Assembly: GCF_000003195.3 (NCBI RefSeq)
Contig: NC_012878.2
Coordinates: 41,829,248-41,893,247, forward strand
Length of the DNA stretch: 64,000 bases
DNA from: Sorghum bicolor
Lineage: Eukaryota > Streptophyta > Magnoliopsida > Poales > Poaceae
Direction: 5' to 3'
In this document: piece by piece, positions 1-64,000 of the stretch
Layout: each line of letters opens with the position of its first letter
How positions within the stretch are numbered: position 1 is the first letter of the stretch
The notes under the pieces: generated by a model
What the model was told of the DNA's origin: nothing
The model's input: the letters and a program-made list of their open reading frames with translations, nothing else
Database searches by the model: none
Program-made: the position numbers and the translations under genes

Positions 1-185
1 CATAAATCTAAAATGCATAAAAATATACTGATCTGCTAAAAGATGAATAGGTATAAAAAAAGTACTAGACTCCCAAAGCCTAGAGATTTATTACTAACGC
101 TTAATCAGTTCAACAAGCTTTGATGTCTATTTGAGCTTTAGAGGCTTCCAAGGATCAAGAAGAACTAACAGGCAGAAGGACGTCC
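1..185 (+). mobile_element. O1: left fragment of an Athila-like LTR element (3' non-coding region)
   Basis: AT-rich non-coding sequence. Its right half resembles E3 at about 35395-35480 (the words around caagctttgatgtctatt and gaggacatcc) and, inverted, E2a at about 15300-15400. These lie in the region upstream of the 3' LTR in those elements, so I read this as the same region of an older plus-strand element. It ends where H begins and resumes at 58471. No reading frame is supported. Confidence 0.6.
181..185. repeat. Target-site duplication of H, left copy (cgtcc)
   Basis: Five bases directly before the TGTAACACCC start of H. The partner at 46113-46117 is catcc, differing by one G-to-A transition in a CpG, as expected from decay of methylated DNA. 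Confidence 0.65.
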
Positions 186-673
186 TGTAACACCCTAGGT
201 GTTAAGCATGCACTTAGTCTTATAAACCATTCATAAGCATTCTCATCAAACATGAGCATGAGCATGACATCATATGAGCATAATAGAAATTTAGTGTAAT
301 ATTATGTGCTTAATTAAAATAGATTTAATTGTGCTCAATTAAAATGCTTGCTTTAAAATTACTTGTGATGACCAAATTAGGTTGAGATATGTTTTAGATG
401 AATTAAGATTAATTTTATGAAATTTTTAGAGCTTTAGAATTTGAGAAATGGATTTTATACACATTCCCTAAAATGAATTTATTTAAAACCTAGGACTAGT
501 TTTAAACTGTAATTCAAATTCTATTTGGAATTTGAGTTTACACTTTAAAACAAAGTTGTAGAGTATTTTATGGGGAGCATTTTCTCTTTTTACCCCAAGC
601 CCTAAAAAGTTTTACAAAAGTCTCAAAATCTGTGTTCACTAGCGGGCCGGCGCCAACCAACCGACCCAACCAG
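186..673 (+). repeat. H: 5' LTR, first part
   Basis: Begins TGTAACACCC and matches the 3' LTR from 42165 base for base over long runs (ttaagcatgcacttagtct, ccattcataagcattctcat). The match breaks at 673, where E1 inserted, and resumes after 7866. The LTR starts TGTAACA and its partner ends TGTTACA, the usual short inverted ends. The sequence is AT-rich and non-coding. Confidence 0.85.
669..673. repeat. Target-site duplication of E1 (accag), partner 7862-7866
   Basis: The pentamer accag flanks E1 on both sides. Removing E1 and one copy restores the uninterrupted H LTR sequence as seen near 42685. Confidence 0.9.
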
Positions 674-1139
674 TGTCGACGAAAGCTAGTCGGCAGTCTA
701 CCTTGGGGTATACCCACGGTAGTAGTTTATCGGCAGACAGGTGCACAAGCTACGAACTTGATGGTGACGCAAGACACAGACAAGGTTTTTATCCAGGTTC
801 GGTCGCCGTGTGGGCGTAATACCTACGTCCTGCATCTGATTGTATTGCTGTGGGTTGAATTGTGTTGAGTTGAGTTGTCCTAGGAGGGTCCCTTGTCTCC
901 CCTTATATAGTCCGGAGGGCAGGGTTACAGATCTGGAAACTAATCCTAGTCGGTTACAATTGCCATAGATAGTACGATATCAATCCCTATTCTAACCGAC
1001 TAGAATCCTACTCGATCTCCATGTCTTGTTTCCTTGCGCGAAACTCCGAACAGTCAGATCAAGTCTTGAATTGTCTCGTGATGGACCAAGCCTCCTGGCC
1101 CAAGTCTAGCCGTAAGGGTATAGGGGTTTATACCCCACA
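674..1139 (-). repeat. E1: 3' LTR (left, minus-strand element)
   Basis: Nearly identical to 7395-7861. On the minus strand the LTR starts TGTGGGG and ends with GTCGACA. A TATA box (TATATAA on the minus strand, 903-909) lies inside, followed by the presumed transcription start. It inserted into the H 5' LTR. Confidence 0.92.
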
Positions 1140-1940
1140 GCTAGTCCCCGAGCACCGTGTATTGTGATGTAACACACCGTCTTGAGCTTCTTCGATCAGC
1201 AAGGCTTGACATCTTCGATCGGCATGAAAGTCATCTAAACAGTTGCAACGGTAATTTAACCAACTCAAAAGACAGTTGATCAACATTGATATCGAAGAAG
1301 CAGGTTGTTTAAAGAATGCATGGTGCTCTTGAGAAAAAATATTTCTTTTCCCGATGAAGTGTGCCCACTTTACTTTTCTGCATAGCAAAGTATGCCAAAA
1401 ACAAGCAAGTTCACTGCAAGGTGAAGTGTGCCCACTTAGTCCCCGAGCCTGGTAGTAGGTGACGTAGGCTTGTGGTGCCAGGGTCTAAAATGAATAATCA
1501 TCTTAAAATTTTCAGAGACTAACATGCATCGCTAGATGCATCGTACCGATGTAGTCCCCGAACTTGCTGGAAGGCGAAGTATGATCCTTGTAGCAAGGTC
1601 TAAAAAATAAAATTACCCCTCAGTTGTATATGAGTCCAATTCATATGTAACTGAAAAGAACAGTCCCCAAGCTGTGGTTGGAGAGTGATCGAAACAAGCC
1701 CCGAGCATAGTGAAGGGAGTGATTAACGAGTCCCCGAGCACGATTGAGAATGTAGACATGCTCGGTGGTCGGTACAGTCCCCGAGCACGGCGTAGAGACT
1801 AATCGACAAGTCCCCGAGCGTGGTTGGGAATGTAAACGTGCTCGGTGGTCGGAGCAGTCACAGATTGTCGAAAAGGCAGACTGGTCGACCAGTCCCCGAG
1901 CATTTTATGCTCGGTGGTCGGTACAGTCCCCAAGTATATC
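1140..1940 (-). repeat. E1: array of about ten polypurine-tract-like motifs upstream of the 3' LTR
   Basis: On the plus strand agtccccgagc or a close variant recurs near 1142, 1437, 1552, 1661, 1697, 1729, 1775, 1809, 1892 and 1925. On the element strand this reads gctcggggact, which is also the tract immediately before the 3' LTR at 1140-1155. The inverted form tgctcggtggtcgg follows several copies, so CCGAGCA/TGCTCGG hairpins can form; the one at 1896-1916 is nearly perfect. No protein is supported here. Confidence 0.7.
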
Positions 1941-2227
1941 ACGTCCATCTAATCAAAGATTCTATTTATCTTTTGGAAAAAATCCCATAGCCACATTAAT
2001 GTGCGATGAGACAGAGCGTCCTACCATCTTGTCAGTCTGCTGCATAAAAAGAGGAGCCTGCGAACTGTACATCCGCTCATTGGGGATATCAAGAAAGGAA
2101 ACCAGCAATTATTAAAAAACGGCCACCAAATTTACTGCGGTAGCTCTTGAAAACTGAAACGCCGCAACCGCCGAAAAGACCGCCCACTTCCCCAAAATGC
2201 GGGAAGTGGTAGAGGTGGAGCTGTTAT

Positions 2228-2234
2228 TATAAAA
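2228..2234 (+). promoter_or_regulatory. Candidate TATA box for the E1 antisense gene
   Basis: TATAAAA lies 119 bp upstream of the ATG at 2353, on the same strand as the antisense gene and opposite to the E1 LTR promoters. The distance fits a short 5' UTR. This is inference from motif and position only. Confidence 0.4.
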
Positions 2235-2352
2235 AGCCCAAGGTCGCACCCTTGTTCTGTACCCAACAACCACATACTTTTGCCCAGCCTTCGTCTTCCT
2301 CGGCACCTTCAATCCCCCCAAATCCAAGTTCAAAGCTTTCCGCAAGAAGGAA

Positions 2353-3228
2353 ATGGCAAAGAGCGACGCCAAGAAAAGGGCCGAGATGATGGCCAAGGAG
2401 TGGAAGAAGTCCCGTAGCAGCACGAGGTCCCTTAACGACCTCGTCGAGATGGGACTCCTCCACAATCAGGAGCTCGGCGGCTGGAGAGCACCGGAAGGGG
2501 AAAGCTACCCCGACCCTCACGTCGGTGAGATCGTAGTGTTTGAAGATTTTTTCAAGAGGGGGTTTGGGATTCCAGTTCATCTTTTCGTTCAAGGTCTTCT
2601 TCTGTATTATGAGATCGGGATCTGCAACCTGCACCCGAACTCCATTCTTCTTGTTTCCACTTTTATTCACTTATGCAAGGCCTATGTCGGGATAGAGCCG
2701 CACTTCGATCTATTCCGCTACTTGTTTTGTTTGAGGAAGAAGGGAGCGGTCGGGGGCTCCAAGATTGCAGGTGGAGTATACCTCAATCTTCGTGACGGGA
2801 TGAAAAACCGTTACCTCAGTTGCCCATGGAACACCTCCCTCACCGATTGGTACAAGAGGTGGTTCTACATTAGGGAAGAACCGGGCAGCGCCACTTTTTG
2901 CGATGTTGGGTACATTCCCGAGAAGAGGGTCAGCTGGACAGATCAGCCCGAGTACACTGGTCAGGTGTCGGAGTTGATGGACCTAATTGACTGGTCCAGC
3001 TTGGACGGACCAGGGGTGGTCGGGAACTTTCTCGTCCGACGAGTGATGCCTTGCCAGAGGAGGGTGCACTCGGCGTACGAGTACGTAGGAAGCCAAGACC
3101 TGACCAGGATGCAACGAGATGGTTTGGAAAAGTCAAAGGTCCAGTTGTTGATGAACGAGTTGTTCAACTTGACTGATGATAACTTCGTTCGAAGTGATCA
3201 CCGGATGCATGCCTTTAAGCTAGGCTGA
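2353..3228 (+). CDS. First exon of the E1 antisense gene: Transposase_28-like (putative gypsy-type transposon) domain
   Basis: A 291-codon frame from ATG 2353 to TGA 3226. The N-terminus is Lys/Arg-rich (MAKSDAKKRAEMMAKEWKK). From about residue 75 it follows the pattern I associate with the Pfam family Transposase_28: IPVHLFVQGLLLYYEI, then LHPNSI, then FIHLCKAYVGIEPHFDLFRY and WFYIREE. Despite its name the family has no known transposase activity; it is found as an additional ORF in plant Tat-lineage elements. The frame is antisense to E1 gag. The stop sits 12 bases before a good splice donor at 3241, so it may be a late mutation in an exon that once read on. Family assignment is from memory of the motif pattern. 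Confidence 0.7.
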   Translation: MAKSDAKKRAEMMAKEWKKSRSSTRSLNDLVEMGLLHNQELGGWRAPEGESYPDPHVGEIVVFEDFFKRGFGIPVHLFVQGLLLYYEIGICNLHPNSILLVSTFIHLCKAYVGIEPHFDLFRYLFCLRKKGAVGGSKIAGGVYLNLRDGMKNRYLSCPWNTSLTDWYKRWFYIREEPGSATFCDVGYIPEKRVSWTDQPEYTGQVSELMDLIDWSSLDGPGVVGNFLVRRVMPCQRRVHSAYEYVGSQDLTRMQRDGLEKSKVQLLMNELFNLTDDNFVRSDHRMHAFKLG

Positions 3229-5570
3229 CCAGCTCCTAAGGTAAATGAATACATTTGTTTATTTGTATTGCAATGTGAATACGGTAGCCTTTTGACTGAT
3301 GACTTGTCGCTGTTGTATTGCAGATAGGAGACGTTGACCGGTGCTTGGTGTATGTGTCGCTGGCACCCGGTATGGACCATCCTGCTGGGGTGGACCCGCC
3401 GGCAAGCGATGCTGCTCGGTGTCTCCAATACACTAGCAGCGAAGAGGACCAGAGCCGACCAGCCCCGACCACAGAAGACAGAGCGGCGGGGAAGAGGCCA
3501 ATGGCTGTGCAGCCATCCCCCACGGAGGTAATGCCGGCAGAGACTAGCCAGGCCCAGAAGCGTCGCTGACTCATGAGGATCGTCGACGACGGGGACGAAG
3601 AGGACGAGACTGCTCTGGCCTTGGTCCGAAGACCGCGTAGCCGCCCTGACATCGTGCCAATCAACACTGGTCGGGTAACCAGGGATCCGCCTGCCGCGCA
3701 CACCGAGCCGATACGCCTTGGAGGGGCAGAAGCGGCAGCGGCGGTCGGGAGGACTAGGAGAAGGTTCTTCACAGTGACGCACCGGAGCTCTGACCTGTAA
3801 GTGCTAAAACATGTCTTCTGCGTTTCCCCCTTTTTTTATTTGCATTATCTCCTCTTTGTTAGTGCGGCCTCGGATGTTGATCCGTGCAACGTTGCTGGCT
3901 TGGGGAGAACTGAGCCGGCAGTTGCCGACAAGGATACCGCCGACCAGACCGGCCGCGAGCAACCCGTGGAGCAGCCCGTGGTTGTGTCCGTGGCAGAGAC
4001 CGCCGAAGAGGACCCGGCTCAAGACAGGGCCGGAGCGTGGACCCCGACAAGGGGTGATGAAACGCCTCCCCCGAGCAGCGTTGCTGAGGAAGGAGACAAA
4101 GTCCCGACCCCCCTCCAGCTGAAGAAGAGAGGGACCCAACTCCAACCTCGGTGGAGGCTTCCACACCGGAGGGCTCCCCTGGCCGAGGTAAGGGTCCAAT
4201 GATACCTGTTACCGTGGCTGGGGCTGGCGAGGGGGCGCCGAGGCCCAAGCGACCTCAGATGACGAGGTGGAGGAGATCCAGGGGCGTCCCCATGATGGTC
4301 GCCAACACGTTCACGTGTGGCACCAGCGTGGGGACCACTGGGCCGGTCATGAAGAGCTCACCGAGATCGAGGAGGCGGCAAGGGTAGAGCGCGCTGTTAA
4401 GCGGCTCGTTGATGAAGTTAAGGTGAGTGGTCTAGTATTCTGCCAGAGTACGTATATGCTGTTGCTTGTTCACTGTATGACATGTATATTTCTCGCAGGG
4501 CGCAATGAAAACGACGAAGTATCGAAAAAGGTGCTTCGACCAAATTGAAGGTATAGTCGCCGAGAACAAGGCCCGGACCGCGGAGGTGGACCGCCTTCGG
4601 TTGGAGGCCGAGAGGCAGGCGGCCGAGAAAGCGGCTCAGGAAGAGCGCCTGCTGGATCTGAATCGGCGACTAGCCGATAAGGATCGTGAGAAGAAGGGTA
4701 AGTCGAATGATCCGAGCAGTTGTAGTTAACCGCATGGTCAGTTTTGATGACCAGCAATTGTTGCTTCTGGTCTGAAGGAGGAAATCGAGCGCCTCCAAGA
4801 AGAGAGGGATTAGCTCGACCAGGAGCGTGCCGGTGCGCTGGACCGGGCGCAAGGTTGGCGAGGAGTTGAAGAACAAGAGTCGGGAGTTGGCTGGTAAGAG
4901 CCGTTTCACCCTTTTCGACCACACAATTTTCTTTTCCACTTGTTTATACTGTCGTAGTATGTTGCTGACTATTTGCTTGGTTTTTCTTGAAAACTCAATT
5001 GTAGTGCTTAAAGTCAACACTAAGAAGCATCTCGACGAGCTGGTCAAGGAACGAGACTCCTGGAAGACGAACTGCATCAAGATCTGGAAAGGAGTTGCCC
5101 CAGTACTGGATCTGATCAGTCCCGAGCTCCTCGAGGACCAGCCCCGCGCGCCGAAACTGACCCCGGTCGAGAAGGCGCAGCGAGCGTGGGGCTGGCTTTA
5201 GCAGTTCATCAAGGACACCGGGGAGTTTGCCGGAGCGCACGTTCTCAGCATGGTACGTGCTCACTACCTCCTGGTCGACTTGTCCCGACTAGAGAGGGGA
5301 TATCCCAAGGAGGTTGGTCCGAGGGAGGCAAATGACCTTCGCGTCGGCCTGCTCGACCTATCATCGACGGTGATCAGCGATATAAACCTCTGCGGGACGT
5401 CAACTCCGCCCGATCAGCCCAGATCAGATAGGTCAGCCAGGGAATTGTCGGGGGCGTCGATTGCAGGAGATTGGCGGTCGACGCTTGCGGTCTCGACCAG
5501 CCAGGCGCCGGTGGCCCCGACCCCTTCAATGGGACAAGAGAGCCGTGCGGGTGATCAGCCCGAGCAGTAG
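2353..5570 (+). pseudogene. E1 antisense gene: Transposase_28-like domain plus coiled coil, about seven exons, degraded
   Basis: Reading on from the first exon, blocks of open frame are separated by GT-AG gaps: 3241-3323, 3797-3862 and 4423-4498 are clear; others near 4698-4777 and 4890-5005 are less sure. The middle part is Pro/Ala/Thr-rich. Exons from about 4499 encode a charged coiled coil (AENKARTAEVDRLRLEAER and on), and the last part (LDELVKERDSWKTNC, then LERGYPKEV) ends at TAG 5568-5570. In-frame stops at 3226, near 3570, near 4812 and near 5199 break it. A polyadenylation-like aataaa follows at about 5650. Introns can persist here because they lie antisense to the genomic RNA. Function unknown. 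Confidence 0.65.
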
Positions 5571-5867
5571 GTCTGTAGAGTAGTCTGTAGGAGTAGACTA
5601 GAAACTACCCAGAGGGGTGCTTATTGTAAACTTTGTATATAAAGTTTGTAATAAAGTTTGATTTTTGAGAACCATGGTTTTGAGCGCTGTAAATAAATTT
5701 GTTTGAGTGATGTATCACTTAGTCATGTTGATTGGCCTTGAGGAGCTTGTCCTGGAAAGTTATCGTGGCGCCTGTCCAGTACTCTGCGTATGTAAAAGTA
5801 TATAGGAAAAAAAGGCAAACTTTATATTATTCATCAAAAAAGATTTACAAGTAAAATGTACTGAAAC
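5571..5867. other. E1: non-coding gap between convergent gene ends
   Basis: Holds the probable 3' UTR of the antisense gene (aataaa near 5650) and the sequence just after the integrase stop on the other strand. Nothing else is supported. Confidence 0.5.
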
Positions 5868-6464
5868 TTAGGGATAGAAGCGTCGTAGTCTGTCGATGTG
5901 CCAGGTGTTGGGCAGGCGTGTTCCATTTGGGTACGCCAGTCTATAAGATGTAGGGCGTGTAACTTCGGCAACCACAAAAGGTCCCTCCCAGGGTGTGGAT
6001 AGCTTGTGCATTCCCTCCTGGCTTGTTTTCCATTTGAGTACCAGATCACCGACCACAAAGGAGCGGTCTTTGATGTTCCTGTTGTGGTATCGTCTAATGG
6101 CCTCGAGATACTTTGTTGTTCGAAGGCAGGAAGTCAGGCGTCTCTCTCTTCTGTGCAGTTGATCTCGAGTTCTCTGACGGGTGTCCTTCCTTCGATTGTT
6201 GACGGGTGATCGGCTGCAATGGTGCCCACCGGATCGCGGTGAGGTGCGGCTGCGATGAGTCTGGTCGGAGGTGACTTCCGTGTAGGAGACGGCTTGGACT
6301 CTTTTGAGCATAGTAGCGGTCTGTCCCATGGCCGTGATCAGATGTGCCCATATGTTGGTTCGAATGTCCTGGTATTCAGGAGTATCGGGGAGGCGATCTA
6401 AGTTTGCCATGGCAACGGCGACATTAGCGCTTGGTGTCTTATAGACCTGCTGATTTCCGACCAT
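5868..6464 (-). pseudogene. E1: in-frame fusion of gag N-terminal region to the integrase C-terminus
   Basis: The 5' half reads like Tat-type gag (VYKTPSANVAVAMANLDRL, PDTPEYQDIRTNIWAHLI). The 3' half is the C-terminal tail of integrase (GDLVLKWKTSQ, STPWEGPFVV, TSYRLAYPNG, WHIDRLRRFYP) ending at a stop at 5868. The junction lies roughly at residue 110-125, in a basic stretch. Everything between (gag core, protease, RT, RNase H, integrase catalytic core) is absent, so this is a deletion derivative. It is still open for nearly 200 codons. Whether the fusion is ever translated is unknown; a frameshift separates it from the gag start upstream. Confidence 0.8.
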
Positions 6465-6626
6465 GTTGAAAGCATCACCGAGATTATTTGGGACAAGCTG
6501 TCGCTCCTTGTCTGCTCGTTGTTGGGCACGGTCGGCGTTGCGCTGCTCTCGTTGCTGTCTCTGTTCGTCGGTTTCGCCTTCAACGGCTGGTTCGTCATTG
6601 CTGACGTTGAGAACCAGGTCACCTCG

Positions 6627-7346
6627 TCAGAGTGGAAAGACTGGGAAGCGGGGGAACTCCAGAGGGCATGGCGGCAGATCTAAGTCGTAGTCTTCGTCCT
6701 CGGGGTGTAAAACCTCGGTAGGAACAGACCCTGTGCTGGAGTTTGTACTGCTGGACTTCTCTTCTGGCAAAGTGTGGATGGAGACCATGTTGACAAAGTG
6801 ACGGGCTGCTCGCCTGTTCTGGCTCGGCAACAAGCCCGCCTTACCGAATAGAGATTGAGTATGCTGCGAAAACTGGTCAGCCACGTTGCTCAAACCATAA
6901 GGGCAGTTCTGGTCTGGGGAGGCTGTCTTGAGCTTGACGATCCGTCCCGCGGGGGTCGACATTATCGTCAGAGACGTCTTCGATCGTTTGTGCGTGGAGA
7001 CACGAGTTGATCGACGAGAGTCGAAAAAATTTGTTACTGCCGCTTGATCGGGTCTGCGCGAAATCGAATCCACCAGGTTGGAGGCTTCGAGAAGCTTATG
7101 GTCGGCGCGACCGAGGGCTTGAAGAAGATCCGAGTTGTCGACTCGCTTTGCCCTGTAGCGAGGGAGCGGAGGTCGGGTCCTCTGGGTTGGCGTGATCGAA
7201 GTTGACGCCTCTGCTGTCCCAGATTGGATCTGGGTCTCTCCCGAAGTCGTGGTCGTAAGGCCGCCACCAAGAGTTGTCCAAGTGATCTGCGCAACGGTGA
7301 ACGTGAGACCTTCAGCCACGGCCGCAGAAGCTGGAACGATGACCAT
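6627..7346 (-). pseudogene. E1: N-terminal gag leader region
   Basis: Starts at an ATG about 30 bp inside the primer binding site and runs about 240 codons. It is Thr/Ser/Pro-rich, then has charged patches and ends in an acidic stretch (EVLHPEDEDYDLDLPP). Reading then moves by frameshift into 6398-6622 and on into the fusion frame at 5868-6464, so the original gag was one reading frame. No catalytic domain is expected in this part. Confidence 0.6.
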
Positions 7347-7375
7347 CTTGTTCGTCGGGAGAGCTGTACACACAC

Positions 7376-7393
7376 CCCCTACCTAGCGCGCCA
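7376..7393 (-). other. E1: primer binding site
   Basis: On the minus strand TGGCGCGCTAGGTAGGGG follows the 5' LTR end after one base. Its TGG start and position fit a tRNA primer site. It fixes the element strand. I do not assign the tRNA. Confidence 0.75.
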
Positions 7394-7394
7394 C

Positions 7395-7861
7395 TGTCGA
7401 CGAAAGCTAGTCGGCAGTCTACCTTGGGGTATACCCACGGTAGTAGTTTATCGGCAGACAGGTGTGCAAGCTACGAACTTGATGGTGACGCAAGACACAG
7501 ACAAGGTTTTTATCTAGGTTCGGCCGCCGTGTGGGTGTAATACCTACGTCCTGCGTCTGATTGTATTGTTGTGGGTTGAATTGTGTTGAGTTGAGTTGTC
7601 CTAGGGGAGTCCCTTGTCTCCCCTTATATAGTCCGGAGGGCAGGGTTACAGATCTGGAAACTAATCCTAGTCGGTTACAATTGCCATAGATAGTATGATA
7701 TCAATCCCTATTCTAACCGACTAGAATCCTACTCGATCTCCATGTCTTGTTTCCTTGCGCGAAACTCCGAACAGTCAGATCAAGTCTTGAATTGTCTCGT
7801 GATGGGCCAAGCCTCCTGGCCCAAGTCTAGTCATAAGGGTATAGGGATTTATACCCCCACA
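7395..7861 (-). repeat. E1: 5' LTR (right)
   Basis: Pairs with 674-1139. TATA box on the minus strand at 7624-7630. Differs from the left copy by transitions only, plus one extra C in the C-run at the outer end. Confidence 0.92.
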
Positions 7862-10860
7862 ACCAGCGAAGCCAGCCCGGCCCCTGCGCCCGCGCCTTCC
7901 CCCTCCTCACGCTCGCCGCAACGGCGCGCCGCTTGTGCCCGACCGCGTCAGGGCCGCAACGTCGCGTGGACGGCATGCACGTCTGACTGGCGCCATGACC
8001 CCGCCCTCGCCTGCCATCACCCCCAGCACACTCGTCTTCTCCCTCGCTTCTCAGTGCTCTCCTCTCCACTCGCTCTCGTCCTCTCCTTCGCCAGAACGAC
8101 AGTGGCCGAGAGCTTGCCCGCCATTGGAGCTCCCGAGCCTCTTCCGCTCTATTCCGAGCACGCCACCACCTCTCAGCGCCTCCTTCCTCCTCCCCGAGCT
8201 CCGCATCCGCCTCACCGTGCTCGGACGTGACCTTCCCGCTCAGGTGAGCCTTCCCAGAGCGCTCAATCACTCGTCAGGACCTCGCCGGAGAGCTCCGCAG
8301 CGCTCAATCTTTTTGCCTTGCTATCAAACGTATTTCGTTCGCCGTAGCCTCCTGAGTCGCATGCACTCACTCCCCCGCGCTCTACCAGTGTGTGGTGGCC
8401 GGTACTCCCGCGACAGCGCCGCCGGTCCGCCATTGCCGGTGGCCAACTCGCTACGCCCTCCCTCTGGTCATGCTACTAGGTGGAATCGAGTCGCACAGGT
8501 GAGGCGAGCACGCCAATGCCCTCGGATCTAGCCGGGAGGCCTCGCCGGTGACGAGCCGTCGACGGGGATCCTTCCCCTCTCGATGGTCTGGCCAGCAGGC
8601 CCGGCTGTCAGGCGGGTCCCGTTCATCAGTGACCGCCGGTGCACTGCACCGGGTGCACCTAGTCGAGTTCAACAGTTTTTGAAATACAATTTTCAGAAAA
8701 TATTTTCTAGAAATTAGTTTAAATCTTGTTTAATTCATAACTTGAGTTCCATAGCTCCAAAAATGGTGAAATAAATTTTGGCATGTTCTATAGTTGAGAT
8801 CTACAGACTTGTACCCTTGCATGTCATGTTTGTTCATCTTTTCTGTATGAATGTATTTAATCCATGTTATTAATATTTCTTAGAAAATGCACAGTAAATA
8901 AAATATGAATCAGAAAAATGTGATTCCTGTTTTACTAGCTTTGCATGGATGAATAGTTGCTGGGAAAAATATGTAGTACAATATTTGCTGTGTAAATTAT
9001 TTTATGTTGATTTAAATGCTTGCACGGCAGTGATTTATGATTTTTAATAAATAATTGGATCATGCAATAAATCTGGAAATTTGTGTGAGTCTTTCTTATG
9101 TAAATAAGTAATTTATAAAAATATGAAATCTGTTGTTTGACACTTAGGCACCAGTAGGGTATTTTCCCTTAATTATATTAATAAATTTGTGATTTTTGTG
9201 TGGGCCATGTTAGCTGCCCAAATGCTTTGAAAATTTGGTGATAGAGTTTATAAATAACCTGTGTCATACTGTAATTTTTGTATAATTTATTGAAGCACAT
9301 AAGTGTATGGTACTGTTGTAACCTTAATAATAAATAAATAAATAAACCCTTGTTATGCATAAAATGGATAAAATGAAATATGTTTGGTGTATCTTTGAAG
9401 CACTATAGTAGCTTGCTGGTTTAGTAGTAACTTATAGAAGAGAATGCAATAGATGTTTTATTTTGGCTACATGTTCTTGGATGATGTTGACTATCTACTA
9501 GTAATAGTTTCTTATTTCATCCATCGGGACTCTTCTCCACTAGAGATGAGGTCCGCACATACTCATTTAGCACCATGTCATGATTATCCTGCCTTAACTT
9601 GCATAGCACTACACCTCGGCCATCTTACACTTCCACTTATGTGTGTGCATACGCATCATATAGGATCGTAGGAGAACGAGGTAGATCCCCAGGAGCAGGA
9701 GGAGACACCAGAGTAGGGACTTCCGGAAGGACCAGAGCCGGAAGGAGAGCTGCAGGAGTGCCCGGATCACAGGCCTAGCACCTTCGAGAGAGGCAAGCCC
9801 CGGAGCATTCTAAGTCTCCCTAATTCTCGCTAACTTACTTTATTATTTCATGTTGGTTTACTTTATTGCATTAGGTGGTAGGAGTTGCTTGATACCGTTG
9901 ATGTATAATTATTCCTTGAATTTCCCACTTGTCTATCTGCCTTGTCCTAAGTAGATAGGCTCAAAGTCTATGCTTAGCTTGCTTAGAAGCGGTAGAAGTC
10001 AGGTAATTTCCTGTCACCTACGAGATATAGGTGGATAATAGCTGTTTGATGCTAGTGTGAGAAGTAATCAAGTGTGGAAATGAAACTGAGACCGGGCAGA
10101 GTCTTATGGTGGTGTTGACTATAGTGCCCCTGCCTGTGTCGATTAAGGATCGATCATTGACGGCTCTTGTGTCATGTTGAACGCATGCCGCACACTTAGC
10201 TGGAAGGATAAGTCGTTCTGACCCCGAAGCCTGAACACTATCCGGGCTGGGAGTCGAGCCACCATGCGCTGTATTGGTGATGGTTGAGGAGAACGACGAG
10301 GGCGCAGCGTGCAACTTGGTATGCCTTGGATACCTTAGTCGCCGGAACGGTCCTCGGATACTGGTGGTGCCTGCCGAACCCGTGAATTGGTCCTGGATAG
10401 TGTAATATGGTGATCTGTAGCTCACTTGATCAGTGAGTGTGGTTTGTGTGGGGAATAACTTGCCAGCTGGTCAGAAATCGATTCGAATCACCATCGCTCC
10501 TGGATAGTGAGCACTTGACTTGAGCTTCGTCCTCGTAGTAAGGACTATGAAACACTCTAGTTATGGTACATGATGATTTGTGAATGCTATGATATGGTAC
10601 TATCATATCGCTACAACTGTTTGCAATAGTTCAGGTGCTAACCTAGATGGTAGGTATTAATACCTAACTTCAGCTAAATAAAAGCAAAGGGTTGTAGAAT
10701 ATATTTCTAGATGGCTAAAGCTTTTATGCAGAAAGGGTTCAGCTATCCCACTATATAGCCTTCATGATCCTTGAAGAGTCTTTTATTTTTGGTTTATGAC
10801 GGGTAAGTCTAGCTGAGTACATTCTCGTACTCAGGATTCCATTCTCGTCACTAGGGTGAT
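7862..10860 (+). repeat. H: 5' LTR, second part, with GC-rich island
   Basis: Continues the LTR after the E1 insertion and matches 42685-45680 at high but visibly decayed identity. The first 800 bp are strongly GC-rich (about 7867-8670) in an otherwise AT-rich LTR and hold a donor-like CTCAG/gtgagcc near 8240. Open frames there (for example 7742-8230 and 7935-8531) differ between the two LTR copies and look like by-products of base composition. Similarity to the 3' LTR stops near 10855, before the expected LTR end. Confidence 0.8.
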
Positions 10861-11220
10861 GATGTGGGTAGCAGCATGTCACATACATTGGTGGGGTACC
10901 TGTGTGTGGGATGCATAGCTTTCAATTCTTGTTCTGCATGTTTCATACTGTGGCTGGGCTCAAATAAATTTTCTGCAGGTACGCTAACCACGTTCTCACA
11001 TAGAGCGCTAATTACATTATGAGAGAGTGTTGTATGCCACCGTATATACCGACTAGTATTAACTTTTTTCTAAGTTTGTGAGATTGTAAGTTTTGTGCAT
11101 GCATCATGTTCATTCTATATCATTGTTCAGTTCCTCCCCTTATATAAATATGTCCTAGTTTTTAATAAAAATGACAAAAGATAATCCTCAGTCTTACCTA
11201 AGGTGTTCCATTTTCAGGAG
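10861..11220 (+). promoter_or_regulatory. H: leader upstream of the H3-tail-like ORF, with TATA box
   Basis: TATATAAATA at 11141-11150 lies 71-80 bp upstream of ATG 11221. A possible donor (tgcag/gtacgc near 10980) and acceptor (ccattttcag, ending about 11217, directly before gagATG) suggest that a leader intron could be removed. This block has no counterpart in the 3' LTR. No primer binding site is found here. Confidence 0.4.
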
Positions 11221-12006
11221 ATGGCACGCACCAGGCTCACTGCTCACAAGTCCACTGGAGGACAGGTTCCTCGTCATAAGAGCAAGTTCCTGGGAGAGAT
11301 TGGTATGCCTACCTTGCTTTAGAGAGTGCTCAGTTTGATGGGGTATCCTAAAGGAAGGAAACCACGCTACTATTGGAGCTGAGAGCAGCTTGGTGATGGG
11401 ACCCTGGTGGGGATCGAGGCAATGGTTCCTACCAGTGGTGGTGAACCCGCCTGGGGTGGCTGGGTGTATGAGTCTAGAGGCAGTACACCTTTCCAGGGTG
11501 CTAGTAGGGCTGCTTTTGCAGTTCTAAGGGACAACATGGAGAGTTTCCCACAGGAGTTAGCTCACGCCTTCGCTGGGGTATTTCCCCGGGGTGACCCCTA
11601 CACTTCGGTGTGGGATCAGTCTAAGAGGAGTGCTCTAGAGAGGAGTGCGGATGAGGACCAGCATAGTGACAGTACAGCTATGAGTGCTATGTTTGCTATG
11701 ATGAAGACCTATGGGGGCCTAGAGTGCTATTTGGGGCATTTGTCTGGGTCTCTGCTGACAGTTTAGGATGAGAAACGCCAGCTACAACGTGAGTTTGACA
11801 GTGAGGTTGAGAGGCTGCAGGCAGAGCTTGCTCGTGTGACTCTAGAGAGGGACCAGGTAGTTCAGTAGAACAGTGTGCTGAGTCAGGATTTGCTGGTAGT
11901 GAGAGAGCAGAGAGATAGAGTGACCACAGCCCACAGGAACTATAAGTGCATGCTAGTTCATGTGCTTGGTCAGAGGAATGAAGCCTAGCACGAGGAGATC
12001 AGTTAA
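11221..12006 (+). pseudogene. H: ORF with histone-H3-tail-like N-terminus and coiled-coil C-terminus
   Basis: From ATG 11221 the frame reads MARTRLTAHKSTGGQVPR, which matches the N-terminal tail of histone H3 at 12 of the first 18 positions, including A1, R2, T3, T6, A7, K9, S10, T11, G12 and G13 by mature H3 numbering. After stops at 11320 and 11380 the same frame continues with GDGT, WGGWVYES and ASRAAFAVL, then a 119-residue open part, and after TAG 11764 a coiled coil (REFDSEVERLQAELARV and on), with more stops at 11866 and 11986 before TAA 12004. The frame holds over 260 codons, so it was one protein. It sits between the 5' LTR and gag of H on the same strand. The rest of H3 (the histone fold) is not present. 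Similar H3-tail-like starts may exist in other grass repeat proteins, but I am not certain. Confidence 0.65.
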
Positions 12007-12151
12007 TGATATTGTTTGTGGATGATGAATTATTGTGCCTCTATTTATTGTGTGAATTTATTCTCGTCAGTAAATTCAGTATGGCACGATCTTGCATGTA
12101 TCTACCGGTTGATAATAACTCCTAACGACTTCTTATCATTGACACGTGTAG

Positions 12152-12216
12152 ATGGTGGAAACACGTGGCAGGGTAACCGCAACCCTGGTGCTAGAGAAGG
12201 TTTGTCCGGAGGTGGG
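12152..12216 (+). pseudogene. H: start of gag, cut by E2a
   Basis: ATG 12152 reads MVETRGRVTATLVLEK and runs 22 codons into the E2a insertion. The MV-x-TRG start resembles gag of Tekay/Del-type elements. The remainder resumes after 29470. Confidence 0.5.
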
Positions 12217-13556
12217 TGTTGACACTTGCTAACACCACTTGAATACTAGGTTGTCATCCCCAGCATGGCACTAGAGTGTACTATGGTATTTATACGCACA
12301 CAGATAATCCGCAAGCGCACGGATACCGTTATAGCTTTTACCCTATTAAAGGTTTTATCGTATCCACAGGGAAACGGGAGAACCAACTACGCTCTAACTT
12401 AACCAAGATAGATAGATAGGTGTGAATAGGAAAGATGGTAGAATTGAATAAGAACAATATTAAAGGTAAGATAACAATGGGTGATAATATGGGAATAGAG
12501 AGTAGAGCAATTCTAGTATATGGGCGATGGTAGCAGAATAGAGAGGATAACTATGGTTTCTCTACTTCAAAGAGGTATGTCTATGTCTGGGACGAACCAC
12601 GTGATAAGAATACACCACAAAGGATGCTTATCCATAGGCCGATAAACCCTACCCGTCCTGCTAATGAGAGGTGGACTACAGGGGACCAATGTAACTGTCA
12701 CCTACGCGGCCTACCACACGATCCAGCTAGACAGGGGATATCCACAAGTAATCTAGGTCTAAGCACCACGCTTACACCTATACTACAACTCTAACCTATA
12801 GGGTCCTATAGATTAGAAGTACTCAAAAGAGTTGTGAACCAGAACATACATGATTAGTAATTGCATAATGAATTAGAAGTAGATTACCAGAGTCATCCCA
12901 TGAGCAAGCTTGATTAGAGCTTGATCATGATGAAGTACAACCGGAGGAAGAACCAACAGGCCGGCCTCTCCTCTAATCCTCCTTCGCTCTCCATCTCGCT
13001 ACTATCTAGATCTACTCTAGTTTAGAGAAGAGAGGAGAGCTCTCATCTCTAAACCCTAGCTTTTGCTCTGTCTATGAATAATGAATAATGATCAAGGGGT
13101 GCCTCCTCCAGGGGCCAGGGGGTCTGGTTATATAGTCCCCTCAAGTGAATCTGGGCCGTCAGATCAAACCGACATTGATTGAACGGTTATTCTTGATCCT
13201 TTAGGTCGGTGGAGCGTAATCCGTGAAGTTGAACGTGATTGGCCAAAATAGGTGGGCGGGCGCCCTAAGGACTTGGGCAGACGCCCTGTCCCTGAGCCCT
13301 CTCAGCTTCCGCTTTGTTCCCGTGGCTTCTGGAGTCTTCTAGATGTAAGATAATTGCGCGGCACGTTGATATCTCTATGTAATCCCGACGTGTGGGTCTT
13401 TCTTCCTTATTTCCTGATAACCCCCTACAGAAATAGACAAACACCAAAACTCGTGGAATTCTGTCAGATAAAACCCTAAGTTTAGATGTTGGTTGTATTT
13501 GGATCCTTTTCTTTGTTTATTTGCTGATTATATTTGGTACTTAAGGACCATCAACA
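12217..13556 (-). repeat. E2a: 3' LTR (left)
   Basis: On the plus strand it starts TGTTGACAC and ends CATCAACA. TATA on the minus strand at 13128-13134. It carries one intact and one decayed GGGCGCCC-type palindrome near 13255-13290. Confidence 0.9.
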
Positions 13557-16500
13557 ACTCCCCCAAGCTTACCTCTTGCTCATCCCTGAGCAAGGATGGA
13601 CTCAAGAGTTTCTGCAGTGGTTTTATGCCTTAAAGGTACTCATGCGTTCAAACAAGATCTCATCTCTAGGTTAAGGTAAACTGTTAAGATTTAAACTTAC
13701 TCATATTACCTTTCACCATGGGGCTTGCAACCGTCATTTGTGTCTTGAGCAGTTAAAAGATAGAACGGTCAAGTCAAGCACCATGTCTCTTGTTCTTTGA
13801 TCAACTATAGCTCTGGAGTTTTTGCAGATTTTCAAATAAAACTCAGAGATTCCTTGTATGACACTCTCTAGTCCCTCTTTTGTGGTATTTCTGGATCCTT
13901 ACCAAGGCAGTAATGGTATATGCCTTCTCTCAAAGTATGTAGTTTTTGTGGTATGAGGCATAGTGATATTGCCTTCTCTCTCATCCTACTCTAATAAGGT
14001 TTGATATCTGGAGCTCATAGGTGGGAAACAGCTAATACATACTTATAAGGCATTTATTGCCTAGTCAAACCATGGATCCAGAGAAACAAGTCAATAAGTC
14101 AAATCAAGATGTGCATGTGTGGCGAATGAATGGTGTATGGTGATGATGGTGATAATGGTGAAAACATTGGTGAAAGTCTAATTCTACTTTTGCTCTTTTG
14201 AAGGGATACATACCTTTCTTGCACTTTGAAATTTTTGAGGGGAATGAGATGCTCTATATTTTATTTTCTTTCTTTTTTTTCTCAGGTGGGTATCTTGTAC
14301 CCCTAATTCTACTGTCGGACACTTGTCCATTTTTACCTCTCGTCTCACTTTTTCTTTTCTTCGAGGTTCCGGGCATTTGCCCCTTTTTATTTCCTCGTAT
14401 TTTTTTTCTTTTTTTCAGAGCACTCACCCTCCTAGAATAATGTAGCAAGTGGTAGTAACCAAAATATCAAGAGCATTTATTTCACGAGGAATAACAGGGA
14501 TAGGATAATGTTTTTTGGCTATTCTCTCCTGGATAGGAGTAGAATAATTTTGGGTGAATCTGGAGATGGAAAGGAGTGGATGTATGTGGATGCGTACTTC
14601 CGGAGTAGAAGCAGCATGTATGAGTGGACGTGCAAGTGAATCTTGATTTTAACCGCATGACAAGCTCCTAAGGGTCTACACAGCTTGACCACACTCAATG
14701 CTCATAAGCAGTAAAAAGTAAATGTATGGTTCATAGTCTAATAAGCATGTATATATGGCTGTGGTGGGATTTTAAACTCTCATCATACAGGAACTCATCA
14801 TGCAACATTTTAAAGATTTTCAACGATAAAATTCTCCAGAATTCTAGCATCTCTAGGAACAGATAAACAGCAGCTCAACCTTCCCATATCATATCCGTTA
14901 ACGACTTAGACTTTAGATCAAGTACTCTTCCCACAAGTTCAGGTTTAGAGCAAATCTTAATTCATAACAGTCATGCCTAAACTTGAGAGAGAATTCAATT
15001 TTGAGAACTAGTCATGGCAGAGCAACTATTCATCATTTCCATGTGAGAGCCTATCATGAGGGTTGATAGCAAACTTTATTTATTTCTTTATTTAGCAAAC
15101 TAAGAAAAGATATATATATAAGCATAAAATCTTTATTTGGGTTTTATGATTATGCATCTTTTTATTATTTTAACAACGTATAAGTATAAACGTAGATAGA
15201 AATACTTAGCTGGATAAATGGGGGTGCTCTCCCCCAAGCTGGATTTTGACGTAATTTCTTTTGATGTAGCTAGCAGGTGGTGGAGGTGTATTTGAATGTC
15301 GGCAGCACCCTGACAGCGATTAGAATGTCCTCTGTCTGCTAGTCTTCTTTGATCCTTGAATTCTATGGAGCTCAAATAGACAACAAAGCTTTGTGGAACT
15401 GGTTAAGTGTTAGCATAAAATCTCTTTGCCTTTATCATGTTGAGCTTCCTCTAATAAATATTACTCTCTTTGGTAGGATCATAAATTTATTTTTATATTT
15501 TCATTTCTATAGGACAAGAATATATTTATTTTATTTTTATGCCACCACAGTGCATGTACTTATGGGTTTCATGCCACGAGCATACTCACATGGGGCTTAG
15601 TATTTTTTTAACATTTTTATTTTCTTTTCAAGATAGCATGATTAACTAATAAGCTATTTAAGGAAAGTAAGTAATTAAAGGGAAAAGGGAATGCAGAAAG
15701 GATAAATATGGATAACTACCGATTTTACCTTTCGGCGAGGATTCAATGTTTTAAGTCTTCTGAACAAGACTACTCACCGTGTTCATTCTTCAGGTGCGTC
15801 ATTTGATTCAGGTGTGGACCTTGACGTCTGCACCTCTTAATACGGCGTCACCCATGTTCTTCGTTTGTCCAGTAGTTCGAAGTGCGGTGTTGGCAGTATT
15901 TTGCTCAGTGTGTTTGTGCTCGTAGTGTACCTGCTCATAGAGATAAGGCAGAGATCAAGTGCATGGGCCCTGTTGGTGGAAAACACCAACAGAACCAAAA
16001 GTGTATTTGTTCTTGTCTAACCTTAAGCATGGTGAGCAAGACAAAGTTGATGAATGATAAGTTCATGAGTGTAGCATTTAAAACATTTGCCGGATCAGAT
16101 CGCTCAACCTAATGGAAAAATAATCTATCTATATATATGTCTTTTTCTTTATATCTTCCCAAAGATTAAATGTGCAACATTTTAGCTCATATGACTAGGA
16201 GTGTGGGGATCAAAGATTAAGGGACAAAACATGCTGAATCAGTTGGGTTGGTTAATTAACGCCAAAACCAAGGAGAAGCTCATAAAAGTGATAGTCACAT
16301 ACCTTAAGATGTTACCTTACTTGAAGAGTGATGGTACAGTATCACCTTGTGGAAGCTTTCCTTTCTTAGCGGTTGTGCATCGTGTTTGTAGCACCCTCCA
16401 TGGATCATATCTTATGAGCTACGTCTTCCTTGTGTAAATTGTTAAACTTCATGTGTCTCTCTCTTTGTCTCTGATGTGAGTTTATCTCAGGACTTCCCAG

Positions 16501-17337
16501 GTCGATATTGAAAGTTTTCCTGCAAGGGTTAGTCCAACAAAATATCCAATATCTACTATAGCATACTATCGGCTCAAAAATCAACCTAGACACCATGTCT
16601 AATTTGATTTAGGAGTGCATTTTAACCTAAGCACCATGCTTAATTTAAAATCTCTTAGTAGTAAGATCATCATTCCTAAACTAAGCACCATGCTTATTTA
16701 AGAGATAAATGAAACTACTCCAAACCTAGACATATACTAAAGCAAATAAAGGTAGCATGAGAGCATTTATAGAGATCTACTCAAGTGGAGATGAAGTAGT
16801 GTGATTAGTATTTAATAAATTGAGCATGTCTCAAAGGTAGGGACAACCAACATAGCAACATGACAAAGGATGTTTTTATGTAAATTACTCCCCCAAGCTT
16901 GAATTTTGCAAAATTCAAGTTTGGATTTAATTCAATGTTGTATGATGATTGGTTGGACATACCTTGTGCTTGTCATTCATCCGATCTTCTTGCTCCAATC
17001 CTAGAAAGGTTAGTGACAAGAATACTCGAAGGAATATTTTTACAGTTATCCTTATATGCTCAATACGCAAGGTAATGTTGCAAATAATTAAAAGCTCATG
17101 TTATGATGTGATCAGTGCTTATTTTAGGACACCAAGCTTGTCCTTGGGAAACCATCAATTTATGTCGGCGAAGTGGTTTCCCTTCCAACGCTGACCTATA
17201 TCAAGATCAACTCAACGAGATCTGCAATATTTATTATAGACATATGCATCGACAACCGCCCTTTTAAAATTTTTATAAATAGAAATGAAGAGGGGGTTGG
17301 AGATCTCAAATGTGGTGATGTTGGAGAGACCAATAGA
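13557..17337 (-). other. E2a: 3' non-coding region with three polypurine-like tracts and a hairpin module
   Basis: Reading on the minus strand, agcttgggggagt lies directly before the LTR (13557-13570), and related tracts lie near 15232 and 16888. The hairpin module shared with E2b, E3 and O2 is at 14285-14385. Open frames such as 14198-14440 are Phe-rich products of low-complexity pyrimidine runs. No RT, RNase H or integrase motif is seen on either strand. Confidence 0.6.
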
Positions 17338-18629
17338 TTAGGAAGATGTTGCATATGAGCATGGAGCAAACGAAGTGGCTATGAAATAAATTCCATGCTC
17401 ATTAATGTTATCTTCGTCTCCAATCTGAATGTTTGGAGTTTCTCCTGGATTGGTCTCACCTATGTCCTCTTCTATAGTTGGATGAATCTCATGTTCAAAG
17501 GGAGTCAAGAACTCACCATTTGAAATTGAGCCAAAGTCAGAGTCCATTAAAGCTTCTTCCTTATCCATCCATTCTACGCATTCTAGCCATTTGGAACTTG
17601 TGATCAGGAAAGGGGAGGTGTTAGAATTTTCTATATGGCTTAGCTCTCCTTCACTTGATATGTCATCCTCGACTTCTTCATAATAGGAACCAGGACATTC
17701 TCTAAGAAAACCATTATTGCGAGGATTTGAATTATTCCTGCTTGAAGGTCTCTTTTGGAACCAGAAGTCTAAACCACCAGGATATGAAAGATTTAAGGTT
17801 GGAATTCCTTCCTCCCTTCGAGAATTTTGGGGTATTGATGGTTTAGGATCGATAGCTAAAGTTTGGGATTGAAGTGGTTGTGATCTGGCTATCGAAACTT
17901 CTTCTTCTTGTCTAGGAGCTGGTTCTTTCTCTTTCTCAGGGATATAAATGCTAGAAAACTTTCCACTCAATGAATCAATTAAATCCCTAGCTTCACTAGC
18001 AGGTAGGTGATAGAAGGATCCTCTAGAGGCTGTATTCAAGGTTTGCTTATTTTCCCTACTAAGGCCCTCAAAAAAGTGAATTAGAAGAACTTCTTCTGGA
18101 ATAGAAAGCTTTGGGCAAGTGAGAGTAAGTTTAATGAAACGGTCCCATGATTTGCCAAGAGATTCTCTTCCAGTTGTCTAAAAGAAATAATCTCACGCCG
18201 AAGTTCCGCCACTTTAGAGATTGGAAAATATTTAGAAAGAAAACTACTATATAACTACTTCCAATCTCCATGAACACTCCTTACTTTGAGTTTGTACCAA
18301 TGTCTAGCTTTTCCTATTAAAGAGAATGGAAAAAGCTTCCATTTAAGGGTCTCATCGGACATGCCTTCTATGCGAAGGAGGTCACAGACTCGATAGAACT
18401 CTCTTAGGTGTGTGTATGGGTTTTCCTCACCTTCTCCTCAGAAAGGTTGTTTTTGAACAAATTCTATGTATTCGGGGTCTATCTCAAAACTAGATGCTAT
18501 GATAGGCTTTGAAGATTTTGGTGGTTCGAGATGTGTGCCCTTAGATCTATGAAATTCATAGATAGACATGTTTGAATTCATGATAGACCAGAGATCAAGG
18601 ATTAGATAAGAAGAAAGAATAGCAGACAT
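17338..18629 (-). pseudogene. E2a: decayed gag
   Basis: The 5' end reads FEIDPEYIEFVQKQPF. In pieces across frameshifts it continues as NPYTHLREFYRVCDLLRIEG, then ETLKWKLFPFSLIGKARHWY and FLSKYFPISKV, the typical Athila-type gag core. The C-terminal part is a 233-codon open frame starting near NTASRGSFYHLPASEARDL and becoming acidic (YYEEVEDDISSEGEL). No CCHC knuckle and no protease motif were found. Stops and frameshifts are spread through 18040-18440. Confidence 0.7.
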
Positions 18630-18700
18630 AAGGCAAAAGATAAAAGGAAAAGTATATATATTTTTTTATTTTTTAGAAAATGATTAAGCTAGTTCGTAGT

Positions 18701-20194
18701 TGTTGACGGTCCTTAAGTACAAAAATTAATAATTAAATAAACATGAAAAAGGATCAATATGAAACAAACATCTAGAATTAGGGTTTTATCTGACAGAATT
18801 CCACGAGCTTTGGTGTTTATCAATTTCTGCAGGGGTTTATCAGAAAATATGGAGAGAAGGCCCACATGTCATGTTTACAACGAGATAATTACGTGCCGCG
18901 CAATTTTCCTCAATCTAGAAGGGTCCAGAAGCCACGGGAACGAACGGGAAGCGATTCGGGCTCGGGGGCAGGGCGCCCGCCCAGGGTAGAAGTCCAATCA
19001 GGACCCTGCTTCAGGACAACGCTCCACCGACCTAAAGGATCAATCTAAACCATACAATCTATGTCGGTTTGATCCAATGGCTCACGTTCACTTGCGGGGA
19101 CTATAAAACCAGACCCCCTGGCCCCTGGAGGAAGAGAGGAGAAATCATTATTCAGAGGTAGCCATCAAAGTTAGGGTTTAGAGCTTCTCTCCCATAGAGA
19201 ATTACAATTAGCTACTCCCTAATCCTTCAAGTTTAGAGGTTTGATTAGATAGCAATTAGAGAAGTAGAGCACTACGCTCTGGATTCGGATCTTCGGTAAT
19301 AAAGATTGGTATTATTCATATCTTTCTCTAATTCTTTGTTCTAATTGCATTATGTCTCTAATTATTATGTTCTTAGTTTGTTCTTGTTCTATATTTGATA
19401 TAGTTCTAATTGATAATGAGTTTATGTATAAGTTTGCAAAGCGCTTAGCTCTTGACGCGAGGGAGTTAGGTGATAGATCACATGTGAGCGTGGTGCTTAG
19501 ATGTTATTTATCTGCAAATGTATCCTATTGGCCGGGTCGTGTGGTAGTTCGCGATAGTGACTGCTTCGTTGATTCTTATATAGTCCACCCTCCGTTGATA
19601 GGACAGGCAGAACCGGTATTGTGGAGTAAGTCATGCGATGTTCTGATTTACTTTATCAATGTTCCTTATACATGAATGAAGAGTCTTTTATGCTATATAT
19701 GATCTTGTAGATAACTAGAGTAGATTATGACTTAGTAGTTAGTAGATAACTTAGAATCCATTCTCTAGCTAATCCGACATCACCTACATATATGAGGAGT
19801 AGTCTATTTTCTAATCGCTGTGTTATCTACCCATGAACTTATAATTCATTATCATTATATTTATGGTTTACCCCCTGCTAAAATAAGTGACTGTGTGACG
19901 AGTTTCTCATTAGTAATCATGTTCTTGCAGGTTTATCTCTAGTCTATGCCTTGATAGATTTTGCCCCCTTGATTTAATTTCATTTTCTTTAGATCCCTTG
20001 AGCAAAATTATAAATAACGATACCTGGAATACTTATCCTGGTGAAATGCTACAATGAGGTGTTTTATCTGTGCGCTTGCGGATAGAATAGATTATTTTCT
20101 AGAGAGCCTTTACATTTACAAATACCTTTGTACACTCTGGCGCCATGCTAGGGATGACAACCTAGTATCTAAGTGGTGTTAGCTAGTGTCAACA
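18701..20194 (+). repeat. E2b: 5' LTR
   Basis: Starts TGTTGACGG and ends GTGTCAACA. TATA at 19102-19108. The GC-rich palindrome region near 18965-18985 has one unit where the 3' LTR has two. A 107-codon open frame (19352-19675) lies downstream of the TATA box and is identical in the 3' LTR but for one residue. Confidence 0.92.
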
Positions 20195-20286
20195 AGCATT
20201 TCTGGCGCCGTTGCCGGGGATGACAACCTAGTATCTAAGTGGTGTTAGCTAGTGTCAACAAGCATTTCTGGCGCCGTTGCCGGGGA
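20155..20286 (+). repeat. E2b: 66-bp tandem duplication of LTR end plus primer binding site
   Basis: 20155-20220 and 20221-20286 are identical copies covering the last 40 bp of the LTR, the spacer and TGGCGCCGTTGCCGGGGA. The element thus has two primer binding sites (20203-20220 and 20269-20286) complementary to the 3' end of plant tRNA-Asp. A shared ggga lies at both breakpoints. The 3' LTR shows no such duplication. Confidence 0.92.
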
Positions 20287-20603
20287 GCTATAGGAATTTA
20301 TACGAGTCTCAGGAATAAGTCATAAAGGGAAAAAAGGGTAATATTTAGGAAAGCTAGAAAATAATTCAAGGATTATTCACATAAAACATTAGACTAGACT
20401 ATAGAGAAATAATTGCATAAAACAGATACTAAGTGAGAAATCATAACAAGGCACCTCTGCTTTGGCAGGTTCACCCTGTTGTTTTTCTATGTTTATATTT
20501 TTATACAGGGTATAACAGGATTGACTTTGGATACATTCAACTCTTCATCATCAGAACCAAAGCAATCTAGACAAGAAGAAGCTAGCTACCAATTGCTGAA
20601 GCT

Positions 20604-21878
20604 ATGGCACAAAAGACCTTGCAAGAATTCTCTGCTCCAAGCCTTGAGAACATTCCAACTGGTCCAATATTTGCAGTAGAAGAAGGAATACCTGAGTTTG
20701 AGCTCAAGTCAAGCCTCATCAATTTGGTGCAAGCTACACAATTCAGTGGAAAGGCACATGAAGATGCTAGTGCACACTTGCAGAATTTCTTAGAGATTGG
20801 AAGCACAATCCACATCAACGGAGTTGACAAAGACGTCATACTGCTTCGCCTTTTTCCATTCTCACTAGAAGGGAAAGCGAGGAAGTGGTTCTACATTCAT
20901 CAAGATAACATCAACAACTGGACGAACTTGTCAGATGCCTTTCTATCAAAGTTTTTCCCTATAGGCAAAACAACTGCCTTAAGAGGAAATATTGTCAGTT
21001 TCCAACAACAGAAGACAGAAGCCATTTCAGAAGCATGGGAGCGTTTTCAGGGATACATTTTAGATTGTCCTCACCATGGAATGGCAACATGGTTACATAT
21101 GCAGACCTTCTACCATGGATTAACCCAGAAGGCTCTTGAGTGCCTAGATGCATCTGCTAAAGGATCATTCTTGGAGCTTACAACTGGAAAAGCAGAAATA
21201 CTTTTGGATAAGATAGCAGAAAACCAAAGTTGGTTCCAAGATAAAGCTCAACAATGTCATCAAACTGAAGAAATACCAGAAGAAGTAAATGCATTATCAA
21301 CTAAGATGGAAAATTTGCTCCATTGGATTGACCAGAGGGCCAAGTTCAAAGAAGATCAAAGGGCCATTGAGACAACATACAAATATCAACCAACTTCAAG
21401 TCAACCCAATAGCAAAGGTATGAATTCAGGTAATACTTTTAAGCAACTTTCATTAAAAGAGATAATTGCTCAACAAACCAAAATTAATGATGAAGTTAAA
21501 CAAAGGCTAGATACAAATGAATCATCTCTCAAAGATATACACAATAAAATGGATTTTCTACTAACTGCCTTTGATGAGCAAAACACTCTTAATAAAAGGG
21601 TAGAGCTTAAATTAATAAAGATAGCTGCTGCACTGCCTGTTGCTACTAACCTTGAGCAGGTAAAGAATATAACTACTAGAGGAGGCAAAGCTACCAGAGA
21701 TCCCCCATACCCAAAAGAGAAACAAAGAACATCAGCACCAGTGCAACCAACAGTGATAGAAGAAGAAAGCCCAGTTGAAGCAGAAGATCTGCTACTACCA
21801 CCAAGAACTGGAGAAATGAGGAAAGATTTTTATGACACCAACTATTTGCCATTTCCCAGAAGAAACAGAGGACTGTAG
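20604..21878 (+). CDS. gag: E2b gag: Athila-type capsid protein without zinc knuckle
   Basis: 424 codons from ATG 20604 (MAQKTLQEFSAPSLENI). The capsid region (about residues 45-200) has SLINLVQATQFSGKAHEDA, LRLFPFSLEGKARKWFY and LSDAFLSKFFPIGK, the retrotransposon gag pattern. Residues about 230-340 are charged and coiled-coil-like. No CX2CX4HX4C knuckle is present between the capsid and the C-terminal helix, where E3 gag has one. The frame ends at TAG 21876 and the same frame continues into protease, so gag and protease were, or may still be, one polyprotein separated by a single amber codon. Confidence 0.85.
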   Translation: MAQKTLQEFSAPSLENIPTGPIFAVEEGIPEFELKSSLINLVQATQFSGKAHEDASAHLQNFLEIGSTIHINGVDKDVILLRLFPFSLEGKARKWFYIHQDNINNWTNLSDAFLSKFFPIGKTTALRGNIVSFQQQKTEAISEAWERFQGYILDCPHHGMATWLHMQTFYHGLTQKALECLDASAKGSFLELTTGKAEILLDKIAENQSWFQDKAQQCHQTEEIPEEVNALSTKMENLLHWIDQRAKFKEDQRAIETTYKYQPTSSQPNSKGMNSGNTFKQLSLKEIIAQQTKINDEVKQRLDTNESSLKDIHNKMDFLLTAFDEQNTLNKRVELKLIKIAAALPVATNLEQVKNITTRGGKATRDPPYPKEKQRTSAPVQPTVIEEESPVEAEDLLLPPRTGEMRKDFYDTNYLPFPRRNRGL

Positions 21879-22559
21879 TCGGATGAGCAGTTTGGTAAGT
21901 TTGTAGAGGTAATTCAGAAATTATATGTCAACATACCTCTACTCGATGCCATACAGGTGCCTACATATGCAAAGTACATCAGAGATATTCTTAACAAGAA
22001 GAGACCACTGCCCACCACTGAGGTTATCAAGCTGACAGAAGAATGTAGTGCGGCCATCCTCAACAAATCACCAAAGAAGAAGGAAGATCCCGGATGTCCC
22101 ACTATTGACTGCTCGATCGGAAACCAACACTTCAACAATGCACTTTGTGATCTCGGAGCAAGTGTTAGTGTGATGCCAGCATCAGTCTACAAAAAGCTTG
22201 ATCATGCAACCTTAGAACCAACATCAATGTGCCTGCAACTAGCGGATCAATCGGTTCGACACCCGTTGGGCATCGCTGAGAACATTCCAGTCAAGATCAG
22301 AGATTTCCTGGTGCCAGTAGACTTCGTAGTACTGGACATGAGTCCTGACTCAAAAGTATCCATCATCCTTGGAAGGCCATTTCTGAGCACTGCCAATGCC
22401 CACATTGATGTCGGAAAAGGAGAAATCAAGTTCAACATAAACGGTCAAGAAGAACACTTCACATTCAAACCCAGACCAGAGAGAGACTCTACAGTGAAGG
22501 AAGTTCATGAAGAACCACTGGAGACACCATCTCCGGAGGAAGGTAACTCAGAAGATTAA
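21879..22559 (+). CDS. PR: E2b protease: retropepsin-like domain
   Basis: In frame with gag after its amber codon: FGKFVEVIQKLYVNIPLLDA, then RPLPTTEVIKLTEECSAAIL, then the retropepsin core ALCDLGASVSVMP (catalytic Asp in D-L-G) and IILGRPFLSTANAHIDVGKG (the second conserved ILGRPFL motif). It ends in an acidic tail at TAA 22557. The role would be cleavage of the gag polyprotein in the particle. Translation would need read-through of TAG 21876 or initiation downstream (ATG at about 22171). It is followed directly by a polypurine-like tract rather than RT. Confidence 0.8.
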   Translation, partial: SDEQFGKFVEVIQKLYVNIPLLDAIQVPTYAKYIRDILNKKRPLPTTEVIKLTEECSAAILNKSPKKKEDPGCPTIDCSIGNQHFNNALCDLGASVSVMPASVYKKLDHATLEPTSMCLQLADQSVRHPLGIAENIPVKIRDFLVPVDFVVLDMSPDSKVSIILGRPFLSTANAHIDVGKGEIKFNINGQEEHFTFKPRPERDSTVKEVHEEPLETPSPEEGNSED

Positions 22560-23465
22560 AAGATTTGGAGGTCCAGCTTGGGGGACCTAAAAATCCCGAA
22601 CCCTCACCGGGAGGTAAATCGGTATTTATCTGCATTATTAATTTTCTCATATTTAAATTCTTGCATAATTAATTCTTGCATTAGTCATATATATTCATAG
22701 CATAATTATAATAATCAAAAAGCCCCATATAAATAATATTCGTGGTGTGTAACAACCCATATTTATTAATTATTGTGGAGGCACAAAAATATTTTCCATA
22801 ATCATTTTAATTAAGTTTCAATTCTCATAGATTTTCCTGCATTATATTTAATTATAGTAACCTTCTAGAAGCATGACCCACACTCTTTGGGTCCCACATG
22901 TCATACACTTCACCTCACATACATCCCATCACATAATTTCATCCACCAACATATCTCCACTAACAACATCTTTTCACCATCCAACCACCACCAACACAAT
23001 ATTATTCTGCGTGAGATCAAAGCAAGGAAGCAAGTGGAGGAGGCACACCCAGGATGGACACCAGGAGTGGGCGCCCGCCCACCTACCAAGGGCGCCCGCC
23101 CTGTCCCCTGCTCAGCCTATAAATAGCCACCTTCTACCTCCATCCTCTCCACACAAGCACTCCAGAAAACCATACAAGTTTCAGTTTCTCGAGAAGAAGC
23201 TCTTGTAGTGAAGAGAAGAGAGTAGAGAGAAAGAGGAGAGTGGAAGAGAAGATTGGAGATCTTTTGAGAGAGTATTTATCACCTAGTAAGCAGTGATTCC
23301 ACTGTCCAAGCGGAAGTAAAAGTTGTTTAGGGGGAGGCTTTACCAAAATAGAAATTTGTCTTGAACGATTAACCCCTGGACTACTGACATTCCGGACAGC
23401 TGACCACTAACATTTTCTCTCACATTTTCCACTAGTTGTGTTTTTTGCCAACTTTTGTTTGCAGG
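22560..23465 (+). promoter_or_regulatory. E2b: internal promoter and 5' UTR of ORF2
   Basis: After the protease stop comes agcttgggggac (22572-22583) and AT-rich sequence. At 23067-23104 two GGGCGCCCGCCC units, the same type seen in the LTR promoters, stand before TATAAATA (23118-23125). A leader follows that probably contains an intron: a donor-like site near 23286 and an acceptor tttgcag at 23464, two bases before the ORF2 ATG. O2 conserves the paired palindrome, TATA and acceptor. No protein frame is supported. Confidence 0.55.
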
Positions 23466-25022
23466 ATGTTTAAGAAGGTGAAGAATGCAGGGAAGGCTCT
23501 CAAGAGCATTGGTACAAGGAGTTCAGCCCGACACTCCTCACAGCCATCAGAGATGAGCGTCGACCCGACACCCACACAAGCTCCATCATCTTCATCAGGT
23601 CAGCAAGTTAAGGTCCTTCTCAAGATAGGAGACCTTGGACTGAAGACCCGAAGAGAGAAAGAAGTATATCAGCAACTGAAGAACAAAGATTTCATTCACA
23701 CCCCTACTATCGATCCAATCCTACTACAAGAAACAGGTATAGACACTGAATTTGACTTAATTTTTCAGATGATGGGTTGGGCAAATTTTTGGAATATAAC
23801 TGAGCTGGGTTCTCGTCTTCTCACCCTCGAATTTCTTTGCACTTTACAATACTATGAGGGGGGAATTGGTTTTCGGATGTTCAAACAAGAAATTATGTTG
23901 TCTTGGAGAGAGCTAAGTGACCATCTTGGTTTCTATTCAAGATGCATCCTGAACATTGACTCCGATTTACCCAACTTTGAGAGACACCAGTTTTGGAGAG
24001 AAAAATCTAGAGATAATTTTTATAGTCAAGCCCGAACCAGTGACATGGAACACCCCACTCTTAGGATGTTCCACAAATGGCTTGAGTACAATCTTTTCTA
24101 TCGCGATGACATTAGGAAAGTAAGAGTAGGAGATTTACAACTTTTATATGCTGCTATTAGTAAAGTACCTACTTCACCTGTTACACTATTAGTTTCACAT
24201 TGGCTTAGTATACCTAGTCTTCAGGGACCAGTAGGATGTACTTCACTTATCACTCGTCTAGCCTCTAATCTTCACTTACTAGAAAATTCATCGTTGGACT
24301 TCATAGAAGAATTAAGAATTTATCATGGCTATGACACATTTAGACAAGCTCGGATGTTAAAGAAAGAGGGGAATATAATGTATATGCTATATGATGATAA
24401 AGGCAAGATTCGGTTACCTAACCCGAACCTTGGCCTCTACGTTGTTCAAAACTTTTTGATTGAGATTGCAGCAACACCAGTGAACCAAAGAACTCCACAG
24501 CGAGTGGCATCTGAAAGGATAACCACACACCGAGAACGCACTTGGTATGGAGCTGACCCTGGACCAGAACAAGCAGCGCACGTGCATTATTGCGATTACA
24601 ATCCTCGAGTCCTTCGAGACCCATGGGCTCGTCATGCGCAACCACAAGAGCCAACAGAGGAGACATGGCCGGAGAGCCAAGATCACCAGTGGACAAACCT
24701 GCCTTTTCATACGGGCAGGTACTCCACTGATCCATATGGAGCTTCAGGATCCAGACCTCCGCCCCAATTTGATGCAGGACGATACTCCGACACCTCCTAC
24801 GCTTTCACGAATGACTACTATCAAGAGGCCGGTGCTTTCTTCACTCGTACCGACAACACCCTCCTCGACATCCAGAACACGCAAGCAGAACATGGAAGAC
24901 TCCTGGAAGAGCAACAAAAATGGAACCAGGACCATGCCGCTGCAGTAGAAGAGTTAAGACAAGATACAACAACAATGAACGACAACATCACAACCATGAT
25001 ACGGTTCTGGAACATCGGGTAA
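23466..25022 (+). CDS. E2b ORF2: Athila-associated protein of unknown function
   Basis: 518 residues from ATG 23466; this start is chosen because O2 has the same ATG after the same splice acceptor. The N-terminus is basic (MFKKVKNAGKALKSIGTR). Residues about 80-310 form a globular domain with GWANFWNITELGSRLLTLEF, MLSWRELSDHLGF and GDLQLLYAAISKVP. It resembles the ATHILA ORF-1 / putative plant transposon protein families; this is pattern recognition, not a search. The C-terminal third is Tyr/Gly/Pro-rich and ends in a predicted coiled coil (AEHGRLLEEQQKWNQDH). There is no enzymatic motif, signal peptide or membrane segment. The O2 copy keeps most residues despite its own stops. It may be structural, regulatory or env-like in position only. 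Confidence 0.7.
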   Translation: MFKKVKNAGKALKSIGTRSSARHSSQPSEMSVDPTPTQAPSSSSGQQVKVLLKIGDLGLKTRREKEVYQQLKNKDFIHTPTIDPILLQETGIDTEFDLIFQMMGWANFWNITELGSRLLTLEFLCTLQYYEGGIGFRMFKQEIMLSWRELSDHLGFYSRCILNIDSDLPNFERHQFWREKSRDNFYSQARTSDMEHPTLRMFHKWLEYNLFYRDDIRKVRVGDLQLLYAAISKVPTSPVTLLVSHWLSIPSLQGPVGCTSLITRLASNLHLLENSSLDFIEELRIYHGYDTFRQARMLKKEGNIMYMLYDDKGKIRLPNPNLGLYVVQNFLIEIAATPVNQRTPQRVASERITTHRERTWYGADPGPEQAAHVHYCDYNPRVLRDPWARHAQPQEPTEETWPESQDHQWTNLPFHTGRYSTDPYGASGSRPPPQFDAGRYSDTSYAFTNDYYQEAGAFFTRTDNTLLDIQNTQAEHGRLLEEQQKWNQDHAAAVEELRQDTTTMNDNITTMIRFWNIG

Positions 25023-26562
25023 GACCGACGGTAACATCCAGCTTGGGGGAGTTCCTCCCTAAATTTATCAAGTAAGTTTTTATTTGCTCTTCTTATTTAT
25101 TCTATTATGTTTTAGTATTTAATTTATCTTAAAAGGAAAAACTTAGAAAACCAAATAAATATTTTCTTGCTTTAATTTATTGCATTCTATAAATATGAAA
25201 ACAAAATAAAAAGAGTGTGTAGATAAGTGTGCTTTATTTTTCTGCTAAGTTTAATCTCTAGAAAAAATAAAAAACCCAAAAAGATACATGATGGAAATGA
25301 TGAACAGTTGCTCTGTTTGCTTACCTACAAGTACCTAGCTTTTATATTAGAGTTCTTCCAGGAATTACTAAAACTAAAATTACTATCTTTGGGAAGCATA
25401 AAACTAAAGTCTAGGTAAGAGAAAGGCATGATATAAAGTTGAGCTGCTGTTTATCTTGTTCATACTACACTAAGTTCTGGAGATTTATTTTGAAAACTTA
25501 CAAATCACATGATGAGTTCCTAGCACACCAAACTACCTACCACAGCCATACTTGCTATAACATCTTTTACTATATTTACATTGAGTTTGATCGAGCTGTG
25601 TTGACCCTTAGGAGCTTTTCATGTGGTTAAATTAAGATATTCACTTGCACACATCTACCACAGCATTCATCATTAATCATTGAAATTGCTAAAAAAAATA
25701 TATTCACTCACTGTCCCAAGTATTGTTATTCTCTCTCTAAAAAGATTCAATGCAGAAGAGGCATGGGTTATGCAAAAATATACGAGGAAATAAAAAGGGG
25801 CAAGCGCCCGGAACCTCGGAAAAGAAAGAAAAAGAGTGAGACGAGAGGTAAAAATGGACAAGTGTCCGAAGTAGAATTAGGGGTACAAAGATGCCCACTT
25901 GAGTGGAAAAAATGGACAAGTGTCCGACAGTAGAATTAGGGGTATCTACTACCCACCTGCAAAAAAAAGAGAAAAAGAGATAGCCCATGTTCTCCCAAAG
26001 CAAAGATCAAAGAGGAGAGATAGCAATATGAGGAGCAATGAGAACCAAGTTTTATTATTACTTATACATTTTTATCATCATATCATTTATTCCATCACAC
26101 ATGCACATCTTGATTTAATTATATGCTGAGTTCCTTTGGATCCATGGCTTGATTAGACAACATATGTATGAGCTGTTTTTCACTCCTATGAGCTCCACTT
26201 AAATATTCCATTAGCTATAGGTAAGTGATATTATGGTAAGGATCCACAAATACCACATATAGAGAGACTTGAGAGAATCATTGCTGGGAACTCTGAGTTT
26301 TATTTTTGAAAACTTATGAAAAACTCTGGAACAAAGGTGAAGTATAAATAGGAGGGATAGTGCATGGCTTAACTATTTTGTCTTTTGATTACTTAAGACT
26401 TAAGTGCAGGTACTAAACTTCATAACACTTCACTTTAATCTGGAAGAATTTTTATGTAAAAGCATGTGTGCTTGTCAGGAAAGTAAACATCGAAGCAACT
26501 TCTGATTCGTCTAAGTTTAGCTAATTGCTCAGGGACGAGCAAAGGGTAAGTTTGGGGGAGTT
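25023..26562 (+). other. E2b: 3' UTR and polypurine tract
   Basis: Begins with agcttgggggag (25041-25052), 18 bases after the ORF2 stop, and ends with tttgggggag (26551-26560) directly before the 3' LTR. AT-rich; contains the hairpin module at 25797-25952. Small open frames are not supported. Confidence 0.7.
25797..25952 (+). other. E2b: copy of a conserved multi-hairpin module
   Basis: Short perfect stems follow each other: GGGC-AAGC-GCCC (25798-25809), GGAC-AAGT-GTCC (25856-25867), GGGTA/TGCCC type near 25880, a second GGAC-AAGT-GTCC (25914-25925) and GGGTA-TCTAC-TACCC near 25938. Equivalent modules are at 14285-14385 (-), 36426-36525 (+) and 60066-60230 (-), each upstream of a 3' LTR. Confidence 0.65.
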
Positions 26563-28077
26563 TGTTAACGGTCCTTAACTACTAAAATTAATAATTAAAT
26601 AAACATGAAAAAGGATCAATATGAAACAAACATCTAGAATTAGGGTTTTATCTGACAGAATTCCACGAGCTTTGGTGTTTATCTATTTCTGCAGGGGTTT
26701 ATCAGAAAATATGGAGAGAAGGCCCACATGTCATGTTTACAATGAGATAATTACGTGTCGCGTAATTTTCCTCAGTCTAGAAGGGTCCAGAAGCCACGGG
26801 AACGAACGGGAAGCGATTCGGGCTCGGGGGCAGGGCGCCTGCCCACCCCCCTTGGGCGCCCGCCAAGGGTAGAAGTCCAATCAGGACTCTGCTTCGGGAC
26901 AACGCTCCACCGACCTAAAGGATCAATCTAAACCATACAATCTATGTCGGTTTGATCCAATGGCTCACGTTCACTTGAGGGGACTATAAAACCAGACCCC
27001 CTGGCCCCTGGAGGAAGAGAGGAGAAATCATTATTCAGAGGTAGCCATCAAAGTTAGGGTTTAGAGCTTCTCTCCCATAGAGAATTAGAATTAGCTACTC
27101 CCTAATCCTTCAAGTTTAGAGGTTTGATTAGATAGCAATTAGAGAAGTAGAGCACTACGCTCTGGATTCGGATCTTCGGTAATAAAGATTGGTATTATTC
27201 ATATCTTTCTCTAATTCTTTGTTCTAATTGCATTATGTCTCTAATTATTATGTTCTTAGTTTGTTCTAGTTCTATATTTGATATAGTTCTAATTGATAAT
27301 GAGTTTATGTATAAGTTTGCAAAGCGCTTAGCTCTTGACGCGAGGGAGTTAGGTGATAGATCACATGTGAGCGTGGTGCTTAGATGTTATTTATCTGCAA
27401 ATGTATCCTATTGGCCGGGTCGTGTGGTAGTTCGCGATAGTGACTGCTTCGTTGATTCTTATATAGTCCACCCTCCGTTGATAGGACAGGCAGAACCGGT
27501 ATTGTGGAGTAAGTCATGCGATGTTCTGATTTACTTTATCAATGTTCCTTATACATGAATGAAGAGTCTTTTATGCTATATATGATCTTGTAGATAACTA
27601 GAGTATATTATGACATAGTAGTTAGTAGATAACTTAGAATCCATTCTCTAGCTAATCCGACATCACCTACATATATGAGGAGTAGTTTATTTTCTAATCG
27701 CTGTGTTATCTACCCATGAACTTATAATTCATTATCATTATCTTTATGGTTTACCCCCTGCTAAAATAAGTGACTGTGTGACGAGTTTCTCATTAGTAAT
27801 CATGTTCTTGCAAGTTTATCTCTAGTCTATGCCTTGATAGATTTTGCCCCCTTGATTTAATTTCATTTTCTTTAGATCCCTTGAGCAAAATTATAAATAA
27901 CGATACCTGGAATACTTATCCTGGTGAAATGCTACAATGAGGTGTTTTATCTGTGCGCTTGCGGATAGAATATATTATTTTCTAGAGAGCCTTTACATTT
28001 ACAAATACCTTTGTACACTCTGGCGCCATGCTAGGGATGACAACCTAGTATCTAAGTGGTGTTAGCTAGTGTCAGCA
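26563..28077 (+). repeat. E2b: 3' LTR
   Basis: Starts TGTTAACGG (one change from the 5' copy) and ends GTCAGCA. TATA at 26985-26991. Two GGGCGCCC-type units near 26833-26868. Confidence 0.92.
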
Positions 28078-28098
28078 GTAGTCAACTCAGGAACCGTT

Positions 28099-28116
28099 TC
28101 CCCGGCAACGGCGCCA
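28099..28116 (-). other. E2a: primer binding site
   Basis: On the minus strand TGGCGCCGTTGCCGGGGA lies eight bases inside the right LTR, complementary to the 3' end of plant tRNA-Asp. Confidence 0.9.
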
Positions 28117-28124
28117 AAAATGCT

Positions 28125-29465
28125 TGTTGACACTTGCTAACACCACTTGAATACTAGGTTGTCATCCCCAGCATGGCACTAGAGTGTACTATGGAATTTA
28201 TACGCACACAGATAATTCGCAAGCGCACAGATACCGTTATAGCTTTTACCCTGTTAAAGGTTTTATCGTATCCACAGGGAAACGGGAGAACCAACTACGC
28301 TCTAACTTAACCAAGATAGATAGATAGGTGTGAATAGGAAAGATGGTAGAATTGAATAAGAACAATATTAAAGGTAAGATAACAATGGGTGATAATATGG
28401 GAATAGAGAGTAGAGCAATTCTAGTATATGGGCGATGGTAGCAGAATAGAGAGGATAACTATGGTTTCTCTACTTCAAAGAGGTATGTCTATGTCTGGGA
28501 CGAACCACGTGATAAGAATACACCACAAAAGGATGCTTATCCATAGGCCGATAAACCCTACCCGTCCTGCTAACGAGAGGTGGACTACAGGGGACCAACG
28601 TAACTGTCACCTACGCGGCCTACCACACGATCCAGCTAGACAGGGGATATCTACAAGTAATCTAGGTCTAAGCACCACGCTTACACCTATACTACAACTC
28701 TAACCTATAGGGTCCTATAGATTAGAAGTACCCAAAAGAGTTGTGAACCAGAACATACATGATTAGTAATTGCATAATGAATTAGAAGTAGATTACCAGA
28801 GTCATCCCATGAGCAAGCTTGATTAGAGCTTGATCATGACTTAGTACAACCAGAGGAAGAACCGACAGGCCGGCCTCTCCTCTAATCCTCCTTCGCTCTC
28901 CATCTCGCTACTATCTAGATCTACTCTAGTTTAGAGAAGAGAGAAGAGCTCTCATCTCTAAACCCTAGCTTTTGCTCTGTCTATGAATAATGAATAATGA
29001 TCAAGTTGTGCCTCCTCTAGGGGCCAGGGGGTCTGGTTATATAGTCCCCTCAAGTGAATCTGGGCCGTCAGATCAAACCGACATTGATTGAACGGTTATT
29101 CTTGATCCTTTAGGTCGGTGGAGCGTAATCCGTGAAGTTGAATGTGATTGGCCGAAATAGGTGGGTGGGCGCCCTAAGGACTTGGGTGGGCGCCCTCTCC
29201 CTGAGCCCTCTCGGGTTCCGCTTTGTTCCCGTGGCTTCTGGAGTCTTCTAGATGTAAGATAATTGCGCGGCACGTTGATATCTCTATGTAATCGCGATTT
29301 GTGGGTCTTTCTTAATTATTTCCTGATAACCCCTTGCAGAAATAGACAAACACTAAAACTCGTGGAATTCTGTCAGATAAAACCCTAAGTTTAGATGTTG
29401 GTTGTATTTGGATCCTTTTATTTGTTTATTTGCTGATTATATTTGGTACTTAAGGACCATCAACA
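28125..29465 (-). repeat. E2a: 5' LTR (right)
   Basis: Pairs with 12217-13556. It is followed by the gtggg TSD and then by the continuation of H gag. Confidence 0.92.
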
Positions 29466-29560
29466 GTGGGGCTTGCAGGAATGAGGATAGAGCACCATCA
29501 CCACCACCACCACCACCCGTTCTTCACGTAGTTTTGGGGAGTCAACGGAACATGGAATAG

Positions 29561-30614
29561 ATGCAGCAGAATATGGAAGGTGCCCTACACAACATCGCTA
29601 ACAACACCCACCGTGGGGCTAACCCGGGCGACCAAGAAGTGAATCGGTACAGTTCCTTCAAGGACTTTGTGGACACCAAACCACCAGTCTTTAAGGAGGC
29701 CGCAGAACCGCTTGAAGCTGACGAGTGGATTAACAACATGGAACAGAAATTCCATCTCCTCTGGATGACTGAAGAGCTAAAAGTAGAGTACGTGGCGCAT
29801 CAACTGGAGGGGCCCGATCGGATTTGGTGGTTCCACCATCGTACCACCTACCCCGAGGGGACCCCAATCACCTGGAACCGCTTCACCACCGCTTTTCGGG
29901 GAAATTATATTCCTTCGGGTTTGGTGGAGATGAAGATTGGAGAGTTCATGAAGCTGTCTCAGGGGACCAAGACTGTGAAAAAATACTTGCTTGCTTTCAA
30001 CAACCTTGCTTGTTATGCTCCTGAGTTTGTGAACATTGATGCTAAGAAGATTGCTAGTTTCTAGAGGGGCTTGAGCCCGAAGATGCTAAAGACTATGGGT
30101 ACAGGAATCCGAGCTACTTTCAATGCCTACATCAGCGATTGTCTGACCCAAGAGAACAATAACAACAACTATAGTGCATCCAAGTCACGCAAAAGAGCTT
30201 TTGAAGCCAGTTTGTCTCAGTCCAGGGCACCAGTGTTAGGGCATCAGCAGTATCATCCTCCTACCCCGGGTGCAAGGTTCTGACCTCCGCAAAGAAGAAA
30301 CACAGGACATCTAACTTAGCAGAAGCCGTACAAGGTAGCAGTGGCTCCAGCAAAGCCAAGGACCAATCAAGCTACAACACCTGCTGCCAACACCGCAACC
30401 AAGGGTCCCTACTACAACTGCCATAAGATGGGGCACTTTGCCAAGAAATGTCCCTACCCCAACAAGCAGCAGATGACCTACCTAGCCCGTGTGCACCACA
30501 CCTCAATCGAGGAGATTCCGGAAGGACAACCGATAACAGCTGGTATGTTCTCTGTCAACCAACATCTTGCAGTTGTTTTGTTCAATTCTGGATCATCGCA
30601 TTCATTTATGAGTC
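29561..30614 (+). pseudogene. gag: H: gag and start of protease (chromodomain element), interrupted
   Basis: Resumes after E2a. The capsid core reads SFKDFVDTKPPVFKEAAEPL, WINNMEQKFHLLWMTEEL, WNRFTTAFRGNYIPSGL and MKLSQGTKTVKKYLLAFNNL, the Tekay/Del-type gag pattern. Stops at 30062 (TAG) and 30281 (TGA, probably from CGA) break it. The zinc knuckle at about 30415-30460 reads YNCHKMGHFAKKC preceded by Tyr, so the first Cys of CX2CX4HX4C is lost. The protease begins with AVVLFNSGSSHSFMS (N-S-G in place of D-S-G, so the catalytic Asp is also changed) and is cut by E3 at 30614. Confidence 0.85.
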
Positions 30615-32210
30615 AGTTGACGGTCCTTAAGTACCAAATTTAATCATCAAATAAATAAGGAAAAGGATCCAAATGCAACCAACACCCAAACTTAGGGTTT
30701 TATCTGACAGAATTCCACGAGTTTTGGTGTTTGTCTATTTCTGCAGGGGGTTATGAGGAAATATGGAGGAACGGCCCACACGTCGGGTTTACAAAGAGAT
30801 ATTAACGTGTGTGGCAATTTTCTATAATCTAAAAGACTCCAGAAGCCACGGGAACAAACGGGAGGCCGAGCGGGCCCGAGGGCAGGGCGCCCGCCCTCCC
30901 CCCTAGGGCGCCCGCCCTCCCCCTTAGGGCGCCCGCCCTGCCCTGGCGGCCAATCAGTGCTCGTCTCATGGATTATGCTGCACCGACCTAAAGGATTAAG
31001 GAAAACCGTGCGATTAAGGTCGGTTTGATCCAATGGCCCACGTTCATTTCGAAGGGCTATATAAGCAGGCCCCCTGGCCCCTGGAGGAGGCATTCTCATT
31101 CTCAAACCCTAATTCATTCATTCATGCAAGGGGAGAGTCTCTGATCAAGCCCTAGAGCCACCACATCAACTAGATCTCTAGTTTAGTATAGCTACATAGG
31201 ATTAGAACTAGAAGGAGTCAATCTTCGATTGGTTTTCGGATCTGTCAAGAGGATTCTGGGTAATTCCTCTACTGATCTTCATTTGTTCATCATTGTTCTT
31301 ATATCATTCTTAGTTTATCATGGTTATATACTTGGCTTAGTTAGATTGGAATTATATACATGTTTAGGATCGTATAGCGTTTATCCATTGGGTCCATGGG
31401 TAAATGATAAGTATTGTGTAGGCGTGGTGCCTATACCGTATTTATCTACGATTGTACCCTATATGCAAGATCGCGGGGTAGTTCGCAGTGGTGACAGCTC
31501 TGTTGATTCTTATATAGTCCCCCTCCTGTGTATAGGGCAGGCAGAGCAACATTATTACAGGGGAGTGATTGCTATGTTTCTCATCTTCCTTGATAATATC
31601 ACTATGCATAGGCCTAATCCTATCTCACAATGATTGCCAAGTATAATTACACTAATTATGATATGCTAGACTTTATAGTTAAGAATAACTTAGGAAATAT
31701 TCTTGTAGTTCATCCTAATTCCATGCTAACGACTTGCTAGAATATCTGTTGAGGTGCTTATCATTATCATATGTGGCTGGTTATGCTGATCAGATTAGTT
31801 ATCTTTGTAACCATTCATACTTTATCTATATATTATGTGACATTTATCCCTGTATGGAAGAGATAGATGAATGCTCTCTATTACACATGCAATGATGCTC
31901 AGTTCCATATTTCATTCCACAATCAACATTGGTGTTAGTAATCTCTTCCCATTAGTAAAAATATAAATAATGATACCTGGAATACTTCCCGGTTAAAATG
32001 CTACATCGGTATTAATCTGTGTGCTTGCAGATCCCATTCATTATTTATTCAGAAGAGCAATTGCATATTTCAATACTGCGTCTCTCATGTCATGCTGGGG
32101 ATGACAACTTGGCTTAAGTGGCATGAGGGATAGGTTCGGCACTTTTGGCGCCATTATCAGAAATATAAAATTAAGTCTACTTTTGGTAATGATGTTAAGA
32201 ATGCCCAACA
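30615..32210 (+). repeat. E3: 5' LTR
   Basis: Begins AGTTGACGG (expected TGTTGACGG) and ends TGCCCAACA. TATATAAG at 31058-31065. Three agggcgcccgccctc-type units near 30893-30945; the 3' LTR has two. It lacks about 65-75 bp that the 3' LTR carries near 37925-37995. Confidence 0.9.
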
Positions 32211-32220
32211 AGCATTTTTT

Positions 32221-32238
32221 TGTTGTCGTTGCTGGGGA
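32221..32238 (+). other. E3: eroded primer binding site
   Basis: TGTTGTCGTTGCTGGGGA matches the tRNA-Asp site of E2a/E2b at 14 of 18 positions; three of the four changes are C to T. Confidence 0.6.
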
Positions 32239-32521
32239 AGGTTGATTTACTAATAAGGAATGAATACAGAATAATGAGTCATCATTCGCATCACTAATAT
32301 GATTGAGATCATCAATTCTCTCATTCAGCTTTACCCCTGTATTTTGCTATTTTTTTATTTTATGCAGGGTGATGTATGAATAGAAGACATCTTCCAGAAA
32401 ATTTTATTGATGACCCCGAAGTGATAATCAGAAAAACAAGAGCCAAGCTCAGCGCAAAACTTCATCAAATCAAGAAGATCGCCGAAGTTTCATTCGGAAC
32501 TTGTCATCGGAGTTCGAATCC

Positions 32522-33511
32522 ATGGCGAACAAGTCGATCCGCGAGTTCTCAGCTCCCACCATGAACAACATCCGCACTGGACCTGCTGTAGAGATCGACT
32601 GGACATTTGAGCTCAAGCCTGGGCTCATCAATATGGTGCAAGCAAATTAGTTCTGTGGGAAGGCACACGAAGACACTAGTGCTCATCTCCAACACTTCCT
32701 GGAGATTTGCAGCACATTTACTATTTCATAAGTTCCCAGAGACGCTATACTACTTCGCCTCTTCCCATTCTCATTGTTGGGGAGAGCGAAGCAGTGGTTC
32801 TACGCAACAAAGGAGAAGAATACTACGTGGGCACTCTGCTCCACAAACTTTCTGGCCAAGTTCTTTCCCATGTGCAAGACCAATGCTCTCAGTGGGAAGA
32901 TTACAAGTTTTCAGCAACAACATGATGAATCCGTTCCAGAGGCATGGGAGTGCTTCCAAGACAACATCCTAGAATGTCCCTATCATGGAATGGAGAGTCG
33001 GTTACTGATGCAAACATTTTATCAAGGGCTCGGCAACAGTAATCGTGAAACAATGGATGCTACAGTCGGAGGAGCATTCCTGTCACTCACCATACCACAA
33101 GCCACAGCCCTTGTGGAGAAGATGGAGTCCAACCAAGGTTGGAATGAAGAGAGGACCTAGACATGCAAGAAAAGTGGAGGTATGCACCAGCTCAAAGAGG
33201 TAGACATGCTTTCTACAAAGCTAGACCTACTCATGAAGAAACTCGATGACAAAGGTGAAGACAAAAGAGAAGTCATGCACGTCTACGACTCTCACATGAC
33301 TTGTGAGGAGTGTGGAGATACTGGACACGCTAGCAATCACTGACCTAAGATGCTTGAGGACGTGAACTACATCAACAACAACTACTACTACTACTACAAC
33401 CGTTCTCAACAAAATCAAGGTTGGAATCAATAGAGGCCTAACTACTCAGATAACTATCAAGGTAATAATTCTTACAACAACAATAATAATTTTTCACCCC
33501 TGAGAGAGTTA
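32522..33511 (+). pseudogene. gag: E3: gag with zinc knuckle, several stops
   Basis: From ATG 32522 (MANKSIREFSAPTMNNIRTG) one frame runs through capsid motifs LLRLFPFSLLGRAKQWFY, STNFLAKFFPMCKTNALSGK and CPYHGMESRLLMQTFYQGL to a CCHC knuckle CEECGDTGHASNH whose last Cys codon is TGA (33341). Other stops lie at 32648, 32729, 33158 and 33431. The frame is unbroken by indels up to the protease, so decay is by point mutation. Confidence 0.8.
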
Positions 33512-34243
33512 GTGTCTAACAAAGGAAAGCTAATGGATAACCTGTCTAAGAAATTGGCATCTAATGATAAAATGCTAGAAAATATAAATAATAGAATGGA
33601 TAATTTTTCTACTGCCATCAAGAACCAAATTAGCTTCAACAAAATGATTCAATCTCAGTTAAATCAAATAGCTACTGTTGTTTCTGCTACACACCCTAGT
33701 ATACCATCACAACCAGAAGGATTAGAATTTGCAAATCTTGTAGACATGTTTGATGTAGGTAACTACTGGAGTAACCCCATTGGAGAAGTACATAATGACC
33801 TTCTGCCAGTCAAGAGAGGCGATCCAGGACGCCCCGTCATCCCGATCTCTATCGGCATGGTGGACTTCCCAGAAGCACTCTGCGACTTTTGCTCCAGCGC
33901 CAATATTATGCCCAGGGTACTCTATGAAAAATTCTTTACACGTCCTTTATTGGAGACAACCATGTGTTTGCAGCTTGCAGATCGGACACTGACCTTCCCA
34001 AAAGGAATATTGAAGAATATTTGTGTATGAGTTGGTTCCTCATATGTCCCAGCAGACTTCATGGTGATAGAGACCGGTGCCGATGAGAGGTCACCCGTCA
34101 TCCTAGGGAGTCCATTCCTGAACACCTCGGTAGTTGTCATCTATACTAGTGCTGCGAAGATCAACTTCAACATCAAGGGGAGGAAGGAGATGTTTTTCCT
34201 TCAAGAACAAGACTACACAAATCCCAGAGCAACCCCAATATGA
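33512..34243 (+). pseudogene. E3: first retropepsin-like domain (PR1), active site changed
   Basis: Preceded by a helical linker (ASNDKMLENINNRMDNFSTA). The core reads ALCDFCSSANIMP where E2b has ALCDLGASVSVMP, so the Asp remains but D-L-G became D-F-C. After TGA 34028 the frame continues to the second motif VILGSPFLNTSVVVIYTSAA and ends at 34243. It is the counterpart of the single E2b protease. Confidence 0.75.
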
Positions 34244-34943
34244 ACCAAGAAAGAGGACCAAGAGGAGGAACAAGAATAAGAAGCAAGTATGGATCGAATC
34301 AGCTAAGATGGTCACTGCAATTCACAGAGGTCAAGATCGTCGACTCAGGTCGCCTTTCCTGATCAAGAAGGACAACCCTGGTGTTCCAAGCATCGAGTAC
34401 ACAATCAATGGATACTCATTTCAGAAGACACTCTGCGACACTGGATCTAGCATCAACATAATTGCCACAGTCACTTATCAGCTCCTGTATGGAACCATGC
34501 CCCTACAACAAACATATATTCAGCTTTAGATGGCAAACCAGACATTCCAAAAGGTCGAAGATAGACTAACTGATGTCCCTGTCAAAATAGATGACCATTT
34601 TGTCCATACAGATTTTCAGGTCATTGACATGGGAGAAGACGAGTACGATCCACCCATCATGCTTGGAAGACCGTTCCTCAGCACTGTCAAAGCTATCATC
34701 TACATTGGAACCGGAGAAGTGCACATGCACTTCCCCTCTGAGAAGGTACGCTGCTACTTTAATGACTCTAATTATATAGTTGAAGATTCTAAGCAGACCA
34801 GGATGAAAAGAAGGCAACGCAACCAAAACCAGAGGAGGCAAATCATCAAGGACGGATGGGCAGACTACGAAGGAGAGGTAATAAGGTCCGAAGATATACA
34901 TCTTGAACATGAGTGTCCTGAGGAGACCGTAGCACCAAATTAG
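34244..34943 (+). pseudogene. E3: second retropepsin-like domain (PR2), canonical D-T-G
   Basis: In another frame (open from 34134) after a basic linker (KRTKRRNKNKK). The core reads FQKTLCDTGSSINIIATVTY with the canonical D-T-G, then one amber codon at 34527, then VDVPVKIDDHF-like sequence and PPIMLGRPFLSTVKAIIYIG with the second conserved motif. The tail is basic, then acidic, ending at TAG 34941. PR2 aligns with PR1 along its whole length but is clearly diverged, so the duplication is old and not a recent tandem repeat. Confidence 0.75.
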
Positions 34944-35798
34944 GTGTGGATTGAGAAGAGAGTTGTACTAGAAGAGGAGGCGCCACCAGAACCACCGTCT
35001 ACGCCATCCATGGAATTCTAGGATGACTGAGAACACAAGGAGTCCCGTTCGGAGGACTTAAAAACACCGAACACCGTGCCAAGAGGTAAAGTTGGTAGTT
35101 ATCTCTTTTTTCCTTTAATTATTTACTTTTCCTTGAATAGCTTGTTTAGTTAATCATGTTCATACTATCTTAAAAAGGAAATAAAAATGTTAAAAAATAG
35201 TAAGCTCCATGTGATTATACGAGTGGCATAAAACCCATAAGTACATTCACTGTGGTGGCATAAAAATAAAATAAATGTTTTTTCTGCTCTATAAAAATGA
35301 AAATATAAAAATAAGATTGTGATCCTACCAAAGAGAGTAACATTTATTGAGGAGGCTCAACATGATAAAGGCTAGATATTTATGCTAACACTTAGCTAGT
35401 TCCACAAAGCTTTGTTGTCTATTTGAGCTCCACAGAATTTAAGGATCAAAAAAACTAGCAGACGGAGGACATCCTAATCGCTGTCAGGGTGCTGCCGACA
35501 TTCAAATACACCTCTGCCACCTGGTACCTACATCAGAAGAAATTACATCAAAATCCAGCTTGGGGAGAGCACTCCCATTTATCCAGCTAAGTGTTTCTAC
35601 TAGCGTTTATATGTTACTCACATAATAAGAAGATACATAATCATAAAAACCCAAATAAAGATTTTGTGCTTATATATCTATACTTTTGCTTAGTTTGCTA
35701 AATAAATAAATCAAGTGGCTATGCTAAACTGAATCTTAATAATAAACTCTAGCATGGATATGATGAATAGTTGCTCTGCCTAATTTTTAAATTTGAAG

Positions 35799-35819
35799 CT
35801 CTCTCTCTCTCTCTCTCTC
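35799..35819 (+). repeat. (CT)n microsatellite
   Basis: About ten CT units inside the E3 3' non-coding region. The corresponding sites in the sister elements are short or absent. Confidence 0.9.
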
Positions 35820-36425
35820 GTTTAGGCATAAGTGTTATAATTTAAAGCTTGCTCTAAACTTTAACTTGTGGGAAGAGATCTTGATCTAAAGTCTAAGTCG
35901 TTAACGTATATGATATGGGAAGGTTGAGCTGTTGTTTATCTCTTCCTTGAGATGCTAGAATTCTGAACAATTTTATCTTTGAAAATCTTAAAAAATGTTG
36001 CATGATGAGTTTCTGTATGATGAGAGTTTAAATTCCTACCACGGCCATACATACATGCTTGCTAGACTATGAACCATACATTTACTTTTTACTGCTTATG
36101 AGCATTGAGTGTGGTCAAGCTGTGTAGACCCTTAGGGGCTTGTCATGTGGTTAAAATCAAAATTCACTTGCACGTTCACTCATACATGCTGCTTCTACTC
36201 CAGAAGTACGCATCCACATACATCCACTCATTTCCATCTCCAGATTCACCCAAAATTATTCTACTCCTATCCAAGAGAGAATAGCCAAAAACATTATCAT
36301 ATCCTTGTTATTCCCCGTGAAATAAATGCTCGAAATATTTTGGTTACTACCACTTGCTACATTATTCTAGGAGGGAGAGTGCTCTAAAAAAAGAGAAAAA
36401 AAGGAAAAATACGAGGAAATAAAAA

Positions 36426-36525
36426 GGGGCAAGTGCCCGGAACCTCGAAGAAAAGAAAAAGTGAGACGAGAGGTAAAAATGGACAAGTGTGTGACAGTAG
36501 AATTAGGGGTACAAGATACCCACCT
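36426..36525 (+). other. E3: copy of the conserved multi-hairpin module
   Basis: GGGC-AAGT-GCCC at 36427-36438, a decayed GGACAAGTGTGT at 36481-36492 and GGGTA-CAAGA-TACCC near 36508. Same order as in E2b. Confidence 0.6.
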
Positions 36526-37255
36526 GAGAGAAAAGAAAAAGAAAATATAGAGCATCTCATTCTCCTCAAAAAGCTTCAAAGTGCAAGAAAGGTATGTATC
36601 CCCTCAAAAGAGCAAAAGTAGAATTAGACTTTCACCATTGTTTTCACCATCATCACCATACACCATACATTCGCCACACATGCACATCTTGATAGTGACT
36701 TATTGACTTGTTTCTCTGGATCCATGGTTTGACTATGCAATAAATGTCTTGTAAGTATGTATACTTTATCTCCCACCTATGAGCTCCAGATATCAAAGCC
36801 TTATTAGAGTAGGATGAGAGAGAAGGCAATGTCACTATGCCTCATACCACAAATACTACATACTTTGAGAGAAGGCATATACCATCACTGCTTTGGTAAG
36901 GATCCAAAAATTCCACAAAAGAGAGAATTGAGAGAGTCATACAAGGAATCTCTGAGTTTTATTTTGAAAATCTGCAAAAACTCCAGAGCTATAGTTGATC
37001 AAAGAACAAGAGACATAGCGCTTGACTTGACCATTCTATCTTTTAACTGCTCAAGACATAAGTGACAGTTGCAAGCCCCTTGGTGGAAGGTAAAATGAGT
37101 AAGTTTTAAGTCTTAACAGTTTACTCTAACTCAGAGATAAGACCTTGTTTGAAAGCATGTGTACCGTCATCTTTCTAAGGCATTGCAGCAACTTCTGATC
37201 CATCACTAAGTCTATCCTTGCTCAGGGACGAGCAAGAGGTAAGCTTGGGGGAGTT

Positions 37256-38915
37256 TGTTGACGGTCCTTAAGTACCAAATTTAATCATCAAATAAATAAA
37301 GGAGAGGATCCAAATGCAACCAACACCCAGACTTAGGGTTTTATCTGACAGAATTCCACGAGTTTTGGTGTTTGTCTATTTCTACAGGGGGTTATCAGGA
37401 AATATGAAAGAAAGGCCCACACGTCAGGTTTACATAGAGATATTAACGTGTGCGGCAATTTTCTATCATGTAGAAGACACCAGAAGCCACGAGAATGAAC
37501 GGGAGGCCGAGCGGGCCCGGGGGCAGGGCGCCCGCCCTCCCCCCTAGGGCGCCCGCCCTGCCCTGCCCTGGCGGCCAATCAGCGCCCGTCTCACGGATTA
37601 TGCTCCACCGACCTAAAGGATTAAAGAAAACCATGCGATTAAGGTCGGTTTGATCCGACGGCCCACATTCATTTGGAAGGGCTATATAAGCAGGCCCCTT
37701 GGCCCCTGGAGGAGGCATTCTTATTCTCAAACCCTAATTCATTCATTCATCCAAGGAGGAGAGTCTCTGATCAAGCCCTAGAGCCATCACATCAACTAGA
37801 TCTCTAGTTTAGCATAGCTACATAGGATTAGAACTAGAATTAGTCAATCTTCGATTGGTTTCCGGATCTGTCAAGAGGATTCTTAGTAATTCCTCTACTC
37901 TTCTTTATTTGTTCATCATTGTTCTTCAATATTATGAATATGACTTTGTTCTATTTCAATATATTGATTATGACTTTGCTCTACTTGTTTATATTTGCAA
38001 TTATATCATTCTTAGTTTATTATGGTTATATACTTGGCTTAGTTAGATTAGAATTATTATACATGTTTAGGATCGTATAGCGTTTATCCATCGGGTCCAT
38101 GTGTAAATGATAAGTATTGTGTAGGCGTGGTGCCTATACCATATTTATCTATGATTGTACCCTATATGCCAGATCGCGGGGTAGTTCCCAGTGGTGACAG
38201 CTCCATTGATTCTTATATAGTCCCCCTCCCATGTATAGGGAAGGCCGAGCAACATTACTACAGGGGAGTGATTACTATGTTTCTCCTCTTCCTTGATAAT
38301 ATCACTATGCATGGGCGTAATCATATCTCGCAATGATTGCCAAGTGTAATTGCACTAATTATGATATGCTAGACTTTATAGTTAAGAATAACTTAGGAAA
38401 TATTCTTGTAGTCCATCCTAATTCCATGCTAATGACTTGCTAGAATATCTGTTGAGGTGCTTATCATTATCATATGTGGCTAGTTATGCTGATCAGATTA
38501 ATTATCATTTTGTCACCATTCATACTTTATCTATATTTTATGTGACATTTATCCCTATATGTAAGAGATAGATGAATGCTCTCTATTACACATGCAATGA
38601 TACTCAGTTCCATATTTCATTCCACAATCAACATTGGTGTTAGTAATCCCTTCCCAGTGGTAAAATTATAAATAACGATACCTAGAATACTTCCCGGTTA
38701 AAATGCTACATCGGTATTAATCTATGCGCTTGCAGATCCCATTCATTATTTATTCAGAAGAGCAATTGCATATTTCAATACCGCGTCTCTCATGTCATAC
38801 TGGGGATGACAACTTGGCTTAAGTGGTATGAGGGATAGGTTCGGTATTTTTGGCGCCGTTATCATAAATAGAAAACTAAGTCTACTTTTGGTAATGAAGT
38901 TAAGAATGCCCAACA
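37256..38915 (+). repeat. E3: 3' LTR
   Basis: Starts TGTTGACGG and ends TGCCCAACA. TATATAA at 37683-37689. It holds an internal near-duplication (tatgactttg at about 37938 and 37969) that is absent from the 5' LTR. Confidence 0.9.
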
Positions 38916-41900
38916 GAGTGAAGCATTTGCACAAAAGCATGATCAAGTAGTTACAGATTTGGGTTATGGCTATCGCATCAGCTCAGCAGGGGCAGATGTG
39001 TTAACAAATAAAGTGGTCCGAGGGGTAACCCTGGATATAAGTAACCGTGTGTTTCGAGTGAATCTAGTGGTCATGCCTGGATTAGTCTTGGATGTCATCG
39101 TGGGCATGAACTAGATGAAGGAGTGTGATGCCGTCATAGATGCAAGGAAAGGATGTTGTCTCTTGGGGAGCCTCAGGGCAGTGGTTCTTTCCAAGTGCCT
39201 TTGCCCCGTCGGTTCGACTTCGCTAGCATCTCTTGTGCTACGCAAGTGGTTCCTTTAACCCAAATCCCTGTGGTTTGTGAGTTTCCTGATGTTTTTTTAG
39301 AAGAGTTACCTAGGCTTCCCCTGGATAGAGAAGTGGAGTTTGCCATTGAGTTGATACTAGGTACAACACCATTCTCTAGGAGACCGTACCGGATGCCGCC
39401 AAATGAGCTTGTTGAACTGAAAACTCAACTGAAGGAGTTGCTGGAAAAAGGTTTCATCTGGCCAAGTTCATCCGAATGTGGATGTTCGGCACTGTTTGTG
39501 AAGAAGAAGGATCAATCCTTGCGCATGTGCGTGGACTATCGTCCGCTCAATGTTGTGACCATCAAGAACAAGTATCCTCTGCCTCGCATCGATATCCTGT
39601 TTGACCAGTTATCTAAGGCAAAACTGTTCTCCATGATAGATCTGAGGTCAGGGTATCACCAAATCAAGATTCGACTGCAAGACATTCCAAAGACTGCCTT
39701 TTCTTCCAAATATGGGTTGTATGAGTATCTTGTCATGTCCTTTGGATTGAGAAATGCTCCTGCATACTTTATGTATCTGATGAATTCAGTCTTCATGCCA
39801 GAGTTAGACAAGTTTGTCTTGGTGTTCATCGATGACATTCTAGTCTATTTAGAGAATGAGCAAGACCATGCTGAGCATCTGAGAGTTGTATTGACCCGAC
39901 TGCGAGAACATTAGTTATATGCAAAGTTCAGCAAGTGTGAGTTTTGGCTTAAGAAGGTTCCATTTCTAGGACACATTCTGTCGGAAAGAAGGGATTGCCG
40001 TAGATCCAGCAAAAGTACAAGAGGTCATGGACTGGAAGGCCCCAACTTCTGTCTCGGAAGTTCAAAGCTTTCTTGGGTTAGCCGGGTATTATCGTCGTTT
40101 TATCCCTAACTTTTCCAAGATTGCTAAGCCGATGACTAAATTGCTACAAAAGGATCATAAGTTCACCTAGACAGAAAAGTGTGAAGTACCCTTCCGCACC
40201 TTACGAAAGCTACTGACCACTGCTCCTATCTTGGCACAACTGGACATCGAGAAGCCATTCGATGTGTTTTGTGATGTGTCAAGAAATGGTTTGGGATGTG
40301 TGCTTATGCAAGAGGGTAGAGTTATAGCCTATGCTTCACGACAATTGAGGAAATATGAAGTCAACTATCCGACACATGATCTTGAGCTTGCCGCTTTTGT
40401 GCATGCTCTAAAGATTTGGAGGCATTATCTACTTGGAAATAAGTGTCATATCTACACAGATCATAAGAGCCTTAAGTACATTTTCACTCAATCCGAGTTG
40501 AATATGAGGCAACGAAGATGGTTGGAGTTGATCAAGGACTATGATCTCGAAGTCCACCATCACCCAGGCAAGGCAAACGTTGTGGCGGATGCTTCAAGTT
40601 GTAAACCACACTATCAGGTGGTCTAGCCTTTGTTCGACGATGGGTTGAACCTGATGCATCCTGAGGTTCTATGTCACATATAGCTCAGTTGTTCACTTGA
40701 GAGTCAAGTTATAGAAGGCCAAAAAACAGATAGGGGTATGTTTCATTTCAAGGAAAAGATCAAGAACGACCCCAAAACCCAGTTTCAAGTGAAATGAAAG
40801 AGGGGTACTTTGGTTTCAACATTGGTTGGTGGTTCCTAAGAATAGAGAGTTAAAGAATCAGATCATGGATGAACCACATCTTTCAAAGCTTTCCATCCAC
40901 CAAGGGAGTAGTAAGATGTACCAGGATTTAAGATCCCATTTTTGGTGGACCAAAATGAAAAAGGAAATAGCAGCCTATGTGGCCCGATGCTACACATGTT
41001 GCAGAGTTAAAGCTATACATATGAAACCTGTTGGGTTGTTGCAACCGCTATCAGTTCCAGATTGGAAGTGGGAAGAAATCAGCATGGATTTCATCACAGG
41101 ACTGCCGACTACCAAGAAGAGAAATGACTCGATTTGGGTTATTGTTGACCGACTAACCAAATCGGCTCATTTTCTACCAGTGAAGACCTCGTACAGACCT
41201 CTGAGTATGCTGACTTATACATGGCTGAGATTGTCAAGCTGCATGGTATCCCCAAGACTATCATATTGGATAGAGATCCACAGTTCACTGCTCATTTGTT
41301 GGAACGAATGCACAAGAGTTTGGGCACCAGCCTAGTGAGAAGTACAACATATCATCCTCAAACCTCAGGACAGACAGAAAGGCTGAACCAGGTACTCGAA
41401 GATATGTTGAGAGCTTGTGTGTTATCTTCAAAAGGTTCTTGGGAAGCATGGTAACCTTTGGCTGAATTCTCTTACAACAATAGCTACCAAGAGAGTATCA
41501 AGATGGTTCCGTTCGAAGCTCTGTATGGTCAAAAGTGTAGAACTCCGTTGAACTGGGTCGAACCTGGTGAGAGGAGATACTACGGCATTGACTTTGTGAA
41601 TGAAGCCGAGAAAAAGGTACAGATCATAGAACAACACATGAAAGCCGCGCAATCACATCACAAAGTTATGCCGACAAGAGGAGACCGCTTGAGTTTGTTG
41701 TAAGTGACTATGTTTACCTCAAGGTTACACCAATGAAGAAAGTTCAACGTTTTAGGGTAGTAAGCTTGCACCGAGGTATGTGGGGTCGTATCAGATAGTG
41801 GAACAGAAAGCCCTGTGGCCTATAAGATACAGTTACCTGAAGAGTTAAGCTCTATCTTTCCAATTTTCCATGTATCCCAGCTAAGAAAGTGTCTGAAAGT

Positions 41901-42153
41901 ACCCGAGCAAAGGATTTAACCTCGGGAAATCAAGATAAAGGCAGACCTAGAATACAAGGAACAACCCGTGAGTATAATAAATACTAAGGAGCGAGTAACC
42001 AGGAACAAAGTGGTAAAAACCTACAAGGTTGTTTGGAGTCATCATGAAGATAGAGATGCTACCTGGAAAACCGAGGATTACCTAAAAATAGTTTACCCTA
42101 AGTTTCATAAGAAATGGTTAGTAACTCAAAATCTTGGGACGAGATTTCCTTAA
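38916..42153 (+). pseudogene. pol: H: pol (protease end, RT, RNase H, integrase, chromodomain), frameshifted
   Basis: Protease remainder: VVTDLGYGYRISSAGADVLT and LDVIVGMN. RT: open at 39153-39914 with [31 protein letters not shown] and the catalytic VFIDDILVY, ending at TAG 39912. After a frameshift near 39985 the connection domain ([20 protein letters not shown]) leads to RNase H ([35 protein letters not shown]) to 40626. Integrase: zinc region near 40860-41010, catalytic motifs MDFITGLP, ILDRDPQFTAH and GQTERLN spread over frames 40826-41335 and 41221-41454, then to 41703. It ends in a chromodomain. At least three frameshifts and several stops make it inactive. Confidence 0.88.
41968..42153 (+). 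pseudogene. H: chromodomain at the integrase C-terminus
   Basis: The 61-codon open end reads VVKTYKVVWSHHEDRDATWK and ends EDYLKIVYPKFHKKW, the plant chromovirus chromodomain pattern (hydrophobic-x-W, then ATWE-like, then YP-x-F). Such domains are known to bind methylated histone H3 in related elements and to steer integration. Its start is unclear because of frame loss at 41704-41960. Confidence 0.75.
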
Positions 42154-42164
42154 GGGTGAAAGGC

Positions 42165-45100
42165 AGTAACACCCTAGGTGTTAAGCATGCACTTAGTCTC
42201 ATAAACCATTCATAAGCATTCTCATCAAAAAGGGCATGGCATCATATGAGCATAATAGAAATTGAGTGTTATTTTATGTGCTTAATTAAAATAGATTTAA
42301 TTGTGCTAAATTAAAATGCTTGATTTAAAATTGCTTGTGATGACCAAATTAGGTTAAGATATGTTTTATATGAATTAAGATTAACTTTGTGAAATTTTTG
42401 GAGCTTTAGAATTTGAGAAATGGATTTTATACAAAATTCCCTAAAATGAATTTATTTAAAACCTACGACTAGTTTTAAATTGTAATTCAAATTCTATTTG
42501 GAATTTGGGTTTACACTTTAAAACAAAGTTGTAGAGTATTTTATGGGGAGCATTTTCTCTTTTTACTCCAAGCCCTAAAAAGTTTTGCACAAGTCTCAAA
42601 ATCTGTGTTTAAGCATTTTAGAAAAAGATTTAAAAAAAGGAAAGAGGGGTTGTTCATTGGCGGGCCGGCGCCAACCAACCGGCCTAGCCAGCGAAGCCAG
42701 CCCAGCCCCCGCGCCTGCGCCTTCCCCCTCCTCACGCTCGCCGCAACGGCCGCGCCGCGCGCACCCGACCATGTCAGGGCCGCGACACCACGTGGACGGC
42801 ATGCGCGCCCAATCGGCGCCATGACCTCGCCTGCCTCCCGCACACTCGCCTTCTCCCCCGCTCCTCAGTGCTCTCCTCTCCACTCCCTCTTGCCCTCTCC
42901 TTCACCAGAACGGCAGTGGTCGAGAGCTCGCCCGCCATTGGAGCTCCCGAGCCTCTTCCGCTCTGTTCCGAGCACGCCACCGCCTCTCAGCGCCACCTTC
43001 CTCCTCCCCGAGCTCCGCATCTGCCTCGCCGTGCTCGGACATGTCCTTCCCGCTCAGGTGAGCCTTCCCAGAGCGCTCAATCACTCGTTGGAGTACGCGG
43101 GACCTCGCCGGAGCTCTTCACAGCACTAGTGCTCCCGTTTCCTCCCCTCCTGACCTCTTTTTGCCTTGCTATTGCGCGCATTTCGTTCGCCATAGCCTCC
43201 TGAGTCGCATGCACTCGCTCCCCCACGCTCTACCGACATGTGGTGGCCGGCACCACCGCGACAACGCCGCTGGTCCGCCATTGCCGGTGGCCAGCTCACT
43301 ACGCCCTTCCTCTGGTCATGCTAGTAGGTGGAATCGAATCGCACGGGTGAGGCGAACACGCCAATGCCCTCGGATCCGGCCAGGAGGCCTCGCCGGTGAT
43401 GATCCGTCGACGGGGATCCTTCCCCCTCTCGATGGTCTGGCCAGCGGGCCCGGCTGTCAGGCGGGTCTCGTTCATCAGTGACCGCGGGTGCACTGCACCG
43501 GGTGCACCTAGCCGAGTTCGACAATTTTTGAAATACGATTTTCAGAAAATGTTTTCTAGAAATTAGTTTAAATCTTGTTTAATTCATAACTTGAGTTCCA
43601 TAGCTCCAAAAATGGTAAAACAAATTTTGGCATGTTCTATAAATTGAGATCTACAGACTTGTACCCTTGCATGTCATGTTTGTTCATCTTTTCTGTATGA
43701 ATGTATTTAATCCATGTTATTGCTATTTCTTAGAAAATGCATAGTAAATAAAATATGACTCAGAAAAATTTGATTTCTGTTTTACTAGCTTTGCATGAAT
43801 AAATAGTTGATGGGAAAAATATGTAATGCAATATTTGCTGTGTAAATTAATTTATGTTGATTTAAAAGCTTGCATGGCAGTGGTTTATGATTTTTAATAA
43901 ATAATTGAATCATGCAATTAATCTGGAAATTTTTCTGATTCTTTCTTATGTAATTATGTAATTTATAAAAATATGAAATCTGTTGTTTGACACTTTGGCA
44001 CCAGTAGGGTATTTTCTGTTAATTATATTAATAAATTTGTGATTTTTGTGTGGGCCATGTTAGCTGCCCAAATGCTATGAAAATTTGGTGATAGACTTTA
44101 TAAATAACCTGTATCATACTGTAATTTTTGTAGAATTTATTGAAGTACAGAAGTGTATGCTACTGTTGTAAGCTTAATAATAAATAAATAAATAAATAAA
44201 CCCTTATTATGCATGAAATGGATAAAATGAAATATGTTTGGTGTATCTTTGAAGCCCTATAGTAGCTTGCTGGTTTAGTAGTAACTTATAGAAGAGAATG
44301 CGGTAGATGTTTTATTTTGGCTATATATTCTTGGATGATGTTGACTATCTAGTAGTAATAGTTTCTTATTTCATCCATCGGGACTCTTCTCCAGTGGAGA
44401 TGAGGTCCGCACATATTCATTTAGCACCATGTCAGGATCATCCTACCTTAACTTGCATAGCACTGCACCTCGGGCATCTTACACTTCCACTTATGTGTGT
44501 GCATACGCATCATACAAGCTCGCAAGAGAACGAGGTAGTACCCGAGGAGCAGGAGGAGACACCAGAGTAGGGACTTCTAGAAGGACCAGAGCTCGAAGGA
44601 GAGCTGCAGGAGTGCCTAGATCACAGGCCTAGCACCTTTGAGAGAGGCAAACCCTAGAGCATTCTAAGTCTCCCTAATTCTTGCTAACTTACTTTATTAT
44701 ATCATGTTGGTTTACTTTATTACATTAGGTGGTAGGAGTTGCTTGATACCGTTGATGCATAATTATTCCTTGAATTTGCCACCTGTCTACTTGCCTTGTC
44801 CTAAGTAGATAGGCTTGAAGTCTATGCTTAGCTTGCTTAGAAGCGGTAGAAGTCGGGTGATTTGCTGTCACCTGTGAGATATAGGTGGATACCTAAAGGT
44901 CTAGCTGTTTGATGCTACTGTGAGAAGTAATCAAGTGTGGAAATGAAACTGAGACCGCTCAGTGTGTCAATTAAGGACCGATCATTGATGGCCCTCTTGT
45001 TATGTTGAACGCATGCCCCATACTTAGCTAAAAGGATAAGTCATTCTGACCGCGAAGCCTGAACACTATCCAGGCCGAGAGTCAATCCACCATGCGTTGT

Positions 45101-46112
45101 ATTGGTGATGATTGAGGAAAACGACGAGAGCGCAGCGCGCAACCTTGGTTTACCTTGGATACCTCGATCGCCAGAACGGTCCTCGGGTATTGGCGGTGCC
45201 TGCCGAACCCGTGAATTGGTCCTGGATAGTGTAATACGGTGATCTGTAGCTCACTTGGTCAGTGAATGTGGTTGGTGTGGGGAATAACTCGCTAGTTGGT
45301 CAAAAATCCATTCGAATCACCATCGCTCCTGGATAGTGAGCACTTAACTTGAGCTTCGTCCTCGTAGTAAGGACTATGAAACACTCTGGTTATGGTACAT
45401 GATGATTTGTGAATGCTATGATATGGTACTATCATATCGCAACAACTGTTTGCAATAGTACAGGTGCTAACCTAGATGGTAGGTATTAATACCTAACTTG
45501 AGCTAAATAAAAGCAATGGGTTGTAGAATATATTTCTAGATGGCTAAAGCTTTTACGCAAAAAGGGTTCAGCTATCCCACTATATAGCATTCATGATCCT
45601 TGAAGAGTCTTTTAATTTTTGGTTTATGACGTGTAAGTATAGCTGAGTACATTCTCATACTCAGGGTTCCATTCCCATGTTTTTTGCAGATGGGCAGATG
45701 TACTATGGGTATTGCATCCACTGCTCGTACCCAGCAATGGGTGATGACTAGACCAAGGGCAATGGTCACTCTACCTCCTCTTTTGCTTTTGTGGGAATGA
45801 TCAAACTATGACACTGTAATAGAGTAAGTGTGTGTGTAATTTCGAAACTGAAATGCTTCTACTACATTTGAACTTAGTTTGTAATAACTATCTTTGAACT
45901 CCAATGTAATTTACGAATGTTGCGAACTGGATGTCCTTGTGGATGGTGACCACTGAACTTATTACGATCATGGTTGTATGTGCGAAATGTGGATTGAAAT
46001 CCCTCAAGATTTCATGGACTACTAGGATTATATGGGCTTAAGCCTGATGGTTTGACTATACAAATGGTCGCTATTAAGCTTAATCTCTTATAATTTGGAC
46101 AGTTCTGTTACA
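42165..46112 (+). repeat. H: 3' LTR (3.9 kb)
   Basis: Begins AGTAACACCC (expected TGTAACACCC) after a purine-rich tract (ttaagggtgaaaggc) and ends TGTTACA. It contains the GC-rich island (about 42655-43515). The open frames there are not supported as genes because the 5' LTR does not keep them. From about 45680 on, the sequence differs from the block that follows the 5' LTR. Confidence 0.88.
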
Positions 46113-46117
46113 CATCC
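46113..46117. repeat. Shared target pentamer catcc (right flank of H, left TSD of E4)
   Basis: catcc directly follows H and directly precedes E4; a second copy follows E4 at 58466-58470. Confidence 0.85.
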
Positions 46118-46806
46118 TGTTGACACCATTTTTGGGCACGTGTCTAGGACGGCAGGATAGGGTGGCAGTACGATGCGGGTTGCTGATGAGGATGGTTGCC
46201 GATGAGGGAGAGGTTGAATGTGACTAAGTCCACAGGCGGTAATATGGTGCCGATGGCTGGATAAAAAGGTCTGCCGATGACTATGGCAAGGGGATTGCCG
46301 ATGATGCGAAGGAGGAGTCCGGAAGCTGCTAGTTGTCATGTGGAGGAGTTTCGGTTTGTCACGAAGGATAGTTTTATTATTTCCTTAGTTATTTGCATCG
46401 TTTTGTATACGGATTCCGTGTAATTTGGAATTCGAATTCTAATCGTGTCTGGTTGTAGCTCTTTGAGCAGGGTATAAATATAAACCCTAGGACCTTGTAA
46501 TAATCAATCAAGAAATCAATCAAACACACGTTTTTACTCATATTCCAGCATCTACTTTTCGACGACTTCGTCATACTTTTTTTCTTTTTATTACGAGTTC
46601 TTAGGAATTCGTCGACTTAAGCTCGGCGTGTTCTCGAGTTCCGCATGAGTACCTCTTAGCCGTGACATCCGGGCGCATCGCTGTTGTCAGGACTAAAGTA
46701 TTCGAGTTATCACCTTTGCCGATAGTAAGGTCAAATCGGCTGGCACGCCTTAACGTTTGAATCGGGTATTAGCCCTTTGTGTTTGCAGATCAGTTTTGCA
46801 TCAACA
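46118..46806 (+). repeat. E4: 5' LTR
   Basis: Starts TGTTGACACC and ends GCATCAACA. TATAAATA at 46473-46480. It contains six GCCGAT/ATCGGC words. Confidence 0.95.
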
Positions 46807-46813
46807 CATCTTT

Positions 46814-46831
46814 TGGCACGCCCAGTGGGAC
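46814..46831 (+). other. E4: primer binding site
   Basis: TGGCACGCCCAGTGGGAC, seven bases after the LTR, begins with the TGG complementary to a tRNA CCA end. I do not assign the tRNA. Confidence 0.8.
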
Positions 46832-46852
46832 AGATTCAAGATCAAGATCAAC

Positions 46853-49800
46853 ATGTCGATCTCTGACCTCGATCAAGAGAACGTCATCCCCGTGACGGAG
46901 GCCAACCTCAAGGATGAGCAAAAGCAAGCTATTGCCCAAGCCATGGAAGAGTTCAAGCAGCAATGCCTGAGGTCTTTCAGCATAAACAGGAGCGGCGAAG
47001 TGGTCCAGAAAGATGCACTGCTGGCACCACGGCAGGTCACCTTTGACGCCAATCCTGGCAAGCTTCAAGATATGGTTGACAATGCCATCAATCGAGCGTT
47101 GATTAACCAAGCTGGTGTACTGTCTAATACGGTTTTCAACGCCGTGGCAAGAACTTTCAAGGAAGGACAAATCCCGCCAGATTATGTGGGTCCCTCTCAT
47201 CATCAGCCAACGGCACCAGAGGTCACGGCTCCATCGGCTGCCTTGACGAATGCAAGTACACAGTCTGCCGTCCCTCCAAGTACATTGGGGACTACTGGTG
47301 CACTATCTATGCCGATGGCAACCAACCCACAAATTTCAGTTGGGCAGCATAAACTGACAACAGATATGTTGGCATCGGCAATGTCAGGGTTGACTCTTCC
47401 TCCCAACTGGTGGGGTTATGGTATGCCTCCAGAGTTGACACCGGGAACATCACAAATAACTGACATGAGGGGCAAAACTCCTATGACATCGGCACCTCCC
47501 AATGCGCCGGTGAACCAGAGTCCTCGGTATACCACAACTACTACTGCAAGGCCTCACACTGGGAATCCTCAAGATTCAATGTTTCAAATGCCCAACGCAT
47601 CGGCAGAGTCAATGCTGATGCAATAGAGGCCTATGGCCCAGTCGGGGTATGTCAATTCAACGACGGTACCCAATTACCAATCATCGGCAGCATCTATGCC
47701 GATGAACGCTAATAATGGATGGCTTGGACAGCAAGCCTTTCCACAATCGCCCCAGCAGGGTTATCAGACTATAGGGTTCCAGCAAGGGTAGGTCTATCCC
47801 GGGTTCCAAGGTCAGGGGATTCCCAACCAGCCAATAAATTTTGGACAGCAACTCGGAGGACAGCCAATCGGTGGACAGCAGTTTGGTGGTCCGCAGATTG
47901 GAGGACAGGTGACCAACGCAATGTTCCATGCAGGTCACGTCCCGAACAGACACGTGGAGGTTCGCCACCAAGTGCCAGATCCGCAGCCGCCTCATCGGCA
48001 AGATGCCGATGCGTATTGGGCCGATAAGATTGCTGAAGTAATGAGGGAACAATTTGGGATAAAACCCAAAGTCAACACTTATTCTTATCGGACACCGTAT
48101 CCTCCAGCGTATGATTTGATCCCGCTTCCACATCGGTACAAGGTACCGGATTTTACAAAGTTTTCCGGACAGGACGACACGTCAACCATGGAGCATGTCA
48201 ACAGGTTCATTATTCAATGTGGAGAGGCTGGTAACAGGGACGAATTGAGGGTTCGTCTATTTTCATCATCATTGTCTGGATCGGCCTTTACTTGGTTCAT
48301 ATCATTACCTCCCAACTCAGTAATTACTTGGGCCGATCTAGAGAAGCAATTCCACAAATACTTCTTCTCGGGGGTTCATGAGAAGAAGATCACCGACTTG
48401 GTCAAGTTGAGGCAACGTAATGATGAGTCGGTTGAGGGATTTGTGCAGAGGATACGAGAGGTCAAGAATAAATGCTATAGCCTGGTTCTGGATGATCGGC
48501 AGCTAGCCGATTTGGCTTTCCAGGGTTTGTTGCCACATATCAAGGATAAGTATGCCTCTCAGGAGTTCGAAAGTTTAAGTCATTTGGTGCAGAGGATATC
48601 TGATCAAGACATTAAGCCTTTCGAGCCTAAGAGGGCATGGAATAAGAAAGTGTCATTTGTTGATGAAGCAACAAGCTCAGATTCCGATGAGGAACCAGTA
48701 ATCGGTTTGGCAGAGTGGGTAAAAAACAAGAAGCCGATGTCTTGTCCTTTTGGGCAGAAGGAACCAGAGAAGTTTGCCTTTGATACCGCCAAGGCCGATA
48801 GGATATTTGACTTTCTACTTCAGGAAGGTCAAATCAAACTGTCACCTAACCATGTGATCCCATCGGCAGAAGAGTTGAAGAGGATGAGATATTGCAAGTG
48901 GCATAATGCAACTTCACATGACACCAACGAGTGCAAAGTATTCAGACAACAGCTGCAATCGGCTATAGAGTCAGGGAGAATCAAGTTTGACAGTTCCAAA
49001 GCCCAGAAGCCGATGAAGATAGACCAACATCCTTTCCCGACAAACATGTTGGATGCTAAGGGGAAGGCTAAGGTCTTAACGTCGGAGACAGCTGAGAAGA
49101 GTGCATCGGTAGATCCTCAGCATCAAGTTACTACTGCCGATGCAAGAAGCAAGGGCTTGGTCCAGGAAGGAACCAGCTCAGGAGGGCTTCCTCGATCTGG
49201 TATCGTCATAACTCATAGGAGGCCTCGGGAACAATGGCAACAACGGGAAGATCGGTATCGGCGCCAGCAGGAAGATTATCAACGGGAAGAAGAAAGACGC
49301 CGACAGGAGTGGAATCGGCACAGGGATCATTGGAATTGCCCATTCTTCATCCATTGTTGGGAGGAAAATATCAAGCTTCCTACTGTTAGAGACTTCCCTG
49401 AATGCAACGGTTATGATCGGTACGATAGGAACGATCGGCGCTATCATGATGATGAACGGCGAGCTAATGGGCCGATCAGAGGAAGGGTGTCAGTTCATGA
49501 CCGGTTGGGGCGCAGATTCAGTGGGCACAACAGACTTAGTGACCGTGTCCAGTATTTTCCCAGGAACCAAGAGGAGCTCGAAGGAATGGCTGATGCGCGG
49601 GTTCCCGATGAATTCATATTTTGCAGGGATGCTAACACGCATCGCATGGAGTCAAGGGAGAACCGACGCCCGACGGCAAGGCAAAGGCCACTTCCTCCAT
49701 GGTGCCCTCGAGGATTAACCAAGACACAGAAAAGGAGATTGCAACGAGAAAGGCAAGAGGAGCTAAACAAGGGAGAGAACTCTGGAAGTCGGCAGCCGTC

Positions 49801-50500
49801 AGACACTAAGAGGGAAGGTCCATCGGCGGGCGTCAACATGGTCTTCATGTTGCCGATGGAGTTCCTTGCACCAGCCAGTGACGATGAGTTGGAATTTTCT
49901 GATCAAATAGCTCAGTTGGCTCTGGATCCGATGACGGCTATCTTTGAGAAACCTGCCGATGACGAGAGGCAGCATCTTAAAGCTTTGTTCCTCAAAGGAA
50001 GGGTTGATGGGCAGCCAATGACCAAGATCCTAGTTGATGGTGGAGCTGCTATTAATATTATGCCGTATGCAGTATATCGGAAGCTTGGGAAAGGGGATCA
50101 AGATTTAACCAAGACCGATATGATGCTCAAAGACTTTGAAGGAAACGTGTCTCCAGTCAAGGGGGCGATATGTGCAGAGTTGACCATCGGCAGCAAAACC
50201 TTGCCGACAACTTTTTTCGTGATCAGCGGAAAAGGTGCCTACAATTTATTATTGGGGAGAGATTGGATTCATGCCAATTGTTGTGTTCCATCTACAATGC
50301 ATCAGTGCTTGGTTCAGTGGGTAGGTGACAAGATTGAGATCGTCCCAGGAGATTCTTATTATGTTATCGCATCGGCAGAAGCGGATACTTACGAAAGGAC
50401 CAAGTGCATTTCAGGAGAAGTTTGGGAGAAAGATTTTCTCAAAGTTGCCGATTATGAGATTCCACCGATCCAAGCAGTCGGTTCTGACGACGGTTTTTAA
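46853..50500 (+). pseudogene. gag: E4: gag-protease polyprotein, one frame with two amber codons
   Basis: Start chosen at ATG 46853 (MSISDLDQENVIPVTEANLK), shortly after the primer site. The frame runs 1216 codons to TAA 50498 with TAG at 47624 and 47789 only. The N-terminal 310 residues are Ala/Pro/Thr/Gln-rich. After ATG 47909 the open part (863 residues) has the capsid domain at about 92-212 (TMEHVNRFIIQCGEAGNRDE, FTWFISLPPNSVITWADLEK), a zinc-knuckle-like CKWHNATSHDTNEC near 328, an Arg/Asp-rich region and a protease near 705 (ILVDGGAAINIMPY, then LLLGRDWI). D-G-G in place of D-S/T-G is usual in this lineage. The stops may be C-to-T changes of CAG codons; an intact relative would tell. 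Confidence 0.85.
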
Positions 50501-53500
50501 TGGATAGATTCGCCGATGATGGAAAATTAGGCCAGGGATTCACATCGGCCGATGATTTGGTAGAAGTAGATATAGGTAGTGGTGATAAGCCTAGGCCTAC
50601 TTTTATTAGTGCTAAATTAGATCCTGAGTGTAGGCGACAATTGACTAGTTTGTTAAAGGAATATAAAGATTGCTTTGCTTGGGATTATACAGAGATGCCT
50701 GGTTTAGACCGATCAATTGTTGAACATCGGTTACCCATCAAGTCTGGATTTCGGCCACATCAGCAACCAGCCCGCCGATGTAATCCTAACATTCTACCTG
50801 ATATTAAAGCCGAAATCACTAAACTTATTGAAGCTAAGTTTATTCGGCAGTGTCGGTATGCCGAATGGATTTCCAATGTCGTTCCGGTTTACAAGAAGAA
50901 TGGGAAGCTTCGGGTGTGCATTGATTTCAGGAATCTCAATAAAGCTACGCCGATGGATGGATACCCAATGCCTGTCGCCGATCTACTGGTTGATGCTGCG
51001 GCTGGCCATCGGGTCATCAGCTTCATGGATGGTAATGCGGGTTACAATCAAATATTCATGGCAGAGGAGGATATTCCAAAAACTGCATTCAGGTGTCCTG
51101 GTCATGTTGGACTATTTGAATGGATAGTCATGACTTTTGGGTTAAAGAATGCTGGTGCTACTTATCAAAGGGCTATGAATTTTATATTTCATGAGTTCAT
51201 CGGCAAGATCGTAGAAATTTATATTGATGATGTGGTGGTTAAGTCTGGAGATTTCTCAAAGCATCTTGCCGATTTACGAAAAGTGTTGGAGTGCACAAGG
51301 AAGCATGGATTGAAGATGAATCCCAACAAGTGTGCATTTGGCGTATCGGCAGGGCAGTTTCTTGGTTTCATGGTACATCAGAGGGGTATTGAAATTAGTC
51401 GAAGATCTATTGATGCCATCAATAAAATAGTGGCCCCTACCAATAAAACCGAGCTCCAATCCTTGATCGGCAAGGTGAATTTTATCAGAAGATTTATATC
51501 GAATTTATGTGGGAGGATTCGTGCTTTCAGTCCTCTTCTTAAATTGAAAGCCGATCAAGAGTTTGTTTGGGGAGAAGAACAGCAGTTGGCTCTGGATGAA
51601 ATCAAAAAGTATCTAGTAAATCCTCCAGTTTTGGTTCCACCTCAACAAGGGAAGCCCTTCAAATTGTATTTATCTACCGATGGATCGGTTATCGGTTCAG
51701 CTTTAGTTCAAGAATTTGAAGGGAACGAGAGAGTAATTTATTATTTGAGTAGAAGGTTGATTGATGCTGAAACCAGGTATTCGGCCATTGAGAAACTGTG
51801 CTTATGCTTATATTTTTCATGTATCAAGCTGAGACATTACCTGTTGTCGGCTGAATGTGCTGTTGTTTGCAAAGATGACGTGGTCCGATACATGCTATCT
51901 ATGCCGATTATGAGTGGTAGGATCGGTAAATGGATTTTAGCGCTGTCGGAGTTCGATTTGCGTTACGAATCGGCTAAGGCAGTCAAAGGGCAGATTATGG
52001 CCGATTTTGTGACTCAGCATTGCGGTCTAGTGGAAACCTTGGAAATTGCACCCTGGACGCTCTTCTTTGATGGATCCACCTGTGACCGGGGGGCAGGAAT
52101 CGGTATTGTATTAGTTTCTCCTAAGGGGAGGAAGTATGAGTTTTCCTTGCCGATTGTTGCTACATCAACAAATAATCAGGCTGAGTATCAAGATCTGATC
52201 AAGGGATTGGAGTTGTTAAGAGAAGTTCGTGCTGATGTTGTTGAAATATTCGGGGATTCTATGTTGGTTATAAATCAATTGGCCGGAAGCTATGAATGCC
52301 GAAGTGAAGTTCTCATAACTTATTTCGAGAGAAGTATGCAACTGTTAAAGGAATTCAAGGACTTCCGATTGGAGCATGTTCCCCGATTGTATAATGAAGA
52401 CGCTAATCGGTTAGCTCAGCATGCCTCGGGATATCAGCCAATGATTAATGCGACATCGGCAGTCGGTGCCGGTGATTGGAGGAAAGAAATTGTTGATTAT
52501 CTAAAAGATCCATCCAAAAAAGTTGAAAGACGGGTTCGATTTCAGGCAACCAAGTATGTGCTCCTTGAAAATGAATTGTATTATCGAACTGTCGACGGAA
52601 TTCTTCTCCGATGCCTAAGTGATGATGAAGCCAAAAGTTTGATGGGGGAAATCCATGAAGGAGTGTGTGGAGCGCATCAGTCAGCTTTCAAGATGAAGTG
52701 GATGATTCGAAGGAATGGATATTTTTGGCCAACCATACTTGAAGATTGTTTTAGATATTTCAAGGGATGTCAAGGTTGTCAAAAGTTCGGTAATATCCAG
52801 AGAGCACCCGCATCGGCTATGAATCCTATAATAAAACCTTGGCCGTTCCGGGGATGGGCCATCGATCTGATCGGCCAGATTTATCCACCATCTAGCAAAG
52901 GGCATAAGTTCATTCTAGTTGCCACTGACTATTTCACTAAGTGGGTCGAAGCTATTCCTTTGAAGAAAGTCACATCGGCCAATATGATTGATTTTGTGAA
53001 GGAGCATATTATTTACCGATTTGGGATTCCCCAAACGATTACTACCGATCAGGGCACCATGTTCACGTCGGGGGAGTTCGATGAATTCGCAATCGGAATG
53101 GGAATTAAAGTGTTGAATTCTTCTCCTTACTATGCTCAAGCCAATGGGCAGGCCGAAGCGTCTAACAAAGGAATTATCAAGCTTATTAAACGAAAGATTG
53201 AAGAAAATCCTAGGCGGTGGCATACATTGTTAAATGAAGCACTATGGTCTTATCGGATGGCTTGTCATGGATCAACCAAGGTGTCACCCTATCAATTGGT
53301 GTATGGACATGACGCAGTGTTGCCTTGGGAGATTAAGGCTGGATCTAGGCGATTATCTTTTCAAGATCAATTGGCTGCCAATGATTATGCCACTTTGATG
53401 ACCGATGAGTTAGATGATTTAGCAGGGCATCGGTTAAAGGCTTTAATGAGTATAGAAGAAAATAAGAAGAGAGTTGCTAGATGGTATGATAAGAAAGTAA

Positions 53501-53733
53501 AGGCTAAGGAGTTTGCCGATGGGGATTTAGTATGGAAGTTGATTTTGCCAGTCGGGACTAAAAGTTCGAAGTTTGGGAAGTGGTCTCCTAATTGGGAAGG
53601 TCCTTATCGGATAAGACACTCGGCTCCTGGTAATGCCTATATTCTAGAAACTCTCGAAGGAGTTGAATTTCCCAGAGCATTAAATGGCAAATATTTAAAG
53701 AAGTACTACCCCAGCATATGGGTCGATGCATAA
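50500..53733 (+). CDS. pol: E4: pol polyprotein, intact (RT, RNase H, second RNase H, integrase)
   Basis: 1077 residues from ATG 50500, overlapping the gag stop as TAATG. RT: VCIDFRNLNKATPMDGYPMP, FMDGNAGYNQI (about 174), FGLKNAGATYQRAMN and the catalytic YIDDVVVKS (about 240). A Ty3-type RNase H follows (LSTDGSVIGSALVQE, about 389), then a second, archaeal-type RNase H (WTLFFDGSTC about 520, NNQAEYQDLIKGLELL, GDSMLVINQL, YNEDANRLAQHAS). Dual RNase H is a hallmark of the Tat lineage. Integrase: zinc region HEGVCGAH and CQGCQ (about 716-756), catalytic Asp in WAIDLIG, Asp in TTDQGTMF and Glu in GQAEASNKG (about 785, 847, 885). The C-terminal GPYRI region ends with YYPSIWVDA. No chromodomain. 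All catalytic residues I looked for are present. Confidence 0.93.
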   Translation: MDRFADDGKLGQGFTSADDLVEVDIGSGDKPRPTFISAKLDPECRRQLTSLLKEYKDCFAWDYTEMPGLDRSIVEHRLPIKSGFRPHQQPARRCNPNILPDIKAEITKLIEAKFIRQCRYAEWISNVVPVYKKNGKLRVCIDFRNLNKATPMDGYPMPVADLLVDAAAGHRVISFMDGNAGYNQIFMAEEDIPKTAFRCPGHVGLFEWIVMTFGLKNAGATYQRAMNFIFHEFIGKIVEIYIDDVVVKSGDFSKHLADLRKVLECTRKHGLKMNPNKCAFGVSAGQFLGFMVHQRGIEISRRSIDAINKIVAPTNKTELQSLIGKVNFIRRFISNLCGRIRAFSPLLKLKADQEFVWGEEQQLALDEIKKYLVNPPVLVPPQQGKPFKLYLSTDGSVIGSALVQEFEGNERVIYYLSRRLIDAETRYSAIEKLCLCLYFSCIKLRHYLLSAECAVVCKDDVVRYMLSMPIMSGRIGKWILALSEFDLRYESAKAVKGQIMADFVTQHCGLVETLEIAPWTLFFDGSTCDRGAGIGIVLVSPKGRKYEFSLPIVATSTNNQAEYQDLIKGLELLREVRADVVEIFGDSMLVINQLAGSYECRSEVLITYFERSMQLLKEFKDFRLEHVPRLYNEDANRLAQHASGYQPMINATSAVGAGDWRKEIVDYLKDPSKKVERRVRFQATKYVLLENELYYRTVDGILLRCLSDDEAKSLMGEIHEGVCGAHQSAFKMKWMIRRNGYFWPTILEDCFRYFKGCQGCQKFGNIQRAPASAMNPIIKPWPFRGWAIDLIGQIYPPSSKGHKFILVATDYFTKWVEAIPLKKVTSANMIDFVKEHIIYRFGIPQTITTDQGTMFTSGEFDEFAIGMGIKVLNSSPYYAQANGQAEASNKGIIKLIKRKIEENPRRWHTLLNEALWSYRMACHGSTKVSPYQLVYGHDAVLPWEIKAGSRRLSFQDQLAANDYATLMTDELDDLAGHRLKALMSIEENKKRVARWYDKKVKAKEFADGDLVWKLILPVGTKSSKFGKWSPNWEGPYRIRHSAPGNAYILETLEGVEFPRALNGKYLKKYYPSIWVDA

Positions 53734-53878
53734 AAGTTTAAGTGCCGATAACACTCCTATCGGCTGGATTTAAATGTTTGGGGGCAGACTTAATGTTTCA
53801 AAAGATGCCGATAACAGTCTTATCGGCTAGACTAAAAGCTAAAAGCGGGAAAACAAAGGTGTGTTGCCGGTGAAAGCT
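53734..53878 (+). other. E4: spacer after pol with a polypurine-like tract
   Basis: tttgggggcaga at 53777-53788 resembles the true tract before the 3' LTR (ctggggggcatg). Two copies of a tgccgataacann-ttatcggct inverted pair stand at 53743-53768 and 53805-53828 and can each form a hairpin. Confidence 0.5.
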
Positions 53879-56800
53879 TCAGATGTTCAGCAGCGCTTGG
53901 ATTGCCGATATGGCGCGCAGCCGGATCTGATTGGCTGTCTCTATCTCTTTGATATCATCATCGGCAGAACCTTCTATCGGCTTCAGCTTCCTCTTCAACT
54001 GCAGCGCTTTGCGACCGTGGACGTTTCGTTCTTGTTCAAGGTGCTTGATGGTCTCCGGCAGTTGACTCTCTTCTTGCTGGGCTTGGGACAGAGCATCCTC
54101 TACTTGCTTGAGTTCGGCCAGTAGAGCTTCTCTTTTTGCCGATAGATCAGATACTTTCTGCTTCAGTGCATCACCTGAGGACTTTAAGGTGCCGATGTTC
54201 TTATGTTTCTCATCGGCTAAGAGTTTTTCTTTCATCATCTCCTCAGAAAGCTGGATTTGAGCGGCTCTATCGGCAAGGCGTCGAGTGGCTCTCTGGTACT
54301 GTAGCTGGCGGCTTTCTAGGTGTGCAGCATGGAAGAGGGTTTCTTCAGCATCGGCAGGAATTTGGCCTCTAAGGGTTTTAAACAGGGCCTTGGCTGGGTC
54401 AGAATCGTTGACCAGTTGAGCTGTGTCTTGATGAAGTATGGCCGATAGCTCCTCCAGCTTAGCCCTGGTTTCTGCCGATACAGTCCCAATTGCCCGAGAG
54501 GAGCTTGCTTCCTCACCTTCTTCTTCGAAGATATCAATGGCGAAGGAGAATAAGCTATCGGGGGAATCTTGTTCCTGAAAATGAGAATGAAATAAGTCAT
54601 TTTTTATGGTCAAAACTTCGGCAGACGATACTGGTGGAAAAATTGGATGACTTACTTGTTTCAAGGCAATTTCTTGCCTTTGACTCGAAGATACCGATGG
54701 AGCTACAGGTTGATCGGCAAATGTTGCCGATGGAACGATATCGACTGAAAGAAGACAGGAAGGGTTATGAGACTAAATGAGAATAAGTTTATTGGCAGAA
54801 GTATTGTTGAAATATGTTACCCGGAAGAGGAACAACAGTTGTCTGAATCGGGGAAACCGCCGATGATATAACTGGACCTGCCGGGCCAGTTGTTTGTTCG
54901 CCCACGTCAACTGATGTACCTTCTGTTTGAGGTTCTTCCTGCTGGGGTTCTTCCATCTGTGGTGCTTCCTGCATTGGTTGGGGAGATGGTGCTTGCTGTG
55001 TCTGGACTTCTGGAGAAGAAGGGGAAGATTCCACCGGGATTGGAGACACCGGAGGAGGAGGGGGAGTTGCCACTTTCTGGCGCTTTGTTCCAGCCTTAGC
55101 ACCTTGGGTGCCCTTCCTCTTTGGCTGGCTAGACTGGGGGGCATCGGTACCTTGGCGTTTGGCTTTTGCCGATGCACCAGTTTGCTGCAACAACAAAAAG
55201 GAGTTTATGAGCACAGATAGCCGATACAAAGATAGTCAGCATAAATGAAAAGGGTTTGACAAATTGCCTTGAAAGCTTGCGCCAGAGTGGAAGCAGTTAC
55301 CGTTGGCGATGTCTGAGTTTTCCTGGTGGTAACTTTCTTGAGGCGCGCACCCCGATGCACGATGGAAGCCAGAGTGGGAGCATTGTGGCCGATTGAGGAG
55401 ATCGGGCCTGAGGGGAACAAGTCGATCGGCTTGTCACTCCTGCTAACCGATGGGGGGTGTTGTCAACCTGCAAAAGGAATACAGGGGTAAGTTACCGATG
55501 GAAATAGTATTGGAAAATGAGACATCGGTTTAAAATACTTACAGTGTCATCAGGGACTTCGTATTCGGGGTCGATCATGCCGCGGTATGAGAGGGCCGAT
55601 CTGCAGAATAGATTCTCTTTCCATTCTGCGCACCATAGCTTGTATGCCTGAGTGATAAAGGCAGCTGGAACCCATTCTGACAGATCTACATCTGTATCGG
55701 CATTTGGTGGTAGCTGGGCTACTCGAGTCCACTCGAGAAGGTTGGTGATGGGTTCTCTGGGCTTTATCACATCGGCATAAGGAAGTGCAATCGGCAACTG
55801 GCCGAAAGCTAGCTGGCGAGCTAATGCCGATGGATTGTAAAATTCATAGGTTTGGGGAGAGGTTTTTGTGCTACCAAAGAAATTCACTGGTATGGCTCTG
55901 GGAGTCACAATTGCCATCATCACCTCATTATCCCTGTCAAGAGCTTCATCAAATGGATTGAAGGTTAGAGGGAGCATGCTGTCTGGGTCATCATAGGCCA
56001 ACCATGGTCGTTCATCTCTGGCCAATCCCTCATACAGAGTCTCGAAGAATCGGCCGATCTGATCCAGATTGTTCCCTGAACCGGGTAAGACTATAACGGC
56101 TTCGCCAAAGTTCAAGGGGGCACGCGTTGCCGATTCCTCTTCACCCAACACATGATTTTCGGCTATATCTCTTGGGAAGTGCTGTGAGAACAAGTTGAAA
56201 TCAAGGCGCTTATGCAGGTGCAGATTGAGCCACATATTAATAAACCACCAGGGGCCTCCCAAGTTGCCGATGGATTGGCCAAGCAGGAGTTTCTGGGCTA
56301 CCTGATGAAGAAGGTGGTAAACAGCGCTGAGCAAATATCGGCCGAGAGGAAATTGGCCACCACTAGCCAGTCTTTCTGCTGCCGATAGATAGACAGAAGT
56401 TGGTCCTGCCGATCGACCACAGAATACAAACTTGTCCAGCCACATGTTCAGAAAGGTGGTTTGCTCCTTTATGGTGACAGGCCCTCTCCCGCGGTACTTC
56501 TGGATGTACCCTGACCAACCGCCGATAGCGCGAGTCTCCACTTTGGCATTGGGGGCAGTATCAAAAAAGTGGGTGCTATTGGCAGAAGATATATCTAGCC
56601 CAGTGAGCATGGCTACATCGGCAAGGGTAGGAGAAGCAGGGCCGTGGCCAAAAACAAAAGCATTGAGAGTGTCTGACCAAAAGTAGGATGCAGCTATCAG
56701 CAGTGACTCGTTCCTGTGCATATCGGCAATGGATAGCCTAATGCATTGAGCTAGCTTCCTCTCACCCCACTGGACTTCATAAGAATTGCTGACCCTCAAG

Positions 56801-57137
56801 AACCAGTCTTTCCACCCTACAGTAGGGCTAGGCCAAGAACGAAAAGTGTCTTTCCATAGATCTGCAGAAAAGTTTTCAGCCCTAAAGGGGATTCTATTGG
56901 TTTCTGCGTTGATAAGATTGGTTGGATCTGAATCCCCTAGAGGACCGAGACATTGAAGGTGTGGTTGATCGGTGGGGATGACAATTTTATTGGACAACTC
57001 CTAGTGATTTTGGGGGAATAAAAATACAAAGAAAAAGAAAAGGGGAATATTCAGTAAGATGAATCGCAGATGAATAGGAATATACACAGAAGATGAGATG
57101 GAAGTCTGACCTCAGGGACGACGAAGCCAATGGCCAT
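53879..57137 (-). CDS. E4 antisense gene: plant mobile domain protein with C-terminal coiled coil, six exons
   Basis: Exons by GT-AG sites and phase: 57137-57111 (MAIGFVVPE), 57000-55543, 55467-55268 (leaving by a GC donor), 55184-54821, 54744-54656, 54574-53879. Exon 2 (486 codons) holds the plant mobile domain: PTVGWKDWFLRV, CIRLSIADMHRNESLLIAAS, YFWSDTLNAFVFGHGPASPT, LADVAMLTGLDISSA and GGWSGYIQKYRGRGPV. Exon 4 is Gln/Pro/Glu-rich; exon 6 is a coiled coil (SEEMMKEKLLADEKHK, KREALLAELKQVEDALSQAQ). Phases agree everywhere except in exon 3, which is one base short, probably in the C6 run at 55452-55457. The host PMD proteins MAIN and MAIL1 are implicated in transposon silencing in Arabidopsis. 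The role here is unknown; counteracting silencing is a hypothesis. Confidence 0.8.
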
Positions 57138-57776
57138 CTTGTCGTGAAGAGGACGTTGGAGGGCACCGGAGTTGATGAAGAGGAGTGCTTGTCGGAGAAC
57201 TTGAAGGTTGTAAATGGCGCCGCCGCTGGAAAAGTAAAGTTGGATAGTAGAATGGTGTAATGGGGGAGGAGTACCCAAGAAGGAACTATTTATAGGATAG
57301 GATGGGCAAGGGAAAATCCGACTTATCTCTTTGCCGCATCCGAGAAGCCCGAGGGTACTCAGGTGGATATGGTAACTGTTCGCACGGTAATCCAGGGATT
57401 GTGCAGGTGATTTGACGGGAAGCGGTCATTATCTAAAGATATTTTACTGTGCGAGATCTCCTGGTCGGTTCATCGGCGATATTCTATAACGGTCATCTTG
57501 CCGATGGGCGGATAGAAGGGAGGTAACCGTTTTTGCGAATATCCTGGTCAGAGCATCGGCAGATCTTTGTAACGGCATTGTTGCCGATGTACGACCAAGA
57601 AAGATGCCCGTTTAGGAAGTTGGGGATTTCGAGGAATCTGCGGAGGATTAGGATCAGAGTTGTCCAGATTGAGGTTGTCGGTTACCAGATTAGGAGCATT
57701 AATTGCGGAGAAGGCATCATTACTGCAGAGAATTTCGGAGCATTAATAGTTTTATACTCCGAAACTGGGGGGCATG
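57138..57776 (-). promoter_or_regulatory. E4: antisense gene 5' region and element polypurine tract
   Basis: Holds the antisense 5' UTR and TATA. At its right end, on the plus strand, aaactggggggcatg (57762-57776) directly precedes the 3' LTR as polypurine tract. Four GCCGAT/ATCGGC words lie between 57470 and 57590, in the likely antisense upstream region. An open frame at 57533-57886 crosses into the LTR and is not supported. Confidence 0.5.
57287..57294 (-). promoter_or_regulatory. Candidate TATA box of the E4 antisense gene
   Basis: TATAAATA on the minus strand, 150 bp upstream of ATG 57137, outside the LTR and facing away from it. Confidence 0.5.
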
Positions 57777-58465
57777 TGTTGACACCATTTTTGGGCACGT
57801 GTCTAGGACGGCAGGATAGGGTGGCAGTACGATGCGGGTTGCTGATGAGGATGGTTGCCGATGAGGGAGAGGTTGAATGTGACTAAGTCCACAGGCAGTA
57901 ATATGGTGCCGATGGCTGGATAAAAAGGTCTGCCGATGACTATGGCAAGGGGATTGCCGATGATGCGAAGGAGGAGTCCGGAAGCTGCCAGTTGTCATGT
58001 GGAGGAGTTTCGGTTTGTCACGAAGGATAGTTTTATTATTTCCTTAGTTATTTGCATCGTTTTGTATACGGATTCCGTGTAATTTGGAATTCGAATTCTA
58101 ATCGTGTCTGGTTGTAGCTCTTTGAGCAGGGTATAAATATAAACCCTAGGACCTTGTAATAATCAATCAAGAAATCAATCAAACACACGTTTTTACTCAT
58201 ATTCCAGCATATACTTTTCGACGACTTCGTCATACTTTTTTTCTTTTTATTACGAGTTCTTAGGAATTCGTCGACTTAAGCTCGGCGTGTTCTCGAGTTC
58301 CGCGTGAGTACCTCTTAGCTGTGACATCCGGGCGCATCGCTGTTGTCAGGACTAAAGTATTCGAGTTATCACCTTTGCCGATAGTAAGGTCAAATCGGCT
58401 GGCATGCCTTAACGTTTGAATCGGGTATTAGCCCTTTGTGTTTGCAGATCAGTTTTGCATCAACA
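57777..58465 (+). repeat. E4: 3' LTR
   Basis: 689 bp, same length as the 5' copy; five of the six differences are transitions. TATAAATA at 58132-58139. Confidence 0.95.
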
Positions 58466-58470
58466 CATCC
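58466..58470. repeat. E4: right target-site duplication (catcc)
   Basis: Matches 46113-46117 exactly; O1 resumes directly after it. Confidence 0.92.
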
Positions 58471-58746
58471 TGTCCCCTGTCGAAGTACTGTTCGCACCAG
58501 GCAAGTGCTATTTCTGACAACAAGTACCTACAATACTCTAGGAGGATCAGTACGCCTTCACAACCAGTCAGCAATCTTAGTAGACTATGTCAACATCTAG
58601 CTTGAGGGAGAGCAACCCCATACACCAAGCTAAGTATCCCTTACTCGCTTATCTGTTTATTTCTAGTGCGTTATGACAAGATAAAAAGATGAATAATCTA
58701 GCTTGGGGGAGAGCAACCCCATACACCAAGCTAAGTATCCCTTACT
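58471..58746 (+). mobile_element. O1: right fragment, with partial tandem repeat
   Basis: Continues the O1 sequence of 1-185 once H and E4 are removed; ctagcttgagggagagcaac and the following ctaagt match E3 near 35555-35590. A 101-bp unit (58595-58695) is repeated in part at 58696-58746. It is joined abruptly to O2. Confidence 0.55.
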
Positions 58747-59451
58747 CTCTAGTTATCTACAAGATCATATATAGCACAAAAGACTCTTTATTCATGTATA
58801 AGGAACATTGCTAAAGTAAATTAGAACATAGCAAGACTTACTCCGCAATACAAATTATGCCTGGACTATATAAGAATCAACGAAGCTATCACCATCGCGA
58901 ACTTGAAGGAATTGGGAGTAGCTAGTTCTAATTCTCTGTGGAAGAGAAGTTCTAAAACCCTAACTTTGATGGCTTCCTCTGATAATGATTTCTCCTCTTC
59001 CCTTGGGGTGGAGAGGCCTTGCTTATATAGCCCCCTCAAATGAATGTGGGACGTCGGATCAAACTAACCTTAATCGCATGGTTATTCTTGAAGATTAGAG
59101 GCGGTGGAGCACGATCCGCGAGACCTGACCTGATTGGTCACCAGGGCAGGGCGGGCGCCCAAGGGGGGAGGGCGGGCGCCCTGCCCCCAGGCCCGATCGG
59201 CCTCCCGTTCGTTCCCGTGGCTTCTGGGCTCTTCTTGATTGAGGAAAATTACGCGGCACGTAATTATCTTGTTGTAAACCTGACATGTGGGCCTTCTCTC
59301 CATATTTTCTGATAACCTCCTACAGAAATAGACAAACACCAAAGCTCGTGGAATTCTGTTAGATAAAACCCTAATTCTAGGTGTTTGGTGCATATTGATC
59401 CTTTTCTATGTTTAGTTGACGGTTAAATTTGGTAGTTAAGGACTGTCAACA
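58747..59451 (-). repeat. O2: 3' LTR, truncated
   Basis: Starts on the minus strand with TGTTGACAG at 59451 and matches the first half of the E2b LTR: TATATAA at 59023-59029 and two GGGCGCCC units near 59150-59182. It stops near 58747 in the middle of the LTR. The missing half is the downstream (R/U5) part. Confidence 0.8.
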
Positions 59452-60993
59452 AACTCCCCCAAGCTACCCTTTGCTCATCCCTGAGCAAACAGTTAAATTC
59501 AGATGGATCAGGAGTTGCTTCGATGTTTTTTTTCCTGACAGACACACATGCTTTCACATAAAAATTCTCCCAGATTAGAGTGAAGTGTCATGGAGCTTAG
59601 TACCAGCACTTAAGTCTTAAGTAATCGAAAGACAAAATAATTAAGTCAAGCACTATCCCTCCTGTCTATACTTCACCTTTGTTCTGGAGTTTTGCATTTG
59701 TTTTTAAAAATAAAGCTCAGAGTTCCCAGCTATGATACTCTCAAATCTCTTTATATATGGTATTTGTGGATCCTTACCAAAAATGTCACTTACCTATAAC
59801 TAAGGGAATGTTTACGTGGAGCTCATAGGTGTGAAAAACAGCTCATACATATGTTGTCTAATCGAGCCATGGATCCGAAGGAACTCAACATGTAATTAAA
59901 TCAAGATGTGCATGTGTGGTGGAGTAAATGATAGTAATGGTGAAAATATCACTAATGATAAAACTTACTTCTCATTGCTCCTCATATTGCTATCTCTCCT
60001 CCTCTTTGATCTTTGCTTTGGGAGAACATGGGCTATCTTTTTCTTCTCTTCTCTCTTTTTTTCAGGTGGGTAGTAAATACCCCTAATTCTACTGTCGGAC
60101 ACTTGTCCATTTTTTCCTCTCAAGTGGGCATCTTTGTACCCCTAATTCTACTCCAGACACTTGTCCATTTTTACCTCTCATCTCATTCTTTTTCTTTCTT
60201 TTTTGAGGTTCCGGGCACTTGCCCCTTTTTATTTTCTCGTATGTTTTTGCATAACGCATGTCTCTTCTGCATTGAATCTTTTTGGAGAGAGAGAATAACA
60301 ACACTTGGGACAGTGAGTGATAACAATATTTTTAGCAATTTTAATAAATGTGGTGGATGGTGTAGTAGATGTGTGCGCGTGAATATCTTAATTTAACCAC
60401 ATGAAAAGCTCCTAAGGGTCTACACAACTCGATCAAACTCAATGTGAATATAAGTAGCAAAAGATGTTATAGCAAGTATGGCTATGGTAGGAATTTTGTC
60501 ATGCTAGGAACTCATCATGTGATTTGCAAGTTTTCAAAATAAATCTCTAGAACTTAGTGTAGTAGGAACAAGATAAACAGTAGCTCAAACTTTATATCAT
60601 GTCCTTCTCTTACCTAGACTTTGGTTTTAGGTACATGCTTCCCATAGATAGTAAATTTTAGTTTTAGTAATTCCTGGAAGAACTTTAATATAAAAGCTAG
60701 GTACTTGAAAGTAAGCAAACAGAGTAACTGTTCATCATTTCCATCATGCATTTTTTTAGTCTTTTTATTTTTCTAGAGATTAACGCTTGGCAGATGAATA
60801 AAGCACACTTATCTACACAATCTTTTATTTTGTTTTCATGTTCATAGAATGCAGTAAATTAAAGCAAGAAAATATTTATTGGGTTTTTTTGAAATAAAAC
60901 ACTAAAATAGAAAAGAATAAATAAAAGGAGCAAATAAAAACTTACTTGATAAAACAGGGAGGAACTCCCCCAAGCTGGATGTAGTTGTCGGTC
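59452..60993 (-). other. O2: 3' UTR with polypurine tracts and hairpin module
   Basis: agcttgggggagt stands at 59452-59466 (before the LTR) and again at about 60965-60978 (just after ORF2). The hairpin module at 60066-60230 has GGGC-AAGT-GCCC and a GGAC-AAGT-GTCC copy with a decayed second copy. Non-coding otherwise. Confidence 0.65.
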
Positions 60994-62548
60994 TTACCCA
61001 ATGTTCCAGAATCACATTATGGCAGAGATGTTGTCGCTCATTGAAGTAGTGTCTTGCTTCAGGCATTGTATTATAGCGGCTTGCTCCTGGTTCCATTTCT
61101 ATTGTTCTTCCAGGAGTCGTCCATGTTCCGCTTGCGTATTCTGGATGCCGAGGATGGTGTTGTCGGTGCGGGTGAAGAAGGCGCTGGCCTCTTGGTAGTA
61201 GTCGTTCGTGAAAGCATAAGAGGCGTCGGAGTACCGTCCTGCATCGAATTGGGGCTGGGGCCTAGACCCTGAAGCTCCGTATTGATCAGTGGAGTACCTG
61301 CCCTTACTAAAAGGCGGGTTTGCCCACTGGTGATCTTGGCCCTCCAGCCACGTCTCCTGTGTCGGCTCCTGCGGCTGAGCATGTCGAACCCACGGGTCCC
61401 GAAGGACTCGGGGGTTGTAGTCACGGTAATGCAGGTGCGCTGCTTCTTCCGGCCTGGGATCAGCTCCATACCAGGTGCGTTCTTGATGGGTGGTCATCCT
61501 TTCGGATTCCACTCGCTGTGGAGCTCTCTGGTTTACCGGTGCCACTACAATCTCAATCAAATAATTTTGAACGACATAGAGGCCAAGGTTCGGGTTAGGT
61601 AACCGTATCTTGCCTTTATTATCGTATAACATATACATTACGTTCTCCTCTTTTTTCAGCATCTGAGCTTGCCTAAATGTGTCATAGCCATGTAAATTCA
61701 TAACTCGTCAATGAATTCCAATGACGAGTTTTCTAGCAAATTTAGACTAGAAGCTGCACGAGTGATGAGTGAAGTACAACCGACAGGTCCCTGAAGACTA
61801 GGTATACTAAGCCAATGAGAAACCAAAAGAATAACAGGTGAAGTGGGTGTTTTATTTATAGCAGCATAAAGAAGTTGCAAATCTCCTACTCTGACTTTTC
61901 TAATATCATCGCGGTGGAAAACGTTATACCCAAGCATTTGTAGAACATCCGGAGAGTAGGATGTTCCTTGTCACTGGTTCGGGCTTGAACATAATATTCA
62001 TCCCTAGATATCTCTCTCTAGAACTGGTGCCTCTCAAAATTGGGTAAGTCGGAGTCAATGTCCAGGATGCATCTTGAAGAGAAACCGAGACGGTCGCTCA
62101 ATTCTCTCCAAGACAACATAATGTCCTGTTTGAACATCCAAAAAGTGATTCTCCCCTCATAATATTGCAAAGTGCAAAGAAATTCAAGGGTGAGAAGACG
62201 GGAACCCAGCTCCGTTATGTCCCAAAAGTTCGTCCATCCCACCATCTGGAAAATCAAGTCAAATTCGGTATCCATACATGTTTCTTGTAGCAAGATAGGA
62301 TCAAGAGTGGGGGTGTGAATGAAATCCTTCTTCTTCAGCTGCTAGAAAACTTCCTTCTCCCTGCGGGTCTTCAGTCCAAGGTCTCCTATCTTAAGGAGGA
62401 CCTTGACTCGCATACCTGACAAAGACGATGGAGCTTGCGGGGGCGTCGGGTCGACGCTCATCTCCGATTGGTGCGAGGAGAGTCGGGATGAACTCCTCGT
62501 ACCTATGTTCTTGATGGCCTTGCTCGTGTTCTTTACCTTCTTGAACAT
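60994..62548 (-). pseudogene. O2: ORF2, broken by stops and frameshifts
   Basis: Starts MFKKVKNTSKAIKNIGTRSS at ATG 62548 after a conserved acceptor. It follows the E2b protein through LLQETCMDTEFDLIFQMVGW, LTLEFLCTLQYYEG, LLVSHWLSIPSLQGPVGCTS and NPNLGLYVVQNYLIEIVVAP to the end FWNIG at 60996. Stops and shifts lie near 62341, 62015-61940, 61700 and 61098. Despite decay, most residues of the central domain are kept relative to E2b. Confidence 0.8.
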
Positions 62549-63435
62549 CCTGCAGAAAGAAGTTAACACAAACACAACTAGTGGAAAATGTTAAAAGCCA
62601 GCTGTTCGAAATGTCAGTAGTCCAGGGGTTAGTCGTCCCAGAAAAGTTTTAATTTTGGCAGCACTTCCCCCTAAGAAACTTTTAATTCCACTTTGGACAG
62701 CAGGATCACTACTTAATAATGAACCTTGCTCTCTTACTCCCAGGCTACCAAACTCACTTTCACTCTTCTCTTCCCCTCTACTCTCCTTCTCACTTCACTA
62801 CTAGAGCTCCTCTAGAAACCAAGAAGTGAAGTGTGCGTGGGTTTTCTGGAATGCTTGTGTGATGGAGATGGAGGCAGGAGGTGGCAATTTATAGGAGGAA
62901 GGGGGGACAGGGCGGGCGCCCTCTGTAGGTGGGCGGGCGCCCACCTCTAGTGGCTATCCTGGCTGCCCTTTCTCTACTCCCTCCTTTGCTTAGTCTTTAC
63001 ACCAAAAGATGACTCATGGGTGGTGGTTGGTCGGTGGAAAAATGCTAGTGAGTGTAAACATGTTGGTGGATCACATAATGTGATGGGATGTGTGTGAGGT
63101 GCGGTGTATGATATGTGGGACCCAAGGAGTGTGGGTCATGCTTCTAGAAGGTTGCTATAGTTAAATATAATGTAGGAAAAACTATGAGAACTGAAACTTA
63201 TTGAAAATGATCATGGAAAAATATTTTTATGCCTCCACAATAATTAATAAATATGGGTTGTCACACACCATAAATATTATTTATATGGGGCTTTTGATTA
63301 TAATAATGCTATGAATAAATATGACTAATGCAAGAATTGAATAGGCAAGAATTTAAATGATGTGGATAAATACCGATTTACCTCCCGACGAGGGTTTGGG
63401 ATTTTTAGGTCCCCCAAGCTGGACCTCCAAATCTT
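62549..63435 (-). promoter_or_regulatory. O2: internal promoter region of ORF2
   Basis: Two GGGCGCCCGCC-type units near 62911-62942 stand upstream (minus strand) of TATAAATT (62887-62894), and a splice acceptor abuts the ORF2 ATG. A polypurine-like tccagcttggggga lies at 63411-63424, just after the protease stop. Same layout as E2b. Confidence 0.55.
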
Positions 63436-64000
63436 TTAATCTTCTAAATTACCTTCCTCCAGAGATGGTGTCTCTAGTGGTTCTTCTTCATAAACTTCCT
63501 TCACTGCAGAGTCTCTCTCTGGTCTGGGCTTGAATGTGAAGTGTTCTTCTTGTCCGTTTATGTTGAACTTGATTTCTCCCTTCCCGACATCAATGTGGGC
63601 ATTGGCAGTGCTCAGAAATGGCCTTCCAAGGATGATGGACACTTTTGAGTCGGGACTCATGTCCAGTACCACGAAGTCTACTGATACAAGGAAATCTCTT
63701 ATCTTGACTGGGATGTTTTCAGCGATGCCCATCGGGTGTCGAACTGATTGATCTGCTAGTTGCAGGCACATTGATGTTGGTTCTAGGGTCGTATGCTCAA
63801 GATTCTCATAGACTGATGCTGGCATCACACTGACACTTGCTCCGAGATCACAAAGTGCATTGTTGAAGTGTCGGTTTCCGATCGAGCAATCAATGGTGGG
63901 ACATCGTGGATCCTTCTTCTTCCTTGGTGGTCTGTTGAGGATGGTCGCACTGCATTCTTCTGTTAGCTTGATAACCTCAGTGGTGGGCAGAGGTCTCTTC
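63436..64000 (-). CDS. PR: O2: protease, 5' part outside the window
   Basis: Open from the window edge to the stop at 63436-63438: LPTTEVIKLTEEC, NALCDLGASVSVMPASVYEN (catalytic D-L-G) and IILGRPFLSTANAHIDVGKG. It is very close to the E2b protease. Gag should lie beyond 64000. Confidence 0.85.
   Translation of the reverse strand, partial: KRPLPTTEVIKLTEECSATILNRPPRKKKDPRCPTIDCSIGNRHFNNALCDLGASVSVMPASVYENLEHTTLEPTSMCLQLADQSVRHPMGIAENIPVKIRDFLVSVDFVVLDMSPDSKVSIILGRPFLSTANAHIDVGKGEIKFNINGQEEHFTFKPRPERDSAVKEVYEEEPLETPSLEEGNLED

Follow-up and report, generated by a model that had tools for sequence, protein, structure and literature searches.

Sequence-specific anti-silencing has been described for VANDAL elements, which are Mu-like DNA transposons (PMC5735166). 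In VANDAL21, the VANC21 protein binds the motif YAGTATTAY at noncoding sites and causes a loss of methylation that extends over the element (PMC5735166; PMC10398659). The sequence domains of VANC proteins are DUF1985/DUF287 (PMC5735166), and a survey of MULEs lists VANDAL elements with PMD and/or DUF open reading frames (PMC6446971). PMD itself is called a domain of unknown function in a review (PMC8616336). Ikeda and colleagues speculated that MULE-captured PMD serves anti-silencing, and the review repeats this idea for transposon PMDs (PMC5418596, PMC8616336). PMD has been reported in 57% of Ogre elements (PMC6317226), and the host PMD proteins MAIN and MAIL1 have been linked to a DNA motif, DOWN, and to transposon silencing (PMC7156037).

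The element analysed here, E4, is an LTR retrotransposon in a 64,000-nucleotide stretch of Sorghum bicolor DNA (the window), and the hexamer GCCGAT/ATCGGC (the word) is repeated along it on both strands (Table 1). The E4 LTRs are 689 bp long with 6 differences between the two, and the 5-bp target duplication, identified by eye, is CATCC. Pfam searches found gag, protease, RT, RNase H, additional RNase H and integrase, and on the opposite strand, antisense to gag-pol, PMD (PF10536, E 1.1e-16). Within pol the additional RNase H corresponds to RVT_3 at 523-642, between RT_RNaseH (384-485) and Integrase_H2C2 (709-763). The architecture is Tat/Ogre-type: E4 shares with PMD-bearing Ty3/gypsy elements of this type the gag-pro-RT-RH-additional RH-INT order and PMD as an extra open reading frame (PMC6317226, PMC5418596). 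E4 differs in its element-wide word; the excerpted text of the same reports mentions none for PMD-bearing elements and leaves PMD function open (PMC6317226, PMC5418596).

Table 1. Features of E4, in window coordinates.
Feature	Position	Strand	Remarks
E4 LTR retrotransposon	46118..58465	.	102 GCCGAT/ATCGGC words, both strands, along length
5' LTR	46118..46806	+	6 words; three at 24 bp spacing (46249, 46273, 46297)
gag-protease region	46853..50500	+	30 words within 46853-50499
pol (RT, RNase H, additional RNase H, integrase)	50500..53733	+	20 words
Spacer after pol	53734..53881	.	4 words, two similar GCCGAT-9 nt-ATCGGC units
Antisense gene last exon	53882..54664	-	10 words
Antisense gene middle exons and introns	54665..55491	-	7 words
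PMD exon (Pfam PF10536)	55492..57000	-	15 words; exon start by eye; predicted fold matches VANC21 (9lnj)
Putative antisense first exon (MAIGFVVPE, then GT)	57111..57137	-	placed by eye; inferred
Region upstream of antisense gene	57466..57600	.	two similar units, 83 bp apart, inverted word pair in each
3' LTR	57777..58465	+	6 words

The nearest named relatives of E4 are grass proteins. The C-terminal part of the antisense last exon shares 68% identity with P0010, a PMD-DUF1409 protein of Miscanthus, and the middle exons encode a Lys/Arg-rich stretch that, by eye, resembles a nuclear signal. This copy is not intact, because the gag leader frame (46853-47908) contains two in-frame stops. It has probably been methylated since insertion, as judged from CpG transitions between the LTRs at 4 of 40 CpG sites. 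None of the six CpG sites that lie inside words has changed in this way, but these numbers are too small for a verdict on whether words are protected.

A preliminary description of this DNA put the words in E4 at about 100, with about 6 expected and about 13 in the rest of the window. We counted 102 (57 GCCGAT, 45 ATCGGC) against a first-order expectation of 5.3, in agreement with the first two figures. The other 51.7 kb hold 16 words with 12.6 expected, slightly more than the earlier figure and no clear excess. Comparison with Markov models, a check suggested in that description, was made with one LTR counted: the 96 words compare with means of 5.1, 11.1 and 47.8 (sd 7.3) in 200 simulations each of orders 1, 2 and 3, the order 3 model already containing much of the word. 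The top count for any hexamer was 29 in 300 order-1 simulations and 31 in 200 order-2 simulations. In 2-kb bins, the five that lie wholly within E4 contain 13-19 words each, the two at its edges 14 and 3, and the remaining 25 bins 0-2. The excess is genuine, and it is extreme. Words are present in nine of ten E4 compartments, absent only from the 46-bp leader, and our counts reproduce the earlier account of words in LTRs (six in each), gag, protease, pol, antisense exons and introns, and spacers, in both orientations (57:45, P 0.28), many of them extending to a longer form, CATCGGCA/TGCCGATG (37 occurrences).

Other parts of the window yielded separate observations. A second LTR element, E1 (670-7861; LTRs 670-1139 and 7391-7861), carries a Transposase_28 (PF04195) gene opposite a weak pol remnant. 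In it CGACCA/CTGGTC-type words are raised (CTGGTC 19 versus 3.6 in 1930-7390), perhaps as a private word; a second word of this kind, weaker than that of E4, is not proved. GGCGCCC-type palindromes, often paired 21 bp apart, occur at 13259-62936 in related LTR-like copies and look like a short repeat of one family. A cluster of GGGCGCCC was rejected as a dispersed word, as it stems from short repeats in related LTR copies.

Coding constraint had been judged insufficient to explain the word, and synonymous-codon shuffling bears this out. In each of the five reading frames tested, the observed count lies above the maximum of 1000 shuffles (observed/mean/maximum: gag leader 5/0.6/4, gag-pro 23/4.4/11, pol 20/3.8/10, antisense last exon 10/2.3/7, PMD exon 15/2.7/8). 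In the proteins of E4 the word occupies roughly half or more of its permitted positions, namely 23 of 37 in gag-pro, 20 of 42 in pol and 15 of 21 in PMD. Control words, taken as those with at least 10 permitted positions among 600 sampled words, fill a median of 6%, with maxima of 50% (gag-pro), 46% (pol) and 45% (PMD). One short word over-represented on both strands, coding sequence included, is familiar from the DNA uptake sequences of Neisseria and Haemophilus and from Chi sites; unlike E4, these belong to bacterial genomes and serve uptake or recombination, not self-reading by a transposon.

Alignment of all 102 sites gave the consensus CATCGGCA[A/G], with a preference that spans one base before to two bases after the hexamer and no common sequence beyond these consensus flanks. 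Since the outer flanks share no sequence, most sites appear to have originated singly. A smaller number lie in short local repeats: those at 24-bp spacing in the LTR, the unit pair after pol and the unit pair upstream of the antisense gene. Words in E4 show no strand bias and are not phased at any of nine periods examined (10-11 bp and 147-200 bp); their spacing is random-like and not even (CV 1.06). This pattern argues for recognition as double-stranded DNA. That the word is under selection, most likely in this form, is well supported.

Viral and genome contigs, plasmids and phages yielded no DNA of a relative, and we compared the relatives of E4 as proteins, scoring for each of 2080 hexamers the positions that permit it in six frame-strand patterns against composition. 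Such a protein imprint shows compatibility with the word, not the DNA itself, and is weaker evidence than a word count at the DNA level. Among the 2080 hexamers, ATCGGC took the top rank in three sets: gag relatives P0233-P0282 (1.78 times expectation), PMD hits P0064-P0110 (2.01 times) and 20 rice-clade pol proteins (1.78 times); shuffled proteins gave 0.96-1.02 times. The pol tree comprised E4 and 120 of 2362 pol hits; in two further grass pol clades, C and E, the word ranked 87 and 23. Because P0064-P0110 includes fragments up to 80% identical, the 19 PMD relatives below 50% identity were tested separately; the word again ranked first (1.87), also in windows non-identical to E4 (1.81). Taken singly in those windows, 8 of these 19 rank the word at 20 or better and 6 rank it beyond 300. 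Many relatives from Oryza show the imprint, as do some from Lolium, one of two from Panicum and one from Miscanthus. With all windows counted, the word takes rank 1 both in PMD hit P0076 (41% identical to E4) and in pol hit P0115 (67%); each hit lies on a contig of 10886 bp, perhaps the same one.

The sets were also thinned for similarity and scored in non-identical windows. The thinned gag set (45 of 50) ranked the word first, with 1133 positions versus 653 and all six patterns raised. Ranks were 2 in the further PMD set (P0064-P0110, 46 of 47) and 29 in the closer set (P0001-P0063, 53 of 63). Among pol sets they were 11 (rice-clade, 19 of 20), 35 (E4-clade, 13 of 13) and 135 (Lolium, 3 of 8) in grasses, and 1861 (legume, 10 of 18), 1663 (Prunus, 2 of 16) and 1003 (other eudicot, 23 of 24) in eudicots. 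This test was run without the Cornus group and grass clades C and E, and both thinned and pooled tests without gag hit P0283 and PMD hits P0111-P0112. Single relatives scored in non-identical windows placed the word anywhere from rank 1 to beyond 1000 in one test, and from 1 to 779 among 51 gag hits. E4's own words were kept no better than other CG words in three of ten pol relatives (P0117, P0120, P0152) and three of ten PMD relatives (P0068, P0076, P0084), and in pol relative P0145 retention was nearly equal (0.35 versus 0.33). From these protein comparisons, the word seems to have persisted in many grass elements even as its individual sites came and went.

Three further observations came from these hits. 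The proteins of a pol group from the eudicot Cornus florida (P0196, P0213, P0215, P0219, P0222) also permit ATCGGC with unusual frequency (mean z rank 4). In the Lolium pol hits P0120, P0121 and P0157, ATCGTC outscores ATCGGC, which hints at a shifted word. In the Lolium multiflorum gag hit P0253 a KIB1-4 beta-propeller domain is predicted to precede gag; this is either a fusion in the gene model or a domain captured from the host.

Two predicted models of the E4 PMD protein match the VANC21-DNA crystal structure (9lnj), as did no other chain compared. The models (mean pLDDT 63.5 and 66.4) are of one protein with overlapping alignments and are not independent, and the comparison tool cautions that mostly helical models may reach such a Z by chance. 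Sequence identity between PMD and VANC21 is 7-8%. Foldseek alone found no significant match for the PMD model in the PDB or among viral models, and the PMD sequence profile matched no PDB sequence at E 10. PMD is the sole domain in the E4 protein at E<=5; the VANC Pfam domains DUF1985/DUF287 were not found in it, and both are absent from the 17 families listed for 17 scanned members. By its models, E4 encodes a protein with a predicted VANC DNA-binding fold, which makes PMD the most likely reader of the word.

The reader could instead be a host DNA-binding protein (an activator, insulator or chromatin factor) whose site E4 exploits, with PMD doing something else. A conserved host reader would give the same imprint in the Oryza, Lolium, Panicum and Miscanthus relatives and in PMD relatives below 50% identity, as observed. 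However, the remainder of the window has no clear excess of the word (16 versus 12.6), the modelled PMD resembles a known reader of a DNA word, and a promoter factor would not usually have its sites spread through coding sequence; we consider a host reader unlikely. Binding of the DNA copy by integrase or gag, for example for compaction, import or protection before integration, would fit the coverage of the whole copy and the better conservation of pol than of PMD in relatives with the imprint (67% for P0115, 41% for P0076). Set against this, the Tat-type pol of legumes and Prunus lacks the imprint, and a requirement for about 100 internal sites is not known for any integrase or gag, which leaves such a role quite improbable.

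Two explanations dispense with a DNA-binding protein. GCCGAU is the complement of AUCGGC, the two are each abundant, and 15 of 23 close neighbours are oppositely oriented, as might be expected of packaging motifs or long-range pairing in RNA. That orientation excess is not significant, though (P 0.21), orientation switches along E4 are random (50 versus 47.7, P 0.36), and words also lie in the antisense intron region and upstream of the antisense gene; a function in RNA appears very improbable. A mutational or conversion bias acting without selection would account for a word indifferent to frame, strand and gene. It should use up near variants, but these are in excess (ATCGGT 26 versus 3.8, ATTGGC 18 versus 7.2, TTCGGC 11 versus 3.9 expected), as expected of weaker or decaying sites; the remainder of the window is unaffected and the site flanks have nothing in common. 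We regard such a bias as more improbable still.

The preliminary description had drawn a parallel with VANC, naming PMD, gag or integrase as possible binders. The predicted fold favours PMD, and VANDAL and E4 alike encode a protein and repeat a short motif in their own element, the E4 protein being matched in its modelled fold to DNA-bound VANC21. The two differ in other respects. VANDAL is a Mu-like DNA transposon and E4 an LTR retrotransposon, and the antisense gene has Pfam PMD and no detected DUF1985/DUF287. VANC motifs lie in noncoding tandem repeats and change fast, whereas E4 words are mostly dispersed, many in coding exons and few in local repeats, and the word is apparently conserved across grasses, going by the protein-level imprint. 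Judged by sequence domains and motif layout, E4 is not a member of the VANC family. MAIN and MAIL1, although likewise PMD proteins associated with a DNA motif, are host proteins that support silencing and expression; DOWN lies in promoters, and the excerpted text of that report makes no claim of direct binding (PMC7156037).

The word and a VANC21-shaped protein in one element suggest, on the strength of the models, a retrotransposon version of VANC self-tagging. E4 would have gained its dense set of sites (core ATCGGC, consensus as above), read on double-stranded DNA, mostly by point mutation and selection and with a few local duplications. Its own antisense PMD protein, the most likely reader, would act in the nucleus, cover the copies of its family and counteract the host's silencing marks over the entire element; copies with more words would then be better expressed and multiply. 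That E4 has been tiled by selection with sites read by its own PMD, for VANC-like anti-silencing, is in our judgement the probable explanation. Weighing against PMD is its divergence to about 40% identity among relatives although the word, in contrast to VANC motifs, seems not to have changed. A broader reading, about which we are evenly divided, is that Ty3/gypsy PMDs may be ancient VANC-fold word readers, that grass elements rewrote their coding sequence to tile themselves, that the pairing may be as old as the divergence of the main lineages of grasses, and that host MAIN/MAIL may be domesticated members.

Among the matches listed in a literature search, covering titles and abstract openings and few subscription papers, there was no report of this word in a retrotransposon. 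E4 demonstrates that transposon coding sequence can hold a second, dense layer of DNA-level information. A retrotransposon with word tiling and a VANC21-fold protein would bring sequence-specific anti-silencing to LTR elements, and, if the broader reading is true, anti-silencing by self-recognition extends past VANDAL DNA transposons to the LTR retrotransposons of plants. The E4 system would give PMD a testable role and would be a natural tool with which silencing could be controlled locus by locus.
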